Positions 1-64,000 of a stretch of 64,000 nt of DNA are shown in pieces. Origin of the DNA: Acholoe squamosa (lineage: Eukaryota; Annelida; Polychaeta; Phyllodocida; Polynoidae); NCBI GenBank assembly GCA_949317995.1, contig OX439043.1:4704501-4768500 (forward strand), given 5' to 3'. The notes beneath the pieces are model-generated. The model was given only the letters and a program-made list of their open reading frames with translations. It made no database searches and was not told where the DNA came from. How positions within the stretch are numbered: position 1 is the first letter of the stretch; each line of letters starts with the position of its first letter. A program made the position numbers and the translations under genes.

Positions 1-183
1 GGACTGCTGCGGCGGGATATGCTGGTTTATATGCACCTCGGGTTACTACACCATATTTGAAGGATATCGACACAAGTATGAAGTGATACTGAACACAGAA
101 AGGATAGGCTAAAGTTATAACTTACTATCTGAACTCAGTTAGAGGAATCCAAACTTTTTCCAACACGTTGTAGAGAAAATTTT

Positions 184-194
184 CCAAGATGGCG
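184..194 (+). promoter_or_regulatory. YY1-like motif in LINE A leader
   Basis: The sequence CCAAGATGGCG matches the core of the YY1 site (AAGATGGCG). The human L1 5' UTR carries a YY1 site close to its start that guides correct initiation. Here the motif lies 255 nt before the chosen ORF1 start. LINE B has an equivalent motif at 26147-26157, 308 nt before its ORF1. A short upstream ORF starts at 201 in the same leader. The role is inferred. Confidence 0.4.
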
Positions 195-438
195 CTGCCC
201 ATGTCGACAACGTACAAACACAATTTGTAATCATTCACACCTCCACCCAAAGGATTCTTCTATACATAAAACTGTTACCTGCAAATTCTATAAAACCTTA
301 TTAGTGAGATAGTCACTATTTATTAGACTTTTGAAACACAAACATCTAATACGAAAATTGATGTTAAACCGTGCTACTAGAAATACGCATCGCTCCACAA
401 GTTCTACGCCTGACTCTATAGTGTCAAGGTCATACAAC

Positions 439-1863
439 ATGGCAGCTTCCGCTCCAAACAAAAACATCAATTTGCAAGGCGAAAATAATGACTCTGAAGA
501 AGACGTAACTAACTATTTGCCTGCCCTGAAGTACAAAGCACCTCCTAAGGCTATAATTGATAAAATCAATGAGCTTGATGATAGACTCAAAGCCCAGGAA
601 AGTATCTCAAGGCGAACTATCAACCTACTCAACGGCATGGAAATGCGAATGTTTGGTCCCAAAGGAATACCCCAAGACAAGACGGCTACCATCCCCGAGC
701 TGGAAAGCAAGTTAAATGTACACGATACTACACTTTCACAACATAGTGATAACATTGAAAAAAACATCACTGATATATCCAAGCTAAGTGAAGTATCGGA
801 TAAGCATACTGATCAATTCGCCAAAGCTGATGGGGAAAGGAAAAAGAGAATCCTGATCATTGAAGGACTAGATGAAGACCGTCCCGGTAGTCTACGAGAC
901 ACCTTAGACCAACTAACAAATGATCTGGGCCTAGACTTCAATAACTCTGTCGCTGAAGTACTCTACAGAAGAGGGAAAAAGCAAACCCCTAATGAAAATC
1001 AGAAGAGGAACCCTAACTACAGACCTCGTAAGAGACCAGTGGTAATTATCTTCTCATCTGCCCATTATAAGATACAAATCTTCTCTAAAATCAAAAATCT
1101 GCAAGGAAACAACACATGGAAGGGTGTACACCTGACCGATGACGTGAGTCCCGAAGAAAAACTCATGCAAAAAAACCTTCGATCCATACAAGCCCTGGCA
1201 AAAAGCAAAGACATTGAATGCACTGTTAAAGGTACACAAATTATTATCCAAGGACACCCCTATGCATACAAAGACATTGGAAACCTACCCATGGACCTGT
1301 CGTTGAAGAATGCTAAAACTGTCGAAACACCTGATGGTGTGGCGTTCCAAGGTGAACATTCAATCTACTCAAACCTCTACAAATGTGATATTCAATTTGA
1401 AGGTCATTCATATGACTCACTGGAGAGGGCCTACCAAGCCAAAAAAGCCTTAGTTTGTAACCAAGTACATATATTAAGAAGAGTAAATATGGCAAAAACA
1501 CCCCTAGACAGTATGTATGCTGCCAAGTCTTGCAAATTAAATAATGAATGGTATGATGAGGATGAAACCGTGATGAAGAGACTACTAGAAATAAAATTCT
1601 CTCAACCTGCTATGCTACACGAGCTAACCCAAACACAGGGAAAATACTTATATGAGGCCACCCAAAACAAGACATATGGATCTGGGTTTCATCTGGGCCA
1701 GAAGGACATCATAACCATCCAAAATGTAGCAAAAAATGAACATGAGTGCGCAAACAAACTGGGCGAAATGCTGATGAACCTAAGATATCAACACACGAAT
1801 GAGAGACCCCTTCCAACAAGTGAAGAAATCAGACTAAATATTGCGACAGCCCAAGGGCCATAA
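439..1863 (+). CDS. LINE A ORF1 protein: coiled coil, RRM-like RNA-binding region and NADAR domain
   Basis: This is a 474-residue nucleic-acid-binding ORF1 protein. I chose the ATG at 439 for its good context (A at -3, G at +4); an in-frame ATG at 361 has a weak context and would add 26 residues. Residues about 30-130 are charged and helical, as in ORF1 coiled coils. Residues about 135-260 start with KRILIIEGLDED, an RRM-like first strand as in L1 ORF1p, followed by a basic stretch and a C-terminal-domain-like segment (GVHLTDDVSPEE). Residues about 303-450 match the NADAR/DUF1768 pattern: SNLY, an S-x-E-x-x-YQAKKA motif, a Trp in the middle, VMKRLLEIKFSQ, L-x-EAT, YGSG, and a final NKLGEMLMNLR. 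NADAR proteins are N-glycosidase-type enzymes linked to ADP-ribose and NAD metabolism, and some remove ADP-ribose from guanine in DNA. The domain call is by motif only; activity of this copy is inferred. Confidence 0.85.
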   Translation: MAASAPNKNINLQGENNDSEEDVTNYLPALKYKAPPKAIIDKINELDDRLKAQESISRRTINLLNGMEMRMFGPKGIPQDKTATIPELESKLNVHDTTLSQHSDNIEKNITDISKLSEVSDKHTDQFAKADGERKKRILIIEGLDEDRPGSLRDTLDQLTNDLGLDFNNSVAEVLYRRGKKQTPNENQKRNPNYRPRKRPVVIIFSSAHYKIQIFSKIKNLQGNNTWKGVHLTDDVSPEEKLMQKNLRSIQALAKSKDIECTVKGTQIIIQGHPYAYKDIGNLPMDLSLKNAKTVETPDGVAFQGEHSIYSNLYKCDIQFEGHSYDSLERAYQAKKALVCNQVHILRRVNMAKTPLDSMYAAKSCKLNNEWYDEDETVMKRLLEIKFSQPAMLHELTQTQGKYLYEATQNKTYGSGFHLGQKDIITIQNVAKNEHECANKLGEMLMNLRYQHTNERPLPTSEEIRLNIATAQGP

Positions 1864-2282
1864 GCACTGACCGAACCAATGAACTCACTTTCATCTTTCC
1901 TCTGTATATTTGCTTCTTTAAATCTGTTTTTCAGATATGCATATATATTGATTACATTTTCGCATCTTTCTTTCTGTACTTATCCATTATATTGTACTAC
2001 TTATGAAAAAAACTGTTATGTTGACCCTATAACCTTGTACCTGTGTGTCCCTTGTCAGTTAAGTCTTCACTAGGATGTTATACCAAACCTAGCAATGTAT
2101 CCAATCATTGGGGACGGCATAAAGGCCTATGTCCCTTTTTTGATACTTAATTTGAAAAATCTTATTTTGAGGAGGGGAGGAAAGGGAAAGGAAATCTTGA
2201 ACCTTAAAATACCTACTGCATATATATTGATTCCTTGTTCACATGTAGATAGCTATAAAATGAACTGTACTCTAGAACTAAC
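1864..2282 (+). other. LINE A inter-ORF spacer
   Basis: This is a 419-nt AT-rich spacer between the ORF1 stop and the ORF2 ATG. It is long for a LINE, where the ORFs often overlap or lie close together. It contains several out-of-frame ATGs, short ORFs and a purine-rich tract near 2168-2192. No splice site or internal ribosome entry structure could be identified by eye. LINE B has a similar but longer spacer. Confidence 0.6.
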
Positions 2283-5153
2283 ATGCAATACAGTGACATG
2301 ATAAGCCTAAAGGGCACCAGAGGATTGCGCTTCATGCATTTAAATGTTCGAAGTTTTAGGGCAAACTATGCTACTATATGTGCTGAGATATACCCAGCTA
2401 ATCTGGAAATCTTTTCTTTCTCAGAGACCTGGTTAAAAAATGAAGATGATGAAATGAATTATCAATTTTATGGTTACACACGCTATAGATTAGATAGACA
2501 AGTAACTGATAGAAAAGGAAATATAAAAATTGGTGGTGGGATTTGTGTTTTTGTGAAACATGGCTTGTCCCATGACTATGATATGTTCCCACTTCTGAAT
2601 AGATCCGACAAAGACATTGAGGTACAACATATTTTAATTACTAAAGATCACATGAAACCTATAATTTTTCTTAATGTATACAGACCCCCTGATGGAGACA
2701 AAAATGAATTTGTCAACATATTTGAAGGAATCATCTCTAATATTGAAAATAGGAACAAATTTGAAATTGTGGCCATGGGAGACTTCAATTTTAATGTAAA
2801 TGATGACAATGATGTCCTGAATAACCTACTAAATCGAATGAAAACCTATGGCCTAAAACAAGAAATCAAAAACTGCACACGGAAAAATGCTATTTTAGAC
2901 CTAATCTTTACAGATATCAGACCAAATTTTGTGAAATCAGGGGTCTCGAATAACTACATATCCGATCATCTACCCATTTACCTAATCAGGAAAAAATGGA
3001 AAATTCCTGAAGAAAAAGTGTATATAACAGGTCGTTCTTATTCACGTCTTACAGATGAAGTCCTTTTCAATGAATTTGATAATTATGATTGGGAAACCTT
3101 TAATAACACAGAAGATGTAAATTGTGCTTGGATTCATTACGAAAATGCAATACGTAATATACTAGATAGACACTGTCCGATTACTAGTTTTTTAGTATCC
3201 AAACACAGGGACCCTTGGATGAACCAAAATGTTTTTGAAATTATTAGAGAAAAAAATATGAAACTATGGAAAGCGAGGAGGACAGGTAGTAATATAGATT
3301 GGAAATCATCTTCTAAATTCCGAAACAAAGCGAATAAAATAATAGACAAAGCCCGGAAAAACTTCTTTAAAGAACAATTAGAAACATATAAAAATGATCA
3401 TAGAAAATACTGGCGAGTTATTAACAATCTACTACCTGGTCAGCCAAACCGCCCAAAAGACATAATATTAAATGATCATGATAATAATAGCACTTTGGTT
3501 CCCCACGACAAAATTCCTGACTTTATCAATCATTACTTTGTAAATATTGGTCCTGTACTTGCGAAAAACTTGAATATTCCATGGAAACCTTATGATAACT
3601 GCATAGCTGATAAAATGGAACCTTTTAATACAAATATACAAGAAGTTTCCAAAATCATACATGACATACAAGTGTTCAAATCCTCAGCAATTAATAATAT
3701 ATCTACATCAGTGTTAAAGAAAGTATTTAAACATGATCCTGGAAAACTGGTTAAGATCTTTAACCTCTCGTTTCAAACCAATACAGTACCAAATTCCTGG
3801 AAAATATCTAGGGTAACTCCAATACCGAAATCTGGCAACTTGAAACTTGTAAACAATTATAGGCCTATCTCTTTGTTACCTTTGCCCTGTAAATTAATAG
3901 AAAAAATTGTGCATAATAGAGTTTATGGTTTCTTATTGAAAGAAAAAATATTAACGTCACACCAAGGTGGCTTTAGACCTGGTTATAGTACAGTGGATAC
4001 TCTTGCACGGTTTACTGACGATATTAAAAGAAATGTAAATATGAATAAATCTACAATAGCCTCCTTTATAGACTTGCGTAAGGCTTTTGACACCGTAGAC
4101 CACTCTATCCTTCTCACTAAGCTTAACCATTATGGTATAAGATCAGATAACTACCATTGGTTTGAAAACTATCTAACAGATAGATACCAAACTACCCTAG
4201 CAAATAATCTTCAGTCTGGAAAGGAGAGGGTGGTCTGTGGGGTACCCCAGGGATCGATTTTAGGTCCTTTACTTTTTTTAATCTATATTAATGATGTAAC
4301 AAATTGTATAAAAAAATGTAAAATTAAGCTTTATGCAGATGATACTGTGATATACTCAGCTCACAATAACTTTGATAGCGCTAAGCGAGAACTACAAAAT
4401 GACCTCGAAGTCTACTCCACCTGGTGTATACAGAATAAGCTATCCATAAACGTGGAAAAAACCAAAGTAATGATCTTCTCTTCAAGCTCAAAAAAATTGA
4501 ATACCCTATCTGCTAACATATCCTTGAATGATCAATTACTTCAGGTTGTACCTAGTTATAAATACCTTGGTGTAACTCTCGATCCTCTATTGCACTATAA
4601 TATACATCTAAATAATCAATCAAAGACTATTGCCTACAAAATGTACAAACTTTGTCATCTACGCAAGTATCTTGATGTAAAACTTGCTATAAGAATTTAT
4701 AAGACCACTATTTTACCCTATATGGAATATGCAGACATATGTTTTATGAGTACGTATGATAAATATTTAGATCCACTCCAATATTTTCAAAATAGATGTA
4801 TAAAAATATGTCTTCAAGTACCTCATCTAACTAGTACAAATCTAATACATAATATGAATAAGATAAACTTCCTACATGATAGACGATACATTCACCTCTT
4901 AAATTTCATGTATATTCGGTCTCGTGATAAAGACTTTCTAGATGTTAGACCTATAAGAACCAGATTACATGATGCCCCTACATTGAATGTTATAACCCCA
5001 AACTGTCTTATGTATGCACGGAGCGTTGAATATCTGGGTGCCATAAGCTGGAATGCTCTGACAACGGGTAGGAGAAATGCCCCTACCCTAGACCAGTTTA
5101 AAACCGAATCTAGAAACTACTTGGCAGAACTCTTTCCCTATGTCAGACCATAG
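2283..5153 (+). CDS. LINE A ORF2: APE-type endonuclease and reverse transcriptase
   Basis: This is the 956-residue LINE replication enzyme. It nicks target DNA and copies the element RNA by target-primed reverse transcription. The N-terminal apurinic-type endonuclease shows SETW (residues 47-50), the YRPPDG loop, GDFN (166-169) and SDHLPI (227-232), so the catalytic landmarks are present. The reverse transcriptase has NNYRPISLLP, FIDLRKAFD (around 600), GVPQGSILGP (around 653) and the catalytic YADD (684-687), followed by KYLGVTLD. The C-terminal tail (about 750-956) has no RNase H and no obvious CCHC knuckle. This fits a Jockey/CR1/L2-like lineage, though the exact clade needs a tree. The ATG at 2283 begins just before the conserved RFMHLNVRS start of the endonuclease. 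The frame is uninterrupted, so this copy may be competent. Confidence 0.93.
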   Translation: MQYSDMISLKGTRGLRFMHLNVRSFRANYATICAEIYPANLEIFSFSETWLKNEDDEMNYQFYGYTRYRLDRQVTDRKGNIKIGGGICVFVKHGLSHDYDMFPLLNRSDKDIEVQHILITKDHMKPIIFLNVYRPPDGDKNEFVNIFEGIISNIENRNKFEIVAMGDFNFNVNDDNDVLNNLLNRMKTYGLKQEIKNCTRKNAILDLIFTDIRPNFVKSGVSNNYISDHLPIYLIRKKWKIPEEKVYITGRSYSRLTDEVLFNEFDNYDWETFNNTEDVNCAWIHYENAIRNILDRHCPITSFLVSKHRDPWMNQNVFEIIREKNMKLWKARRTGSNIDWKSSSKFRNKANKIIDKARKNFFKEQLETYKNDHRKYWRVINNLLPGQPNRPKDIILNDHDNNSTLVPHDKIPDFINHYFVNIGPVLAKNLNIPWKPYDNCIADKMEPFNTNIQEVSKIIHDIQVFKSSAINNISTSVLKKVFKHDPGKLVKIFNLSFQTNTVPNSWKISRVTPIPKSGNLKLVNNYRPISLLPLPCKLIEKIVHNRVYGFLLKEKILTSHQGGFRPGYSTVDTLARFTDDIKRNVNMNKSTIASFIDLRKAFDTVDHSILLTKLNHYGIRSDNYHWFENYLTDRYQTTLANNLQSGKERVVCGVPQGSILGPLLFLIYINDVTNCIKKCKIKLYADDTVIYSAHNNFDSAKRELQNDLEVYSTWCIQNKLSINVEKTKVMIFSSSSKKLNTLSANISLNDQLLQVVPSYKYLGVTLDPLLHYNIHLNNQSKTIAYKMYKLCHLRKYLDVKLAIRIYKTTILPYMEYADICFMSTYDKYLDPLQYFQNRCIKICLQVPHLTSTNLIHNMNKINFLHDRRYIHLLNFMYIRSRDKDFLDVRPIRTRLHDAPTLNVITPNCLMYARSVEYLGAISWNALTTGRRNAPTLDQFKTESRNYLAELFPYVRP

Positions 5154-5703
5154 CACATTATTATTTAATAATACTTTAAATTACTAATATGTTACTTGCC
5201 ACTACCTTGTGAACAAAACTGAAAACCATGTTACTATCTAGAATCAAACCTTACATTAATTTGTTTTACACTGTCTAATCCTTATATACTCCCCTCCCAT
5301 CTCATCTTCGTTATAATATAATATATTGTGTCAACTGTCTTGCATACCATAAACCGAAGAAAGGATGAACCAGAAGAATCAACCCTTACACAGATCACTG
5401 TGGGGATGAGGTTCTCTTCCTTCATTATTATCTCGATTTACTATCTATTATTTTCTTTTATTGTGATTCATTGTTTATCAATGGTATTGATTATTACTTT
5501 TGATATATGCTATGTTACTCGGTGACTCCTAAAATATAAGCTAAAAAACATATATACCTATGTATTGTATGTCTATGATACTTCTAGATATTACCGGTAA
5601 CCTATGCATCGAAACTTTCTTTCATCAATGTACCAAACAATCAAAGGACCAACCAAATGTATAGAAATCTTGGGATAATAAAGTAAATTCAAACTAAAAA
5701 AAA
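5154..5703 (+). other. LINE A 3' UTR with poly(A) signal and tail
   Basis: This is a 550-nt AT-rich 3' UTR. It has AATAAA at 5677-5682 and an A8 run at 5696-5703 where homology to the duplicated flank starts. LINE B ends in a similar way (AATAAA, about eight bases, then an A tract). Confidence 0.65.
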
Positions 5704-6421
5704 GGAGACCACCATGTTGGTCTGTCCTGGGGTTGCTAATAAGTGTATCTGATATATGTATAGGAGTTGGTGGTGCAAGGATTATCTGTAAGGAGTGACT
5801 TCATTAAACAAGCTGGACACTCAGATGTTGGCATCTGATATAGTTAGAATATGAGGACCAGTTGATTTGATTAGGCATTATGAGATAACATTATGCTGAA
5901 ATTTGCTGGACGGTAGCAGAGGCAAGTCAAAATCAACCTATCAGTATAACGAGTATTACCAGGGTAATATAATGTTCAAACAAAAGTGAATTAAATATCT
6001 AAACTATAGCTTAGTCAAACTTGGTGTTTCTGGTAGGACTTGAATAGCATGGTCGTAGCTTATTTAGAAATGCCATCCAAAGTGACCATGTTAGTCACTG
6101 TCACACCCAAACAGTAGATCCATAATCACTAACAAGTCAATACTCTCTCCTCTGTTGACCTCCAGGCACCCCTCCACCCAGATCAGTGCACTGATGGAAT
6201 ACCAGACAGATTCATAATGTGTTTCTCTCTTCACACATGTCAACTCATGCCTGGCTCTATATCAGATGTAAAAATGGACTAACTACATCTACAGAGATAA
6301 TCCTCATCAGAGGACACATGTTCTTTCAGTTTATCCATGGTGAAAGCTTTGACTGTTTTCTTTTTAGTTCAAGTAATTACTTGATGCTCATGTGCACCTT
6401 GCAAATTACAGCTATTATCAT

Positions 6422-6484
<63 letters not shown>

Positions 6485-9369
6485 AATTCATGCCACTATC
6501 TATATCTGATATGTGGAAAGATAACATGCACCACATCAACCCTCAAGGAGGACCCGGTATGATCGGTATGATAAAAGAATGCAGCGATTGTACATGAAGG
6601 TTTCCTGGTAAAATTGAAGCTTAATCGTTACCAATCATCAATCAATCTAATAATGGTAAATGCAATATGCATAACCTTAATATGCCTATAAGTCAGCATG
6701 ATGATAAAATGTTTCCCTGGTGAGTAACTCGCATGGGCTGCATTCATACATCATGAAGACCAATGCTCATGATAATCTGGATATCACAGCTTTTGGCTGA
6801 AACAAAGGCTTGAATGATCCATTTGCAAATTAGTTCTACCAATGTGTATGACCCCTGAAAGACAGATCTTATGTAAAAGCTACTACACTTGAGCCACTTG
6901 ATGCTAGAAGATAAGCTGGTAGGGTGATTCAACTTGATGTAACAGTATGTCGGGGTTGAGACATGAGAAAGGTAGGAGAGTTGCAATATGTGATGCTGAA
7001 CCCCAGATTAACAAGCAGAGTAATTGGCATCAAACCCCTAGAATCATTATTTGATGCCAGATCCATGCTTTCCTTTCCTACCTTTCTACAGATGGGAATA
7101 AGAACCCAAGAACACAGAGTTTAGAAAGGTTGAAGAGTCTTCATTTGTAATCTGAAGACTTTCATGGAAGCCTTGTTTAATGTGGAACCCGTATCAATGA
7201 GTCTAATAATCATGTTAGAACACAGCAGCCTCAACTTGATACTTGACTGGTAAATGAAACAGCACCTCAAAGGGTGTAGATGTCAAACAGCATTTAATTT
7301 TTAACATTCAAACAGAGTTTTAATATTGGAAGCATTATATGATAGCCATAAAATAAAGACAAAGAGTCTGTGACAAAGCTGGCATTTTATAATAGACAGA
7401 TATTAGCTTGTTATTTTGCTCACTTCAAAAATCTCATGGTTTCTGTGTTAATCTTTTAAAGTATTTGTCATACCAAACCCCTGTTATTGTCAGCGTTTGA
7501 CAGCATTCCTTGGCTCTTCATCAATAATGTGATGGTTTGGGGGTTCATTTGTTTACATGGAAAATAAAGTAATTTGCCAAAGAGTTGGAATAATCCTAAG
7601 TATTTATAGTTAGGATTATTCAAGATTATTTAAATTTCAAGAAGGATTCCCTTTTCAGTGTATTAGGGTTGACCAATACAAGTACACTTCACCCACTGAT
7701 GATTATTCTTGTGAGAATCATTTGATAAACTCGTCATCATTCATAGACTCTTTTGGGAACCTCTGATGTTTACCTTACACAACCTGTGGAGGAAATTGAA
7801 GATATAGCCTTGACCTTTTGACACCTCAGGTGGAGAGTGATCCCGGTCCACACTTTATGGTAAATATGCATGGGGCCATAAGGTGTCTACCCTAGGAATA
7901 TGTAAGTCCATCATAGATAGGTATATGGGCCCTGCTGGTATCTCACTTGCTGTACGCATACATCCCTCCAAGTATGAGCTATAGGAGAAGAAAAACTATG
8001 GGCCACGTTCCTAAAATTTCCACCAAAAGCATTGATCTAAGTCACTCTCTTTGACTGACAGGATTCTTAGAAAATCTATTCTTGAGAAGACTGTAGATCA
8101 ATTACGGTCCATAGGTTTATGAGCAACATAAACATTTAATTTTTGTTGCAGTCATTTTTCTCCTGGTATATTCATTAATTCAAAAGGCTAAGTAGAATTA
8201 TATCAATGTAAAAGCAGAATATCAGAATCATGCCCTGGCAGTCCCTCACAAAAAAAGAGATGATATTTCTGCCCATCCACTATGCTCTATATCAGATGCT
8301 AAATATCTAGGCCAACTATGAGCGACAAGCTACATGGCTGACAAGGCAATTCCTGTGCATTGTGGGATAACTCCCAGGCTGTGATACTTGAAGGGTTCAA
8401 TAGTGGTCTCTGGGGTGTGGAGTGACAGGGGGTTGTTAGTTAACTACAGTCATCTCCCTTATATCGGTTTAAGCAAATCAGTCACCTGTCGCTACAAAAT
8501 TACATCCTGACACATTACCAGGACCCTCCGGAATCTACATATATTTTTGTATGCACTTAGGGTTTAGTAAAGGGCCCCTCTGTAGTGTGGGTACAAACCT
8601 ACAGGGAATTAAACCTACAGCAATTCCAACTGACAAGATAGATTTGGCCATGGATGTACTTATTATTCAAGGGGTAAACCTAACACAAGATTGGAAATGA
8701 ACAGAAATAAGTTTTTGAGGTGAACCTTTTGAATATGTTTTTAGACCACCAGCAACCATACCAAACAGGTTCCATCTTGGGATATTTATCGATTTATGAA
8801 TGTCACAAGACCATTGTTTAATAGAGCCTATGCTGCAAATTAATTATTCCAAAATTATAAAATGTAACATTTGCAATTTGTCAATTCACCAATTTCATAG
8901 TGTAAATAAACCCTCCCCTCCTCCCACCTCCACAGCAATGATATCAATTACAGACAGTTAGGGGTCATCAGGACTGGAATGGTCCAGTTAGATCTGGTGT
9001 TATCCGAGTGATAAAGTCTGATCCAGTCAGTGATGGACAAAAGGTGGAGGGTTTATGTGGCACTGTCAGGGATGAGTCTTAAATCCATGACTATCACCTC
9101 TCATCTTCCAACTCCCCTATGGACCTCTCTATGATCTGCAGCTTATGTCACATGTCAGTGGCCCACAATGACACATGTGTGAAATGGCAATGGATCATAG
9201 TGTAGTGGATATTGCACTCCCATCAGAGCTGAGAGGATCAACAGTTAGTGAAGGCAATATCATCTTAAACTCAACAGCATACTGATCAATAGTTTAGTAT
9301 GATAAAGAGGCAATTTAGGTATGTGGATTTCAACATGCTACAACTAGAGATATTCAAGTTGTATGAGAA

Positions 9370-9371
<2 letters not shown>
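5704..9371 (+). repeat. Segmental duplication, copy 1
   Basis: Non-coding sequence here aligns by eye in the same orientation with copy 3. The stretch 5720-6370 matches about 34118-34860, 6890-7080 matches 36330-36490, 7800-7870 matches 37310-37350 plus 37881-37910, and 8900-9140 matches 38930-39130. The interval 6890-8690 also matches copy 2 (about 19720-21360). Similarity is clear but patchy, so the duplication is old. I saw no exon or RNA gene in it. Confidence 0.75.
6424..6481. repeat. (AT)29 microsatellite
   Basis: This is an uninterrupted AT dinucleotide run inside duplication copy 1. Short reading frames across it encode only Tyr-Ile repeats and are not genes. Confidence 0.98.
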
Positions 9372-9436
<65 letters not shown>

Positions 9437-9446
9437 TACATATATG

Positions 9447-9504
<58 letters not shown>
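9372..9504. repeat. Compound (AT)n microsatellite
   Basis: Two long AT runs flank a 20-nt interruption near 9431-9450 that contains ACATATATGT and is nearly palindromic. The whole tract can form a cruciform or slip during replication. It lies at the far end of duplication copy 1. Confidence 0.97.
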
Positions 9505-9508
<4 letters not shown>

Positions 9509-12199
9509 GTCTAAGTTGCAGAGCAAGCTTTGTGTCTCCAGTTGTGCATTTCCTACAAAGCCCCATGCACAGCCTTTTGTGTAAGATTGCTTTGTACGAC
9601 TGGAGGTTTTCTGAGTCATAGTTTTTAAGCTGTGATAATGTTTCTAAAGGCCCCTAAATGAATCCATCAAGTCTTTATAAGGCCATGGAATCCCATAAGG
9701 ATGACAAATCGCTACCTTGTTATAGATACACGGGTAGTAGAAGCAACTGAAGGCATACCTGAAACAAGACAGAAAACAAGGGATAGTGACATGATCATAA
9801 TCAAACAGTTTGAATGAATCACCCACAACCATTATGCAATTTATCTAACTCTACTCTTTTTATGGCTAGGTAGAGTCAGAACAGTAGAATCGAATACAGA
9901 AAATAGTCAAATAATATAAAACCTAGAATACAAGGAAAGAAAGCATTGCATTCAAACAGAATATTACTCCAAAAGAGATGATTCATGCTGGTACTCGCAT
10001 GGAGTGACAGATGCTTCATTGACACACACAGGGTAGTACAAGTGGTCTCAGATGGAGCAGCTATTTCTTAAGTAATGCTGGGATCCTGGCAAGATGTCCC
10101 TAACTTAAAGAATGGATCTAGTACATAGTGAGGCTTTAAAATTCGCCTATTGTTTTTAGTGTGGACACAAATGCCAGACAGATGATTAGGCAGTGGTTGG
10201 GAGGAAACTGTCACTGTAGGAAGATTATTTGTATAACCTGCATGGGTCTGGGTTATGGTGCAGCATCCAGATGGTAGCAGGAACATTTTGGTTCATAGAA
10301 TTTGCTGACTAGGCCAAATTAAAAAAAAGGTTTGTTTCCAGCAACCCGACCGACCCTAGCAAAACAGGGGCGAAAAAAACTTTTTTTTTTGTGATTTTGA
10401 AGAATTTGTCACATTTTCTCATATTTTAAAGAAATGTTTCATTATCTTTTGAGGATTTTTTCTGTATCCTTTTCGTGTTCTTCCCCTCTCTCCATTTGTC
10501 ACTTTCCCATCATCATTTCACAATGAAATCAAAGAATTTGATACATCCATTGATATGTTCCCTAACATTTCCTATATAAATGTAAAAAAAATCAAAAAAA
10601 TAAAAATCTGACCTAGCGACCCTAGCTCTTTGAGCTATGTTACTGGAAACACACCTTTTATTTTCTTTGTTCCTATGGAATATTTCACATATTACACTGG
10701 ATTGATACTTCAATGTCTATTCCTTGATTTCACTGGTTAATAAGGGTGCATCTGTCACTTTTACTGATAGCTGTAATCAGGAGGATTAGCCTATTAAATT
10801 TGTTTTCTATGTGTTAATTGTTTTCTAATTATACCCAATCATAGCCTTTGATTAAAGCATCCTGCTGGAAGAGCAGTTGTCAACTCAAGTTATAAAATGC
10901 AGATGCAGTTTGTTCACATTGTTTATTTTGATGCTGAATGATGCTTTCATCTCTAAGTAATCAGGCCATGTGTTCATGTAAGCTTAGGACATTATAATCT
11001 ACATTTAAATATCCATCCACTGATAAAACAATCAGTAACCATCAAGACCCATCCTGATCAGTTCAAGTAGACTGTTTTGTACTTACACACTGTCCCTAAT
11101 CAAACCCGTCAGCCTGTGTTAGACGGTTACTGGTGGCAAAGTGTGATAACTTATCATTCATCTTGGCAATTCTGTGGGGTCAGAATGATGGAGGCAACTA
11201 TTGCAAGTAGACTGACCCACCATCATGGAATTCGGGGGAAATGGCAGGGCACATCAAAGTCAATTTTTACTTCTTCATCTACAGTTGTTGTGTACTTTTG
11301 CATCGTCGCAGAAAAGGTTTACATGTATTTAGAAGAAGTGAAAATCGTTTTGAGGGTCCAGGTATACACTAAAGGGTCAGCATGATTCACAAAAAATGTA
11401 CTGGTAAGTCAATGTATTAGGAACCCTTATAGGGTAAAAGGATTGCAGAGTAGGGACTATCAAACATTTCTGATATTTGCAATATTTGATCTGTCCCTTT
11501 CCCTCATACTTCAGCCTTATGTCAGCTATGTTGATGACATAAGCAGCAATACCTATATACACAAGCACCAAAATATCCTTAAGTAATTGTATAATTGTAA
11601 TACCTGCCGCACCCTATTTGTGGCTTTCTCATGGGTGCCAGAATCAATTGCCATATATTGACACTACACATAGAGGGGCGAGGCACTACGTAGGTCTGCT
11701 AGGATAAGTAAATGAGCTGAGATTGTTATGAATAATGAGGAGCAATTATATATTGGTGTGTGGCTGGTATGACTAGGGTACTGATCAGGTTACATCACTG
11801 AGGGAGTGATTGATGAACGTGATCTGTTTAAGGGTCTGGGTGGGATGTATGTTTACATGCCTCGTTCCTCATATATGACTGTGGGGCTATTTACTGAGAA
11901 TGGGTTCAGAATATCTTGAATCGGTAAGGACATCTTTAGATACATTTTAAGCTATTATGGATTCCAATCTTGAAATGATGGAACCAGTCTTCATAAAACA
12001 CATTTCTTTATGTTGGCAGCACATGAGTACTAGACGAATGGGGAGCTGACTTCTCTGAGGAGGAGGGGGGTAATGAGATCTTCTGCATACCAACAAATTG
12101 ACCTCCTGAGCATTGTGGTGCTATGTTGGCATTGAAGGCTTGAGTGCAAATAGGGCATTGATGTTATGAGTGTGGTGTTTCTGCTGTGCCAGTAATATG
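9505..12199. other. Non-coding region with one MITE-like element
   Basis: Apart from the inverted-repeat element at 10325-10659 I see no gene, RNA or repeat here that I can name. The short reading frames have no recognisable domains and random-looking composition. Confidence 0.5.
10325..10659. mobile_element. MITE-like element with about 21-bp terminal inverted repeats
   Basis: The left end AAAAGGTTTGTTTCCAG and the right end (CTGGAAACACACCTTTT, the reverse complement with one change) frame about 335 bp of A/T-rich sequence. The full 21-bp repeats differ at two positions. The inside holds poly-A and poly-T tracts near both ends and no coding capacity. The target duplication is unclear because the flanks are A/T runs. 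The superfamily is unknown. Confidence 0.6.
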
Positions 12200-12564
12200 T
12201 TTGCTTAGTACAGAATATTGGGGGTTTTGCATTATCAGTGGTGGAAATAATAGCTTTGTTCTGGTGCCTCATTTACCACAGGTACCTAGTTGGTACAAGT
12301 GTAGGGTTAGAGGCAGCTGAGGTAGTTGGACACCTGCCACTCACTTACCACCTATCTATACCTACTACCCCCTGTACCTTTGCTTAGTACAGAATATTGG
12401 GGTTTTGGCATTATCAGTGTGGTATAGTGGTGAGAATAATAGCTTTGTTCTGGTGCCTCATTTACCACAGGTACATGGTATTACAGGTGTAGGGTTAGAG
12501 GCAGCCAAGGTAGTTGGACACCTGCCACTCACTTACCACCTATCTATACCTACTACCCCCTGTA
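12200..12564. repeat. Tandem duplication of a ~180-bp unit
   Basis: Two head-to-tail copies start at 12200 and 12379 with TTTGCTTAGTACAGAATATT and end in CTATACCTACTACCCCCTGTA-like sequence. They are nearly identical apart from small indels, so the duplication is recent. There is no coding content. Confidence 0.85.
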
Positions 12565-15199
12565 GGGTACTGGAAATAATGGATTAGCTAGTTTCGTCAG
12601 AGCAGTGCAGTAGTGACTTTATTTTCAGTCCTGACTATTTTTCAGGTGTCAAAAAAAAAGTGATCAAAAAGTGAGGTGACAGAAAAGTGTGATTTGAATA
12701 TGTCACTTATCCAGTTTTCAGCAGCATCTGAAATACCTTCTCAAAAATATGATAGCCTCCCAAAATGAAAGCATGCATAAGGAAGTCAGACAGGAGGGGT
12801 CCTCTTATGCAATAAAGATTATTTTCAAACATATCAAGTTGCTTTTCACTAATGTGGGTGAAGGGTGGACTATTTTGCACCTTAGTGTTCTCTTTAGCTT
12901 TTCTGCAAGACCCTCCAGGGTACAGGTCCATGCCAAGTCTTTATCTCACCACACTACTTGCCAGCTGGTACAATTAAAAATGGATTCCCTGTCCATTCCA
13001 TATTATGATGGGGGTCATTGATTTGATTATATCTGTAGACCTTATGGGTGGGTGGATCCACTATAATATTGTAGGAATGTTGACATAATTTCTGAACTCA
13101 GTGTTAAATCAAGATTGGTTCAACATGAGTTTGTCAACTGAGAATGCCCTATGTGGCAAACCAATTGGTTTCGGGTTTTGGCTAAGGGGTGACTCAGCAA
13201 TGAATTAGTGAATGTGTGCTGAACTAACAATACTGAACACATGGCGCAGGTTGCTGCTGCTGATTAAAGAAATACAGAGGGAAGGTCAAAGATGGAATAG
13301 TTTCTTAGATCCAGCCTTGACTGTCCAAGATTTTGTCTAAATGCTGGTTGTTTTGGTTTTGAACCCCATAGAGGCACAGAACTGGTTAACTATAGCTCCC
13401 TCTATTATCTTCAGGTTCTCAGATGTTCTACAACAGAATAATGCTGATAACTGCTAGTGTGGTGCATCATTATGATCCATGACAAATAGTCTGAATCGAG
13501 GCATTGTGACATTCTATGAAATATTGCACAGAAAGCAGAGGTGAAATATTCCACATACAGCAATTTCTATGGGAGACAGTTATACTGTCCGGGCCACTGA
13601 TTCATTCATTGTAGTATGATGCCCTAATGAAGTGCTGTCGAGTCTGCTCACTGGTACTTCATTTCTGCATCATCTGGGTCCTCCAGAAACATAGTGCTGG
13701 TACCTAGAGCCATGGTCAGTCGCACTTGCAAGTAGTGGATACATTCATCTCTAACTATAGGCCTAGGAAAATTTACTATTTCTAGATCTATATCAAATGC
13801 ACTATTCTAAAGTGACTTAATTGTAGCCAAATGTTACCCATTAATATGTTTATCCTTAAGATTGTTGTTGAACCAATTCATTGAAGTTTACTTTAGGCCC
13901 TACTCAACACCCTGCTGTTGGGTGCTATATTAGCAGAAGCCAGTGAGGCAATATCATCGATTAAGATCTATTTATATATAGCCATTCTGTAGCCATTCTT
14001 CATTCGTCTGTTAATTCTTCATGAAGGCTAGACTGTGTAGATGCTAAAGACAGCAACACTCCATTATCAGGATGTATGAGAACCAAGGGGCCATCAAATG
14101 TTAAGCCGTAGTGAATTATCAAGCAGGAACATGGTAAACAATTTGAGCTCATATGAGCTATTCTCAAAAGATAAAGTTTGTATAGTGAAGTAAGATAGAG
14201 AGAGTGAGGGTGAAAGAAAGAGACACAGAGAGATGCAGATAGACTCAGAGAGGCAGAGCTAGATAATTAGAAAAGCTAACAAAAATTGTAAATTACTTCC
14301 TTTTATATACATAGTGAACTGTATTATATTTGGGCAATATAAATAAACAGATTATATGATGGAAAAGGGAAAGAATAATGTCTTAGATCAATTAAAAGCT
14401 AAAATAAAGGACACAGATCCAATTTCAAGGAACAGGTATGGAGTGAACAATGAGTGAGTGCAGACACTATGAGGGGCTGAGGTTGGACATTGTAAAAGAG
14501 CCTTCATCCTTGTGATGGATAGCAGGAATAAATTACACTACAATGACAGAGGTCCATGCAGGAATGATCGATTTTAGCAACGATTTCCTCAAAATTGAAT
14601 TTACACAAGGTAATTTTCAGTAGCTACACATGATCTACGACTGTGATGGGGAGTGTTACCTTAAATGATGAGGGAATCTTTCCTTACTTTATTCAAGTGA
14701 ATAATGTCATCATCATCATCTTTCAGAAAAAAAGTCATTCCTATGCCCACAATCTAGATGATTAAAGCATGAGAAACTTTTAAGGATCTGTTAACTATGA
14801 ATTTAGGTGTGCCAGATCTTCCCTGTAGCAGACCCTCTGAGGCATGGCTCAAGGACTTTCTTTTCATTGGCTGTCAAGAGTGTTTAAGATCTGTTAATCA
14901 TCATATGTCTGTCCAGCTAAAGAATAGCTAGCAGCAAAACTATGGTGTTCAAGAAAGCTTATTTCCTAGGCATCTTTCTGATCTGAGGGGAATTGCCATG
15001 GAAAAGGGGAAAACAGTGGCTCATGGTATGAGGAAAAAGAGGCACCCATCTTTTTGTATTGTACTTAAAATATGGGCACATACGGCACAACTTCAGGATA
15101 TCTGATAGTCACAGATCATTGTCAAATAGGTTGTCTTTGCCTCCCACTCAAAAAGTTGTTCAAAATAAGTGATATAGTTATGTTATTTATGCATTCTGA
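12565..15199. other. Non-coding region, nothing recognised
   Basis: This is AT-rich sequence without a supported gene, RNA or mobile-element end. A purine-rich GAGA-type stretch lies near 14195-14260. Confidence 0.5.
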
Positions 15200-17070
15200 T
15201 TCTTAACACTCAGAGCTTGAAGTGGAACCATGGTTTTGTCTATTTCCTATGCATGATAGGTGAGCTACAGGGCTGCAAAGGGCCAAAAAGGGCCATTTTT
15301 TGGTTAAAAATGAGGAACTAATTTTTTCCCCTTGCTACCAAAAAAACAATGAAGGACCAAAACCTTATTTATTTCATCTGGGATTTCCCTCCTAGGGTAG
15401 AGAATGTTTTTGTAACAGTTAGGGGTCCATGCATTATATAATGTGATCACAGGGTGCATAAAACCTTTGGTGTAATCGTTGTGAGGACATGTCGATGACC
15501 TTTTTTGAGTTGTCTTGCACCATGAAATACACTGTGGATAAACTAATAAATTTTACCAGGTAGGGACCTTACATGTAGCTATGTAGCCCACAAAAAGAAT
15601 AGAACCTGCCTGTTAAACTGTATGTCAAAGAGACTGATATGATTTTGGGGTAGTTTACACAGGGACACGTCTGTGACCATACATGTACTCATAGCTGCTA
15701 GGTGTCTTATATTTGACTATTCTTATTATTTCAGCCTTATACTTTCATATGACAGCAAAAAGCCCCGTAAGTTTGGTTAAAAGATTTCACATAGAACCAG
15801 AGATATCATAAGAAAAGTAAGTATGTAGACACGTCTACAACCGAGGACATGTCTACGACCATGGACATGTGTACAGTTATATTGCAAGATGCTTGATACT
15901 TGACTGTACTTGTTATGTGGGAATTATACCTTGATATGAAAGGAACATTGAATGTTAATTAGATTATTGAGTCTTAATGCAACTCTGAGCTATGACACTG
16001 AATACAAATGCATGGACACTTCTACGACCAAGGACACGTCTACGACCCTACATGCAGTCATACAGCAAACTGGTTTGTATTGAAGTATAACCATTATACA
16101 TATATGTTAGTTGTTCCTTGATATGTAAGGGAAATTGCATGTTAGTGAGCAGGTTCTGTAAAACCCCAAAAATGATCCTGGGTGAAAGATGACCCAGGGT
16201 GAAAAATGACCCTGCTCTGTCTGCTATGGAAAAAGCAATTTTAATTTGCTTTTTGGGGCCATTTTTCTTTATCTATCCATCATAAAACCATCATATATGA
16301 AAAGAGGAGGATTGATAATGGTAGTCTAGAATACCAAACTACTTCTTAGCCATCTTATTTTGGATTCTGTTTTAATCATTGCAGTGGGTATGAGGGAAAA
16401 TAGCTCTCTTGGCTCACAATAATGCAAATGATAAGTTTGTATCACATTTGAGATTGATCAATCATACATCGCTGGAAAGACCAATATGTATCCTAGTTAA
16501 ATCTAAAATAACTTTTGGACATGAACTATAGCAGTTGAGAAAACACAATTTGAAACTTAATCTACTGCCCATTCATAACTGAAAGTCAGTATAGGGCAGA
16601 GGCCACTTATCTAGGTCAACTGATAAGGCAGAGAGAGGGGGAAGGGGAGGGGTGGGGGACAGGGTCATAAATGACTCTGGGTCAAAATGACCCAGGGTCA
16701 AAAATGACTCTGGGGTGAAAATTCTTCAAGTAGGGTAAGTGGGGGGATGGTGGGGGGCAGGGTCAAAAATGACTCCAGGTCAAAAATCACCCAGGGTCAT
16801 TTCTATACTTTAGCTTAGACCTGGTGAGGATATTCTGTCTTACTGCAACTCTTAGCCATGGCATTGAATATATAGTGCATGGACATGTCTACGACCATGT
16901 AATAAGGCATTGTACTGTGGGATTCTATAAAATATATTTAGCCTTCCCTCATATATGGATATTGTAGCCCAACATATGTACATTATGTACACAAAAGGAT
17001 CTTACCTTACTGCAAAACTTATTTTTGGGCCCCTCTGACCAGCCATTTGACGATGATCCATGACTATTGA
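15200..17070. repeat. Array-bearing repeat element, copy 1
   Basis: The flanks match those of 41090-42310. The left part (about 15265-15430: AGGGC-rich, then a poly-T/CCC stretch) resembles 41165-41360, and the right part (about 16990-17060, ending in a CATGA-TATTG motif) resembles 42240-42310. Between them lie diverged units of about 170-180 bp, each carrying a GGACAYGTCTACGACC-type motif (near 15485, 15660, 15828, 15845, 16014, 16032 and 16882). A separate element (16168-16802) has inserted into the array. No ORF is seen. Confidence 0.6.
16168..16802. mobile_element. Dispersed inverted-repeat element, copy 1 (second copy at 44301)
   Basis: About 640 bp is strongly similar to 44301-44896. 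The ends form an inverted repeat built on AATGACCCTGGGTGA, and the interior right half has many GGGTCAAAAATGACCC-like palindromes. Boundaries are approximate, because both copies also share AGGTTCTGTAAA just outside the left end. There is no coding capacity. Confidence 0.6.
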
Positions 17071-17279
17071 CTACAGAAGAGTTCATGAGGACTTATTCAC
17101 TGCAAGTATGGGCAAAGATCTCCCCTGTACACTGAAACATTTTGCTTACTACACAAGAATTTCTCGGGTAGTAAGCATTTGGTTGTCAGCATTGCTTCAC
17201 ATTTGTACATTATCATGTATCTTTATTTTTCAGGAACAGCATGTAAAAATTGTACCAGACATTTAAAGCTAATATATTA

Positions 17280-20200
17280 AGTGTCTTTTTGATGTGAGGG
17301 ACATGGATAGAAATAGACAGGGGGAGAGGGTGGATGAAAACAGCGGGAAACAAAAGAGAAAGAGCATCGATCTTACAGTGCACCAATCCTACAGTGCACA
17401 CTTATCCCACTCCATATGGAAATGTTCAAGTAGCTTACTAAGTTAAGTAGACTTTGTAAGTATCCTGCAGAAGGCCTTGATAAACACAGGAACACAGAAA
17501 TAATGCCTTCGGTCAGCTTTTTCAATAAGATATGAAAAAAACAGCTAATCATCTTCTAACTGGCAAAGTCAATCAGCAGATTACACTAGATTATGAGGCT
17601 CTTAGGACAGCTAGTTAAATCAACTGTCACTTTGACAAGAATCACTTCTTTTCATTGTTACTTTTGAATGCAGTCGTAGACATGCTACTCTCATTCCAAT
17701 GCATTGCTATGATTATAATGATATAATGCTACCCGATGTAACAAGAACCTTTTTTGCCATGGCTTTATCTTCTCATCTGATAACAAACCATGAGGCTGGT
17801 CCTTCTAACAGATATTGTTGAACGGTAAGTTGTCATAACCTTCTTACGCTTTGACTTCATACCCTTTCCTCTAAGCCCTATCAGCACGAACCACAAGATT
17901 AATTACTTAAATCAATCATTAACAAATCACTTTGTGGTGTGAGACCTTAAATCCTCAGTTAACCACTGTAACCACACAGACACTCCCTGGATATTGGATT
18001 CAACCAGTTTTTGTTTGAATATAGATTACTTCCTGGTCCTAATGAGTCCTTTCAGTGTTCTTTTTAAGGAGAATCCATCACTGACTTTCTCCCAAGGGAT
18101 TAACCTTGTGGTGAATTTCTTTTCATTAAGTGTGATGGGGAAGGAATTAGTTTTAAAAAGGTGAAAGGATATAGACGTCAATAAGTAGTGATGAAGTGCC
18201 TAAGTGTCTTAAGGGACAGCTACAGTAACCCATTCAACACACCCTTTGGGCACTTATCGTGGATTAATCTGCAAGGCACCCCAGCAACTTCTTCCTTCAC
18301 AGTATGAGTTTATTCTATTCTTATCCCCAATTTTGGACTAAAATTCATTCAGGGTTCACCTCCTAGTGGGCATTGAATGTTGAATCAATGCTGTCAAGAA
18401 TCAGAGGATATCCCTGGTCCTTATTGAAAACACTGGACAAGCTATCTTTACTTATCCTTGACTTTCAATCCCTATTAGATGCAAAATTCTAGTAATTTCT
18501 AGAAAATTCTATATGTGATTTCTACAGAATTTCTTTTTTTTTTAAAAGCATCATAGTTGTCTAGAGTCACTTCTCATTACTGTGCTATCCCTACAAAATT
18601 TGTTGATATATATATATGATCATGTATCTCATTATTTGTGATTCTCATTATTGGCGCAATGTCTTAAATTTCCACATCAAATTTGCATCTATAAAGTATT
18701 AAGCCAAAATGAATGACCAGAATTCTGGTGCCTAAATTGTCGAGCATTTATATCAATTAGAATATAGGTGGTTTCTGGAATTACTGGTAGAGATAGATTT
18801 TATTATGACAAGATATAAGCATATATAACAGTTTCATAGGCATTACATAATTCTTTATGTCATCACCATGTATGAAAAAGAAATCTTGTGTGTAAAGAAA
18901 CTCATTGTATAGTATACTCCCTATAGACCCTTGACTTGTAAGACCCTTGTTTTATCCTAATTAGATTGTCATTAACTTTAGCGCCCACTGCCACCTTTCT
19001 ACAACTGTGTGGTGCTAACCACTGTATAAAAAAGAACATGTATATATCAGCCTCATTCAATTAGAACCTAAGCTGCCGAGGGGTAGTGTAGAAGCCCTCT
19101 TGGGATGGGTTTCATATTCTTAGAAACGTATGTAAAGATGACTTGTCAAAAACAAAGGTGTGTCTTGTAAACCTGACCTCATGATATCCAAAACCCATAC
19201 GCCATTTTCCCCTAATTGCTTAGTGTATTAGTGCATCATGCCCATTGGTTGACATAATGCATGAATACAGCCCTGGTGTGAAACTCACCAAGGCGTCGCT
19301 GTATTCATGCATCTTGTAGACTCTACAAAGTGGATACATCCTCGGATAGACACCCTGAGCATCGGCAACCTGCTTCAATGAAATTCAGAAAAAAAACTTT
19401 CCAACATCACAGAAAAACAAATAGATATGAAATGCTATGGTATCAATGACTCTTAAATGGTTAAGGGACCAGAATCTTAGATAATGTGTATTAGGCTAAA
19501 ACCATTATGAAGCTTACATGGAGATATTCAAATTATTCTTTCTTGACAACTTGTGAACTGATCCCTTGGTTCCATAGTGGGTGGAAGAGAGGCTCAGAGA
19601 AGGCTCTTTATCTCAATAACAGGCATTAGCATAGATCCATCCTCCTCCTAGATCCACTACATAGAACCTGCCAGCCACTCCCACCACTGAGAAAGAAAAA
19701 GATGAGAAAAAATGATGCTAGACAGAAAGCTGGTATAGTGATTCAACTTGATGTAACAGAATGTTTGAGAGGAGACATGAGAAAGTTTGGAGAGCTTCAA
19801 TATGTGACGCTGACCCCCAGCGTCATAAGCCGAGTAATTGGCATCAAATCACTAGAATTATAATTTTATGCCAGACCCATGCTTTCCTTACATGTTACAA
19901 ATGAAAATAAGAACCCAAGACCACATGGTTGAGAAAGTTTGAAGTCTTAATTTGCAATTTCAAGCCATCTTTCATGAAACTCTTGTTTGATCTCGGAGGA
20001 ACAATGTGGAACCCATATCAATGATCATAATAATCATGTAAGAACACAACAGCCTCAACTTGATACTTGACTGGTAGATGAAACAAGGGTGCGATTGTCA
20101 AACAAGATAACAACTTTTCAGATTTGAACCGATTTTTCATATCAGAAGCTTTGCATTATATCCATGAAATGGTCAAGGAGTCTGTGCCCAAGATGGCATG

Positions 20201-21370
20201 TTAAATTGGACCGGTTTTTGGTTTGTTATTTTGCTCACCTTGAAGATCCCTTGTTTTCCCTGTTCATCTATTAAAGCATTTGTCATGCTAAAACCCCGTT
20301 ATTGTCAGCGTTTGAACGCATTACTTGGCTCTTCAACCATGATGTGATGGTTTTGGGATTGAGTTTGTTAATGCAGAAAATTAAGCAATTTATAAATAGT
20401 GAGGATTTGTTCAACTCTTTGCAAAACTCACTCAAATCACAAAGTGAATTGAGTATAGACTCAGCATACAGAACCTCTGGAGGACACCCCAGGTGGAGAG
20501 TGACCCTGATCCACACTTATTGGTAGTCTGGGGCCATAATGGTGTTTATCCTATGGATATTTAAGTCCATCTTAGATACATATATATAAGTACCTAAAAC
20601 GACTGTTTTTGACTGATTGGGTTCTTAGAAATTGTATCTTTGAGAAGACTGCAGACCAGGACTCAACTTTACAGGCCATTGGTTTTTGAGGGAACATTGA
20701 TACTACATTCTGTCCAAGCCATTATTCTTCTCATACCCCTCCAACATATTCAGTAATTCTTAAGTCTAAGAGGAATTACAGTAATGCAAAAATAGAATAT
20801 CCAAACTATCCACTGGCAGTCCCTTACGAAACAAAAATGATCCAAACCATATTATAGCTGATCCACAATGTTCTGTATACGGTGCCAAATATCTAGGCCA
20901 ACCATGAGGGACAAGGCAAATTAAAGATGGCTGACAAGGCACTTCCTGTGCATTGTAGGATAATTTCCCTGTGGTATTAGGACTGCCCACTAGAGGTTCA
21001 TGGGATGTGGAGTGACAGGGTTGTCAGTTAACTACAGTCACCTCCTATATATCAGGGTAACAAGATCACTCACATGTCACTATAAAAGCGCAACCCGACA
21101 AATCACCAGGACCCTCTAGGGTCTTCACCTATTTTTGTTAGTATTATAGGGTTCAATAAAGGGTCTATCTGTACTCTAGTTCCATGGGATGTGGGGTTCT
21201 GTAATGTTCTACTGTCAGTTCAGCATGAATCATTGTTTAATGATTCTCTTCAAAGGTTCTCCATACAACAGCAGTTTTCAGGAATCACATCAGACAAACT
21301 AGATTTGGCCTTGGATATCAAGGTCAATCAAGCGGTAAAAGGTGAGATAAGATTGGTTCTTGTTGAGGAG
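17280..21370 (+). repeat. Segmental duplication, copy 2
   Basis: The stretch 17280-18390 aligns with 25468-26140, 18690-19700 with 31990-33730, and 19720-21360 with 36300-38880 and 6900-8690. Here the sequence runs without LINE B or the foldback element, so it provides the empty-site reference for both insertions. Relative to copy 3 it lacks the 33750-36280 interval. I see no coding exon in it. Confidence 0.75.
19257..19312. repeat. Inverted repeat (hairpin)
   Basis: GCATGAATACAGC at 19259-19271 is the exact reverse complement of 19298-19310, and two more base pairs extend it outward. Related TGCATGAATGCAG-type sequence occurs near 46010 and in reverse near 50300, so this is part of a dispersed family. 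A MITE-type origin is likely. Confidence 0.65.
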
Positions 21371-24300
21371 ATATGGTCAGAAGTTCAACAGGGATGTGTA
21401 TGACTAGACATAGTTGGGGTCCTTATGCACTTCTGAGGGTTTTTTTGTGGGGAAATTGGAAACTATACATTTTTGGAAGGCTTGTAAGCCCCAAAATCCA
21501 GAAATCACTGTTGCCATTTTTCTCCCTAGCAACCCATAAAATGATCAAAATCAGCCCTAATCAACAAGAAATAATGGTCAAATGATATATCTAATCACCC
21601 CCTACCCCTAAAAACATACCTAAGGTTTCGAGTTTTTTATTGGCTTTCTTCCGGAAGCCTTAGTCGCTTAGCAACAGCTGATTGTATAAGTATTTTACCC
21701 AGCAACATTTCTAATTGCCTACCATGCATACAATCATTTCATCTAATTTTATTCGTTTTCTGACTGCACTTAGTAGTTGTTTTATATTTCACCACTGTTG
21801 TTTCATTATCAAGTTGGCCCACTAATATCATTATTTCAAAGTGGCAGGCAACATCTGTGATTTTAAAAAATTATTTACTACAAACAAAACAACAAACAAA
21901 AACATCCATAATGTGTCTTCAAATTTCTATATTAAAATCATTCATGATGTGCATAGAAGTCCTAAAACCTGTATGTATTACTATGGGAGATTTAAATCGT
22001 GGATTTGGTGAGTTTGCGTTCTTGGTAATTACCACCCATTGGTCAACTGCCCACATTAAGCACGCTCTGGCATCACCCTCGAGTGACCACCAGGGTTACT
22101 TAAGCTTGTGATACAGCCTCACAGCTTCATTCGCTCATTCTCATCCACACACTGCTACTGCTCCAGGAGAATTCCACAGCTATTCAAGTCCCTTTTAAGG
22201 CTAAGTCGCTGACTTGCAATTGCAATCGACCACAGTCAGTCTGTGATTCAGCATTCTGGTAAGCCGCTTCATTTCCTACAGTCACACTTAGTGATGGATT
22301 TTGCAAATTTTGTGTATTTATTACACCAGGAGTTCACATTCACATAGGAGGACTAACAGTGCATCTTATTCTATTTCTCAGGATATTTCATATCCTCATG
22401 CTTGCATGGATGGGCCACACAGTCCATATCCGAATTCTGAGACACATTTATGGTGTCTTATTTGAACCTTATCCAAGTCAACTATCCAAGTCGATGATTC
22501 TTTAAGCATAAACTATTTAAAGCCTACATGTGGACCATTGTGTCACGTGACCGAGCATCACATTGATTTATATATATATTGACATTCATCAGACGTATAA
22601 ATGCTGATTTAGACAAGTCGCCAACAGTTTAAAACGCCGTTTTCTAATATCAGTTATGAACAGTGACTTTGGAATATATAGCTACTATGCTATGGACAGA
22701 TATCTTTTACCATTTAAGGTTGTACATTTGCATTTGGTCAGGTATTTATAATTATAGCTGTATGGACATATACTTGACATTTCATGATTTTGAATGCATA
22801 TTGCAAATGCATAGTAGTGATTAATGAATCATTTAAATTATTATATGTGTTTTACTACTTGGTTATTGGTCATTTCATGCCTTTTACTGTGGATAATTCA
22901 GAAGTTTTGAACTACCGGTGATTTTACTATCGTCAAGTTTCGGATATATTAGTTTAAAATCATTTTAAGGAACAGTATTGACCCATGACTAAGGTTTTGT
23001 GGCTCAGGAGAAGTCGTCAGCATTTTGATAATTTACTCTGTTTTCTAGATGTCAAAGGTTTTCACTGAGCAACATTTGGTTTCGATTGCTCTTTTTTTTA
23101 AAGTTTTCTAAATTTTAACATTTATTGACAGTTGTCTTAATTGTTGAGTTAGGATATATTCTGTATAAAATACTAGCTTTTGATACCATTTGTGCCGTAG
23201 CTCAGTTAGAACCTTGTGTTAAAGCGTCGATTTGTAGGTTGTATATTTACAACAGATGTAAATAAAAAACCATTTCAAATGTATGGCTGGGATTCCATGC
23301 CATCGGAGGAGCAAAAACACGTTAACATGCACATCTAGTGTTGCATAAAGGCCAGGACTTACGGAGAGTAACATTGCCAAACAGTTTTAAATGGGATTTC
23401 AAATATTACAATACTATATATGACGTTGACAATAATGTCACTGTTTGGGTTTCAAAACACAAAGTGCAAGTCTTTCTCTGCCGTGACACTGGTCTAAATG
23501 TAAAGTTGCAACTCTCAAATGAGTATTTTTAAGGAAAATTATAGCTGTTGGGACAACCCGAAATATCGGTATAACTTAGAGGCTTTCGAAGATTTATTAC
23601 ACAAATTTGGTGAACTATTTGTTCACTTCATCTTCAAATATGGAGTGTACAGACATGTTATAAGACCAAAAGGTCCTGAATATCCTGATCATAAATACAA
23701 TTTGTAAGAGTGGATGAGCACTCTGGCTTATTAAGCTGTTAGTTTTTATACATTCGGCAAATTTTCTAACATTTGAGCTGAACAGCTGGTGACCTCATTT
23801 TGATAACTCATTTGTGTATGTTGTTAGGATTAAGTGTATTCTAGTTTTAAGTGAATAATAGTATGTATATAAGGTGGTTGGTTCTGTGTTCCTAGGATTC
23901 GCTATTGATCATGGACATGAGAAGTTGATGAATGCGTCAATGACAATAGCTACCTTAGGATTTTATAATTTATATTACGTTCATGGTTTACATTTTTCTG
24001 TGTCAAAATTAACTTTTTGAGATCAATCATGGATTGCTCAGAATTTAGGCTTAATATGGCAAACTCCATTAGCAATACTACAGTATCTTTCCATAGATTA
24101 AATAATCTTGGAGAAGATTGTGTGCAATACACACATTTAAATTCTAGTTTATCTTCATATTTAGAAATTTTGGCCACAGGCACTGAAGTTCATGTGCAAT
24201 TTAAAGTTCAAGGGCATGATCTAAAAGTCTTCAGTATCAACATGATTAGGTTTGAATTTCTTCATAGTTATGTAATTGACCTTGTAGTGATTGATAAAGT

Positions 24301-25467
24301 GCCATATTTAGACTTAGATCTACGGACCACTGCAAGCACCATTGATTTTTATGCTCAGATTTCTCAAACTTTATTTTAAACTATGGTCATAAAATCATAC
24401 ACTACCCTTCTGCGACCGAAAATTATAGGAATAATATCACCTATTTTAGGATATGATATTTGTTTGTGAATGGTTATTTTTGAAATTATTTGAGACTTAC
24501 CTGTAAGTTGAGGTATAATTAAGATTATACCGAGGGAACCTAGCGGTTCAGGGAATATACGATGTATATACGTTGTATACGATTGTTGTATTACTTTATT
24601 GGGTAACATTTTTTTTATGCTTATGTATGACTTATTTAACCACATAACAGCATGGTACATCTGTCATACTGCCTACCTTGTTTCCCTAGTCATCTCTATA
24701 ATAATGATGACCAACAATTTAATTGTGCAGCTTATGTAGAAACCATTATATAATCTGTTAAAATTAATTACTCCTGTCATGTAATCTAGTATGTGTTAAC
24801 AAAGATAGTGGATCTTTGAAAATGTGCTTTTGGTGCAATTGGCACAATCAAATTGATATTATTTTTCTCAATACGTTCAAAAATAATTTTTCCAAGGAGG
24901 GAGTTAAGTGATAATTTCATACTGGCACACTTTTCTACAGCTTTGTTCTTTTCCCTCTCGAGACATTTGATGTGGGCAGGCTGACTGAGCATGCAGGTCT
25001 CCACCTCTCATGGATTCCTGGCAACCCCGAGGGTTCCCGAGGAATAAGTAGAGAACTCGACCGCTTTTACTTTATTCATATATTGTACATTATACCATTC
25101 ATACGACATCCATTATTGCTTTCTATACCATACTTGCCTACAATGTATGCAGTAGTACCACACCCTGCCACTAGGGGTGGTACACCTGATGGTCATTGTG
25201 TATATACAGCCAGGTGCTAGTACACCTGCCAGCATTACCAAATAGCTACTCACTGAGTTACCATCTAACCAGCATGTACTTTTGTACAATAAAGCTATCA
25301 TCAATTATCCACTAATGCCAACTATCACTATGTTCATGCGTTGGCTATAATACCCTATAGCTAGATATGACACATAGACTCTCAAGATTGCCTAGGATTT
25401 GTGAGCCATCATGTACCTGTAATGCCTTAGCTTGGAGCAACATAGGGCAGTCATAAATACCCTATTT
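21371..25467. other. Apparently single-copy region between duplications
   Basis: This stretch does not align by eye with the duplicated blocks. It contains the weak open reading frames at 23338-24379 and a possible exon-like segment near 22100-22260 ending in CTG|GTAAGC. Nothing else is recognised. Confidence 0.45.
23338..24379 (+). other. Cluster of three short unexplained reading frames
   Basis: The frames are 23338-23532 (64 aa), overlapping 23519-23707 (62 aa), and 24017-24379 (120 aa, first ATG at 24029). Their translations have balanced, protein-like composition (for example KWDFKYYNTIYDVDNNVTVW and FRLNMANSISNTTVSF) rather than simple repeats, and they lie in a stretch outside the duplicated blocks. 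I recognise no domain. They could be exons of a host gene, a decayed transposon gene, or chance frames in AT-rich DNA. The first two would need a frameshift to be one protein. Confidence 0.22.
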
Positions 25468-26141
25468 CCTAAGTATCTTTTTGATGTGAGGGTAAAAGAT
25501 AGGAATGTTCATGCCATGAACAACTATTCTACGTATAATAGTTGTTCATGGCATGAATAATAGAGAAAGAGGATCAAAGAAGCACACAATATTCTGCTTT
25601 GTACATTTACTGGGTCATACTGCACAGATCAAGTAATTGAATAAATCATTAGCAAATCACTCTGTGGTGGGAGACCTTAGATCCTCAGTTCACCACTCTA
25701 ACCACACAGATACTCCCCAGATATTGAATCCAACCAGTTCCTGTTTGAATATAGATTACTTCCTGTTTCTAATGAGTCTTTTCAATATTCCTTTTAAGGA
25801 TGATCCATCACTGACTTTCCCCCCAGGGATTAACCCTGTAGTGGATTTGTTTTCCTTAAGTGTGTTGGAGAAAAAAATAGTTTAAAAAAGGTAGAAGGAT
25901 ATTGACGTGATTGAGTAGTGATGAAGTGCCTAAATGTCTTAAGGGAACCACTATGCAGTAACCCGCTCGCCACAACCTGGGATCTGCGATTTTAACGGTA
26001 GATTTAGTCGGGGATGCAGGGATCTGGGGTGTAATAAAACATATATTCTACCTCCATAATATGAGTTCTTTTCAAAACCCGAATTTGGGACAAATATTTT
26101 GGGGTTCACCAAAATGATTAATGAGTGTTCATCTTGAGAGG
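25468..26141 (+). repeat. Segmental duplication, copy 3 (part before LINE B)
   Basis: This aligns with 17280-18390, including a long stretch around 25640-25960. Similarity stops near 26141, where LINE B begins, which places the LINE 5' end. Confidence 0.75.
25508..25557. repeat. Perfect 21-bp inverted repeat with 8-nt loop
   Basis: The arms 25508-25528 and 25537-25557 are exact reverse complements and the loop is CTACGTAT. The aligned position in copy 2 (near 17310) lacks this palindrome, so it arose after the duplication. It has no perfect stem beyond 21 bp, which is short for a microRNA precursor. Confidence 0.85.
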
Positions 26142-26146
26142 GAGTA

Positions 26147-26157
26147 ATGGCGGCCAT
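26147..26157 (+). promoter_or_regulatory. YY1-like motif at LINE B 5' end
   Basis: ATGGCGGCCAT matches the YY1 core and lies only a few bases from the inferred 5' end of the element, as in mammalian L1. The function is inferred. Confidence 0.42.
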
Positions 26158-26454
26158 CGAGTAGAGACGTGTGCGAGCGGGCGCTCTCCCATTTCTCCCC
26201 AACGGAAGGATTATTCAGATATGTATTACTCTCATATCGTTCAACAAAGGATATAAAGAATGGAAGCACATATCTAGGGTGAGGCCTAATGAAAATTCGC
26301 TACGTATACTTGGAAAACTGAGTCTGGCTGATTGAGCTATATGGACCGTAGCCGGTGAAGTCAATCAGTACATATATATATACAGCGTGTCAAGCTTGAC
26401 TGAATAGGGGTCAATCACCGCGCACTGTGTCCCTGTTGCTGTCAATTTGTAAAC

Positions 26455-28189
26455 ATGGAAGGCATACTAGATAAAGACGAGGTTAGGAGAGTAATATCTG
26501 AAATATCCAAACCAAAGGCCACCAGGGCTGCCACTACACCTGATGGGATGGTAATGACCCAGCAAAAAGTTGGGAGTGTTCTGGAATATCTGGTAAATGA
26601 GTCCCAAGCATTAACACAGGCGGTACAATGGAGGAACGATGACCTTATTGACATCAATAAGTCTACTGAAGCCCTGAAGCTTGAACTTAGCAGTATGCAA
26701 TCCAAAATGAATCAAATGGAGAAACAGATTAGGCTTAATAAGGGCAATATTGCTGAGAATCAGGAGCAGATATGTATCCTTGACAATGCTCTAAAGCGAA
26801 GGAACTTAATAGTAGAGGGGCTGAAATTTCATCAAGGTGAGAAAACAAAAGACGTTGCCTATGCCTTAATTACCAGTATAATTCCAGACTTTGACTATTA
26901 CCTCATAGACTACGCATATAGACAGGGCAACCCTGGTAGGAGTGATAGAAATATGATTATAGTGTTCGTCAAAGGAGAAATTAGGGATATAATCCTATCA
27001 AAGTAAAACGAGCTAACTGAAGACCAGAGACTATTCACAAGTGTTCATCTCAGAGGACTGTAACATTGTGATTAAAAAACAGAAAGCTGAAGCTAGCGCT
27101 ATAGCCAGAATGGGGCTGGACACGGGACTAGATATAAAGCCTAGAGGTCGAGGTGTATCATACAATGGCAGATATTACCCACATCATGCACTAGGTGAAT
27201 TGCCTCCTGAGTTAAGACTCTCCAATACAAGGACAGTGGTTACTGATACATTTATTGGATACCACAGCGAATTGGCTCCTCTGTCAAATTTTTTTCCCTG
27301 CTCTATCACTACCAATGGTCTGGTCTTTAAGAGTGTGGAGCATGCCTTCTGCTATAGAAAAGCAATCTTTGCAGGCAGACCGGACAAAGCTGAACGTATT
27401 TTAGATGCTGAAACAGCCTATGGGGCCAAGAAATTAGGGAAATTTGACTGCCTAGGATGGTCAGATAGAGAGGAAGACGAGCTACTCGAGCTGAACATAT
27501 TAAAGTATGAGAAAGACCATGATCTCCTGGAAATGCTATTATGTACAGGAAATAGAAAATTGCTGGAATGTACATCCTCAATGTATTGGGGAACAGCTGC
27601 CAATCTCCACTCGTATGTGGTAAAAACTAATAAATTCAAAGGTAGAAATAGAGGTGGCGTTGTCCTAATGCAGGCTAGGAGGCAGCTGAGGGAAAAGTAC
27701 ACTCCATATGTAGGATCTACTACTGATGAAACAAAAGGGCTAGTCAAGCAAGACATCCCCATCACTCCTGTGCCACCAGACGATGAAATTGAACAGCAAC
27801 AGTCTGCAGCAGCCCCAGGTATAACTCCTGACCCAACACTTATCCCTGATCAAGCCGCAACACCATTACCACAAAGACAACACCGTCAGCAGGAACAACA
27901 ACAACACCAACAAGGCCAACAGCAACCGCAACATGAGCAACAACAACAGCAACAACAGACAACAACATCTCCAAAACCTGTTATAGCCATGAAGGACCTT
28001 CAGGCTGCTCATGGACCAAATACTCCTACAAGAAACGCTGCAAACATAGTGAGCACTGCCTCAGCTGACCAAACCAAGAAAATGAGATATCAATGCAAAA
28101 AGAAACATGATGCACCCAGAATAGAAAGAAGCCATGAATGGAATGCCATGCAAAAAATGATGGGTTTTTTCTCCCCTAAAAAGAAATAG
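26455..28189 (+). pseudogene. LINE B ORF1: coiled coil, RRM-like region, NADAR domain, Gln-rich tail (broken)
   Basis: The frame opens at ATG 26455 and hits a TAA at 27004-27006. It continues in the same frame to about 27048 and then needs a shift to the frame that runs to the TAG at 28187-28189. The first part has coiled-coil heptads (26640-26790) and RRNLIVEGLKF, the same RRM-like strand as in LINE A. The last part starts with a linker similar to LINE A (GELPPELRLSNTRT versus GNLPMDLSLKNAKT) and then a NADAR domain at about 27245-27700. Its NADAR motifs are LSNFF, SVEHAFCYRKAI, a central GW, L-x-CTGNRKLLECT, YWGTAAN, and GRNRGGVVLMQARRQL. A glutamine-rich stretch follows (27790-27960). The extreme C-terminus is basic with MQKMMGFFSPKKK, which resembles a PCNA-interacting peptide. 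The breaks are probably post-insertion mutations. Confidence 0.82.
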
Positions 28190-28848
28190 TGTATTAAAAG
28201 CAATTAATAAACTGTGAATGTATGATTCGTATTTACTAATAAAATCCTTTTTTTCACCTCAAGTGATAGATCAGGCACGGTACTGTTGGCTGACTATACA
28301 CATTATGTTATGCTGGAAAGGCATACCTAAGAGGTTATGGAATAATGGATTGTCTACGTCTCAGTCAATTATGATTGTATCAGAGTACATGTATCATCAA
28401 CCACACCGCGTCCAAATTTAGCTACCGCTAGTGTATTACCTACAGCGACTCCTACCCTCAGGACGCTGTTAGTAACCAATGGGGCTATGACCTACTAAAA
28501 CTTGAACAGCTGATTGCTATATATACCCCAAATGCTGTATACTCTAACATGTACATAGCGTTTTGCCCCTCTTACTGTTGTTTCATGTTTTCTCACTATA
28601 CATATTTAACTTGATATCTTGATATCCTTATTATAATTTTGAATTGACATATATCATGTTAATTAATTAAAGACTAAGAATATACATATATCATGTTTAT
28701 TGTAATAATTGGACCAGGAGAGCGCCAGCTGATCCCCTTTTTCTATGATGACTGCCATACTTGAGAAATGCTTTTTCATATCAGGTATCATTCCTTTTCA
28801 CCCTCATTCTCACCTGCATTTAATTGGTAAAAATCGTATAAAATATAT
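28190..28848 (+). other. LINE B inter-ORF spacer
   Basis: This is 659 nt of AT-rich sequence with no long frame. Near the end there is a pyrimidine-rich tract (28790-28815). The corresponding spacer in LINE A is 419 nt. How ORF2 is translated across such a gap is not evident from the sequence. Confidence 0.6.
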
Positions 28849-31657
28849 ATGATTCTCCTACACGAATTAACCCCTATGAAGGGGCTAAAAATAATCTGTA
28901 CCAACACTAGATCAATGTTTAAGAAAAGAGCTGATGTATTTAAATTGGTAACAGGAGCTGATATAACTGGAATAGTAGAAACCTGGCTTTCCCCATCTGT
29001 GTTAGATGCAGACTTACATGTACCAGGCTATCAATATGTCCGGTTGGATAGATTTCCTTTTAGAGAAAAGTCTGCGGGTGGTGTCATGTTATACTTGAGA
29101 GATCATTATATTGCGTGCCCAGACCATAATTCATCCTTTATAACAGAAAACTATGAAATCCTATGTGTGGATGTAGAAATTAGTGTCGTAAAATATAAAG
29201 TTTTTGTGTGTTATAGACCACCAGACTGCAATGATCTTAAATCAATATATGCCAAACTTGGAGAATTGAAAAGTACGGTAACCAAAAACAGAAAATTAAT
29301 TATTATGGGTGATTTTAATGTAAATCTATTTGACAAAAAAGATGTAAATGATTCTTCTGTCGATGATTTCTGTACTGAAAACAACCTTTTTCAACTGATT
29401 AATGTTGTCACTCGACCAAGATCTGGGACACTGTTAGATCATATTTATACCAACGTTCATAATGCCTCTACTTATGGAACACTGGATTACCATATCTCTG
29501 ATCATAGCCCAATTTTCTTAGTAATTAAATGTGAGCGACATAAAATAAAGAAGAAAAGGGTTAAAGCTAGGTCATATAGAAATTATGACTTTTTAACCTT
29601 AAAAAATGCCCTAGTAAACTATAGCTGGGAAGAAGTATTGTTGCAAGATGACCCAAATGATATGTGGAAAAGCATTTTTAAGGTGATAAATAATGTTCTG
29701 GATGAAATGTGCCCTCTTAGAACGATAATTATACCTGAGTATACACCATCATGGTTAACTGAAGATATATTAGACTTAATGAAAGTAAGAGATGGTTTGT
29801 ATAGGACAGCAAAGAATTCGATGAGTGAAGATGACTGGAGAATAGCCAACTTTTATAAGCATAGAGTTCAAACCGAAATATTTAAAAATAAAAAGAAAGA
29901 AATGTCAGATTTATTAGAATACAGGAAAAATGACCCTGCCAAATACTGGGAGGCGATTAAAAAGGTACTACCCAATAAGACAGGTGCTACATTGATTAAA
30001 CTCAGAAATAATACAACAAATCTAGTTATTCCTCCCGAAAATTGTGCTGAATATATAAATAGTTTTTTCACTGGTATTGGAGAAAAATTAGCTAATGCAC
30101 TCCCACCTGGTGATAGAGATGAAAATCTAGCTACCCCATACGGTACTATAGTAGATGAAACTAATCTTCTCTTTGAGCTGTCCTATATAGACTTCATCAA
30201 ACTGGTCAAATCAATAGATATTAAGAAACCCTCAGCTATGATACATTGTAAGTCTTTTGTTATTAAGGATTCCTTATTTGCTATTCCAGATGTCTTCAGA
30301 TCACTGTATAATAAATGCTTGACATCGGCAACCTTTCCTGATGACTGGAAACGAGCCACTGTCATACCCTTACCTAAAAAAGCAAACTCTATGAATGTGG
30401 AAGACCTTAGACCGATTAGTCTATTGCCTATTATGGGAAAACTACTTGAAAAGATTGTATGTAACAGATTACAATTATATATGGAGAGACAAGAATTGCT
30501 GTGTCCTACTCAGCATGGTTAGAGAAAAGGTCATTCTACTCAAACAGCTATTACTGAACATCTGAAAACAATTATTGATAATTATATTATAAATAAGCCT
30601 ACTTATTGTCTATACATCGATTTCAAAAAAGCTTTTGACACAGTCTCACATCCAAAATTACTCCAAAAATTACATGCTCTAGGACTTAACAATAAGACAT
30701 GTGATTTCTTCAAAAATTACTTATCAAATCGACAGCAGTGTACCTTGGCTAATTACACTGAAACCCATTACATATGGGGTACCTCAGGGTTCAGTTTTGG
30801 GTCCAGTATTGTTTTCCATTTACATTAATTCGTTAGCTAAAGCAGTTGACTGTAAAATTACACTATATGCAGATGATGCGGTTGTATCGGTGGACTCACC
30901 TTATATAATGAACCAGGTCATTCAGAAGCTTGTATCATGGTGCCTTAACAATACCCTGACTATTAATGCACAAATGACCAAATGGATGTCTTTTAATACA
31001 AACCCCAATCATAGAACTCAATTCCTAATGAACCATGTTATTCTTGAAAAGGTGGAGAATTTTTCCTACCTAGGCTTATTAATGGATACTGAGATGAAAT
31101 TTGTAAAACACAGAGAAAATACTATGCAAACTATCAGACACAGGATTTTCCAAATGGGACGAGTAAGATGTCTGTTAGATGAAAATGCATCTCTAACTGT
31201 TTTCATATCTATGATATTACCTATATTTGATTATTGTGACTATATATGGGATCGTGATTATAGAGGAGAAAATAGAGATCTTCAAATGTTACAGAATAGA
31301 GTCTTAAAAATGGTATATAAAGTTAAACTAGAAGAAAATCCTGTTATGACCACAATACAGATACAAGAAAGGAGCAATTGTTCAGAACTTTGTGTTAGAC
31401 GAGACCTACATCTATTATCTTATGGTTTCATGTTGACCCAGAATATAAATCTTGTGGATAGTAGAAATATAGCTACACGATACCATCAGGGTATAAGATT
31501 GTTAGTCCCACATTGCCTGAAACCAATTGTACTAAGAAGCACCTACTACAGAGCCATATTAAGGTGGAATCAACTAAAACCAGAATATACTGTTATTAAT
31601 AACTTCTATGAATTTAAAAATAGTGTTAGTAAAGTCTACCCAAATTGCTTTATATAA
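28849..31657 (+). pseudogene. LINE B ORF2: endonuclease and reverse transcriptase (broken)
   Basis: This is homologous to LINE A ORF2. The endonuclease shows ETWLSPS, YRPPDC, GDFN (residues 154-157) and SDHSPI (near 219). The reverse transcriptase shows LRPISLLP, IDFKKAFDTVSH, YGVPQGSVLGP and the catalytic YADD at 30866-30877. A TAG at 30520-30522 interrupts the frame just after PTQHG, and a frameshift near 30745-30775 moves it to the frame that ends at 31657. No RNase H is present. The catalytic motifs remain readable, so decay is recent. Confidence 0.9.
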
Positions 31658-31961
31658 ACTAAGTATATATATCAGACCTATGATACTATTTTTTCCATAT
31701 TCATCTCATCTCATTATCATCACTATTAAAAGCATCAGATTCTTGCTACTTAGGGTAGGTCACAACTATAAAACCCTAGTAGGTTAAGTTGAAAAGACTA
31801 TGTAATATGACTGCTATTATTGTTAATCAAAATACATCCATTGAATTGAATTAAGCTATATTGTGGGTCCTAGCGTAAGCACTACAATGCGTAGGTGCTA
31901 GGTTAAACATCTTACATTTATTATGTACCTTGTTTTTGCCCAATAAACGACTTCAAAAAAA
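31658..31961 (+). other. LINE B 3' UTR and tail
   Basis: It holds a short ATTGAATTGAATTAA repeat near 31839, an inverted repeat around CCTAGC/GTGCTAGG (31871-31903), AATAAA at 31942 and a terminal A7 tract. Confidence 0.6.
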
Positions 31962-32606
31962 TCTAAAACAATATACAAGCTTTTCCTCTTACTAACATGC
32001 TTGTGTTGTAGAGGCTGTATCCATTAAGTATCAAGCCAAAGTAGATAATTTCGGTTGGTGCCTAAATTTTTGAGTCTACTAGAAGAAAGTGGTTTCTGCA
32101 AATCCTGGGCATATATAGAAGTATCATGGAAGAATGTAGGCATATATATTGATGTGAGGACTCTTTTCGCACTAGGTAATTCTCAGTATCATCACCATTT
32201 GGGTAAAAAGAAATCTTATGCTAGGCTGTAGAGAAGAGCTTAATAGTAGCACACTCTCTATAGAGACCTCTCACTTGTAAGACACTGGTTTACCCTAATT
32301 AGATTGTAATTAACTTTAGCACCCACTGCCAGCTTTCTTCAGCTGTGTGGTGCTAACCACTGAATAAAAAACAGCTATATCAGCCTAATTCAATTAGAAC
32401 CTATGTTGCCAAGGGATGTATCGAAGCCCTCATGCGACTTGTTTCACAGTATAAGGAAACAATTAAGAAATAAAATGACAGAAAGGTTGTGTTAAACACT
32501 TGTAAAACTAATCTTAGATTAACACCAAAACAAGTTCCTTCTTTCCTATATTTCTATAGTTCATTAGTGAATGATGCCCCTTGATTGGCATGACTTCAGT
32601 CTTGCT

Positions 32607-32634
32607 GAGTGAGTGAGTGAGTGAGTGAGTGAGT
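32607..32634 (+). repeat. (GAGT)7 microsatellite
   Basis: Seven perfect GAGT units. Confidence 0.97.
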
Positions 32635-33910
32635 AATAGATGTTTAACGCCATTTCGACAGCTAAGGTCATATTCATGGCGAGAACTATATTATACAATT
32701 TCACAGAGGAATATGTTAGAAGCCCAGTCCTGGTGAGTAATTTGGTAGTGCTGTCCATGTATCTTGTCAAACATACATGGTTGATACACCTTCCGATTGA
32801 TCGCTGGAGGGTTGGCATGGTGCTGTTGACGAAAACTTGCTGACAACTCTTTCACTGCTAACGAGGGGGCAATGCCACAGGATTATACAACGGAGTTGTA
32901 AGGCCAATGGTCTCTATTATATTTAGGACTGTGTGTGTGTGGGTGGGGGAGGGTGTTAGTGCTAATCCTCACCCAGTGACCATGATAGCTGTCATGGTGG
33001 TGGACAGAGGTTCTCTTCTATATGTGTGTGTGTATGAGGGGGGAGTGTTAGAGGGGTGGGAGATATGTAAACACTGGGTAATTATCTGGTATTCTGTTTG
33101 TTTGAAGGGGGAGGGGCTATTGTCACTAGTGTCATAAACATTCTTGAAGGGCCACTACAGACTTTCCATCACAGGTAAGAGTCTTTTGCTAGCTATGTGT
33201 ATGTGACACCCACAGGATATTCCCAGATCTCACATTGTGCATTCTATGCCCTGAGCACTCATGACTAAAGTGACACTACAAAATGTTAGGGAATTACTGA
33301 CTCTAGGCTATAGACTCTTCAGACTGGAAATAATCCACCCCCTGTTCCTACTCTGAGCAAGGGTTTCCTTGAAGAGAGGATCTGGTGATTTTTGAGCTCA
33401 GACCCATACCCTCCGTAGTAAAAGCCAATAGGTCCAAGGACCATTGGCTTAATAAATACAAATGGGCATGGCATGAGCACCTCATAAAGGGTTATTGAAC
33501 CAGGACCTGTTTTTATGCTGAAACTATTATAAAACTTAGATGCAGATGAATATTTTATTTCTTAGTTGACATATTGTGAAACACCTCCCTTAGCTCCATA
33601 TTGGTTTGAGGAGAGGCTCTGAGAAGGCCCTTTATCTCAATAACAGGCAGTAGCACAGATCCCTGCTCCTCCTCTATCTCCTACATAAATCCTGCCAGCC
33701 ACTCCCACCACTGAGAAAAAAATAAGTGAAGAATAGCTGAGGAAAGCTTCAAGAAGCCTTTTCAGAAGTTATGCATTTGTGATATAGTGGAGGCTATGTT
33801 ATTCCTTCTACACCTATTTATGAACTAGAAGGGATTACCTTTTCACCCTGTCATCGATTCGTGTTAGGGTATACCACACATGACAAAGATGAATAGACTA
33901 ACAACTAGAA

Positions 33911-34085
33911 TAACAACTACGTGGAACCAGACAGCAAGGCAATGGAGGCAGACAGAGACAAGGGCAGGGGGAAAAACAAAGGAAGGTCACTGTAAGGTAA
34001 CAACTACGTGGAACCGGACAGCAAGGCAATGGAGGCACACAGAGGCCAGGGCAGGGGAAAAGACAAAGGAAGGTCACTGTAAGGT
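33911..34085 (+). repeat. Two 87-bp tandem units
   Basis: The units start at 33911 and 33998 with TAACAACTACGTGGAACC and differ at only a few bases. The unit length is a multiple of three, so a frame (33880-34209) carries a 29-residue repeat, but I see no other sign that it is coding. Confidence 0.85.
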
Positions 34086-37000
34086 TATGGGAACTACTAT
34101 GTTTGTGTACAAAGTCCTGGGGTCTCTAATAAAGCGTATCATATTCTTATACCCCCTAACCAAAACCCCTAACCGTTCCCGCACCAATTTTCCGAAGGGC
34201 ATTTCTTAACACACTACGACCAGAAAAGCCTCACCAAATGTCGTTGCACATGGAGGGTTGGGGATAGTACACTGAGATCTATGGAGGTATGATTTCAGAG
34301 GCTATCATGTACAACTAGACTGTTATTGAAGAAACTGTGCTGAAGTCTATCAAGGTACAATTTGGTGACCTATGATAGCCATGTCCCATCACTTTTACGT
34401 AAAAGTTTTACAAGATCCTTTTTAAGGAATGCCATCCAATTTGACACTGTTAGCCAGTGTCACTATGACGGCCTATACTAACCGCATATCTAGACTGTTC
34501 ATATCTAGACTGTAGTGTAGTCATGCATGTTGCTTCTTGTGTGACTGCAAAAGTTTGAAAGTAGCTTGTTTAGAAGTGCGTCCAAGGTGACAGTGTTAGC
34601 CACCGCTACTCCCGCACAATAACCACTTACAAGTCAATGCACTCTCCTCCGGTGACTTCCAGATGCCCCCCCACACACACATCAGTGCACTGAGAGGATA
34701 CCAGTCAGAATCGTACAACGTGTTTCTCTCTTCTCACATGTCAACTGATGCATGTATCTGCACTACATGGTGAAAATAGACCTCACATACTCCTACAGAG
34801 AAAAATATTTTTGTCAGTTTATTTATGGTGAAGTTTTGAATTTCTTTGGGTAGATATTTTTCTATTTGTCTTCTCTCATTTGCTGTAGGCATCAGCTTCA
34901 GGATGATAAAATGGTGTCAAATGGTTCAGAAAAAGCCTGGAGATATTTCAATGACCCCAAGCAGCACAGGTCAGACAGGGTGCATGTTCTGTGACAGGCA
35001 CCAGTCAGAAAGGGCAATACAGGTCATGGAGTAGGGGTCAGTGTGGGGCATTGAGGGGCACTAAAGGGCGCTGCCTGCTCATGGGGCACTTAGGTAAGGT
35101 CAAAGCAGCTCGAGTAAGAACAACACTAGTGTAGACTGTTTGATATCTAGCCTGAAGGCTTCTGAAGGTTATAAGTAGAGCGTCTAGAGGCGTGAATGAC
35201 ATATATAGCAAAAAGAAAAAGAGTATGCAGAGTACGATGGGCTCAGAGCTATGGAGACACCACGTCTTTTCTAAAGGACATTAAGGTCATAATGAAGGTC
35301 ACTGGGTATGATAAAATGTTAATTTGACTTTTATGAGCTCACATTTCTTTTCCTGTGTGAAGTGCTCATGTGGAAATTGCATCCTATAGCATCCTACAAG
35401 TTAGAGCTGTTAACATTGATATATGTCAGTATTTATAGCTGATAAGTGCAAAGATGTCACAATCTAAGAAGGAGTGACCAGATATAATGCCCCTCCTTTG
35501 CCATTTGATTTTCCTGCCACTTAGGTTGCTGCAGTGACACCCTGGCTAAAAGTAGGACATATAGACCCACATAACCTAATCCACCTTGGGTGGATAGTGC
35601 TTTCCCTCCCACTTCCCACCATCAATGCCTCTTTTGTAACAGTCTCCATTTGCTGTACACACAGGGAAGCTGTTGGAAGCACTGAGTATGGTACATAAAT
35701 AGGATCCCTTAGAGACAAGAGCAGCAGGGACTCTTAGTGCATGGTAAATAAAGATTAGATGTAAAGAGATTTATAAATACACTCAGGCATAAGGAGCCTT
35801 TGGAGATTTCATTTATTTTCTATATACTGGTAACTTCTTTTTTACCATTCTGACATTTGGAAAGTGTTTGGGGCAGGCTGATGAAAAATGGTAGAGGGTG
35901 GGCTAGCATGATATGAGTTAAATTTAAGGCAAATGGGGAGGAGAATTAGCGGATTTAGAATACGATGGGGAGTAGATCGGGAAGGGAAGGGTGAAATGAG
36001 GATGAGTTTAAGCACAATGCTCTGGTAGAAAAAAAAAAGATTATTGAAATGGATGTGAACCAGAGAAATGTTGAAGATCTTTCATTCATCGCATTAAATG
36101 AGCTACTGAATAGACCCCCATGTTGGTAATCATGTCAATCTGATTAGAAACTAATTATTTGTAGTTGAGACCAGTTTCTGTTTTCTGTTGAGCGGTGTGT
36201 TATGATACACTGCAGCGTCATAGTGAGAGGGACAAAGTCTGATTGACCTGCACATGTACATTGATATAAAATTTAACAATACAACTACAAGGCTCAATGC
36301 AGCATAACAAATAACTGAAGGTAATCTTGTTAGAGGAGGCAATGTGATATAACAGAGCGTGGGAGAGGAGACAAGAGAAATGTTAGAAAGCTGCAATAGA
36401 TGACACTAAATACCAGTGTCACAAGCACAGTAATTGGCATTAAACCACCTAGAACTAGAACTTGAAACCAGACCCATGCATTCCTTTCATGTTACCTTTC
36501 TACAGATGGGAAGAAAAAACAAAGATCCAGGACTTGGTAAAGGTTGAAGTGTCTTAATTAGTTACCTCAAGCCATCTTTCATCAAACAATTGTTTAATCT
36601 CTAAGAAACACTGTTGAACCCATATCAATTAATGTGATATTCATGTTAGAACACAATCGCCTAAACCTAATACTGGACTAGTGAATAGAACAGCCCTGCG
36701 CTTCTCAGCCTATGAGACTGACAATGTGCAAGATGTGAATTTTAACATAGACACCAGCAAATTGTCGTGAGTCCTCGTCAACCTGTGTGAAGTGGCTCAC
36801 ACATGTCACTAGATGGAACATGACTTCATTATAGCACAAGATCACCAGGAATAGCAATTGCTATGCCACGTGAGTCTAACACACAGTGGCGAAAGATGAC
36901 GGAATGAGTTATCACTCAAAAAGGAGTCACCATCGATGACCAATCATGGCAACAGATGACGACAATTTGCTGGTACCCTTATCCCTACAATTATGACACA

Positions 37001-37349
37001 ATGGCTAAGGCTTTAAATTTTGTTATGATTCACAAATAAAATGAAATATTTTTGAAATATTTAGGATTAGTCCAAATCTGGGTAAAGGTCATTCAAATTA
37101 CATACTAAATTGAGCATATGGCTAATATTACAATTCAATATTCCATTTCCATCGTTGTGAAATCAGTAGGGTTGAACACTACCAATCAGCCACACCCATG
37201 GATTAATTTTTCTGCGGAAATAATATGTGATATACTTGTAATCATTCTAAAACTCTGTTGGGAACTGAAGGTGTCTGGCATTGACCTAGGAGAACATTGG
37301 TAGGAGATTGAAGATGTAGCCTTGACCTTTGGACACCTCAGGCGGAGAG

Positions 37350-37880
37350 GGGAAGCGATATTTGCACGGGAATCCCGTGAGAATAACACTCTTATTTGCA
37401 CAGGATTTTCTGGTACACAGGACATGAAAATTCTGGGAAACAAGACTAGTTATTTGAGAAACAGGACGAATGTTTTGGAAATAGGACAACATGACTAGTT
37501 ACTTGGGAAACGGAACATCTTCAGCACACAGGATACATAATCAATAAATATGGGACTATGTGATCAGGACAAGAAATTCTGGGAAACGGGACTGCAAAAA
37601 AAAGGGGAAAGATTTACATGTATCCCTTTTCCTAGACACACTGGTCGCGTTTCCTGGTTTCCCGTTTATCAAATGTTTCCTGTTTCCAAAATTTATTGGT
37701 ATTTGTACTGTTTGTCAAATGTGTTGTCCCATTTCTCAAATGTCCCATTTCCAAAATTTATTGTTTTTTATCCTGTTTCTCAAATATTTTGTCCTGTTTC
37801 TCAAATGTCCTGTTTCTTAGAAAATCTCGTGCAAATAAGAATCATACTTGCACGAGATGCCCGTGCCATCATCATCGGCT
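37350..37880. mobile_element. Foldback element with 9-bp target-site duplication
   Basis: GGCGGAGAG occurs directly on both sides (37341-37349 and 37881-37889), while duplication copies 1 and 2 have a single related GGTGGAGAG at the same point (about 7830 and 20492). This proves a 531-bp insertion. The ends are long imperfect inverted repeats: left TTGCACGGGAATCCCGTGAG and CTTATTTGCAC, right their reverse complements near 37840-37870. Inside, the arms are made of short degenerate repeats of TTTCTCAAATGTCCTG type (right) and GGGAAACRGGAC type (left). A 9-bp duplication with repeat-built arms fits foldback/Mutator-like elements. It encodes no protein. Confidence 0.85.
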
Positions 37881-40800
37881 GGCGGAGAGTGATCATGATA
37901 CAATCATGATCCCTTTGTGGCAATACTGGTGTGGGGCCATCAGGTGTCTACGCTAGAGATATGTAAGTCCATCAAAGATAGAATTGTGGATCCTGTTGGT
38001 ATTTTATCAACAGTAAACACATACTCATGAGAGCCTATATGTGTGAACGTAGAGGAAGTGCTATCAGAGAGGAAACTAATCCCTCTTCTCTCTTAGGTTA
38101 ACTTGAATATGCAGCTTCCTCTTCTTTTTTATCTCTTCCAAACATAAATAATTAAAGAGATAAATTATCTAAAATCACTGTTTCTGTCTCGGAGAATCAA
38201 TTCTTCAGAGGACTACCGATCCACACCCAAAACTATGGGCCATTGGTTTGAGAGAAAACATTTATATCTAATGTTATAGCAGCCATTTTGCTCCCTCCAG
38301 CATGTTCATTAATTCAAAAAAACTCACTAGAATCACAATGATCTGTAAATAGAATACCAGAATAATTAACTGGGTGCCAATGACAAAACAGCAACTGTTC
38401 CAATCATAGTATGGAAACGGCGCATCCGTGAGCTCTTGCTGTGTGCTTGGTTGTAAATATCTAGGCCAAATGTGAGCAGACAAGCCAAATTCAACATGGC
38501 TGACAAGGCACTTCATATGCATTGTGGGATAATTCCCTAGTGGTATTAGGATAACTCACTAGAGGTTTCTGGGCTGTGGAGTGGTAGGGGTTTGTCAGTT
38601 AACTACAGTTACCACCTTTATAACCAGGTAACAAGATCACTCAACTATCACTAAAAAAAGCACAACCTGACACATCACCTGGACCCTCTGGACTCTATGC
38701 CTATTTTTGTTAGTACTAAGGATTCAGTAAAGGGTCTATGTACCTTGGGTACGTGGTACATGGGGATTCGTGATGCAGCTAGTGTGGTTTCAGCATGAAT
38801 CATTGTTTAATGATTCTCATCATAGATTCTCCATACATCAACAATTTCAGGAATCAATGCTGACAAGCTAGATATGGCCTCGGGTAATCTAATTCATATA
38901 TTCACCAGCCCCATAATGTAAACGAAGTCTGTAAACCTCCTCTCACCTCAACAGCAATGACATTAATCAGAGACAGTTAGAGGTCAGCAGGACTGGAATG
39001 ATCCAGTTAGATCTGGTGTGATCTGGAATGATCCAGTCTGATCCAGTCAGTGATGAACAAAAGGTAGAGGGATTATGTGGCACTGTCAGGGATGAGTCTT
39101 AAATCCATGACTCTCACCTCTCACCTCCAGACTCTCCCGTCAACGATCTGCAGCTCATATATGTCATGTGTTGGTGCCATTGTATGCCGAGCCCACACTG
39201 ATAAACAACATGCAAAACAAAATAGCACCATAATCAGAAAGGTTCCCTGGCTCGTTTTGGATAAAACAGGTCATTTTACTGGTCCCTGCCTTGTACTGTG
39301 GGCATATATAAGCTGATGAAGCCTGGGTGTTGTCACCTTATCAGATTTTGACTTACAGTGCCTGTCAATAATAATAGTAGAAGTCAGCTTGGAGCAAATT
39401 GTGTTAGACAAGGGTCCCGAAATGTATTGGTGCAATACTTATATCAGGAGAGGCTAATTCTGCATTAACTACATTGCTTCCCAGCCTAATACCGAGAACA
39501 GCGTACGTATAGCAGCATACCTGCAGCCCCATATGCCATCTCAGGAAGGTTCTCACGGAGATTTGAGTTCCTGTCAAGTGTCCCTCCCATGACACTTACA
39601 TTTGCATAGATAGATGTTGTTATTGTCATTAAACCTTTAATTTATTTTCTTCCTTTTAAAGAGTCCTTTCTTTACCAAATATAACTGAACATGGTCTAGG
39701 TTTATGCTATTTAAACATAGACTTCTATTCATTTGAGGAGAACCTCATTTGAAAAAACTGTTTTGTGAAACCCAAATATCTCTTCACTCTAGCCTAAACT
39801 TTGCTTAAGGGGTGCATCCACTGCCCACGGATGGACCATCTGTCGGTTTCATCCATTTCATTTATCATTGATTTCTATGGAGAAAACAACGGATGAAGGG
39901 AGACGGATGGCCTATCCGTTGCAGTGAATGCACCCCTTTTACACAGGAGACCTCCTTATAAATATGAGGTTTTAAGTGACATCAGATGCTGCAAATCAAA
40001 TTGAGAACCATATATAGCGCTTTACTTCCCGCCTCCCATAATGCTTCCTTTGTGAACAGTCTACACTTAACACACAGCCTGGGAGGCACTGGGAAGTGTC
40101 ATGCTAGTAATTGTGCATGATCAAGTTGTCATATGAGAAATATCATAAGACTAGTGGTATATAGTGTAAATACATTAAGCTCTCATAAAATAGTGTTATT
40201 TCCAGTTATCACTGGTTTATTCAGCTTTAGGCAACATGTAAGAAATATCAATCATACAGTAGTTAGTATGTAGGTAATTTGTACATACAGTAAATATACA
40301 GTAATTTATAAAGTATAATGTTCTGTTCCACTCCACCTGTGAGGTAATAATAATACAATGTCCAGCATAGTTCTAGGTGGGTTCCCACACCTAGCTCCTG
40401 ACCTGCTGCTTAGAGGAATAATGTAATAATGAATAACTTTACCCTCTGGTGGATGTCTTGAGGAAGATACCCTCTGGCCACTTATGATAGAAACCAATGC
40501 CTGTCTAGCATAGTTTCACCATAGTGCAGTGGTATAGCAGGTAGCAGGAGATGACTGGAGATGTTACCTCTGGAGCGGTTCTTGGTGTTCTGATTTCTAG
40601 GAGGTGCAGCCAGGCTATTTGTAGCAAATCTTGGAAAAGCACCTCAGACTGACTGGGGCCAGTGGCATCTGCCTAACTCTGCAATTGTTTGAGGGGAGGC
40701 TTTCATGTGTCACTGGGTCCACAAAGGACCCCCATGGGCGCCGCTGTGTCCCCCATTGTCTTGGTCGGTTCTGTAACTTCAAACCCCCATATCTCGGAAG

Positions 40801-41089
40801 TTTACGCCGTTACAATAGCCATTTTGCGCATGCGTGGAGTTGAATATGCCAAGTTTAAACTGCCTGCTTGATAGGCGCGTAACTTGTGTCGGTTTGTCTG
40901 TAGTGCACTCGGAGGTCGAATCAGTCTCCATGGCGTAACTTCCTTAATAATGGGAGTTCCGCCTTGATTTTGGGCTCATTTTGACCGTCTAATTATGGGC
41001 TTTCCATAAATGACTGATAATCACGAATCGTCGTTAACTGGCCTGTTCTTGTTCTCCCTTCAACAAAAACTTGAAATAAAGTAATATAA

Positions 41090-42310
41090 GTGTCTTTATC
41101 ATTTATTCTGGTCGGGATGGGATAGAGCTACAATGGGTATATGGGTTTTGCCTATCTACGAGGCATATTTAGGGAGCTAGAGGGCTAAAACTGGCCAAAA
41201 TGAGGGTTTTCTCGAACAAAAACACAATAATCTCAAGTGCAACTTGCAAATAATAAAAAATGCTGGGGCATAGGCTCCTTTTTTGGTTTTGGTATTTCCC
41301 CTAGAGCACAGGGAAAATTTTAAGACCAAATAGGAATATGTGGCCACTGTACTTTTTATGCCAGGTCACTGAAGGTACATGGGCAGTTCTACACTAGACC
41401 CTAGAGAGACCCTAACATAGCAACCATGTTCTATTATTCCAATAGCATAGAGATGAAATAGATATACCATGCAGACCCTTAACATGTCCCTATATGCATG
41501 AAAAAAAATTGGAAGTCTAGCTCCTATATCTTGGCCTGGGGTTTGGGTGACAGAGTTGGGGTAGTTTTGTGTTAGACCCTAGAGAGACCCTTAATCACCA
41601 TTTATGTCAGTCTGGCCCAGTGTACAATATATTTAACTATAATCTCTTACATGTTAATTGACCTTTATATCAAAGTATCTTGGCCTGTTAGTATCAACCC
41701 CCTACTCCATTAAGGCTTAGAGCTATGGTACAATCACTAGCAATTGGACCCTAGAGAGACCCTAGACCCGAGAGAGACCCTAGACCTGAGAGAGGCCCTA
41801 TAGTCTGTCACCAGTGTATAATATTATATCTTATATGACAATGGACTTTTATGAGGGTAACCTGGTCTGTTAATATCAACATCTTACTCCATTAAGGCTT
41901 AGAGTTACAGTACAATCACTAACAATTGGACCCTAGAGAGACCCTAGACCCGAGAGAGACCCTAGACCCTAGAGAGCCCATAGAGACTGCCACCAGTGTA
42001 TAACATAACTAACTATAATATCTTATATGACAATAGACCTTTATGAGAGTAACTTATCCTGTTAATATCAACATCTTACTCTATTAAGGCTTAGATCTAT
42101 GGTACAATCACTAGCCATTAGACCCTAGAGAGACCCTCAACTTTGGTCCCATGCTGTGGATTTAAAAATTATATTTAAGCTACCCGCATATATGGACTGT
42201 AAGCCCCAACACCTGTACTATATGTACCCTAAAACTTTTTAGGCTGGTCCAAAATATTTTTGAGACCCCCCTGGCAGCCCAGATAACGACGATTCATGAT
42301 TATTGGTCAA
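41090..42310. repeat. Array-bearing repeat element, copy 2, with ~180-bp CCCTAGAGAGA array
   Basis: The flanks resemble those of 15200-17070. The centre has about four units of roughly 175-190 bp. Each unit is marked by GGACCCTAGAGAGACCCTA (starting near 41395, 41574, 41748, 41929 and 42120) followed by a conserved stretch containing TCTTACTCCATTAAGGCTTAG. Two units have extra internal GACCCGAGAGAGACCCTA copies. The array sequence differs from that in the other element. No ORF is seen. Confidence 0.7.
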
Positions 42311-42911
42311 ATGCTTTGATATTTGACCTAGGTTGCTCAGGAGCGACGCTAGAGCGACTGGACGGTTATGGCGTCATGCTTATGTAACCCATTGTTCAGT
42401 TATTAGAGTGCTCAGACACTCATGACGGCTTCTGCGGTGCCCAGGCACCCGTGACGGCCGGTTGCATTCACTTACAAGTTATTAGTTTGTGCACTGAACC
42501 ATGAGGTCGCACACTGAGACCCTCATTTTTATTATATTGTGCAGTGAACCATTAGGTCGGACCCTTTGATGTCATAAACTCTGTCTAACTGACTTTGGCT
42601 GGTGTGCAGTGGGGCATGAACGCTCTTATACAAAGTTTGAGCGCTCTTATAGCTCTTAGAACCAACCTATGTATTAATTTCTTAGATATTCTTTGATTAA
42701 TACAATAATATGTTAGAATTTATGGAATAATAAAATGGTATATCATAGAAGCACTGAGTTAGACACACAAAGATGAAGAGCAAGGCCCCTGAGTGAACGG
42801 GAAATAAGGATAGATCTAAGGGATCAATAAGTGCACTTTTAATGAGAAAATATGACAAAAGCTGCAGTTTCAAATCAATCCATCTTGTCAAACTAGAAAC
42901 AGTTGATTTTT

Positions 42912-42967
42912 TAGCGCCTCCCACGCCGCATAGCGGCGGCACCGCGAAGCGGTACGGGAGTGCGCTA
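42912..42967. repeat. GC-rich nested palindrome (cloverleaf-like)
   Basis: An outer stem TAGCGC-CTCCC pairs with GGGAG-T-GCGCTA. Inside it lie two perfect mini-hairpins, CGCCGC-ATA-GCGGCG (42924-42938) and ACCGC-GAA-GCGGT (42941-42953). The second contains GCGAAGC, a heptamer known for an exceptionally stable GAA-loop DNA hairpin. The GC content contrasts sharply with the AT-rich surroundings. Confidence 0.85.
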
Positions 42968-43704
42968 TGATGATTGCATTTGCCCCATATGATGAGGTCT
43001 CACAATACAAAATTACTGAATAGAGAAATTGATAATTGTGAAATCTTCTTTTTGTCTGCTTTTATGAGACATGTCATCAAACAGCTGGTATACCGACATT
43101 AACGGTGGGAGGCGTTTTTTTACGCGGTCACAACCGCATTTCTTGTTCAGCATTATTCCCATAGGAATTAGGTGATACGGTTCCAAACCTCTGTAAGGAG
43201 AGTGGTTAATATTGGTAAATGAGGCATAGTGGGAAGTGTCACCTTTGTGAGCATCCATGAGCATCCCATGAGCAGCTCACTGAGCATCAAAGGATGTCAG
43301 CAAATGACGAGTCACTCATTTGCTCCTACATGGGCCAGAGGGAAGATTCCAGACAGACATTGGTGTATGGAAACAGGTGGACGATGGTTACTGTGATCCA
43401 CTGGAGCCTGGGTGTAGACTATTAAAGGTTGTATTTCTGAGGCAATAGAACGTAGATCAAATGAAAAGAATCTGATTCAGGAGAGGTACGGGGAAAGCTG
43501 TTGACAGCAAAGTTTTGTATCCTGCATTCACATAACATGTATTGATATCTAAATAAATTGTTTGTATGCACACAGAATACATCACAGAATCGTTGTATCT
43601 GTAGCAGGGTAGGTTCATCTGGTAGAACAGGTGGAACCACTGTACTCTGACTCTCTCCTACCCTGCCATGATCCACACGTATACCTCACCTTGGATGAAG
43701 CACC

Positions 43705-43776
43705 GCCCCGATAGCTCAGCGGTCAGAGCATTCGCTTGGTACCCGAAGGACCCGGGTTCGAGTCCCGGTTGGGATT
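43705..43776 (+). tRNA. tRNA-Thr(GGT)-like sequence, gene or SINE head
   Basis: The sequence folds as a cloverleaf: acceptor 43705-43711 with 43769-43775 (G-U pairs and one C-A mismatch), D arm with TAGCTCAGCGG (box A), an anticodon loop TTGGTAC giving anticodon GGT, and a T arm CCGGG-TTCGAGT-CCCGG with a perfect box B (GGTTCGAGTCC). A TTTT terminator follows at 43781-43784. A C31-C39 mismatch and the acceptor mismatch suggest a tRNA-derived SINE or a pseudogene rather than a fully functional tRNA. Confidence 0.6.
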
Positions 43777-44300
43777 GGACTTTTCCAATGGTGAGGGTTA
43801 CATATCCATTTTGTATTGAGAATGATCAAGCAATCAACCTTTGGCCTACTTCAGAGCTTGCGATGTCAGTATGATATGATTGCTATCAGCACAAACCAAC
43901 TATTCAACCAGTAATCTGAGCCTTTGTTATAAAGAGACAATGGCATTGATTGACATCCCATTAAAGCTCCCCTTTGTATTTCTTCCGCATCCATGCAAAA
44001 CAAAACAATCATCGCCATCAGATGTTTCAACCTGCCAGACCCACAATCAAACAAAGATCCCTTGGTCAGCCCTTTTTCAGAATAAATACCCGGTAGTTTA
44101 AATGAAATGGTCACATCCTTAAGTTAATTCCTGCGGATGGATTCAAAAATGAATGGAATGGAGGAGTGGCAAGCACATGGGAGCTTTCAGCCTTTTGCGA
44201 TTGCAATGACACCCTCACCTGACAAGGCTGCAGGTTTGGTCATAAAAACAAGGAACTACAGTTAAAAGAATGGCCTCCTTTATAAGGTTCTGTAAAGCTC

Positions 44301-44896
44301 AATTATCCCAGGTGAAAAATGACCCGGGCGAAAATTGACCCTGCTCTGTCTGCTATGGAAAAAGCAATTTTAATTTGCTTTTTTGGGTCATTTGTCTTTA
44401 TCTATCCATCATAAAACCATTATATATGAAAAGAGGAGGATTGATAATGGTAGTCTAGAATACCAAACTGCATTTTAGCCTTTTTATTTTACATTCTATT
44501 TGAATTTTTGCAGTCACAATAATGAAAATGATAAGTTTGTATCAGATTTGGGATTGGTCAATCATACATCACTGGAAAGGCCAATATGTATCCTAGTTAA
44601 ATATAAAATAACTTTTGGATCTGAACCATAGCAGTTGAGAAAACACAATTTGAAACCTAATCTGCTGCCCATTCATAACTGAAAGCCATTATATGGGAGA
44701 GGCCACTTATCTAGGTCAACTGATAAGGCAGAGAGAGGGGGAAGGGGAGGGGCAGGGTCATAAATGGCACTGGGTCAAAAATGACCCAGGGTCAAAAATG
44801 ACCCTCGGGTGAAAATTCTTTAAGTATGGTAAGTGGGGGGATGGTGGGGGGGCAGGGTCAAAAATGACTCCGGGTCAAAATTCACTCAGGGTCATT
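44301..44896. mobile_element. Dispersed inverted-repeat element, copy 2
   Basis: This is strongly similar over its length to 16168-16802, including AAAAGCAATTTTAATTTGCT and the right-hand cluster of GGGTCAAAAATGACCC palindromes. It has no counterpart in the mirrored right arm, so it inserted after the inverted duplication or was lost there. There is no coding capacity. Confidence 0.6.
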
Positions 44897-45248
44897 TATA
44901 CTTACATAGAGTTACATACACCCTGACATCAAAAAGGCACACACAGGAAAAAATGAAAACAAATAAATCAAAGCAGCTCTGTTGCCAGGTAGTGGATTGT
45001 GCATGCGATACATACGTTCTGCCCTTTGCATGTGGTATATAAGGCACTCCTTGGTTATAACTAATGAATGAAAGTCAAATAGCCACATCTTATTCTGGGT
45101 GCTGCAGGCAATGGTGTAATATGACTAATGTATTTATCATTACCGCCTGATACAAAAATCTAGAAGTGTAGCCTACTATCTTCCTTAAATGGCATGCATT
45201 CTAAACAAGAAAAATATTGCAAGGACCACGGATAGGAGTTGCCACGGA

Positions 45249-45287
45249 TGACGTCACAGCAGCTGCATGACGTCATTAGTGACGTCA
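45249..45287. promoter_or_regulatory. Cluster of three perfect CRE sites
   Basis: TGACGTCA occurs exactly at 45249-45256, 45268-45275 and 45280-45287, with a CAGCTG E-box (45261-45266-type core) between the first two. TGACGTCA is the full CREB/ATF palindrome. Three copies in 39 bp of AT-rich DNA are unlikely by chance. I found no equivalent cluster in the mirrored right arm. The target gene is not visible. Confidence 0.55.
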
Positions 45288-46560
45288 TAGGCTAACCGAA
45301 AACATAATAGAGTTGCACAGTCGCTACATTCCCAGCCGCTTACGATGCTTGCAACTCCAAAAAATATGCATTGAATCTCTAAAAGCTGAAGAGTGAACCA
45401 TCGTAATTGTATTCCAGTGAACCACTGTAGTTTTTAAGAAGAAGCCCCAGGTGGCAGTATTGGTACACACATGAACCAAAGACATCTCTGTGAATATAAT
45501 CTCTAGCATCCTTGGGATGAGGATTCTGCTGTTATTTTGACGAAATTTTTTTACAATATTGAAAATGAAAGCAATTTATTTCAGAATCTAGAATTTAAAA
45601 GGAGGTCAACAAAAGAAAATTTAAACAATAGAAAATAATTGATTTGGGAGGAGAGAGGAAGAATGGCCTAATAAAAAAAGACATATAGTCTCCACTGTCT
45701 GAGTATTTCTGGATGGCGTGTTCATAGGCTGTAACCACTTTAGCAGCACCAGTGTTTGTGGAACCTTAATAAGTGGCTCTGTAGAGACCATCGGTTTGAG
45801 TCATTGTTACGTAGCGGGTAGTTCTGTCATGGTAAGTCATTTGTAGCTACCCTCTCCTTGCCTTACATGACACCAACCCCTAACCATTACCTCTCTCTGC
45901 CCCTCCTTATCTCCCACTGCCTCCTGGACCTTATTGATCTCACAATGCTGCAACTAAGCCTTTAACATCCACTGGATCATTAATGCACCATGACAAATGG
46001 TCACCACGATGCATGAATGCAGCACTGGCAAATAAGTTTCACAGGTTATATCCATGCATCATTGGATTGATGCAGTCTTGATGTACCAATGGAGTATGAG
46101 TGCAGACTTTCCAGCAACTTTTATGGGTCAGTGGGGCATAATGCATAGCAGCCTTTAATATAAGAGCTGAAGGAGAATGAGGTACTTCTTAAACACCTAT
46201 ATAACATTGCCATCTGTAAGATGATGTAGGTGAGTATTGCTAAACCCATACTAAATCCTGAGAGTGATTGTCGGGTTCGACACCCTGGTCCAACATGGGT
46301 AAATGTGGCATGGCGGGAAGTGTCTCCTCTGTGAGCATCCATGAGCAGCCCATGAGCAGCTCACTGAACATCAAAGAACATACGAATATAACGAGTCACT
46401 CATGTGGTGTATAATGGGACGGGGTGAGCAGCTTAATGATTGCTCCTACATGGGTCAGAGGGAAGATTCAAGGTAGAGATTGGTGTGTATAGGAATGGTT
46501 GGAGGATGTTTACTCATTAGTCCACTGGAGCATGGGTACACACTACTAGAGGCTGCATTT

Positions 46561-49179
46561 CAGACATAGGGCTTAAATAAACACTGGCGGCCACCCATCA
46601 GCTGCTAGTGTTCAGTCATAATGGCATTAAACAGATTTGGAATGAATTGTGAACCAAATCATACTCCAAGCTCTAATAGAACTATAAAGCTGGGGAGTGC
46701 TAAGGATACTGTCCCTATGCTATCTGTCAGTGAATGACGGCCATCAGTCGGCCATGAGTCAGCACCTTTGTTGTGTATACAAAGATTTCATCAGCTGCCT
46801 GTGGCGGAAACAGTGAGGAAAACTCCCATAGCGTTAATGCCAGGATTTCATCAGTCCTGCTGCTAGGGCAGGTTACAAAGTGTCCACAGGGTACAAACAG
46901 CTGTTTGAATAACTTCAATGAGATTTAGCAACAAATATAGCTTTGAGAAAAGATGCATAATCCCATTGTCACTTATGTAGGTACATGTAGCAAACCCAGT
47001 CCTCTTGAGGGTATTTTGTCTATCCAACATTTGCAACGGCTTGCCATGACTGACTGACCGGTGAGTAAATACAATATGTATATCTAGTCTTCTCTGTGTC
47101 TTGGTTGAGTTACTCTATGCCATGTACACTGCAAAAATGGTGTTTCATTAACTGCAAATTTAGGAAATAAGCACTTTTATTCTAAATACCTAAACATTTT
47201 CAAAACATGTTAAAGATGTTTACAGTTTAAATACATTAAAAACTAGGTGTTTAGATTTAAACATCAATATGTTTAGACGCTTCTATTTCAGTTACACACC
47301 AGGTAGCAGCACCATAAGAAAAAAATCACAATTAATTATCGTGACAAATGTCCCCAAACCCATATTGATCTTGGTTTAATTTCATAGAATGCCAAGAGAA
47401 TAGAAACGGCAATAGAGAAATGACTGAATTCACCTTACACCACCATCATAAAATAATCAATAGGTTTCATGATTGACATCTATTCAATGTTATTCTGTAA
47501 AGGCCAAAGTGATGTCTTTCCTGCCAAACTGTTTCTCAAGTCTCTCATTCTAATTCAATATGTACATAAATGTATACATGAATATATGTGGCGGACAACT
47601 TCCAAATACCAGCTGTCCCCCCACAAGATAAATGAGACAACAAATAAATGATAATCCTTTATTTTCTTAATGCAAATGTCTGCAACCCCTAAATTTCCAT
47701 CAAATCTTTTAGACATCTAAACATAAAATGTCATAAACAGCTAAACACAAATTGTGTTTAGAATCTAAACACCATTTCTTTCAGTGTAGTAAAGTTGTCC
47801 CTCTTTGTCACCTAGTGCTTTTTTGTACCACAGTAAGATGTTTGTAAATATCGTCTCAGAACTTCACCTCCATTTTCGAGGATTTGGGACTTTCAGAAAC
47901 TATTTAGCATTTAATAAAAAATGTAAAATAATCTTATTTTTTTCAGTGAAAACCTACTTCTGTGATTATTTTTTCATGCCGAGAATATGAATGCTATGTT
48001 ATCAAAGCTGTATCTCCCTTATCACGATAAATACAGACAATCAGGATTCCGTAATTTTATACCAATGTGCTTAGCTTAGACCATCACCATCACACTTCTA
48101 GCAGGAATATCAACATGATTCAGTTTTTGAAAGGTAATGACATCCCCTAGGGCCCAAATTGTAGTGTAAAACACTAAGACCTGAATGACAATTGCCAAGT
48201 AGCAAATAATCTATCTGCAGATCCGATTGTAGATTTGGCATAACAGGATGTATGCATATTGTGATATGTCGGATAGAGGAAAGGGTTGATGTTCAACTCA
48301 TAGCGATATTGTAGAGGAATTATCTTAGGCAGTTTCTTCTACCTCTCCCAGGTTCTAGTCAGATTTAGACACATGTGCCATTAGAAACTGATGCTTACTG
48401 GTGTTATAGTGAACAAGGCATTGCTACTGCCGTATAACGGCTTCGTTGAATATGGACGCCTCACCTCTGTGAATACGATGCGAAATTATTCATGGGTCGT
48501 GGACATGTGCTTATGTACTCAATACCTTAAACATGATGTGGTGGTCCTAAACATAAAACCTGCACTGAATCACATATTTCTCTCAGCAATACAAGTCCCA
48601 GCTGTTATATTAGACTTACTCGATTTTCCCCATGTATGTGAGCTATCCAATTTTCAGGTGAGGACATTATTTAATTCCCACAGTGCTGAATACACTCAAG
48701 TTTTAGCCACTTTCCCATTCTTGTGATTCTTGAATCGATCTGCAGTATCTAACTTTAAGGATGCGACCATTTCATTTAAGGTGCAGGATATTTATTCTTA
48801 CACAAAGGACCCTCTAAGGGATCTTTGTTTGATTGTGGGTCTGGCGGGTGGAAACATCTAATGGCGACAATTGTAGTGTTTTGGATGGATGGGGAAGAAA
48901 TAAAGTCGAGCTTTAACGGATCAAATATCTTGTTGATTTGTGTGGATAACTATCAGGTTATGCTTGGATTGCATATTCTGTGGTAATGGTGGATTGTTCT
49001 CAATACAAACTGGATGCAGGGATTCTGTGACGTACCTTAGACTTCAATATGCTAAGGGAATGGTGGCTATGGAAAAGGATACACAATTACTCTGAATCTT
49101 GCTGTCACAATTCATTTCCCTCTCTCCATGCACATCTCCTTCATCATGTTCCGTTCATTTTATTCATAATCTGATGCTT
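46561..49179. other. Centre of the inverted duplication
   Basis: This spacer between the arms contains the CACTA-like element at 47127-47786 and, at 48420-48530, a sequence that recurs in the same orientation near 50020-50130 (GGCTTCGT...GAATACGATG). A 111-residue frame at 48391-48726 overlaps that repeat and has no recognisable domain. No other gene is seen. Confidence 0.5.
47127..47786. mobile_element. Non-autonomous CACTA/EnSpm-like element
   Basis: It starts CACTGCAAAAATGGTGTTT, and its right end is an imperfect reverse complement (AAACACCATTTCTTTCAGTG). TA flanks both sides (47125-47126 and 47787-47788). The subterminal regions contain many TTTAGA/TCTAAA and TTTAAACA repeats. CACTGCAAAAA termini are typical of animal EnSpm/Chapaev-type elements. 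The 660-bp interior has no transposase frame. Confidence 0.6.
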
Positions 49180-49802
49180 TCAAGTGAATATATGAATATA
49201 GCCCTTAATAGTATATGCCCATGCTCCAGTGGGCCATCCTCCATTCATTCTTGTGCATACCAATCCCTGCCTTGCATATTCCCTCTGCCTGCCAACCCAT
49301 GTAGGAGCAATAATTAAGCTGCTCCCCCTGTTCCATTATACACCACATGAGTGACTCGTCATTTGTTGACATCCTTTGATGTTCAGTGAGCTGCTCATGG
49401 GATGCTCATGGATGCTCACAGAGGTCACACTTCCCACTATGCCTTATTTACCAATATTGGAGCTGGGTGTCACCCCAACATTCATTGTCTTTGCTGTATT
49501 CTGAATGGGTTGTGCAATGCTCCCACACACCATCCCATGGAAGGCAATGTTATATAGGTGTGAGGAAGTATTTTTTATTTTCATGTTAAGAACTACAGCT
49601 CCTATAGTGAAGCATAGGTACAGCTATTCCCCAGCAGGGTGTGCAGAAACTAGATCCCATTCTTCATGGCTCTGTTCTTCACTGTGACGTCATCAAAATA
49701 GCCTTAAACCCATTATCAAAATATTACTTTTTAAGGGCTTTTACCCAGGTTACATGAGATAAATAAAGAGTTCCACTTGATTTGCTCCATACAGATTGTT
49801 TC

Positions 49803-49877
49803 CTCACTCATTAGCCTGAAAGCAGGAATCCGCGAGGTGGAGCCGAGTGGATTCCTGCTTTAAGGCTATTGAGTGAG
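49803..49877. repeat. 29-bp inverted repeat with 17-nt loop
   Basis: The arms 49803-49831 and 49849-49877 are reverse complements with two mismatches; the core is AAAGCAGGAATCC/GGATTCCTGCTTT. A second small hairpin (GAATGTTTCT/AGAAACATTC) follows at 49884-49908. This may be a MITE remnant or a structural element. Confidence 0.8.
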
Positions 49878-50486
49878 TCTCCCGAATGTTTCTCATAAAG
49901 AAACATTCATTTTGGACCAAATCTTGTGAACCTCTGCCTAATTATGTCATGGCTGATACGAACATCACTATAGATTAGTACTAGACCAATGGGGGGCATT
50001 GAATACAATGTGTCCATATTCAATGGGTGTCAGCCATATGATGGCTTCGTGGGATACACCAGTCCCACCTCGGGGAATACGATGTAGAAATATCCCATGG
50101 TTGTGGACATTTGCATATGTACGCCTTGAGCCCATTAAGGACTGTTATTGCAGGAGTGCATCATATCAAATTGGCCTTTTGATTGGCCTGACAGGTCTGC
50201 ACCAGTACTTCATTAGAGCATCACGTTGAACCTTTGGGACTGTATCAGCCCGAGGATGCAGGAATGTAAAACTGGCAGGCTATCTGCACTCATGCATCAT
50301 GATGACCCATTGACATAATGCACTAATGGTGCAACAGCAACCCTATAAGAGTCATCTCTAACATTGTGAGATCAATAAAGGCCAGGAGGCAGTGCAAGAT
50401 AAGGAGGAGCACAGAGAAACAGGGGTCAGGGTGGTCAGTGGGTCGGTGTCATGTAGGGAAAGGAGAGGGTAGCTACAAATGACTTA

Positions 50487-50811
50487 GGGAGTGGTCATTA
50501 TTTATCAACAGGGGGGGGAGGGTGGGTTTGAGGGGGGGGCGTAAAATTTTCAGACCCCTCCCGAGGGGGGGGGCTAAAAATATTTTGACCCCTCTTGAGG
50601 GGGGGCTAAAAAAAATTCAGCCTCTTTTTAGCAAAAAAGCCCGCGCGCTACTATAGATCAAAGAGGGGCGCGAAAACTCTCTGCGCCTCTGGCACGGGGG
50701 GGGGGGGGGCGCTAAAAATTTTGACTGCCGTCGAGGGGGGGCATAAAAAAAATTCGTGCGTCCGCGCGAAAACCCACCACCCCCCCCTGTTGATAAATAA
50801 TGACCACTCCC
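50487..50811. mobile_element. Harbinger/ISL2EU-like MITE
   Basis: The ends are GGGAGTGGTCATTATTTATC and its exact reverse complement, continuing into a G-run/C-run. They are flanked by TTA at 50484-50486 and 50812-50814. The mirrored arm near 45835 reads through the uninterrupted sequence with one TTA, so it is the empty site. The interior is built of diverged G-run plus CTAAAAATTTTGAC units. The 3-bp TTA duplication and GGG start fit PIF/Harbinger or ISL2EU families. It is non-coding. Confidence 0.82.
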
Positions 50812-53490
50812 TTACCATGGTATAAGTACCCACTACGTAACAATGACTCACACTGATGGCCATGGCATGGCATGAAGTACCTCAATACAGAGTAACCGAT
50901 ATTGACCAGACACAGGGACAGCCACATGTATCATCAGTTGTTGTCAATGGCTCATCTTCTACAGAAGATGGATAAGCTACAATGTGAACAAAATGTTGTC
51001 AAAATAATGACAGATTATTCCCCCCTAAGTTGCTAGGGTTCCATTGCTATTCTCACGGATATGTGTGGGTTTTTTTTCAAAGGAGTTCCTTGTACGCCAC
51101 ACATCCAACTGGGGATTCTTGTAAAAACTACTGGCTCTCTGTTATGTAATAATGATGGTTCACTGTTCAGTTTTACAAGGATCGCAAGTAGATTCAATAG
51201 TAATTTTCTAGGGTCTGCCCTATTTTCTAAAGAGTAATGGTAACAAACCATGCCTGATACAGGTATCCTACAGTGCTACAATGACCATGGCAACCTCTAC
51301 CAGAGCCACGGATCAACCCAAAACACTGGGCGCAGTTAAAGAAGTAACGGCCCAGGAACACGCCATCCAGAAATATATACTTAGACATTGGAGCCTATTT
51401 GTCTTTTCTTTTATAATTAGCCTTTCTACCTTTCTCCTCCCCAACTAATTCTCTTGTCACGGTTTTTCTAATTCTCTGTTTTTTTTGTTCATTCTTTCTT
51501 AGCCTACTTTTAGATTTTAAATGCTGAAAGTCATGCTTTCATTATTCATGTTCTAAAAAAGAAGATGGATATGTTTCCCGTATTGATTTGTGTGGCAGGT
51601 GGTAATGACAAATATTAGTCCTATTAGACCCTTGCCTGCAGCACTCAGTATAAAATGTGGCTATTTGACTTTCATCCATTACTTATAACCTATGGGTGCC
51701 CTATATACAGCGGGACATGCAACCTTCCCACACGCTAAGGGCAGAACGTATGTATCGCATGATACAACACACTATCTGGCAACAGGGCTGTCTTAATTGG
51801 TAGGCTTTCATTGAGGTTTTCCAGTCTCTGTTATGCTTAATGTTTATTAGAGTTTTTATTGTTAAATCAAGATGCAATTATTAGAGTAGCAAACCAAGAA
51901 AGGGATCAGGGTAATGACTGAACATATGTGCAAAATAAATCAATGTCAATCCCAACATAAGACATCTATAATTACTATGAAACTTGCCAGGGGGTAGGAA
52001 GCAGTTTCAGAGTGGGTGGGACCAGGGGGGTTTTCTGCAATTTTTGACCTCCCTTTGCTTGACCATTTAGTTTTGACCTTTTGAGGAGTTGGCCAAACGT
52101 GGGGGGGGGGGACATGTCCCCCCTGTCCCCCCTGCTTTCCATGCCCATGCTTGCTGTCATATAACCTAACCTACTCTCCATACTTCTCCTACATTAGATC
52201 CATTTTCATGTTCCTTGTGGCCTGATGCTTTCAGGTATGAAATGCAAACTTTTATAATCTATTCCCAAGCTCAAGAGGATGACACTAAATATTCTCCATC
52301 CATTCACATACACACCAGTCTCTGCCTTGACGGTTCTCTCTTACCCATGTAGGAGCAATTATTGAGCTGCTCCCCCTGTTCCATTATACACCACATGAGT
52401 GACTCATCATTTGTTGACATCCTTTGATGCTCAGTGAGCTGCTCATGGGCTGCTCATGGATGCTCACAGAGGTGACACTTCCCAGAATGCCTCATTTACC
52501 ACTATTTGAGCTCAGTGACCCCTCAATCAACCCTCAATCGCTGGATTCTTAATGGGTTGTCCATCTAGTCTATCTCAAAGAATGTAAATACATGTGGGTC
52601 ATTCCAAGAAATATTGGACTTGGGGGGCCTGATACTGAATATAACAAACTCAGTTTTTCTTAATACCATTATATTCTATTGAAAGCCCTATATATTGGCT
52701 TAATAAAAAGGTCCATTCAAGGCAGCAGCTCCTAACATGTCAGTTTTTATCACAGATACCGTCAAACCTTCTATAGAATATGAAATGGAAAAAGTCTCTT
52801 CAGCATGATCCCACTCAACTAAGATCAGTCCCATCAACACCAAATTCTAAGTCCAGACTAGTACCATGCATTTATGACTTTTTGCATACCACAGAGATAA
52901 AGTACGCCTCGTAAACTTTTGAAATCATGTGTTGGCCAAAATATTGAAGAAAAAGGTTCAAGCAGGAGGTGAGAACTTTCTCGCAGTGACATATTGGGCA
53001 GACTTCTACCTTTTTGATTGACAGGCACCGTAAGTCAAAGCTTGACAATGTAATCAAGTCAAGGCTTCACCTGCTTCTATATGGCCACGATATACCAGTG
53101 AAATGACTGGAATAGGTGCCAAAAAACCTTAGTTAGGTTGACGTTATTTCTTTTTGCACGGTGTTCATCAGTGTGGGCTCGGCACACAATTCAGGGCACG
53201 GACATGTGACATAAGGTGCAAAAGACAGAGGGTTCATAGGGGAGTTAGGAGGTGAGAGGTAAGATTCATGGATTTAAGACTCATCCCTGACAGTGCCACA
53301 TAATCCCTCCACCTTTTGTTCATCACTGACTGGATCAGACTGGATCATTCCAGATCACACCAGATCTAACTGGATCATTCCAGTCCTGCTGACCTCTAAC
53401 TGTCTCTGATTAATGTCATTGCTGTGGAGGTGAGAGGAGGTTTACAGACTTTTCATTATGGGGCTGGTGAATATATGAATTAGATTGCAC

Positions 53491-54173
53491 ATATGTGACA
53501 CAATCTATACTTAGCTGATCGCAGATTGAATGAATAGATGTGTGAGTACACAGTTTTAATGTCAGCTATTTGGAGAGATATGTATTTATTATTAATGAAA
53601 GTGGGGTCCCACTTCAAACAAGGACAGTATTGGACTTGTGCCATTTCAATTTTATGAATCAGAAAATGAGTTCTGCCTGTCTACAGTGTATTCGCCATCG
53701 AAAGATAGATCAACATATTTACTATGCGAATCCTATAAGGTATTGAGACCCCCCGAAGGCCCTGATTGGTTGACATGATTGTGGCACTGTGGTGTAGTAT
53801 TACCCAATCTTCAGCTTAAATCAGGCCTTAAGGCCTCTTATTATTATGAACTTTATTTTCTTCTTAGAAATCAAATAGGGCCGTCATTCATATCAGCCAA
53901 TTCAATGCAATGAATTAAAACTCTTCAGCCTCTCTTATGTCCACCCTCTTGATTATGTCCTCTTTGCTTCTACAGGGCTCAAATATTCAATTCCTCCATG
54001 TCTGCGAGTTTGCCTCTTTACAGGCTCATTTCCTCAGTTCATTTCAACCACCTGTATCTTCCTCTACCAGGTTATTGTAACCAAACCTATGGATTGGGTT
54101 CCGTTCTCCCCTTAAGGGTTCCGTTCTCCCCTTATTCGATTGGACAGACAAGTCAACAAGAGGAGGATTCGGG
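53491..54173. other. Flank of the Gypsy element
   Basis: No gene is seen. A 20-bp unit GGGTTCCGTTCTCCCCTTAA is repeated twice in tandem at 54096-54135, just outside the LTR. Confidence 0.5.
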
Positions 54174-54477
54174 TGTATGCGAACAGGGTTTATTTCGGTT
54201 CGAATAACACAGGCACGGCTACCCGGAGGTAGCTCGGAGAGATTGTATGAGATACCGGATTCTTTGTATTAGATTGGAGTACTTCATACAGCGATGGTCT
54301 CATTCACTCTGACGCGGCGACTGAGCCCTGTCCTCCTCTTATAGGTAGGGACAGTGGCGCCCCCCCGTGCCTCTCTCACACCACCCGAACAGATGCTGCC
54401 ACCTATCCGGGAAGTGGAGGGCGAAGCCCGGGTGGCTGACTCACCCACCGCGCCAAAGGACCATAACGTTATGTACA
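54174..54477 (-). repeat. Candidate 3' LTR of the Gypsy element
   Basis: On the minus strand it starts TGTACATAACG and ends GCATACA (TG...CA with matching TGTA/TACA ends), about 304 bp. It contains CCTATAAGAGG (TATA-like, near 54340) and AATAAA (near 54190). A purine-rich tract TGGGGGTAGAGG (54488-54499) lies just upstream as the likely polypurine tract, but about ten bases separate it from the proposed LTR start, so the true start could be up to 54487. The other LTR is needed to fix the ends. Confidence 0.55.
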
Positions 54478-54499
54478 TATGTATATACCTCTACCCCCA

Positions 54500-57069
54500 C
54501 TAGACCTGTTTCTCCACACGATCTTTTTCAGCCTCGTGTAGCTCTCTGAAACACATCAGAGTGTCATAAATCATCCCTTGATGGAATGCTATGGCCCTCT
54601 GACGTTGAAGTCCTTCCCATGCTTGGTAGATGGTGCTTTGGACTTCAGCCTTACCTGGTTCGCAACTGTCAAACCAGGTTTCTGCCCTTCCGCAACGAAC
54701 AACGGTTTTGTCCTTCGGCGCTTTGGGCGGTTCCTTCTCCACCTTAGTGGGTGCTGGTGGAGCGGCTGGGTTAGCCTTTTCAGCACTAACCACAACTTTT
54801 GGAATGGGAGCAGGCCCGGATTGGTCTGGTCCCACGTGGACAAAGGGTACACCATCCGAAGTAGGAGGGAGGTGTACCTGCATTCCCAATTTCAGGCAGT
54901 GCTGAATTTGTTCATCGCTGGTGAGAGGTTTATATGTCCCCCCAGCGATTGGACTGCCTGCCGCCGCAGACAGCTTCCGGCGCAGCTTACCCTTGTTACC
55001 GGGTGTCAAAACTTGACTCTCCGGGCCATGTGCTCCCAAGTCGGGAAACTGGCTGGAGTCGAGCTTGCCGGGTACGGCTTCAGCAGCGGCCTTATAGGAA
55101 CTAGGCCTGCCGGAAGCGCCCCTTAACACCTGTGACGGATGTTTGAATGTCACTTCTTTTGGAGACTTCTCCGCATCATGGTGGTCCAGCGGTGACCTTG
55201 ATCGGTCCATACGGCTGTGGCTACCATCCGGAAGTCTGGGGGATCCCTCCCGCCTGGCTTCTTTTTTGCTGCGTCCAGTTTGAACTGGCTTCCTCCCGGA
55301 GTTGCAGCATTCGTTCCACTCTTCGTCGTAGAGGTCCAGCTTACACCGACCTTTGGTGAGCACAAACCTCGCCACGAGTTTCTTCCCGTGCGCTGTGTCC
55401 ATGGTGCCGAATGATTGATCACTCGGCTTCACGTTTGCCCAACGCTCGTTGTCCATTTTCCGGAACTCAGCCAGGACCATAACTTGGTCTCCGGCTTTAT
55501 TAAGTCCGTCAGCGTGGGCTGACTTACCGTGACGACATAAGTCACCCCGGCGTTTGTAGCTCACGCGTTTAGTGCATTTAGCACTTTTCTTGCCCTCGTC
55601 TGGATTACACGAGTACTCGGGGTGGTGGTGCATGTGCTCCTCCACCAGATGACGCTGGAACCGGATCTGGGTATCCCAGACGCGTTCCTGTTCCATGTCA
55701 CTCTTATCCATACAGATGGAGAAGGGACATGTCTTCCGGGTCTTGGAATACCATTTATCCAAGGCCCAGCGCAGTTTCTTTTTCTGTACCTGACTATAAT
55801 ATGTGTCGACACAATTGTTCAATAAGAGCCAGATACTCTGGTACATCTTATTCGGGATGGGGTCGCTGTCGGTTAGACGCATCCAGTCCTCATCGTCAGA
55901 ATTGCCGTCCTTGTTATACCGTTTCGGGCAGGCGTATTTAACCGTACCCATTTTGGTAATACCAGTGACGCAGTTTTAGTCCAGCTCCCGTCATCAGAAT
56001 CTGCGGGTGTTTCCGGCTCCTTGGCTTTTGGCTTAGGAGTCGATTTCCCCGCACGAGGACTCTTAGATAAGGCGTCCTCCCATTTGCCGGTAACAACAAT
56101 CTTTTTTATCGGAGGGGCAGTTGTGGCTTCGTCGTCCAGACGCTTCCTCTCACTCTCCTCATGCCTTGCTTTTGCTGCAGCTCGCTCATCCTCCATTTGT
56201 TCCCGGATGAGACGGCGGATAAGTTCGGGTCAAGTCCAGGTTAATAGGCTCGACTTCCGGCACTTTTCGATATCGGATTCCCGGAGGGTATAGCCCGTAG
56301 ACCAGGAATCAAACGCCTCCGCGGCTCTCCGGTACTCATAGACGGGTGGCTTTCGTGTCGTACAAAAAGCCCGACCCAGTCCACCTGCGTGAAGTCCTAG
56401 ATACCCCATGTACTACGATCAGGTCGTGGCATGAGGTCGAGCTCCAGGGTCATAGCAGCATCGTGTACTGCTCTGCGGAATTCTTGGTGGAAGTCCCCGT
56501 TGAAACCATCCGTAATCCGTCAGCCATTCCTGAGGGATTTCTGAGTATACATGGTTAGGTATAACCTCCAGGATACTCCGTCGGACTTCCGGGTCAATCA
56601 GTATATGACGACCGTCTTCATCCGTCTTCATCAAGGTCGGGTGAACGAACAGGTACCTACCATCATAAGATGGGTAGTAGTTCTCGCTCACCTTGTGGCG
56701 CCCAAGGGTTCGAAATCCGTCATCTGGGTTTCCACTGCAGTCGTCCGCCCAACTGCTGGTTGTCGGGTTACCGGTGGCTTCACCGGATTCCCCCATCGTC
56801 ACGGGTGACGAATCCGGTACAGGAGGGCGATCCCCCCCTGCACTGTTGTCGCCTGGAGAAGACGGTAGCAGTGAAACCGGCCTACTGTTCTTCCCCAAGT
56901 TGAAGTTCTCGAGATCATCGTCGAACTCCATCATTTCCTCTTACCGCGGGGTAACCGGGGACAAAGGCTGTGAGCCTTGTTCAGTGTCGGCATCCGGAAG
57001 GATGCTATCGGGACTTAAGTGACCCGGCTCGCCGGACCGCTTTGACTCCACCACGGTTTTCTCAGCCAT
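54500..57069 (-). pseudogene. Gypsy ORF3: extra protein with C2H2-like zinc fingers (broken)
   Basis: This is a roughly 850-residue protein in the env position without signal peptide or membrane segments. An ATG at 57069 (MAEKTVVESK) leads to a TAA at 56941-56943. The same frame continues to 56419 with a frame break near there, returns as a charged coiled-coil segment (56196 onward, MEDERAAAKARHEESERKR), and then shifts to the long frame 55951-54500. That last part has two C2H2-like fingers: C-x4-C...RFQRHLVEEH and YSC-x10-C...LCRHGKSAH. A Pro/Ser-rich linker and a Trp-containing C-terminal segment (QAWEGLQRQRAIAFHQGM) follow. I do not recognise the family. A DNA- or RNA-binding accessory role is inferred from the fingers. 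Confidence 0.6.
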
Positions 57070-57119
57070 TACGCTGAGAAGACAACTTCAGGGGTAGATT
57101 ATTTCTTTCCCCGCCGAAC

Positions 57120-57344
57120 ACTCACCTACTCGGTGTTCATCCTCCTCCCGCTCCAGAGGGTTTCGCTTTTATAGAAGGCACCAACTGAACAATTTATGGA
57201 GACACACCTGTTTGTACGGTCTGCCTCCTCCGCTCGTTCAATTCAATATGGCCGAGTTCTCGCGGTTGACGTCACTTCCCCGCTGTCCAGCGGGGTCACG
57301 AGAGGTCATACGCGAGTAGCCAATGTGACATCACACAGCACGTG
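57120..57344 (-). promoter_or_regulatory. Promoter-like block upstream of Gypsy ORF3
   Basis: Reading on the minus strand there is a CACGTG E-box (57339-57344), an inverted CCAAT (57320-57324), a CCCGCT-GTCC-AGCGGG hairpin, a perfect TGACGTCA (57267-57274), a TATA box TATAAAA (57167-57173) and, about 42 nt later, a consensus splice donor AG|GTGAGT (57127-57120). The ORF3 ATG follows at 57069. Spacing and order suit an RNA polymerase II promoter inside the element. No experimental support is available from the sequence. Confidence 0.45.
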
Positions 57345-57580
57345 CGATACATATAAACAAATAACAATCCGTACAGTTCTGCCATTATCGCTCGTCTTCG
57401 GGAGACTCTCGAGGGATTCATATGGAGACTTTATGGATAGTTTTTACGTATCCATCGAATTCTTCGTCCAATACCAACTGGGACGTCCCCTGGGAGTTAT
57501 AACGGCAACCTGTAGCGAACCGTTAAACAAAAGAACAACATATAACGGATTACAGGACGATACACTCGTTGTGTAACGGG

Positions 57581-57856
57581 TTAGGTCACTGCAGCCCTGG
57601 CAAGTCTTGGACTGCTGCGGAGCACTACACCATCCCCAGCTCCCTTATTCAACCTGGCAGACTTCCGAGCCTTTTCTAGGGATTTTGTAGCCGACAATTT
57701 CCCTTTCCTCTTCAGTCCGCCTGCACCCGTCGAGACTTTTTTTACTACACCGCGCCGAGATAGTGTTGGCGCTGGCATTACTGTTTTACTCGGTACCTTT
57801 CTAGGTCTCCCGGGAACTCTGCCTGGTAATTTCTTTAACCGGGGTACCCTATCCAT
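57581..57856 (-). pseudogene. Basic C-terminal tail of Gypsy pol with AT-hook-like motif
   Basis: The frame starting at 57856 overlaps the end of the integrase frame by 22 nt in a -1 arrangement. It encodes about 91 residues rich in Lys/Arg with PGRPRKVP, an AT-hook-like core (GRP flanked by basic residues), ending in RSSPRLARAAVT. It is probably the true integrase C-terminus displaced by an indel. An overlapping small ORF is the alternative. A DNA-minor-groove or chromatin-tethering role is inferred. Confidence 0.45.
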
Positions 57857-60800
57857 ATTGGATATGGATTTGGAACCTTCTCGTCAGAATTATCTCTTCC
57901 TAGCCAAGGACGTAGCCTATCTATGTTGGACTTATACACCCTTCCTATATCGGATTGTATCAATACCGTACAATCGCTGATCACAGTGGTAACTGTAAAC
58001 GGACCATCCCAATTGGATGCCAGTTTAACATGTCTCAGGGGTTCATGTAATCGTAAAACACGATCTCCGGGTTTAAAGTGTCTTATATTTAAACCAGTAT
58101 CGTATCCGGCCTTTTGCCAGCGGGCACTTTTATGTAATTCTAGACGAACTACTTCATATGCCTTTTTAAACCGGTCTCGTAATGCTTCCACAAAAACTAC
58201 CTGACAAGGTAATTCCGGATTCATTCCGACGACACCAAATACCAAATCCGCTGGCATTATTAAATCCTCTCCAAATACTAATAAATTTGGTGAGCAGTTA
58301 GTACTCGAATGAACAGTGCCATTATAAGCGTGTGTTACAAAGTCGCATTGTTCATCCCAATCATCCATATTGTCATTTACAAGTGACTTTAGGACTTGTA
58401 TCAGGGTTCTGTTGAACCTTTCTACCAGCCTGTCACTTTGTGGATGATACGGATTGGTCCTAGTTTTACAGATGGCGAGATACTCACACATACTTTGCCA
58501 GAGATTGGATTCAAACTCTCTTCCCTGGTCACTGTGAAGCATTAAGGGCACTCCAAAAGTTAGTACCCAACCCTTCACAAAAGCTTCCGCACAAGTAACA
58601 GCCTTATGATCCGGTAGTGGGAAGACTTTAGTATACTTGGTATAATAGTCACACACTACCATCATGCACATATTGTCATTCGGCGTCTTATTTAGTCCGC
58701 TAATAATATCAATTCCTATTCGGGCGAACCTTACCCCGAATAATTCTTGGGATAAGGGCAGCTTACCGGGTCCTTGACCGGGTTTGTTTTTACAACAATC
58801 CGGGCAACTAGCCACCCATCGGAGTAAGTCCTGCGACATACCCGGCCAGTGGTATCTCTTCGAGAGACGAGCTAAGGATTGTTTCTTTCCGAAGTGACCA
58901 CTTGTTCTGTGTCCATGACAATAATACATGATGTCTGCTTTTCACCATTGTTACATGGTTTCCAGCGGTACAGTATTCCTCTCTTGACTTCTAGCTCCGT
59001 CCATTGAGCTAAAAACCTTCTCATTTCCCTATTCTCCAGCGAGGCTATAGGCCTAGCTGGACATATACCCTTTGGTACCAATTGTAGAAGCCTAGCAGTA
59101 ACTGAGTCAGCCTCCTGGAAGTTCCTTATGGTTTCTAAGGACCAATCCAAGACACTGCCTATACGTGTTTCGAAAGGAATTCGAATCGAGGCTGCTACTG
59201 CTTTATGGATCCCACAATCAGTACAATTCAGATTGTCACATTTCCGAATTGGTATTCGGGATAATGCCTCAGCATTCACGTGCTTATTTCAGGCACGATG
59301 CTGGATCTGACTATTTTCTAGTCCGAATTCAGACAGATGGGCTAGCCATCTCCCTATCATTCCTTCGGCATCCCGAAAGTTTAATAACCATCTTAGGGAG
59401 GAATGATCTGTACGTAATGTAAAGTTAGTTCCCCACAAGAAGTGTTTAAACTTTTTGGTATACACCATGACAGCTAATAATTCACGTTTAGTTGTGCAGT
59501 AATTTCGCTGTGTTTTACTCAGTGTATTGCTAGCGAATGCTATCGGGACCTCCACTCCACCTTGGACTTGGGAGAGGGCTGCACCGATACTTTCATTGCT
59601 AGCATCTGTATCCAGTATGAAATGCCCATCCTCGGATGGGTATTGCAGTACTGGAGTACTCGTGAACAAGGCTTTCAATTGTTGGAAAGCTTGTTCTTGT
59701 TCGGTTCCCCATGGGAACTTTTCTTTCCTACTACCGGGGGTCCATGTTGTTAGGATTTGTAAGGGATAACTCACCCGAGAATAATTCGGTATGAAGTCTC
59801 TATAATACGATCAGAATCCTAAAAATGACCTTACTTCCTTTGGACTGTTTGGTACTCCCCAGTCCGTTACTGCCTGAATTTTTTCAGGATCAGCTTTTAT
59901 TCCTTCTTCAGATATTATCCGGCCCAAATAATTTATGGACTTTTTAAACAAATTACATTTCTTAGGTTCAAGTTTTAAACCGTTAGATATTATTCTTCCT
60001 AATACTAACTTGAGGTTGTGCAAGCATTCGTCAAATGTTTTGCCGAATACTATTACGTCGTCAAGGTAAACCAGGCACTTTTTCCATAACAGATCACTTA
60101 AAAGTGTTTCCATCATGGCTTCAAAGGTTGCCGGAGCATTACATAAGCCGAAAGGCATGACATTATACTGGAACAAACCTATATGACTTGAAAAAGCCAT
60201 ATCATCCGGGTTCATTCCTACTTGCCAGTATCCGGATTGTAAGTCCAGAGTACAAAACCACTTATTACCTCCTAAAGAATCGATTGTTTCATCAATTCTT
60301 GGCAATGGATACAAATTTTTCTTCGTTAAACCATTTAGTTTCCTATAGTCTATACAGAACCGGATAGACCCATCCTTTTTCGTCACCATACAAACTGGAC
60401 TACTCCAAGGACTGCTAGATGGAACTATTACATTCTGTTCTAGCATCTTAGCTATTTCTGCTTCTGCTACCCTCTTCTTAGGCAGGAGTAGCCTCCGATA
60501 CGGGATCTTGAAAGGCTTCGCTTCTCCCGTATCAATGGTATGTAATACCTCCGTAATCTTTCCGAGTGGTTCACCCGGAACGGCGAACGCCCTCTGATAC
60601 TCAATCAACAACTCTTTGAGTGTTTCTTTCTGCGAAGGATCTTCTAGACTCCTATCCTCATACATTGTCTTCAGATCTTCGGTCCATTCTTGTTCAACCA
60701 TTTTAACCGTAAGGTTCAGGGAACAGCTAGTCACTGTCTCAGCCAGTATAACGGTACCGAAATTAGCTCCTTTTTTCAAGTACAGGGTCCGGTTACCAGT

Positions 60801-61724
60801 ATTGGAAACCGGTATGACTGACCAAGCCCCATTGGCTACTATCGTGTCAACCGATTCCAATCCTAAACTAGCCAGCATAATCGTATCCGGCTCAATTACT
60901 GCATCCTGGTTCCTCAACTCGGAATTGCTCCGAACCAGAACATCACAGGCCACTCCCAGAGGGATCTTTACAGTTTGAGCGACGGACGCTACACTGCTAA
61001 CTCTCAATACACATTGTACTTTCACGGGATAAGGATGCTCTACGCTCAGTTCCCCAGTTCTCGGGTCCAAGACTGCTCCATATAGGGCCGCAAAGTCTAA
61101 TCCTAATATCCCTTCATCTGCTATTCCGGCAATTGTAGTAGTTATCACATATTCCTGAATACCCTCGAATTGCAATTTTGCACACATCCTACCATATGTT
61201 TGCATCTTACTACCGTCGGCCGTTTGGGCGTTTCCTCCCAATAGGAGAGTATCGCGCACATCCGGTATAAGATCCGCTACTTTCCGAGAGACACAGGAGT
61301 GGCTAGCTCCCGTATCAACTAGGAATTCAGCGGGTCTTCCATTGATATTAAGCGAAACATACCACCGCCTTCCATGCAACATGGAAGGTACATCAGTTAT
61401 TGCAGAATCCTCATTATTCACACCCGGGTCCTGTCCACATCCTTTTAAGTATTCCAGACAAGGATGGCCCGGGGGTAGGTGAGCACTACCAACTCTGGCC
61501 AACAAATGACCTCCTACCTCTAATCCGGTACCGGGTTTCCCCTGTGCTCCTTGGGCACTTGTTATATCTGATTCCCCAATCTCCTGAGTGGGCTGTTCTA
61601 CCACCTCAGTATTGGGCGAATGTGTTACTCCATTTGGATCTGCACCACTGCTGGTGGTATCATGGCAAGTGACTATTCTGGGATCCTGTTGCTTGCCCGT
61701 AACAGAATCCCCTCTCAGTTTTCC
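57835..61724 (-). pseudogene. Gypsy pol: protease, reverse transcriptase, RNase H, integrase (broken)
   Basis: The pol frame opens after a TAA at 61725-61727. The aspartic protease shows LVDTGASHSC (near 61310) and ILGLDF. The reverse transcriptase shows RFCIDYRKLN, LDLQSGYWQ, MPFGLCNAPATF and the catalytic YLDD (60058-60069). A TGA at 59811-59813 follows FLGF. RNase H shows TDAS, KRELLAV and TDHSSL, but the last acidic position reads NAEALSR where Asp (NADALSR) is usual. A second TGA lies at 59289-59291. A frame break near 58930 precedes the integrase (58929-57835). The integrase has an H-x4-H...C-x2-C zinc-binding head and D, D, E residues in GIDII, HSDQG and VERFNRT. The remaining catalytic motifs are intact, so decay is recent. 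Confidence 0.9.
61715..61724 (-). promoter_or_regulatory. Candidate -1 frameshift window between gag and pol
   Basis: The pol frame is one base back relative to gag. It is open only downstream of the TAA at 61725-61727, and gag stops at 61715-61717. A shift must therefore happen within GGAAAACTGA. GGAAAAC is a weak relative of the X-XXY-YYZ slippery heptamer. No pseudoknot was checked. Confidence 0.45.
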
Positions 61725-62987
61725 TTATCGTCTACTGTGGAAAAACTCATTCGTGTTCTATACACCGGTTTCTCTGCCACACATTCGGCAGCGAAATGGC
61801 CTAATTCCTGGCACCTATAGCATCTTCTCTGGGACTTATCCACCCTTAGGCGTCGCAGAGCATTCGTCAATCGGGTAACCAAATTCTCCATAAAATCCCC
61901 CTGAGCAGTTGACACTGCCATCTGAGGAGTAGAGAAAGTGGGTAACTGTGGTACCGGTAACTGAGCTACCGGTTTCTGCGGCACCTCTAGTTTCGGTGCT
62001 ATCGATGATGCATCCCCTACGGATTTCTGAAAGTTTGATTTCTTCTTGAAACCTCCCTTTCGGTACCTCTTCTGCCGATAATATTTACCGGCGATCTGTA
62101 CAGATCCGATATATTCCCCGTTATCATCGGAGATATATTCGTAATCGGAGTCCATCAAACCGGACTCAACTGCAGCTGTGTGTTCCGGTAGAGGTGGACC
62201 ACTGTTAACTGCCGAAGCTCTTGCAGGGGGTGCATTGGCACCTAGCAACCGCTTCTTCCTATTGTAATTCTCGATAGCCAGGAACAGATCATTGAAGGAG
62301 GTATCATCCTTCTATTCATCCCAAGCGATAGTCTTATGTTCTGGATCCCGGAGCCCGGCAATGAATTGAGTGAATAACTCTTGTATCCAACATTCATCGT
62401 CGTATTCCTAATTAGGCCTAGCTTTACTGAGCAGGTCCTGTAGTTCCAGCCCAAAGACTTTATGTGACTCTCTGGGTTTCTGTGTCCGTCTCTTAAAGGT
62501 GATCCAAGGATCCTCTCGGACAATAGAACCGAATAGGTAGCAGGCACACTCCAACAATTCGTCGTAGGTGCCTTCTATTCCATATTCTTTTCTCCATCTG
62601 TTCAGGGCTACTTTGCCTCCCTTACTTAGCCAACAGACTAAATACGGTAATGCTTCGTCTTTAGTCCATCCGCTACAATTCACCTCGCCTACAAAGATTT
62701 GATAACTATCTTTCCAAGGTTCATTCGGATCATATGGCGGAGGTATCCGTCCCATACGGCGCGCAGGATTAGAACAACCCCTGAGCCGATTGGCTTCTTT
62801 CAGGCTCCAATCCATCACTTCGACCACATCGGCTCCTTTACGATAGCAGTCGATTCCCAATCCCTGAATGCATTTACTATTATCAAAAATTTCCTGCATT
62901 CCGGGAGACATGGAAGAATGCCTATTCATTCTCTTAGGCTTTCCTCCGTCTCTTTGATTAGCACCATAAGGAGCATTACCTCCTCCT

Positions 62988-63437
62988 CCTGGTCCTCCCG
63001 GTGGATATCCTCCACCACCGGATCCTCCTGACAGATGTCCTCCGCCACCGGATCCTCCCGGTGGATATCTTCCACCTCCTGATCCTCCTGACGGATATCC
63101 TCCGCCTCCGGATCCTCCCGGTGGATATCTTCCACCTCCGGATCCTCCTGACTGATATCCTCCGCCTCCGGATCCTCCCGGTGGATATCTTCCACCTCCG
63201 GATCCTCCTGACGGATATCCTCCGCCACCGGATCCTCCCGGTGGATATCTTCCACCTCCGGATCCTCCTGACGGATATCCTCCGCCTCCGGATCCTCCCG
63301 GTGGATATCTTCCACCTCCGGATCCTCCTGACGGATATCCTCTGCCACCGGATCCTCCCGGTGGATATCTTCCACCTCCGGATCCTCCTTACGGATATCC
63401 TCCGCCTCCGGATCCTCCCGGTGGATATCTTCCACCA
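62988..63437 (-). repeat. 60-bp minisatellite coding Gly/Tyr-rich gag repeats
   Basis: About 7.5 nearly identical 60-bp units are each made of two similar 30-bp halves. In the gag frame a unit encodes GGGGYPSGGSGGGRYPPGGS. One unit has a base change that creates the TAA at 63389-63391. The other frames give acidic or hydrophobic repeats and are shadows. Confidence 0.9.
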
Positions 63438-64000
63438 CCGTCATAGCTTTGGTTGTGGCCTTGCCCAAAATAATTTGAATTTTGGGTATTGGTATAACCG
63501 GCATTATAACCGTCATAGCCGTAGCTATTTGCTTGGGATCTCCTGACACCATGGGAGTCACCGGACGGAGGTTGACTACCATCGGCATACTTTCCCATAT
63601 GTGGGTTTTGTGCATTTTGCACACCTACATAAGGTGGATGAGATGGAGCATTCCGATGATGACCATCAGGCATTGCATTTCTTGGCGGGGGACGTGGTGT
63701 GCTTGCGCCGGGACCAGGGGTGGGTGTCGGGGGATCAGGTTGTTTCGGGTTATTCCAATTCCGATCGTGTTTACCCGAACCATTGTTCCTTGAATCAGAG
63801 GGATCACCTGCTCCACCAGCAGTTGTATTCATCAAAAAAGCTATTTGAGGTACTGGTGGGGCTCGTATATTGTTCCCGGGTGGAGTAGGATGGGAATCAC
63901 CTTTAATGGGTGCTCCTGTTGCTTTAACTGTGGAATCTACTCCATTCGACGGTTTATTGGGATTATAAATACCGCCTGCTACATGTTTATCAGCTCCATC

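What the first reader, a model, noticed from the sequence alone, without database searches (positions are those of the whole stretch)
1345..1790. NADAR (ADP-ribose-related) domain built into a LINE ORF1 protein
Seen in sequence: LINE A ORF1 ends in a domain with the YbiA/DUF1768 motif series (SNLY, S-x-E-x-x-YQAKKA, VM-x-x-LLEIKFSQ, L-x-EAT, YGSG, NKLGEMLMNLR), in frame after coiled-coil and RNA-binding regions. Established: NADAR proteins act on N-glycosidic bonds of ADP-ribose-type compounds, and members reverse guanine ADP-ribosylation of DNA made by DarT-like toxins. Inference: the retrotransposon protein could erase ADP-ribosylation from its RNA, cDNA or target DNA, or process NAD-derived caps, countering a PARP- or DarT-type host defence. 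I do not know of a described LINE with this domain, but cannot search.
Basis: partly seen in the sequence, partly recalled or inferred. Interest (0 to 1): 0.88.

Follow-up and report, generated by a model that had tools for sequence, protein, structure and literature searches.

The report
NADAR-type enzyme domain in LINE retrotransposons
The RNA-binding protein of a recently active jumping gene in this animal-like genome ends in an enzyme domain whose relatives strip ADP-ribose off DNA bases, and related jumping genes in the same genome carry it under strong selection, which suggests a counter-measure against a host chemical mark.

The parts
361..1863 (+). LINE A ORF1 (500 aa): coiled coil, RRM, CTD, NADAR
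   Evidence: open frame 313-1863; start at 361 supported by a similar N-terminus in P0001; nearly identical open copies elsewhere in the genome
547..828 (+). predicted long helices, taken as coiled coil (residues 63-97 and 110-156)
   Evidence: AlphaFold2 secondary structure; low to middling pLDDT
838..1305 (+). RRM and CTD of the human LINE-1 ORF1p kind (residues 160-315)
1354..1788 (+). NADAR domain (residues 332-476)
1423..1425 (+). Glu355, equivalent to E43 of Phytophthora NADAR
   Evidence: role of E43 from PMC11543638
1444..1446 (+). Lys362, equivalent to K50 (ADP-ribose phosphate)
   Evidence: Met in 7 of 33 readable related copies
1654..1656 (+). Glu432, equivalent to E125 (Glu marks the YbiA subfamily)
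   Evidence: PMC11543638
2283..5153 (+). LINE A ORF2 (956 aa): endonuclease and reverse transcriptase, no RNase H match
   Evidence: Pfam RVT_1 1.9e-42, Exo_endo_phos_2 1.3e-6
5677..5703 (+). probable 3' end: AATAAA then a short A run
   Evidence: read by eye; no exact repeat of 9 or more bases was found between 1-420 and 5600-6000, and the 5' end may lie before the window
26455..27006 (+). LINE B ORF1, first part (coiled coil, start of RRM); this copy is broken between frames
   Evidence: weak tblastn to LINE A, E 0.005
27041..28189 (+). LINE B ORF1, second part: CTD, NADAR (27269-27691), Gln-rich tail
   Evidence: Pfam NADAR 2e-20; CTD flank 18.5 bits against 8.6 for the best of 2000 shuffles
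28849..31657 (+). LINE B ORF2 in pieces (endonuclease, reverse transcriptase)
   Evidence: Pfam; 29.5-31% identical to LINE A ORF2

Best explanation
LINE A is a recently active non-LTR retrotransposon. Its ORF1 protein is an L1-like RNA chaperone (coiled coil, RRM, CTD) with a YbiA-type NADAR hydrolase at its C terminus. The hydrolase rides on the ribonucleoprotein and cuts the N-glycosidic bond of ADP-ribose on nucleic-acid bases (guanine most likely) of the element's RNA, its cDNA or the nicked target. It so removes marks laid by host or invader ADP-ribosyltransferases that would block reverse transcription or flag the element. Shown here: the fusion, the predicted fold, the conserved catalytic pair, the spread and the purifying selection. 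From the literature: hydrolysis of guanine-ADP-ribose by other NADARs. Pure inference: activity of this domain, delivery on the RNP and counter-defence. Estimates: domain real 0.99; part of proliferating LINEs 0.98; catalytically active in most lineages about 0.75; nucleic-acid ADP-ribose the main substrate about 0.4.
For: NADAR by Pfam and fold. One model matches both human L1 ORF1p and NADAR structures. E43 and E125 are invariant in 10 of 10 and 9 of 9 readable divergent ORF1 NADARs, which share 19-33% identity between lineages. They are invariant in 33 of 33 readable of the 34 LINE A-related copies with NADAR, and in 29 of 29 and 28 of 28 readable of the 30 best genome loci. All 32 of the 48 copies with RRM-CTD have NADAR. 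Median dN/dS is 0.07 for NADAR (9 pairs with dS<1.5, of 36 pairs of 9 representatives), 0.05 for RRM-CTD (10 pairs), 0.19 for the N-terminal region (20 pairs). Recent activity: 9 of 48 ORF2 matches, window copy included, are 99-100% identical over residues 1 or 19 to 956, and four ORF1 copies are 99.3-99.8% identical in DNA over the full 1503 bases. NADARs hydrolyse guanine-ADP-ribose in DNA (PMC11543638, sections read). Six edible clam species have guanine-N2 ADP-ribosylating activity on DNA (PMC11209040, passages).
Against: No biochemistry. K50, whose equivalent is essential for efficient hydrolysis in E. coli C7 NADAR, is Met in 7 of 33 readable LINE A-related copies (one subfamily) and in P0007, and Arg in P0001, P0004 and P0005 and 5 of 29 readable own loci. 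Arg kept in vitro activity but did not rescue cells; and Ala at the E43 equivalent had only a minor effect in vitro, although it too failed to rescue cells. R79, D130 and W133 vary among ORF1 NADARs. NADARs also act on small molecules such as riboflavin intermediates. No writer enzyme could be searched for in this genome: the tool did not complete.
Confidence: 0.42

Rival explanations
1. The domain hydrolyses soluble NAD-derived or ADP-ribose-derived signals, or NAD caps on RNA ends, and so damps a host alarm rather than cleaning nucleic-acid bases.
For: Proposed for phage NADARs (PMC9503650, passages). PMC12477816 proposes processing of RNA intermediates. Catalytic glutamates kept.
Against: PMC9503650 argues that NADARs of animal RNA viruses act mainly on macromolecular ADP-ribose. 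Fusion to a nucleic-acid chaperone favours a bound substrate (inference).
Confidence: 0.22
2. It is an ADP-ribose reader that tethers the ribonucleoprotein to ADP-ribosylated breaks or chromatin at integration sites, with little or no catalysis.
For: PARP1 and PARP2 act at L1 integration sites and aid human L1 (PMC8535693, passages). One subfamily lacks the K50 equivalent.
Against: The catalytic glutamate pair does not vary where readable, which a pure reader would not obviously need. K50, R79 and W133, which vary, are among the ADP-ribose-binding residues in 8bau.
Confidence: 0.16
3. It is a structural or nucleic-acid-binding module; the ancestral enzyme activity is no longer used.
For: An N-terminal extension of DarT1-associated NADARs may bind single-stranded DNA. 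Active-site periphery has drifted.
Against: Invariant Glu pair; among 150 columns only 8 are invariant and two of these are the pair.
Confidence: 0.12
4. Chance capture of a host gene downstream of ORF1 in one copy (transduction or assembly artefact).
For: The genome also holds two apparent stand-alone NADAR frames, L014 and L015.
Against: Same CTD-NADAR order in P0001, P0002, LINE B and many copies; dN/dS 0.07; no copy with RRM-CTD lacks NADAR.
Confidence: 0.01

Closest known systems
Tx1 LINEs of Crassostrea gigas with YbiA-family NADAR in ORF1 (PMC12477816, one sentence; passages read)
   Same: NADAR in a LINE ORF1 of an invertebrate
   Different: Here the ORF2 looks Jockey-type by motif and length (recalled marks, no phylogeny), the ORF1 is of the coiled coil-RRM-CTD type, and several NADAR ORF1 lineages share one genome.
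Ectocarpus Gypsy elements with NADAR in Pol (PMC12477816)
   Same: retroelement with a YbiA-family NADAR
Phytophthora nicotianae NADAR (8bau) and E. coli YbiA (2b3w)
   Different: 22-25% identity; LINE A differs at K75, G78, R79, D130 and W133 of 8bau; fused to an RNA chaperone
DarT1-NADAR antitoxin (PMC11543638)
   Same: NADAR superfamily
   Different: Asp in place of the second Glu and an extra Lys, both absent in LINE A; operon partner
CR1/L2 LINEs with an esterase or PHD domain in ORF1 (PMC4120745; abstract, passages and section 9 read)
   Same: extra domain built into ORF1 of a Jockey-group LINE
   Different: A survey of 448 elements; the words NADAR, YbiA and DUF1768 do not occur in its main text
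Human LINE-1 ORF1p
   Same: coiled coil, RRM and CTD by predicted structure
   Different: no NADAR (recalled); no Pfam match to L1 ORF1 models was reported at E up to 10

Membership tests
NADAR superfamily (PF08719) | Pfam score above the gathering cut-off | tested here: met
   57.1 against 35.1 bits
NADAR superfamily (PF08719) | NADAR/YbiA fold | tested here: met
NADAR superfamily (PF08719) | E43 and E125 of the active site | tested here: met
   E355 and E432
NADAR superfamily (PF08719) | K50 (phosphate-binding Lys) | tested here: inconclusive
   K362 in LINE A (met); Met in 7 of 33 readable related copies; Arg in P0001, P0004, P0005
NADAR superfamily (PF08719) | hydrolysis of ADP-ribosyl or riboflavin-intermediate N-glycosidic bonds | not testable with these tools
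   needs protein
YbiA riboflavin-intermediate N-glycosidase (TIGR02464 equivalog) | score above the equivalog cut-off | tested here: not met
   55 against 73.7 bits
DarT1-associated NADAR antitoxin | Asp at the E125 position and Lys at the K75 position | tested here: not met
   Glu432 and Met at the aligned K75 site (features)
DarT1-associated NADAR antitoxin | DarT partner gene beside it | not tested
   the search for the DarT family in the genome did not complete
Type II LINE ORF1 (coiled coil, RRM, CTD) | RRM and CTD of the L1 ORF1p fold | tested here: met
Type II LINE ORF1 (coiled coil, RRM, CTD) | Pfam model of L1 ORF1 | tested here: inconclusive
   none reported at E up to 10
Jockey-group LINE (CR1, L2 and kin) | apurinic-type endonuclease plus RT, no RNase H, ORF2 near 950 aa | tested here: met
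   group marks recalled
Jockey-group LINE (CR1, L2 and kin) | RT phylogeny | not tested
   no reference LINE RTs of this group in the tools; LINE A and B ORF2 give 249 and 131 bits to each other against 59.5 bits to the best solved RT
Tx1 LINE | RT phylogeny and target-site specificity | not tested
   no Tx1 reference available

The most novel reading that the evidence does not exclude
Several LINE lineages of one animal-like genome took up ADP-ribosyl hydrolases, possibly more than once, and keep them under strong selection because the host marks retroelement nucleic acid with ADP-ribose on guanine. That would mean an unrecognised animal anti-transposon defence and its eraser.
Probability: 0.27. 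Interest if true: 0.92.

Novelty: new variant of a known kind. Interest (0 to 1): 0.66.

Why it matters
The physiological role of NADARs in animals is stated to be unclear (PMC11125620, passages). A retrotransposon family that keeps a NADAR, with recently active copies, gives a direct assay: replace two glutamates and measure retrotransposition and ADP-ribosylated guanine. If the counter-defence reading holds, nucleic-acid ADP-ribosylation is an animal genome-defence mark. It also warns annotators: 'riboflavin biosynthesis protein' genes in invertebrate genomes may be retrotransposon ORF1s.

Tried and rejected
Chance similarity: rejected. One-copy artefact: rejected. YbiA equivalog and DarT1-antitoxin residues: tested and not met. 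Single origin of the ORF1 NADARs: with 24 rows not rejected (AU p 0.135). With 36 rows the RRM-type ORF1s as one clade give p 0.048 (a group partly named after the first tree), and RRM-type plus the 757-774 aa type plus L041 give p 0.126; starred branches force at least two changes and long branches are present. So one or several captures stays open. CTD flanks are similar across lineages, LINE B included, but the flank used (LINE A residues 150-325) overlaps by about a dozen residues the stretch that VIA aligns to 8bau (from 313), and not every flank test was positive: P0013 flank 5.2 bits and LINE B first part 7.7 bits lie within the shuffles, and P0003 flank is unlisted. VIA lists only a re-aligned set of Foldseek hits; no family is excluded by absence.

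Led nowhere: viral-contig scans with LINE A ORF1, ORF2 and with alignment A7 and the genome-contig scan with P0001 found no relative; no target-site duplication of LINE A was found; tRNA and Rfam scans did not help to name the host; the profile search with A1 returned only P0001. The script treated minus-strand loci in the wrong orientation and ended in an error; one search repeats it corrected. The residue counts (26 readable of 34) were taken from clipped domains; one search recounts them on whole open frames (33 readable of 34) and replaces them.

Rows dropped: P0012 and P0017 (truncated, chimeric) from the first tree; L008 from the second; L002 and L005 were not used in trees; dN/dS used 9 of 17 full-length frames, and pairs with uncomputed (saturated) dS (16 of 36 for NADAR, 23 for RRM-CTD, 10 for the N-terminal region) or dS of 1.5 or more were left out of the medians. 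Of 173 phage and 22 plasmid records with a match eight regions were fetched.

Full report
Observation. The window starts with a non-LTR retrotransposon. Pfam finds NADAR (PF08719) at residues 332-476 with E 3.3e-15, 57.1 bits against a cut-off of 35.1. NCBIfam TIGR02464 matches with E 1.1e-14 but below its equivalog cut-off. The profile of four LINE NADARs finds the Phytophthora NADAR structure 8bau with E 4.4e-22 and E. coli YbiA with 2.1e-17. ORF2 (2283-5153, 956 aa) has endonuclease and reverse transcriptase domains and no RNase H match.

Active site. PMC11543638 (sections 11-13, of section 13 the first part) describes E43, K50 and E125 of the Phytophthora enzyme and tests the E. coli C7 equivalents E88, K95 and D171. 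D171 and K95 are needed for efficient hydrolysis. E88A has only a minor effect in vitro, E88Q is inactive, and changes at all three abolish rescue of cells. LINE A has E355, K362 and E432 at these places; LINE B has Glu, Lys and Glu (codons at 27338, 27359, 27566). In 10 divergent ORF1 NADARs, 8 of 150 columns are invariant, and E43 and E125 are two of these. In that set K50 is Lys in 6, Arg in 3 and Met in 1; three random columns are jointly as conserved as E43, K50 and E125 in 194 of 100,000 draws. In the 34 LINE A-related copies with NADAR, read on whole open frames, both glutamates are kept in 33 of 33 readable, and K362 is Lys in 26 and Met in 7. All seven Met copies are in the most divergent subfamily fetched (about 71% in ORF2). 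R79, D130 and W133 vary.

Not one copy. LINE B, at 26.4-31.7 kb of the same window, is a broken copy whose ORF1 piece has NADAR with E 2e-20. Its ORF2 is only 29.5-31% identical to that of LINE A. A search of about 5.8 billion proteins found P0001 and P0002 with the same domain order. The domain search found 15 more. Of these 17 proteins, eight have an upstream flank similar to the RRM-CTD of LINE A by phmmer, and two more (P0002, P0007) by a profile; the others are fragments, stand-alone or not similar there. P0010 is annotated as an Ostrea edulis riboflavin-biosynthesis-like protein, and P0011 is a stand-alone NADAR.

The genome. After many unanswered tries the window's own genome could be searched: 1,481,437,319 bases, 63 contigs, window at C9:4704501-4768500. 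PF08719 gave 3,224 first-look candidates. Only 150 were scored and all 150 pass the cut-off; by my count of the table seven have stops inside. How many of the unscored candidates are real is not known. LINE A ORF2 gave 48 scored matches of 28,340 candidates: nine (window included) are 99-100% identical from residue 1 or 19 to 956, and all 48 are at 71% or more. I fetched the stretch upstream of the other 47. Counting the window copy, 34 of 48 have NADAR, 29 of them in the same open frame as RRM-CTD, 3 with the two in different frames, and 2 without a detected RRM-CTD. The other 14 have neither. In these, similarity to LINE A begins after ORF1 or inside ORF2, or is absent, as 5' truncation would give. 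RRM-CTD was found in 32 of 48 and all 32 have NADAR. LINE B's ORF1 piece gave 115 matches of 4,533 candidates, five of them in open frames of 594 aa without stops at 90-97% identity.

Selection. Between nine representatives of LINE A-related ORF1s, the median NG86 dN/dS is 0.07 for NADAR (9 pairs with dS below 1.5), 0.05 for RRM-CTD (10 pairs) and 0.19 for the N-terminal region (20 pairs); 36 pairs were tried and many were saturated. The domain is therefore held about as tightly as the RNA-binding core. ORF1s of L054, L055, L056 and L059 are 99.3-99.8% identical to the window's over all 1503 bases without gaps, so the element moved recently.

Diversity. The 30 best NADAR loci fall into 12 clusters at 70% identity. 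Two (L014, L015) are short frames without detected RRM-CTD that group with bacterial-type NADARs and may be host genes. Fourteen belong to a family with open frames of up to 774 aa in which NADAR is followed by a tail that I read by eye as SGNH-hydrolase-like; Pfam gives no such match. Seven have RRM-CTD and NADAR in one frame (L016, L017, L019, L021, L025, L026, L027). L024 and L028 fall with the bacterial and stand-alone group in the tree. That all of these are LINEs was not shown: an endonuclease was seen downstream within the 1.5 kb held only in L041 (where minus-strand loci were read in the wrong orientation), and longer stretches could not be fetched. Whether NADAR was captured once or several times is open.

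How it probably works. ORF1p of L1 type forms trimers and coats the RNA (established for L1, recalled). A NADAR at its C terminus would put many hydrolase sites on the RNA, the cDNA and the nicked target. NADARs remove ADP-ribose from guanine in DNA (PMC11543638). Guanine-N2 ADP-ribosylating activity has been found in six edible clams, and CARP-1 was cloned from one (PMC11209040, passages). Animal RNA viruses carry NADARs in their polyproteins and these are argued to act mainly on macromolecular ADP-ribosylation by the host (PMC9503650, passages). PARP1 and PARP2 act at L1 integration sites (PMC8535693, passages). The best explanation is an eraser carried with the element; the steps after 'NADAR fold with catalytic glutamates under selection' are inference.

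What is known. PMC12477816 (passages) reports NADAR in Ectocarpus Gypsy elements and says in one sentence that ORF1 proteins of several Tx1 LINEs of the Pacific oyster in Repbase also appear to have it; it suggests RNA processing. My ten paper searches listed no other report. Some lists were partial (30 of 104 papers, 15 of 340, 10 of 642), while searches were listed in full. They cover open-licence PMC papers only, and Repbase itself was not available. PMC4120745, a survey of 448 Jockey-group ORF1s, does not use the words NADAR, YbiA or DUF1768 in its main text. Calling LINE A Jockey-type rests on ORF2 length, domain content and recalled motifs, not on a tree.

Verdict. Real, widespread in this genome and selected; the bare fact of NADAR in a LINE ORF1 has been noted once. 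I rate it a new variant of a known kind, with high interest because function can be tested directly.

Noticed in passing
window 26404-31657: A second, only distantly related LINE with NADAR in ORF1 in the same 64 kb; this copy is broken, but open 594-aa relatives exist in the genome.
   Followed up: yes
L032:895-3216:-, L038:259-2529:+: A 14-copy cluster with frames of up to 774 aa: NADAR followed, by eye, by an SGNH/esterase-like tail; no Pfam match for the tail. It would join two ORF1 add-on enzymes.
   Followed up: partly
L014:1486-2151:-, L015:1336-2076:-: Two stand-alone NADAR frames with the best scores in the genome search, grouping with bacterial-type NADARs; possible host genes.
   Followed up: partly
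P0010: Ostrea edulis 'riboflavin biosynthesis protein VVA0006-like' has a Cys/His-rich N terminus (knuckle-like by eye, no Pfam match) before NADAR; it may be a retrotransposon ORF1 under a metabolic name.
   Followed up: no
L091, L092, L093, L095, L096, L098, L100: One LINE A-related subfamily has Met at the phosphate-binding Lys, as has P0007: a natural test of whether catalysis is needed.
   Followed up: partly
L058: Upstream of a truncated LINE A copy lies another NADAR-like stretch on the opposite strand, 32.5% identical.
   Followed up: no
window 57835-62929: Gypsy-like LTR element on the minus strand (protease, RT, RNase H, integrase, zinc knuckle), frames broken up, with a 60-bp tandem repeat next to it at 62979-63440.
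   Followed up: no
window 43705-43776: tRNA-Thr-like sequence with anticodon GGT, which as I recall is unusual for animal nuclear tRNAs; perhaps the head of a SINE.
   Followed up: no
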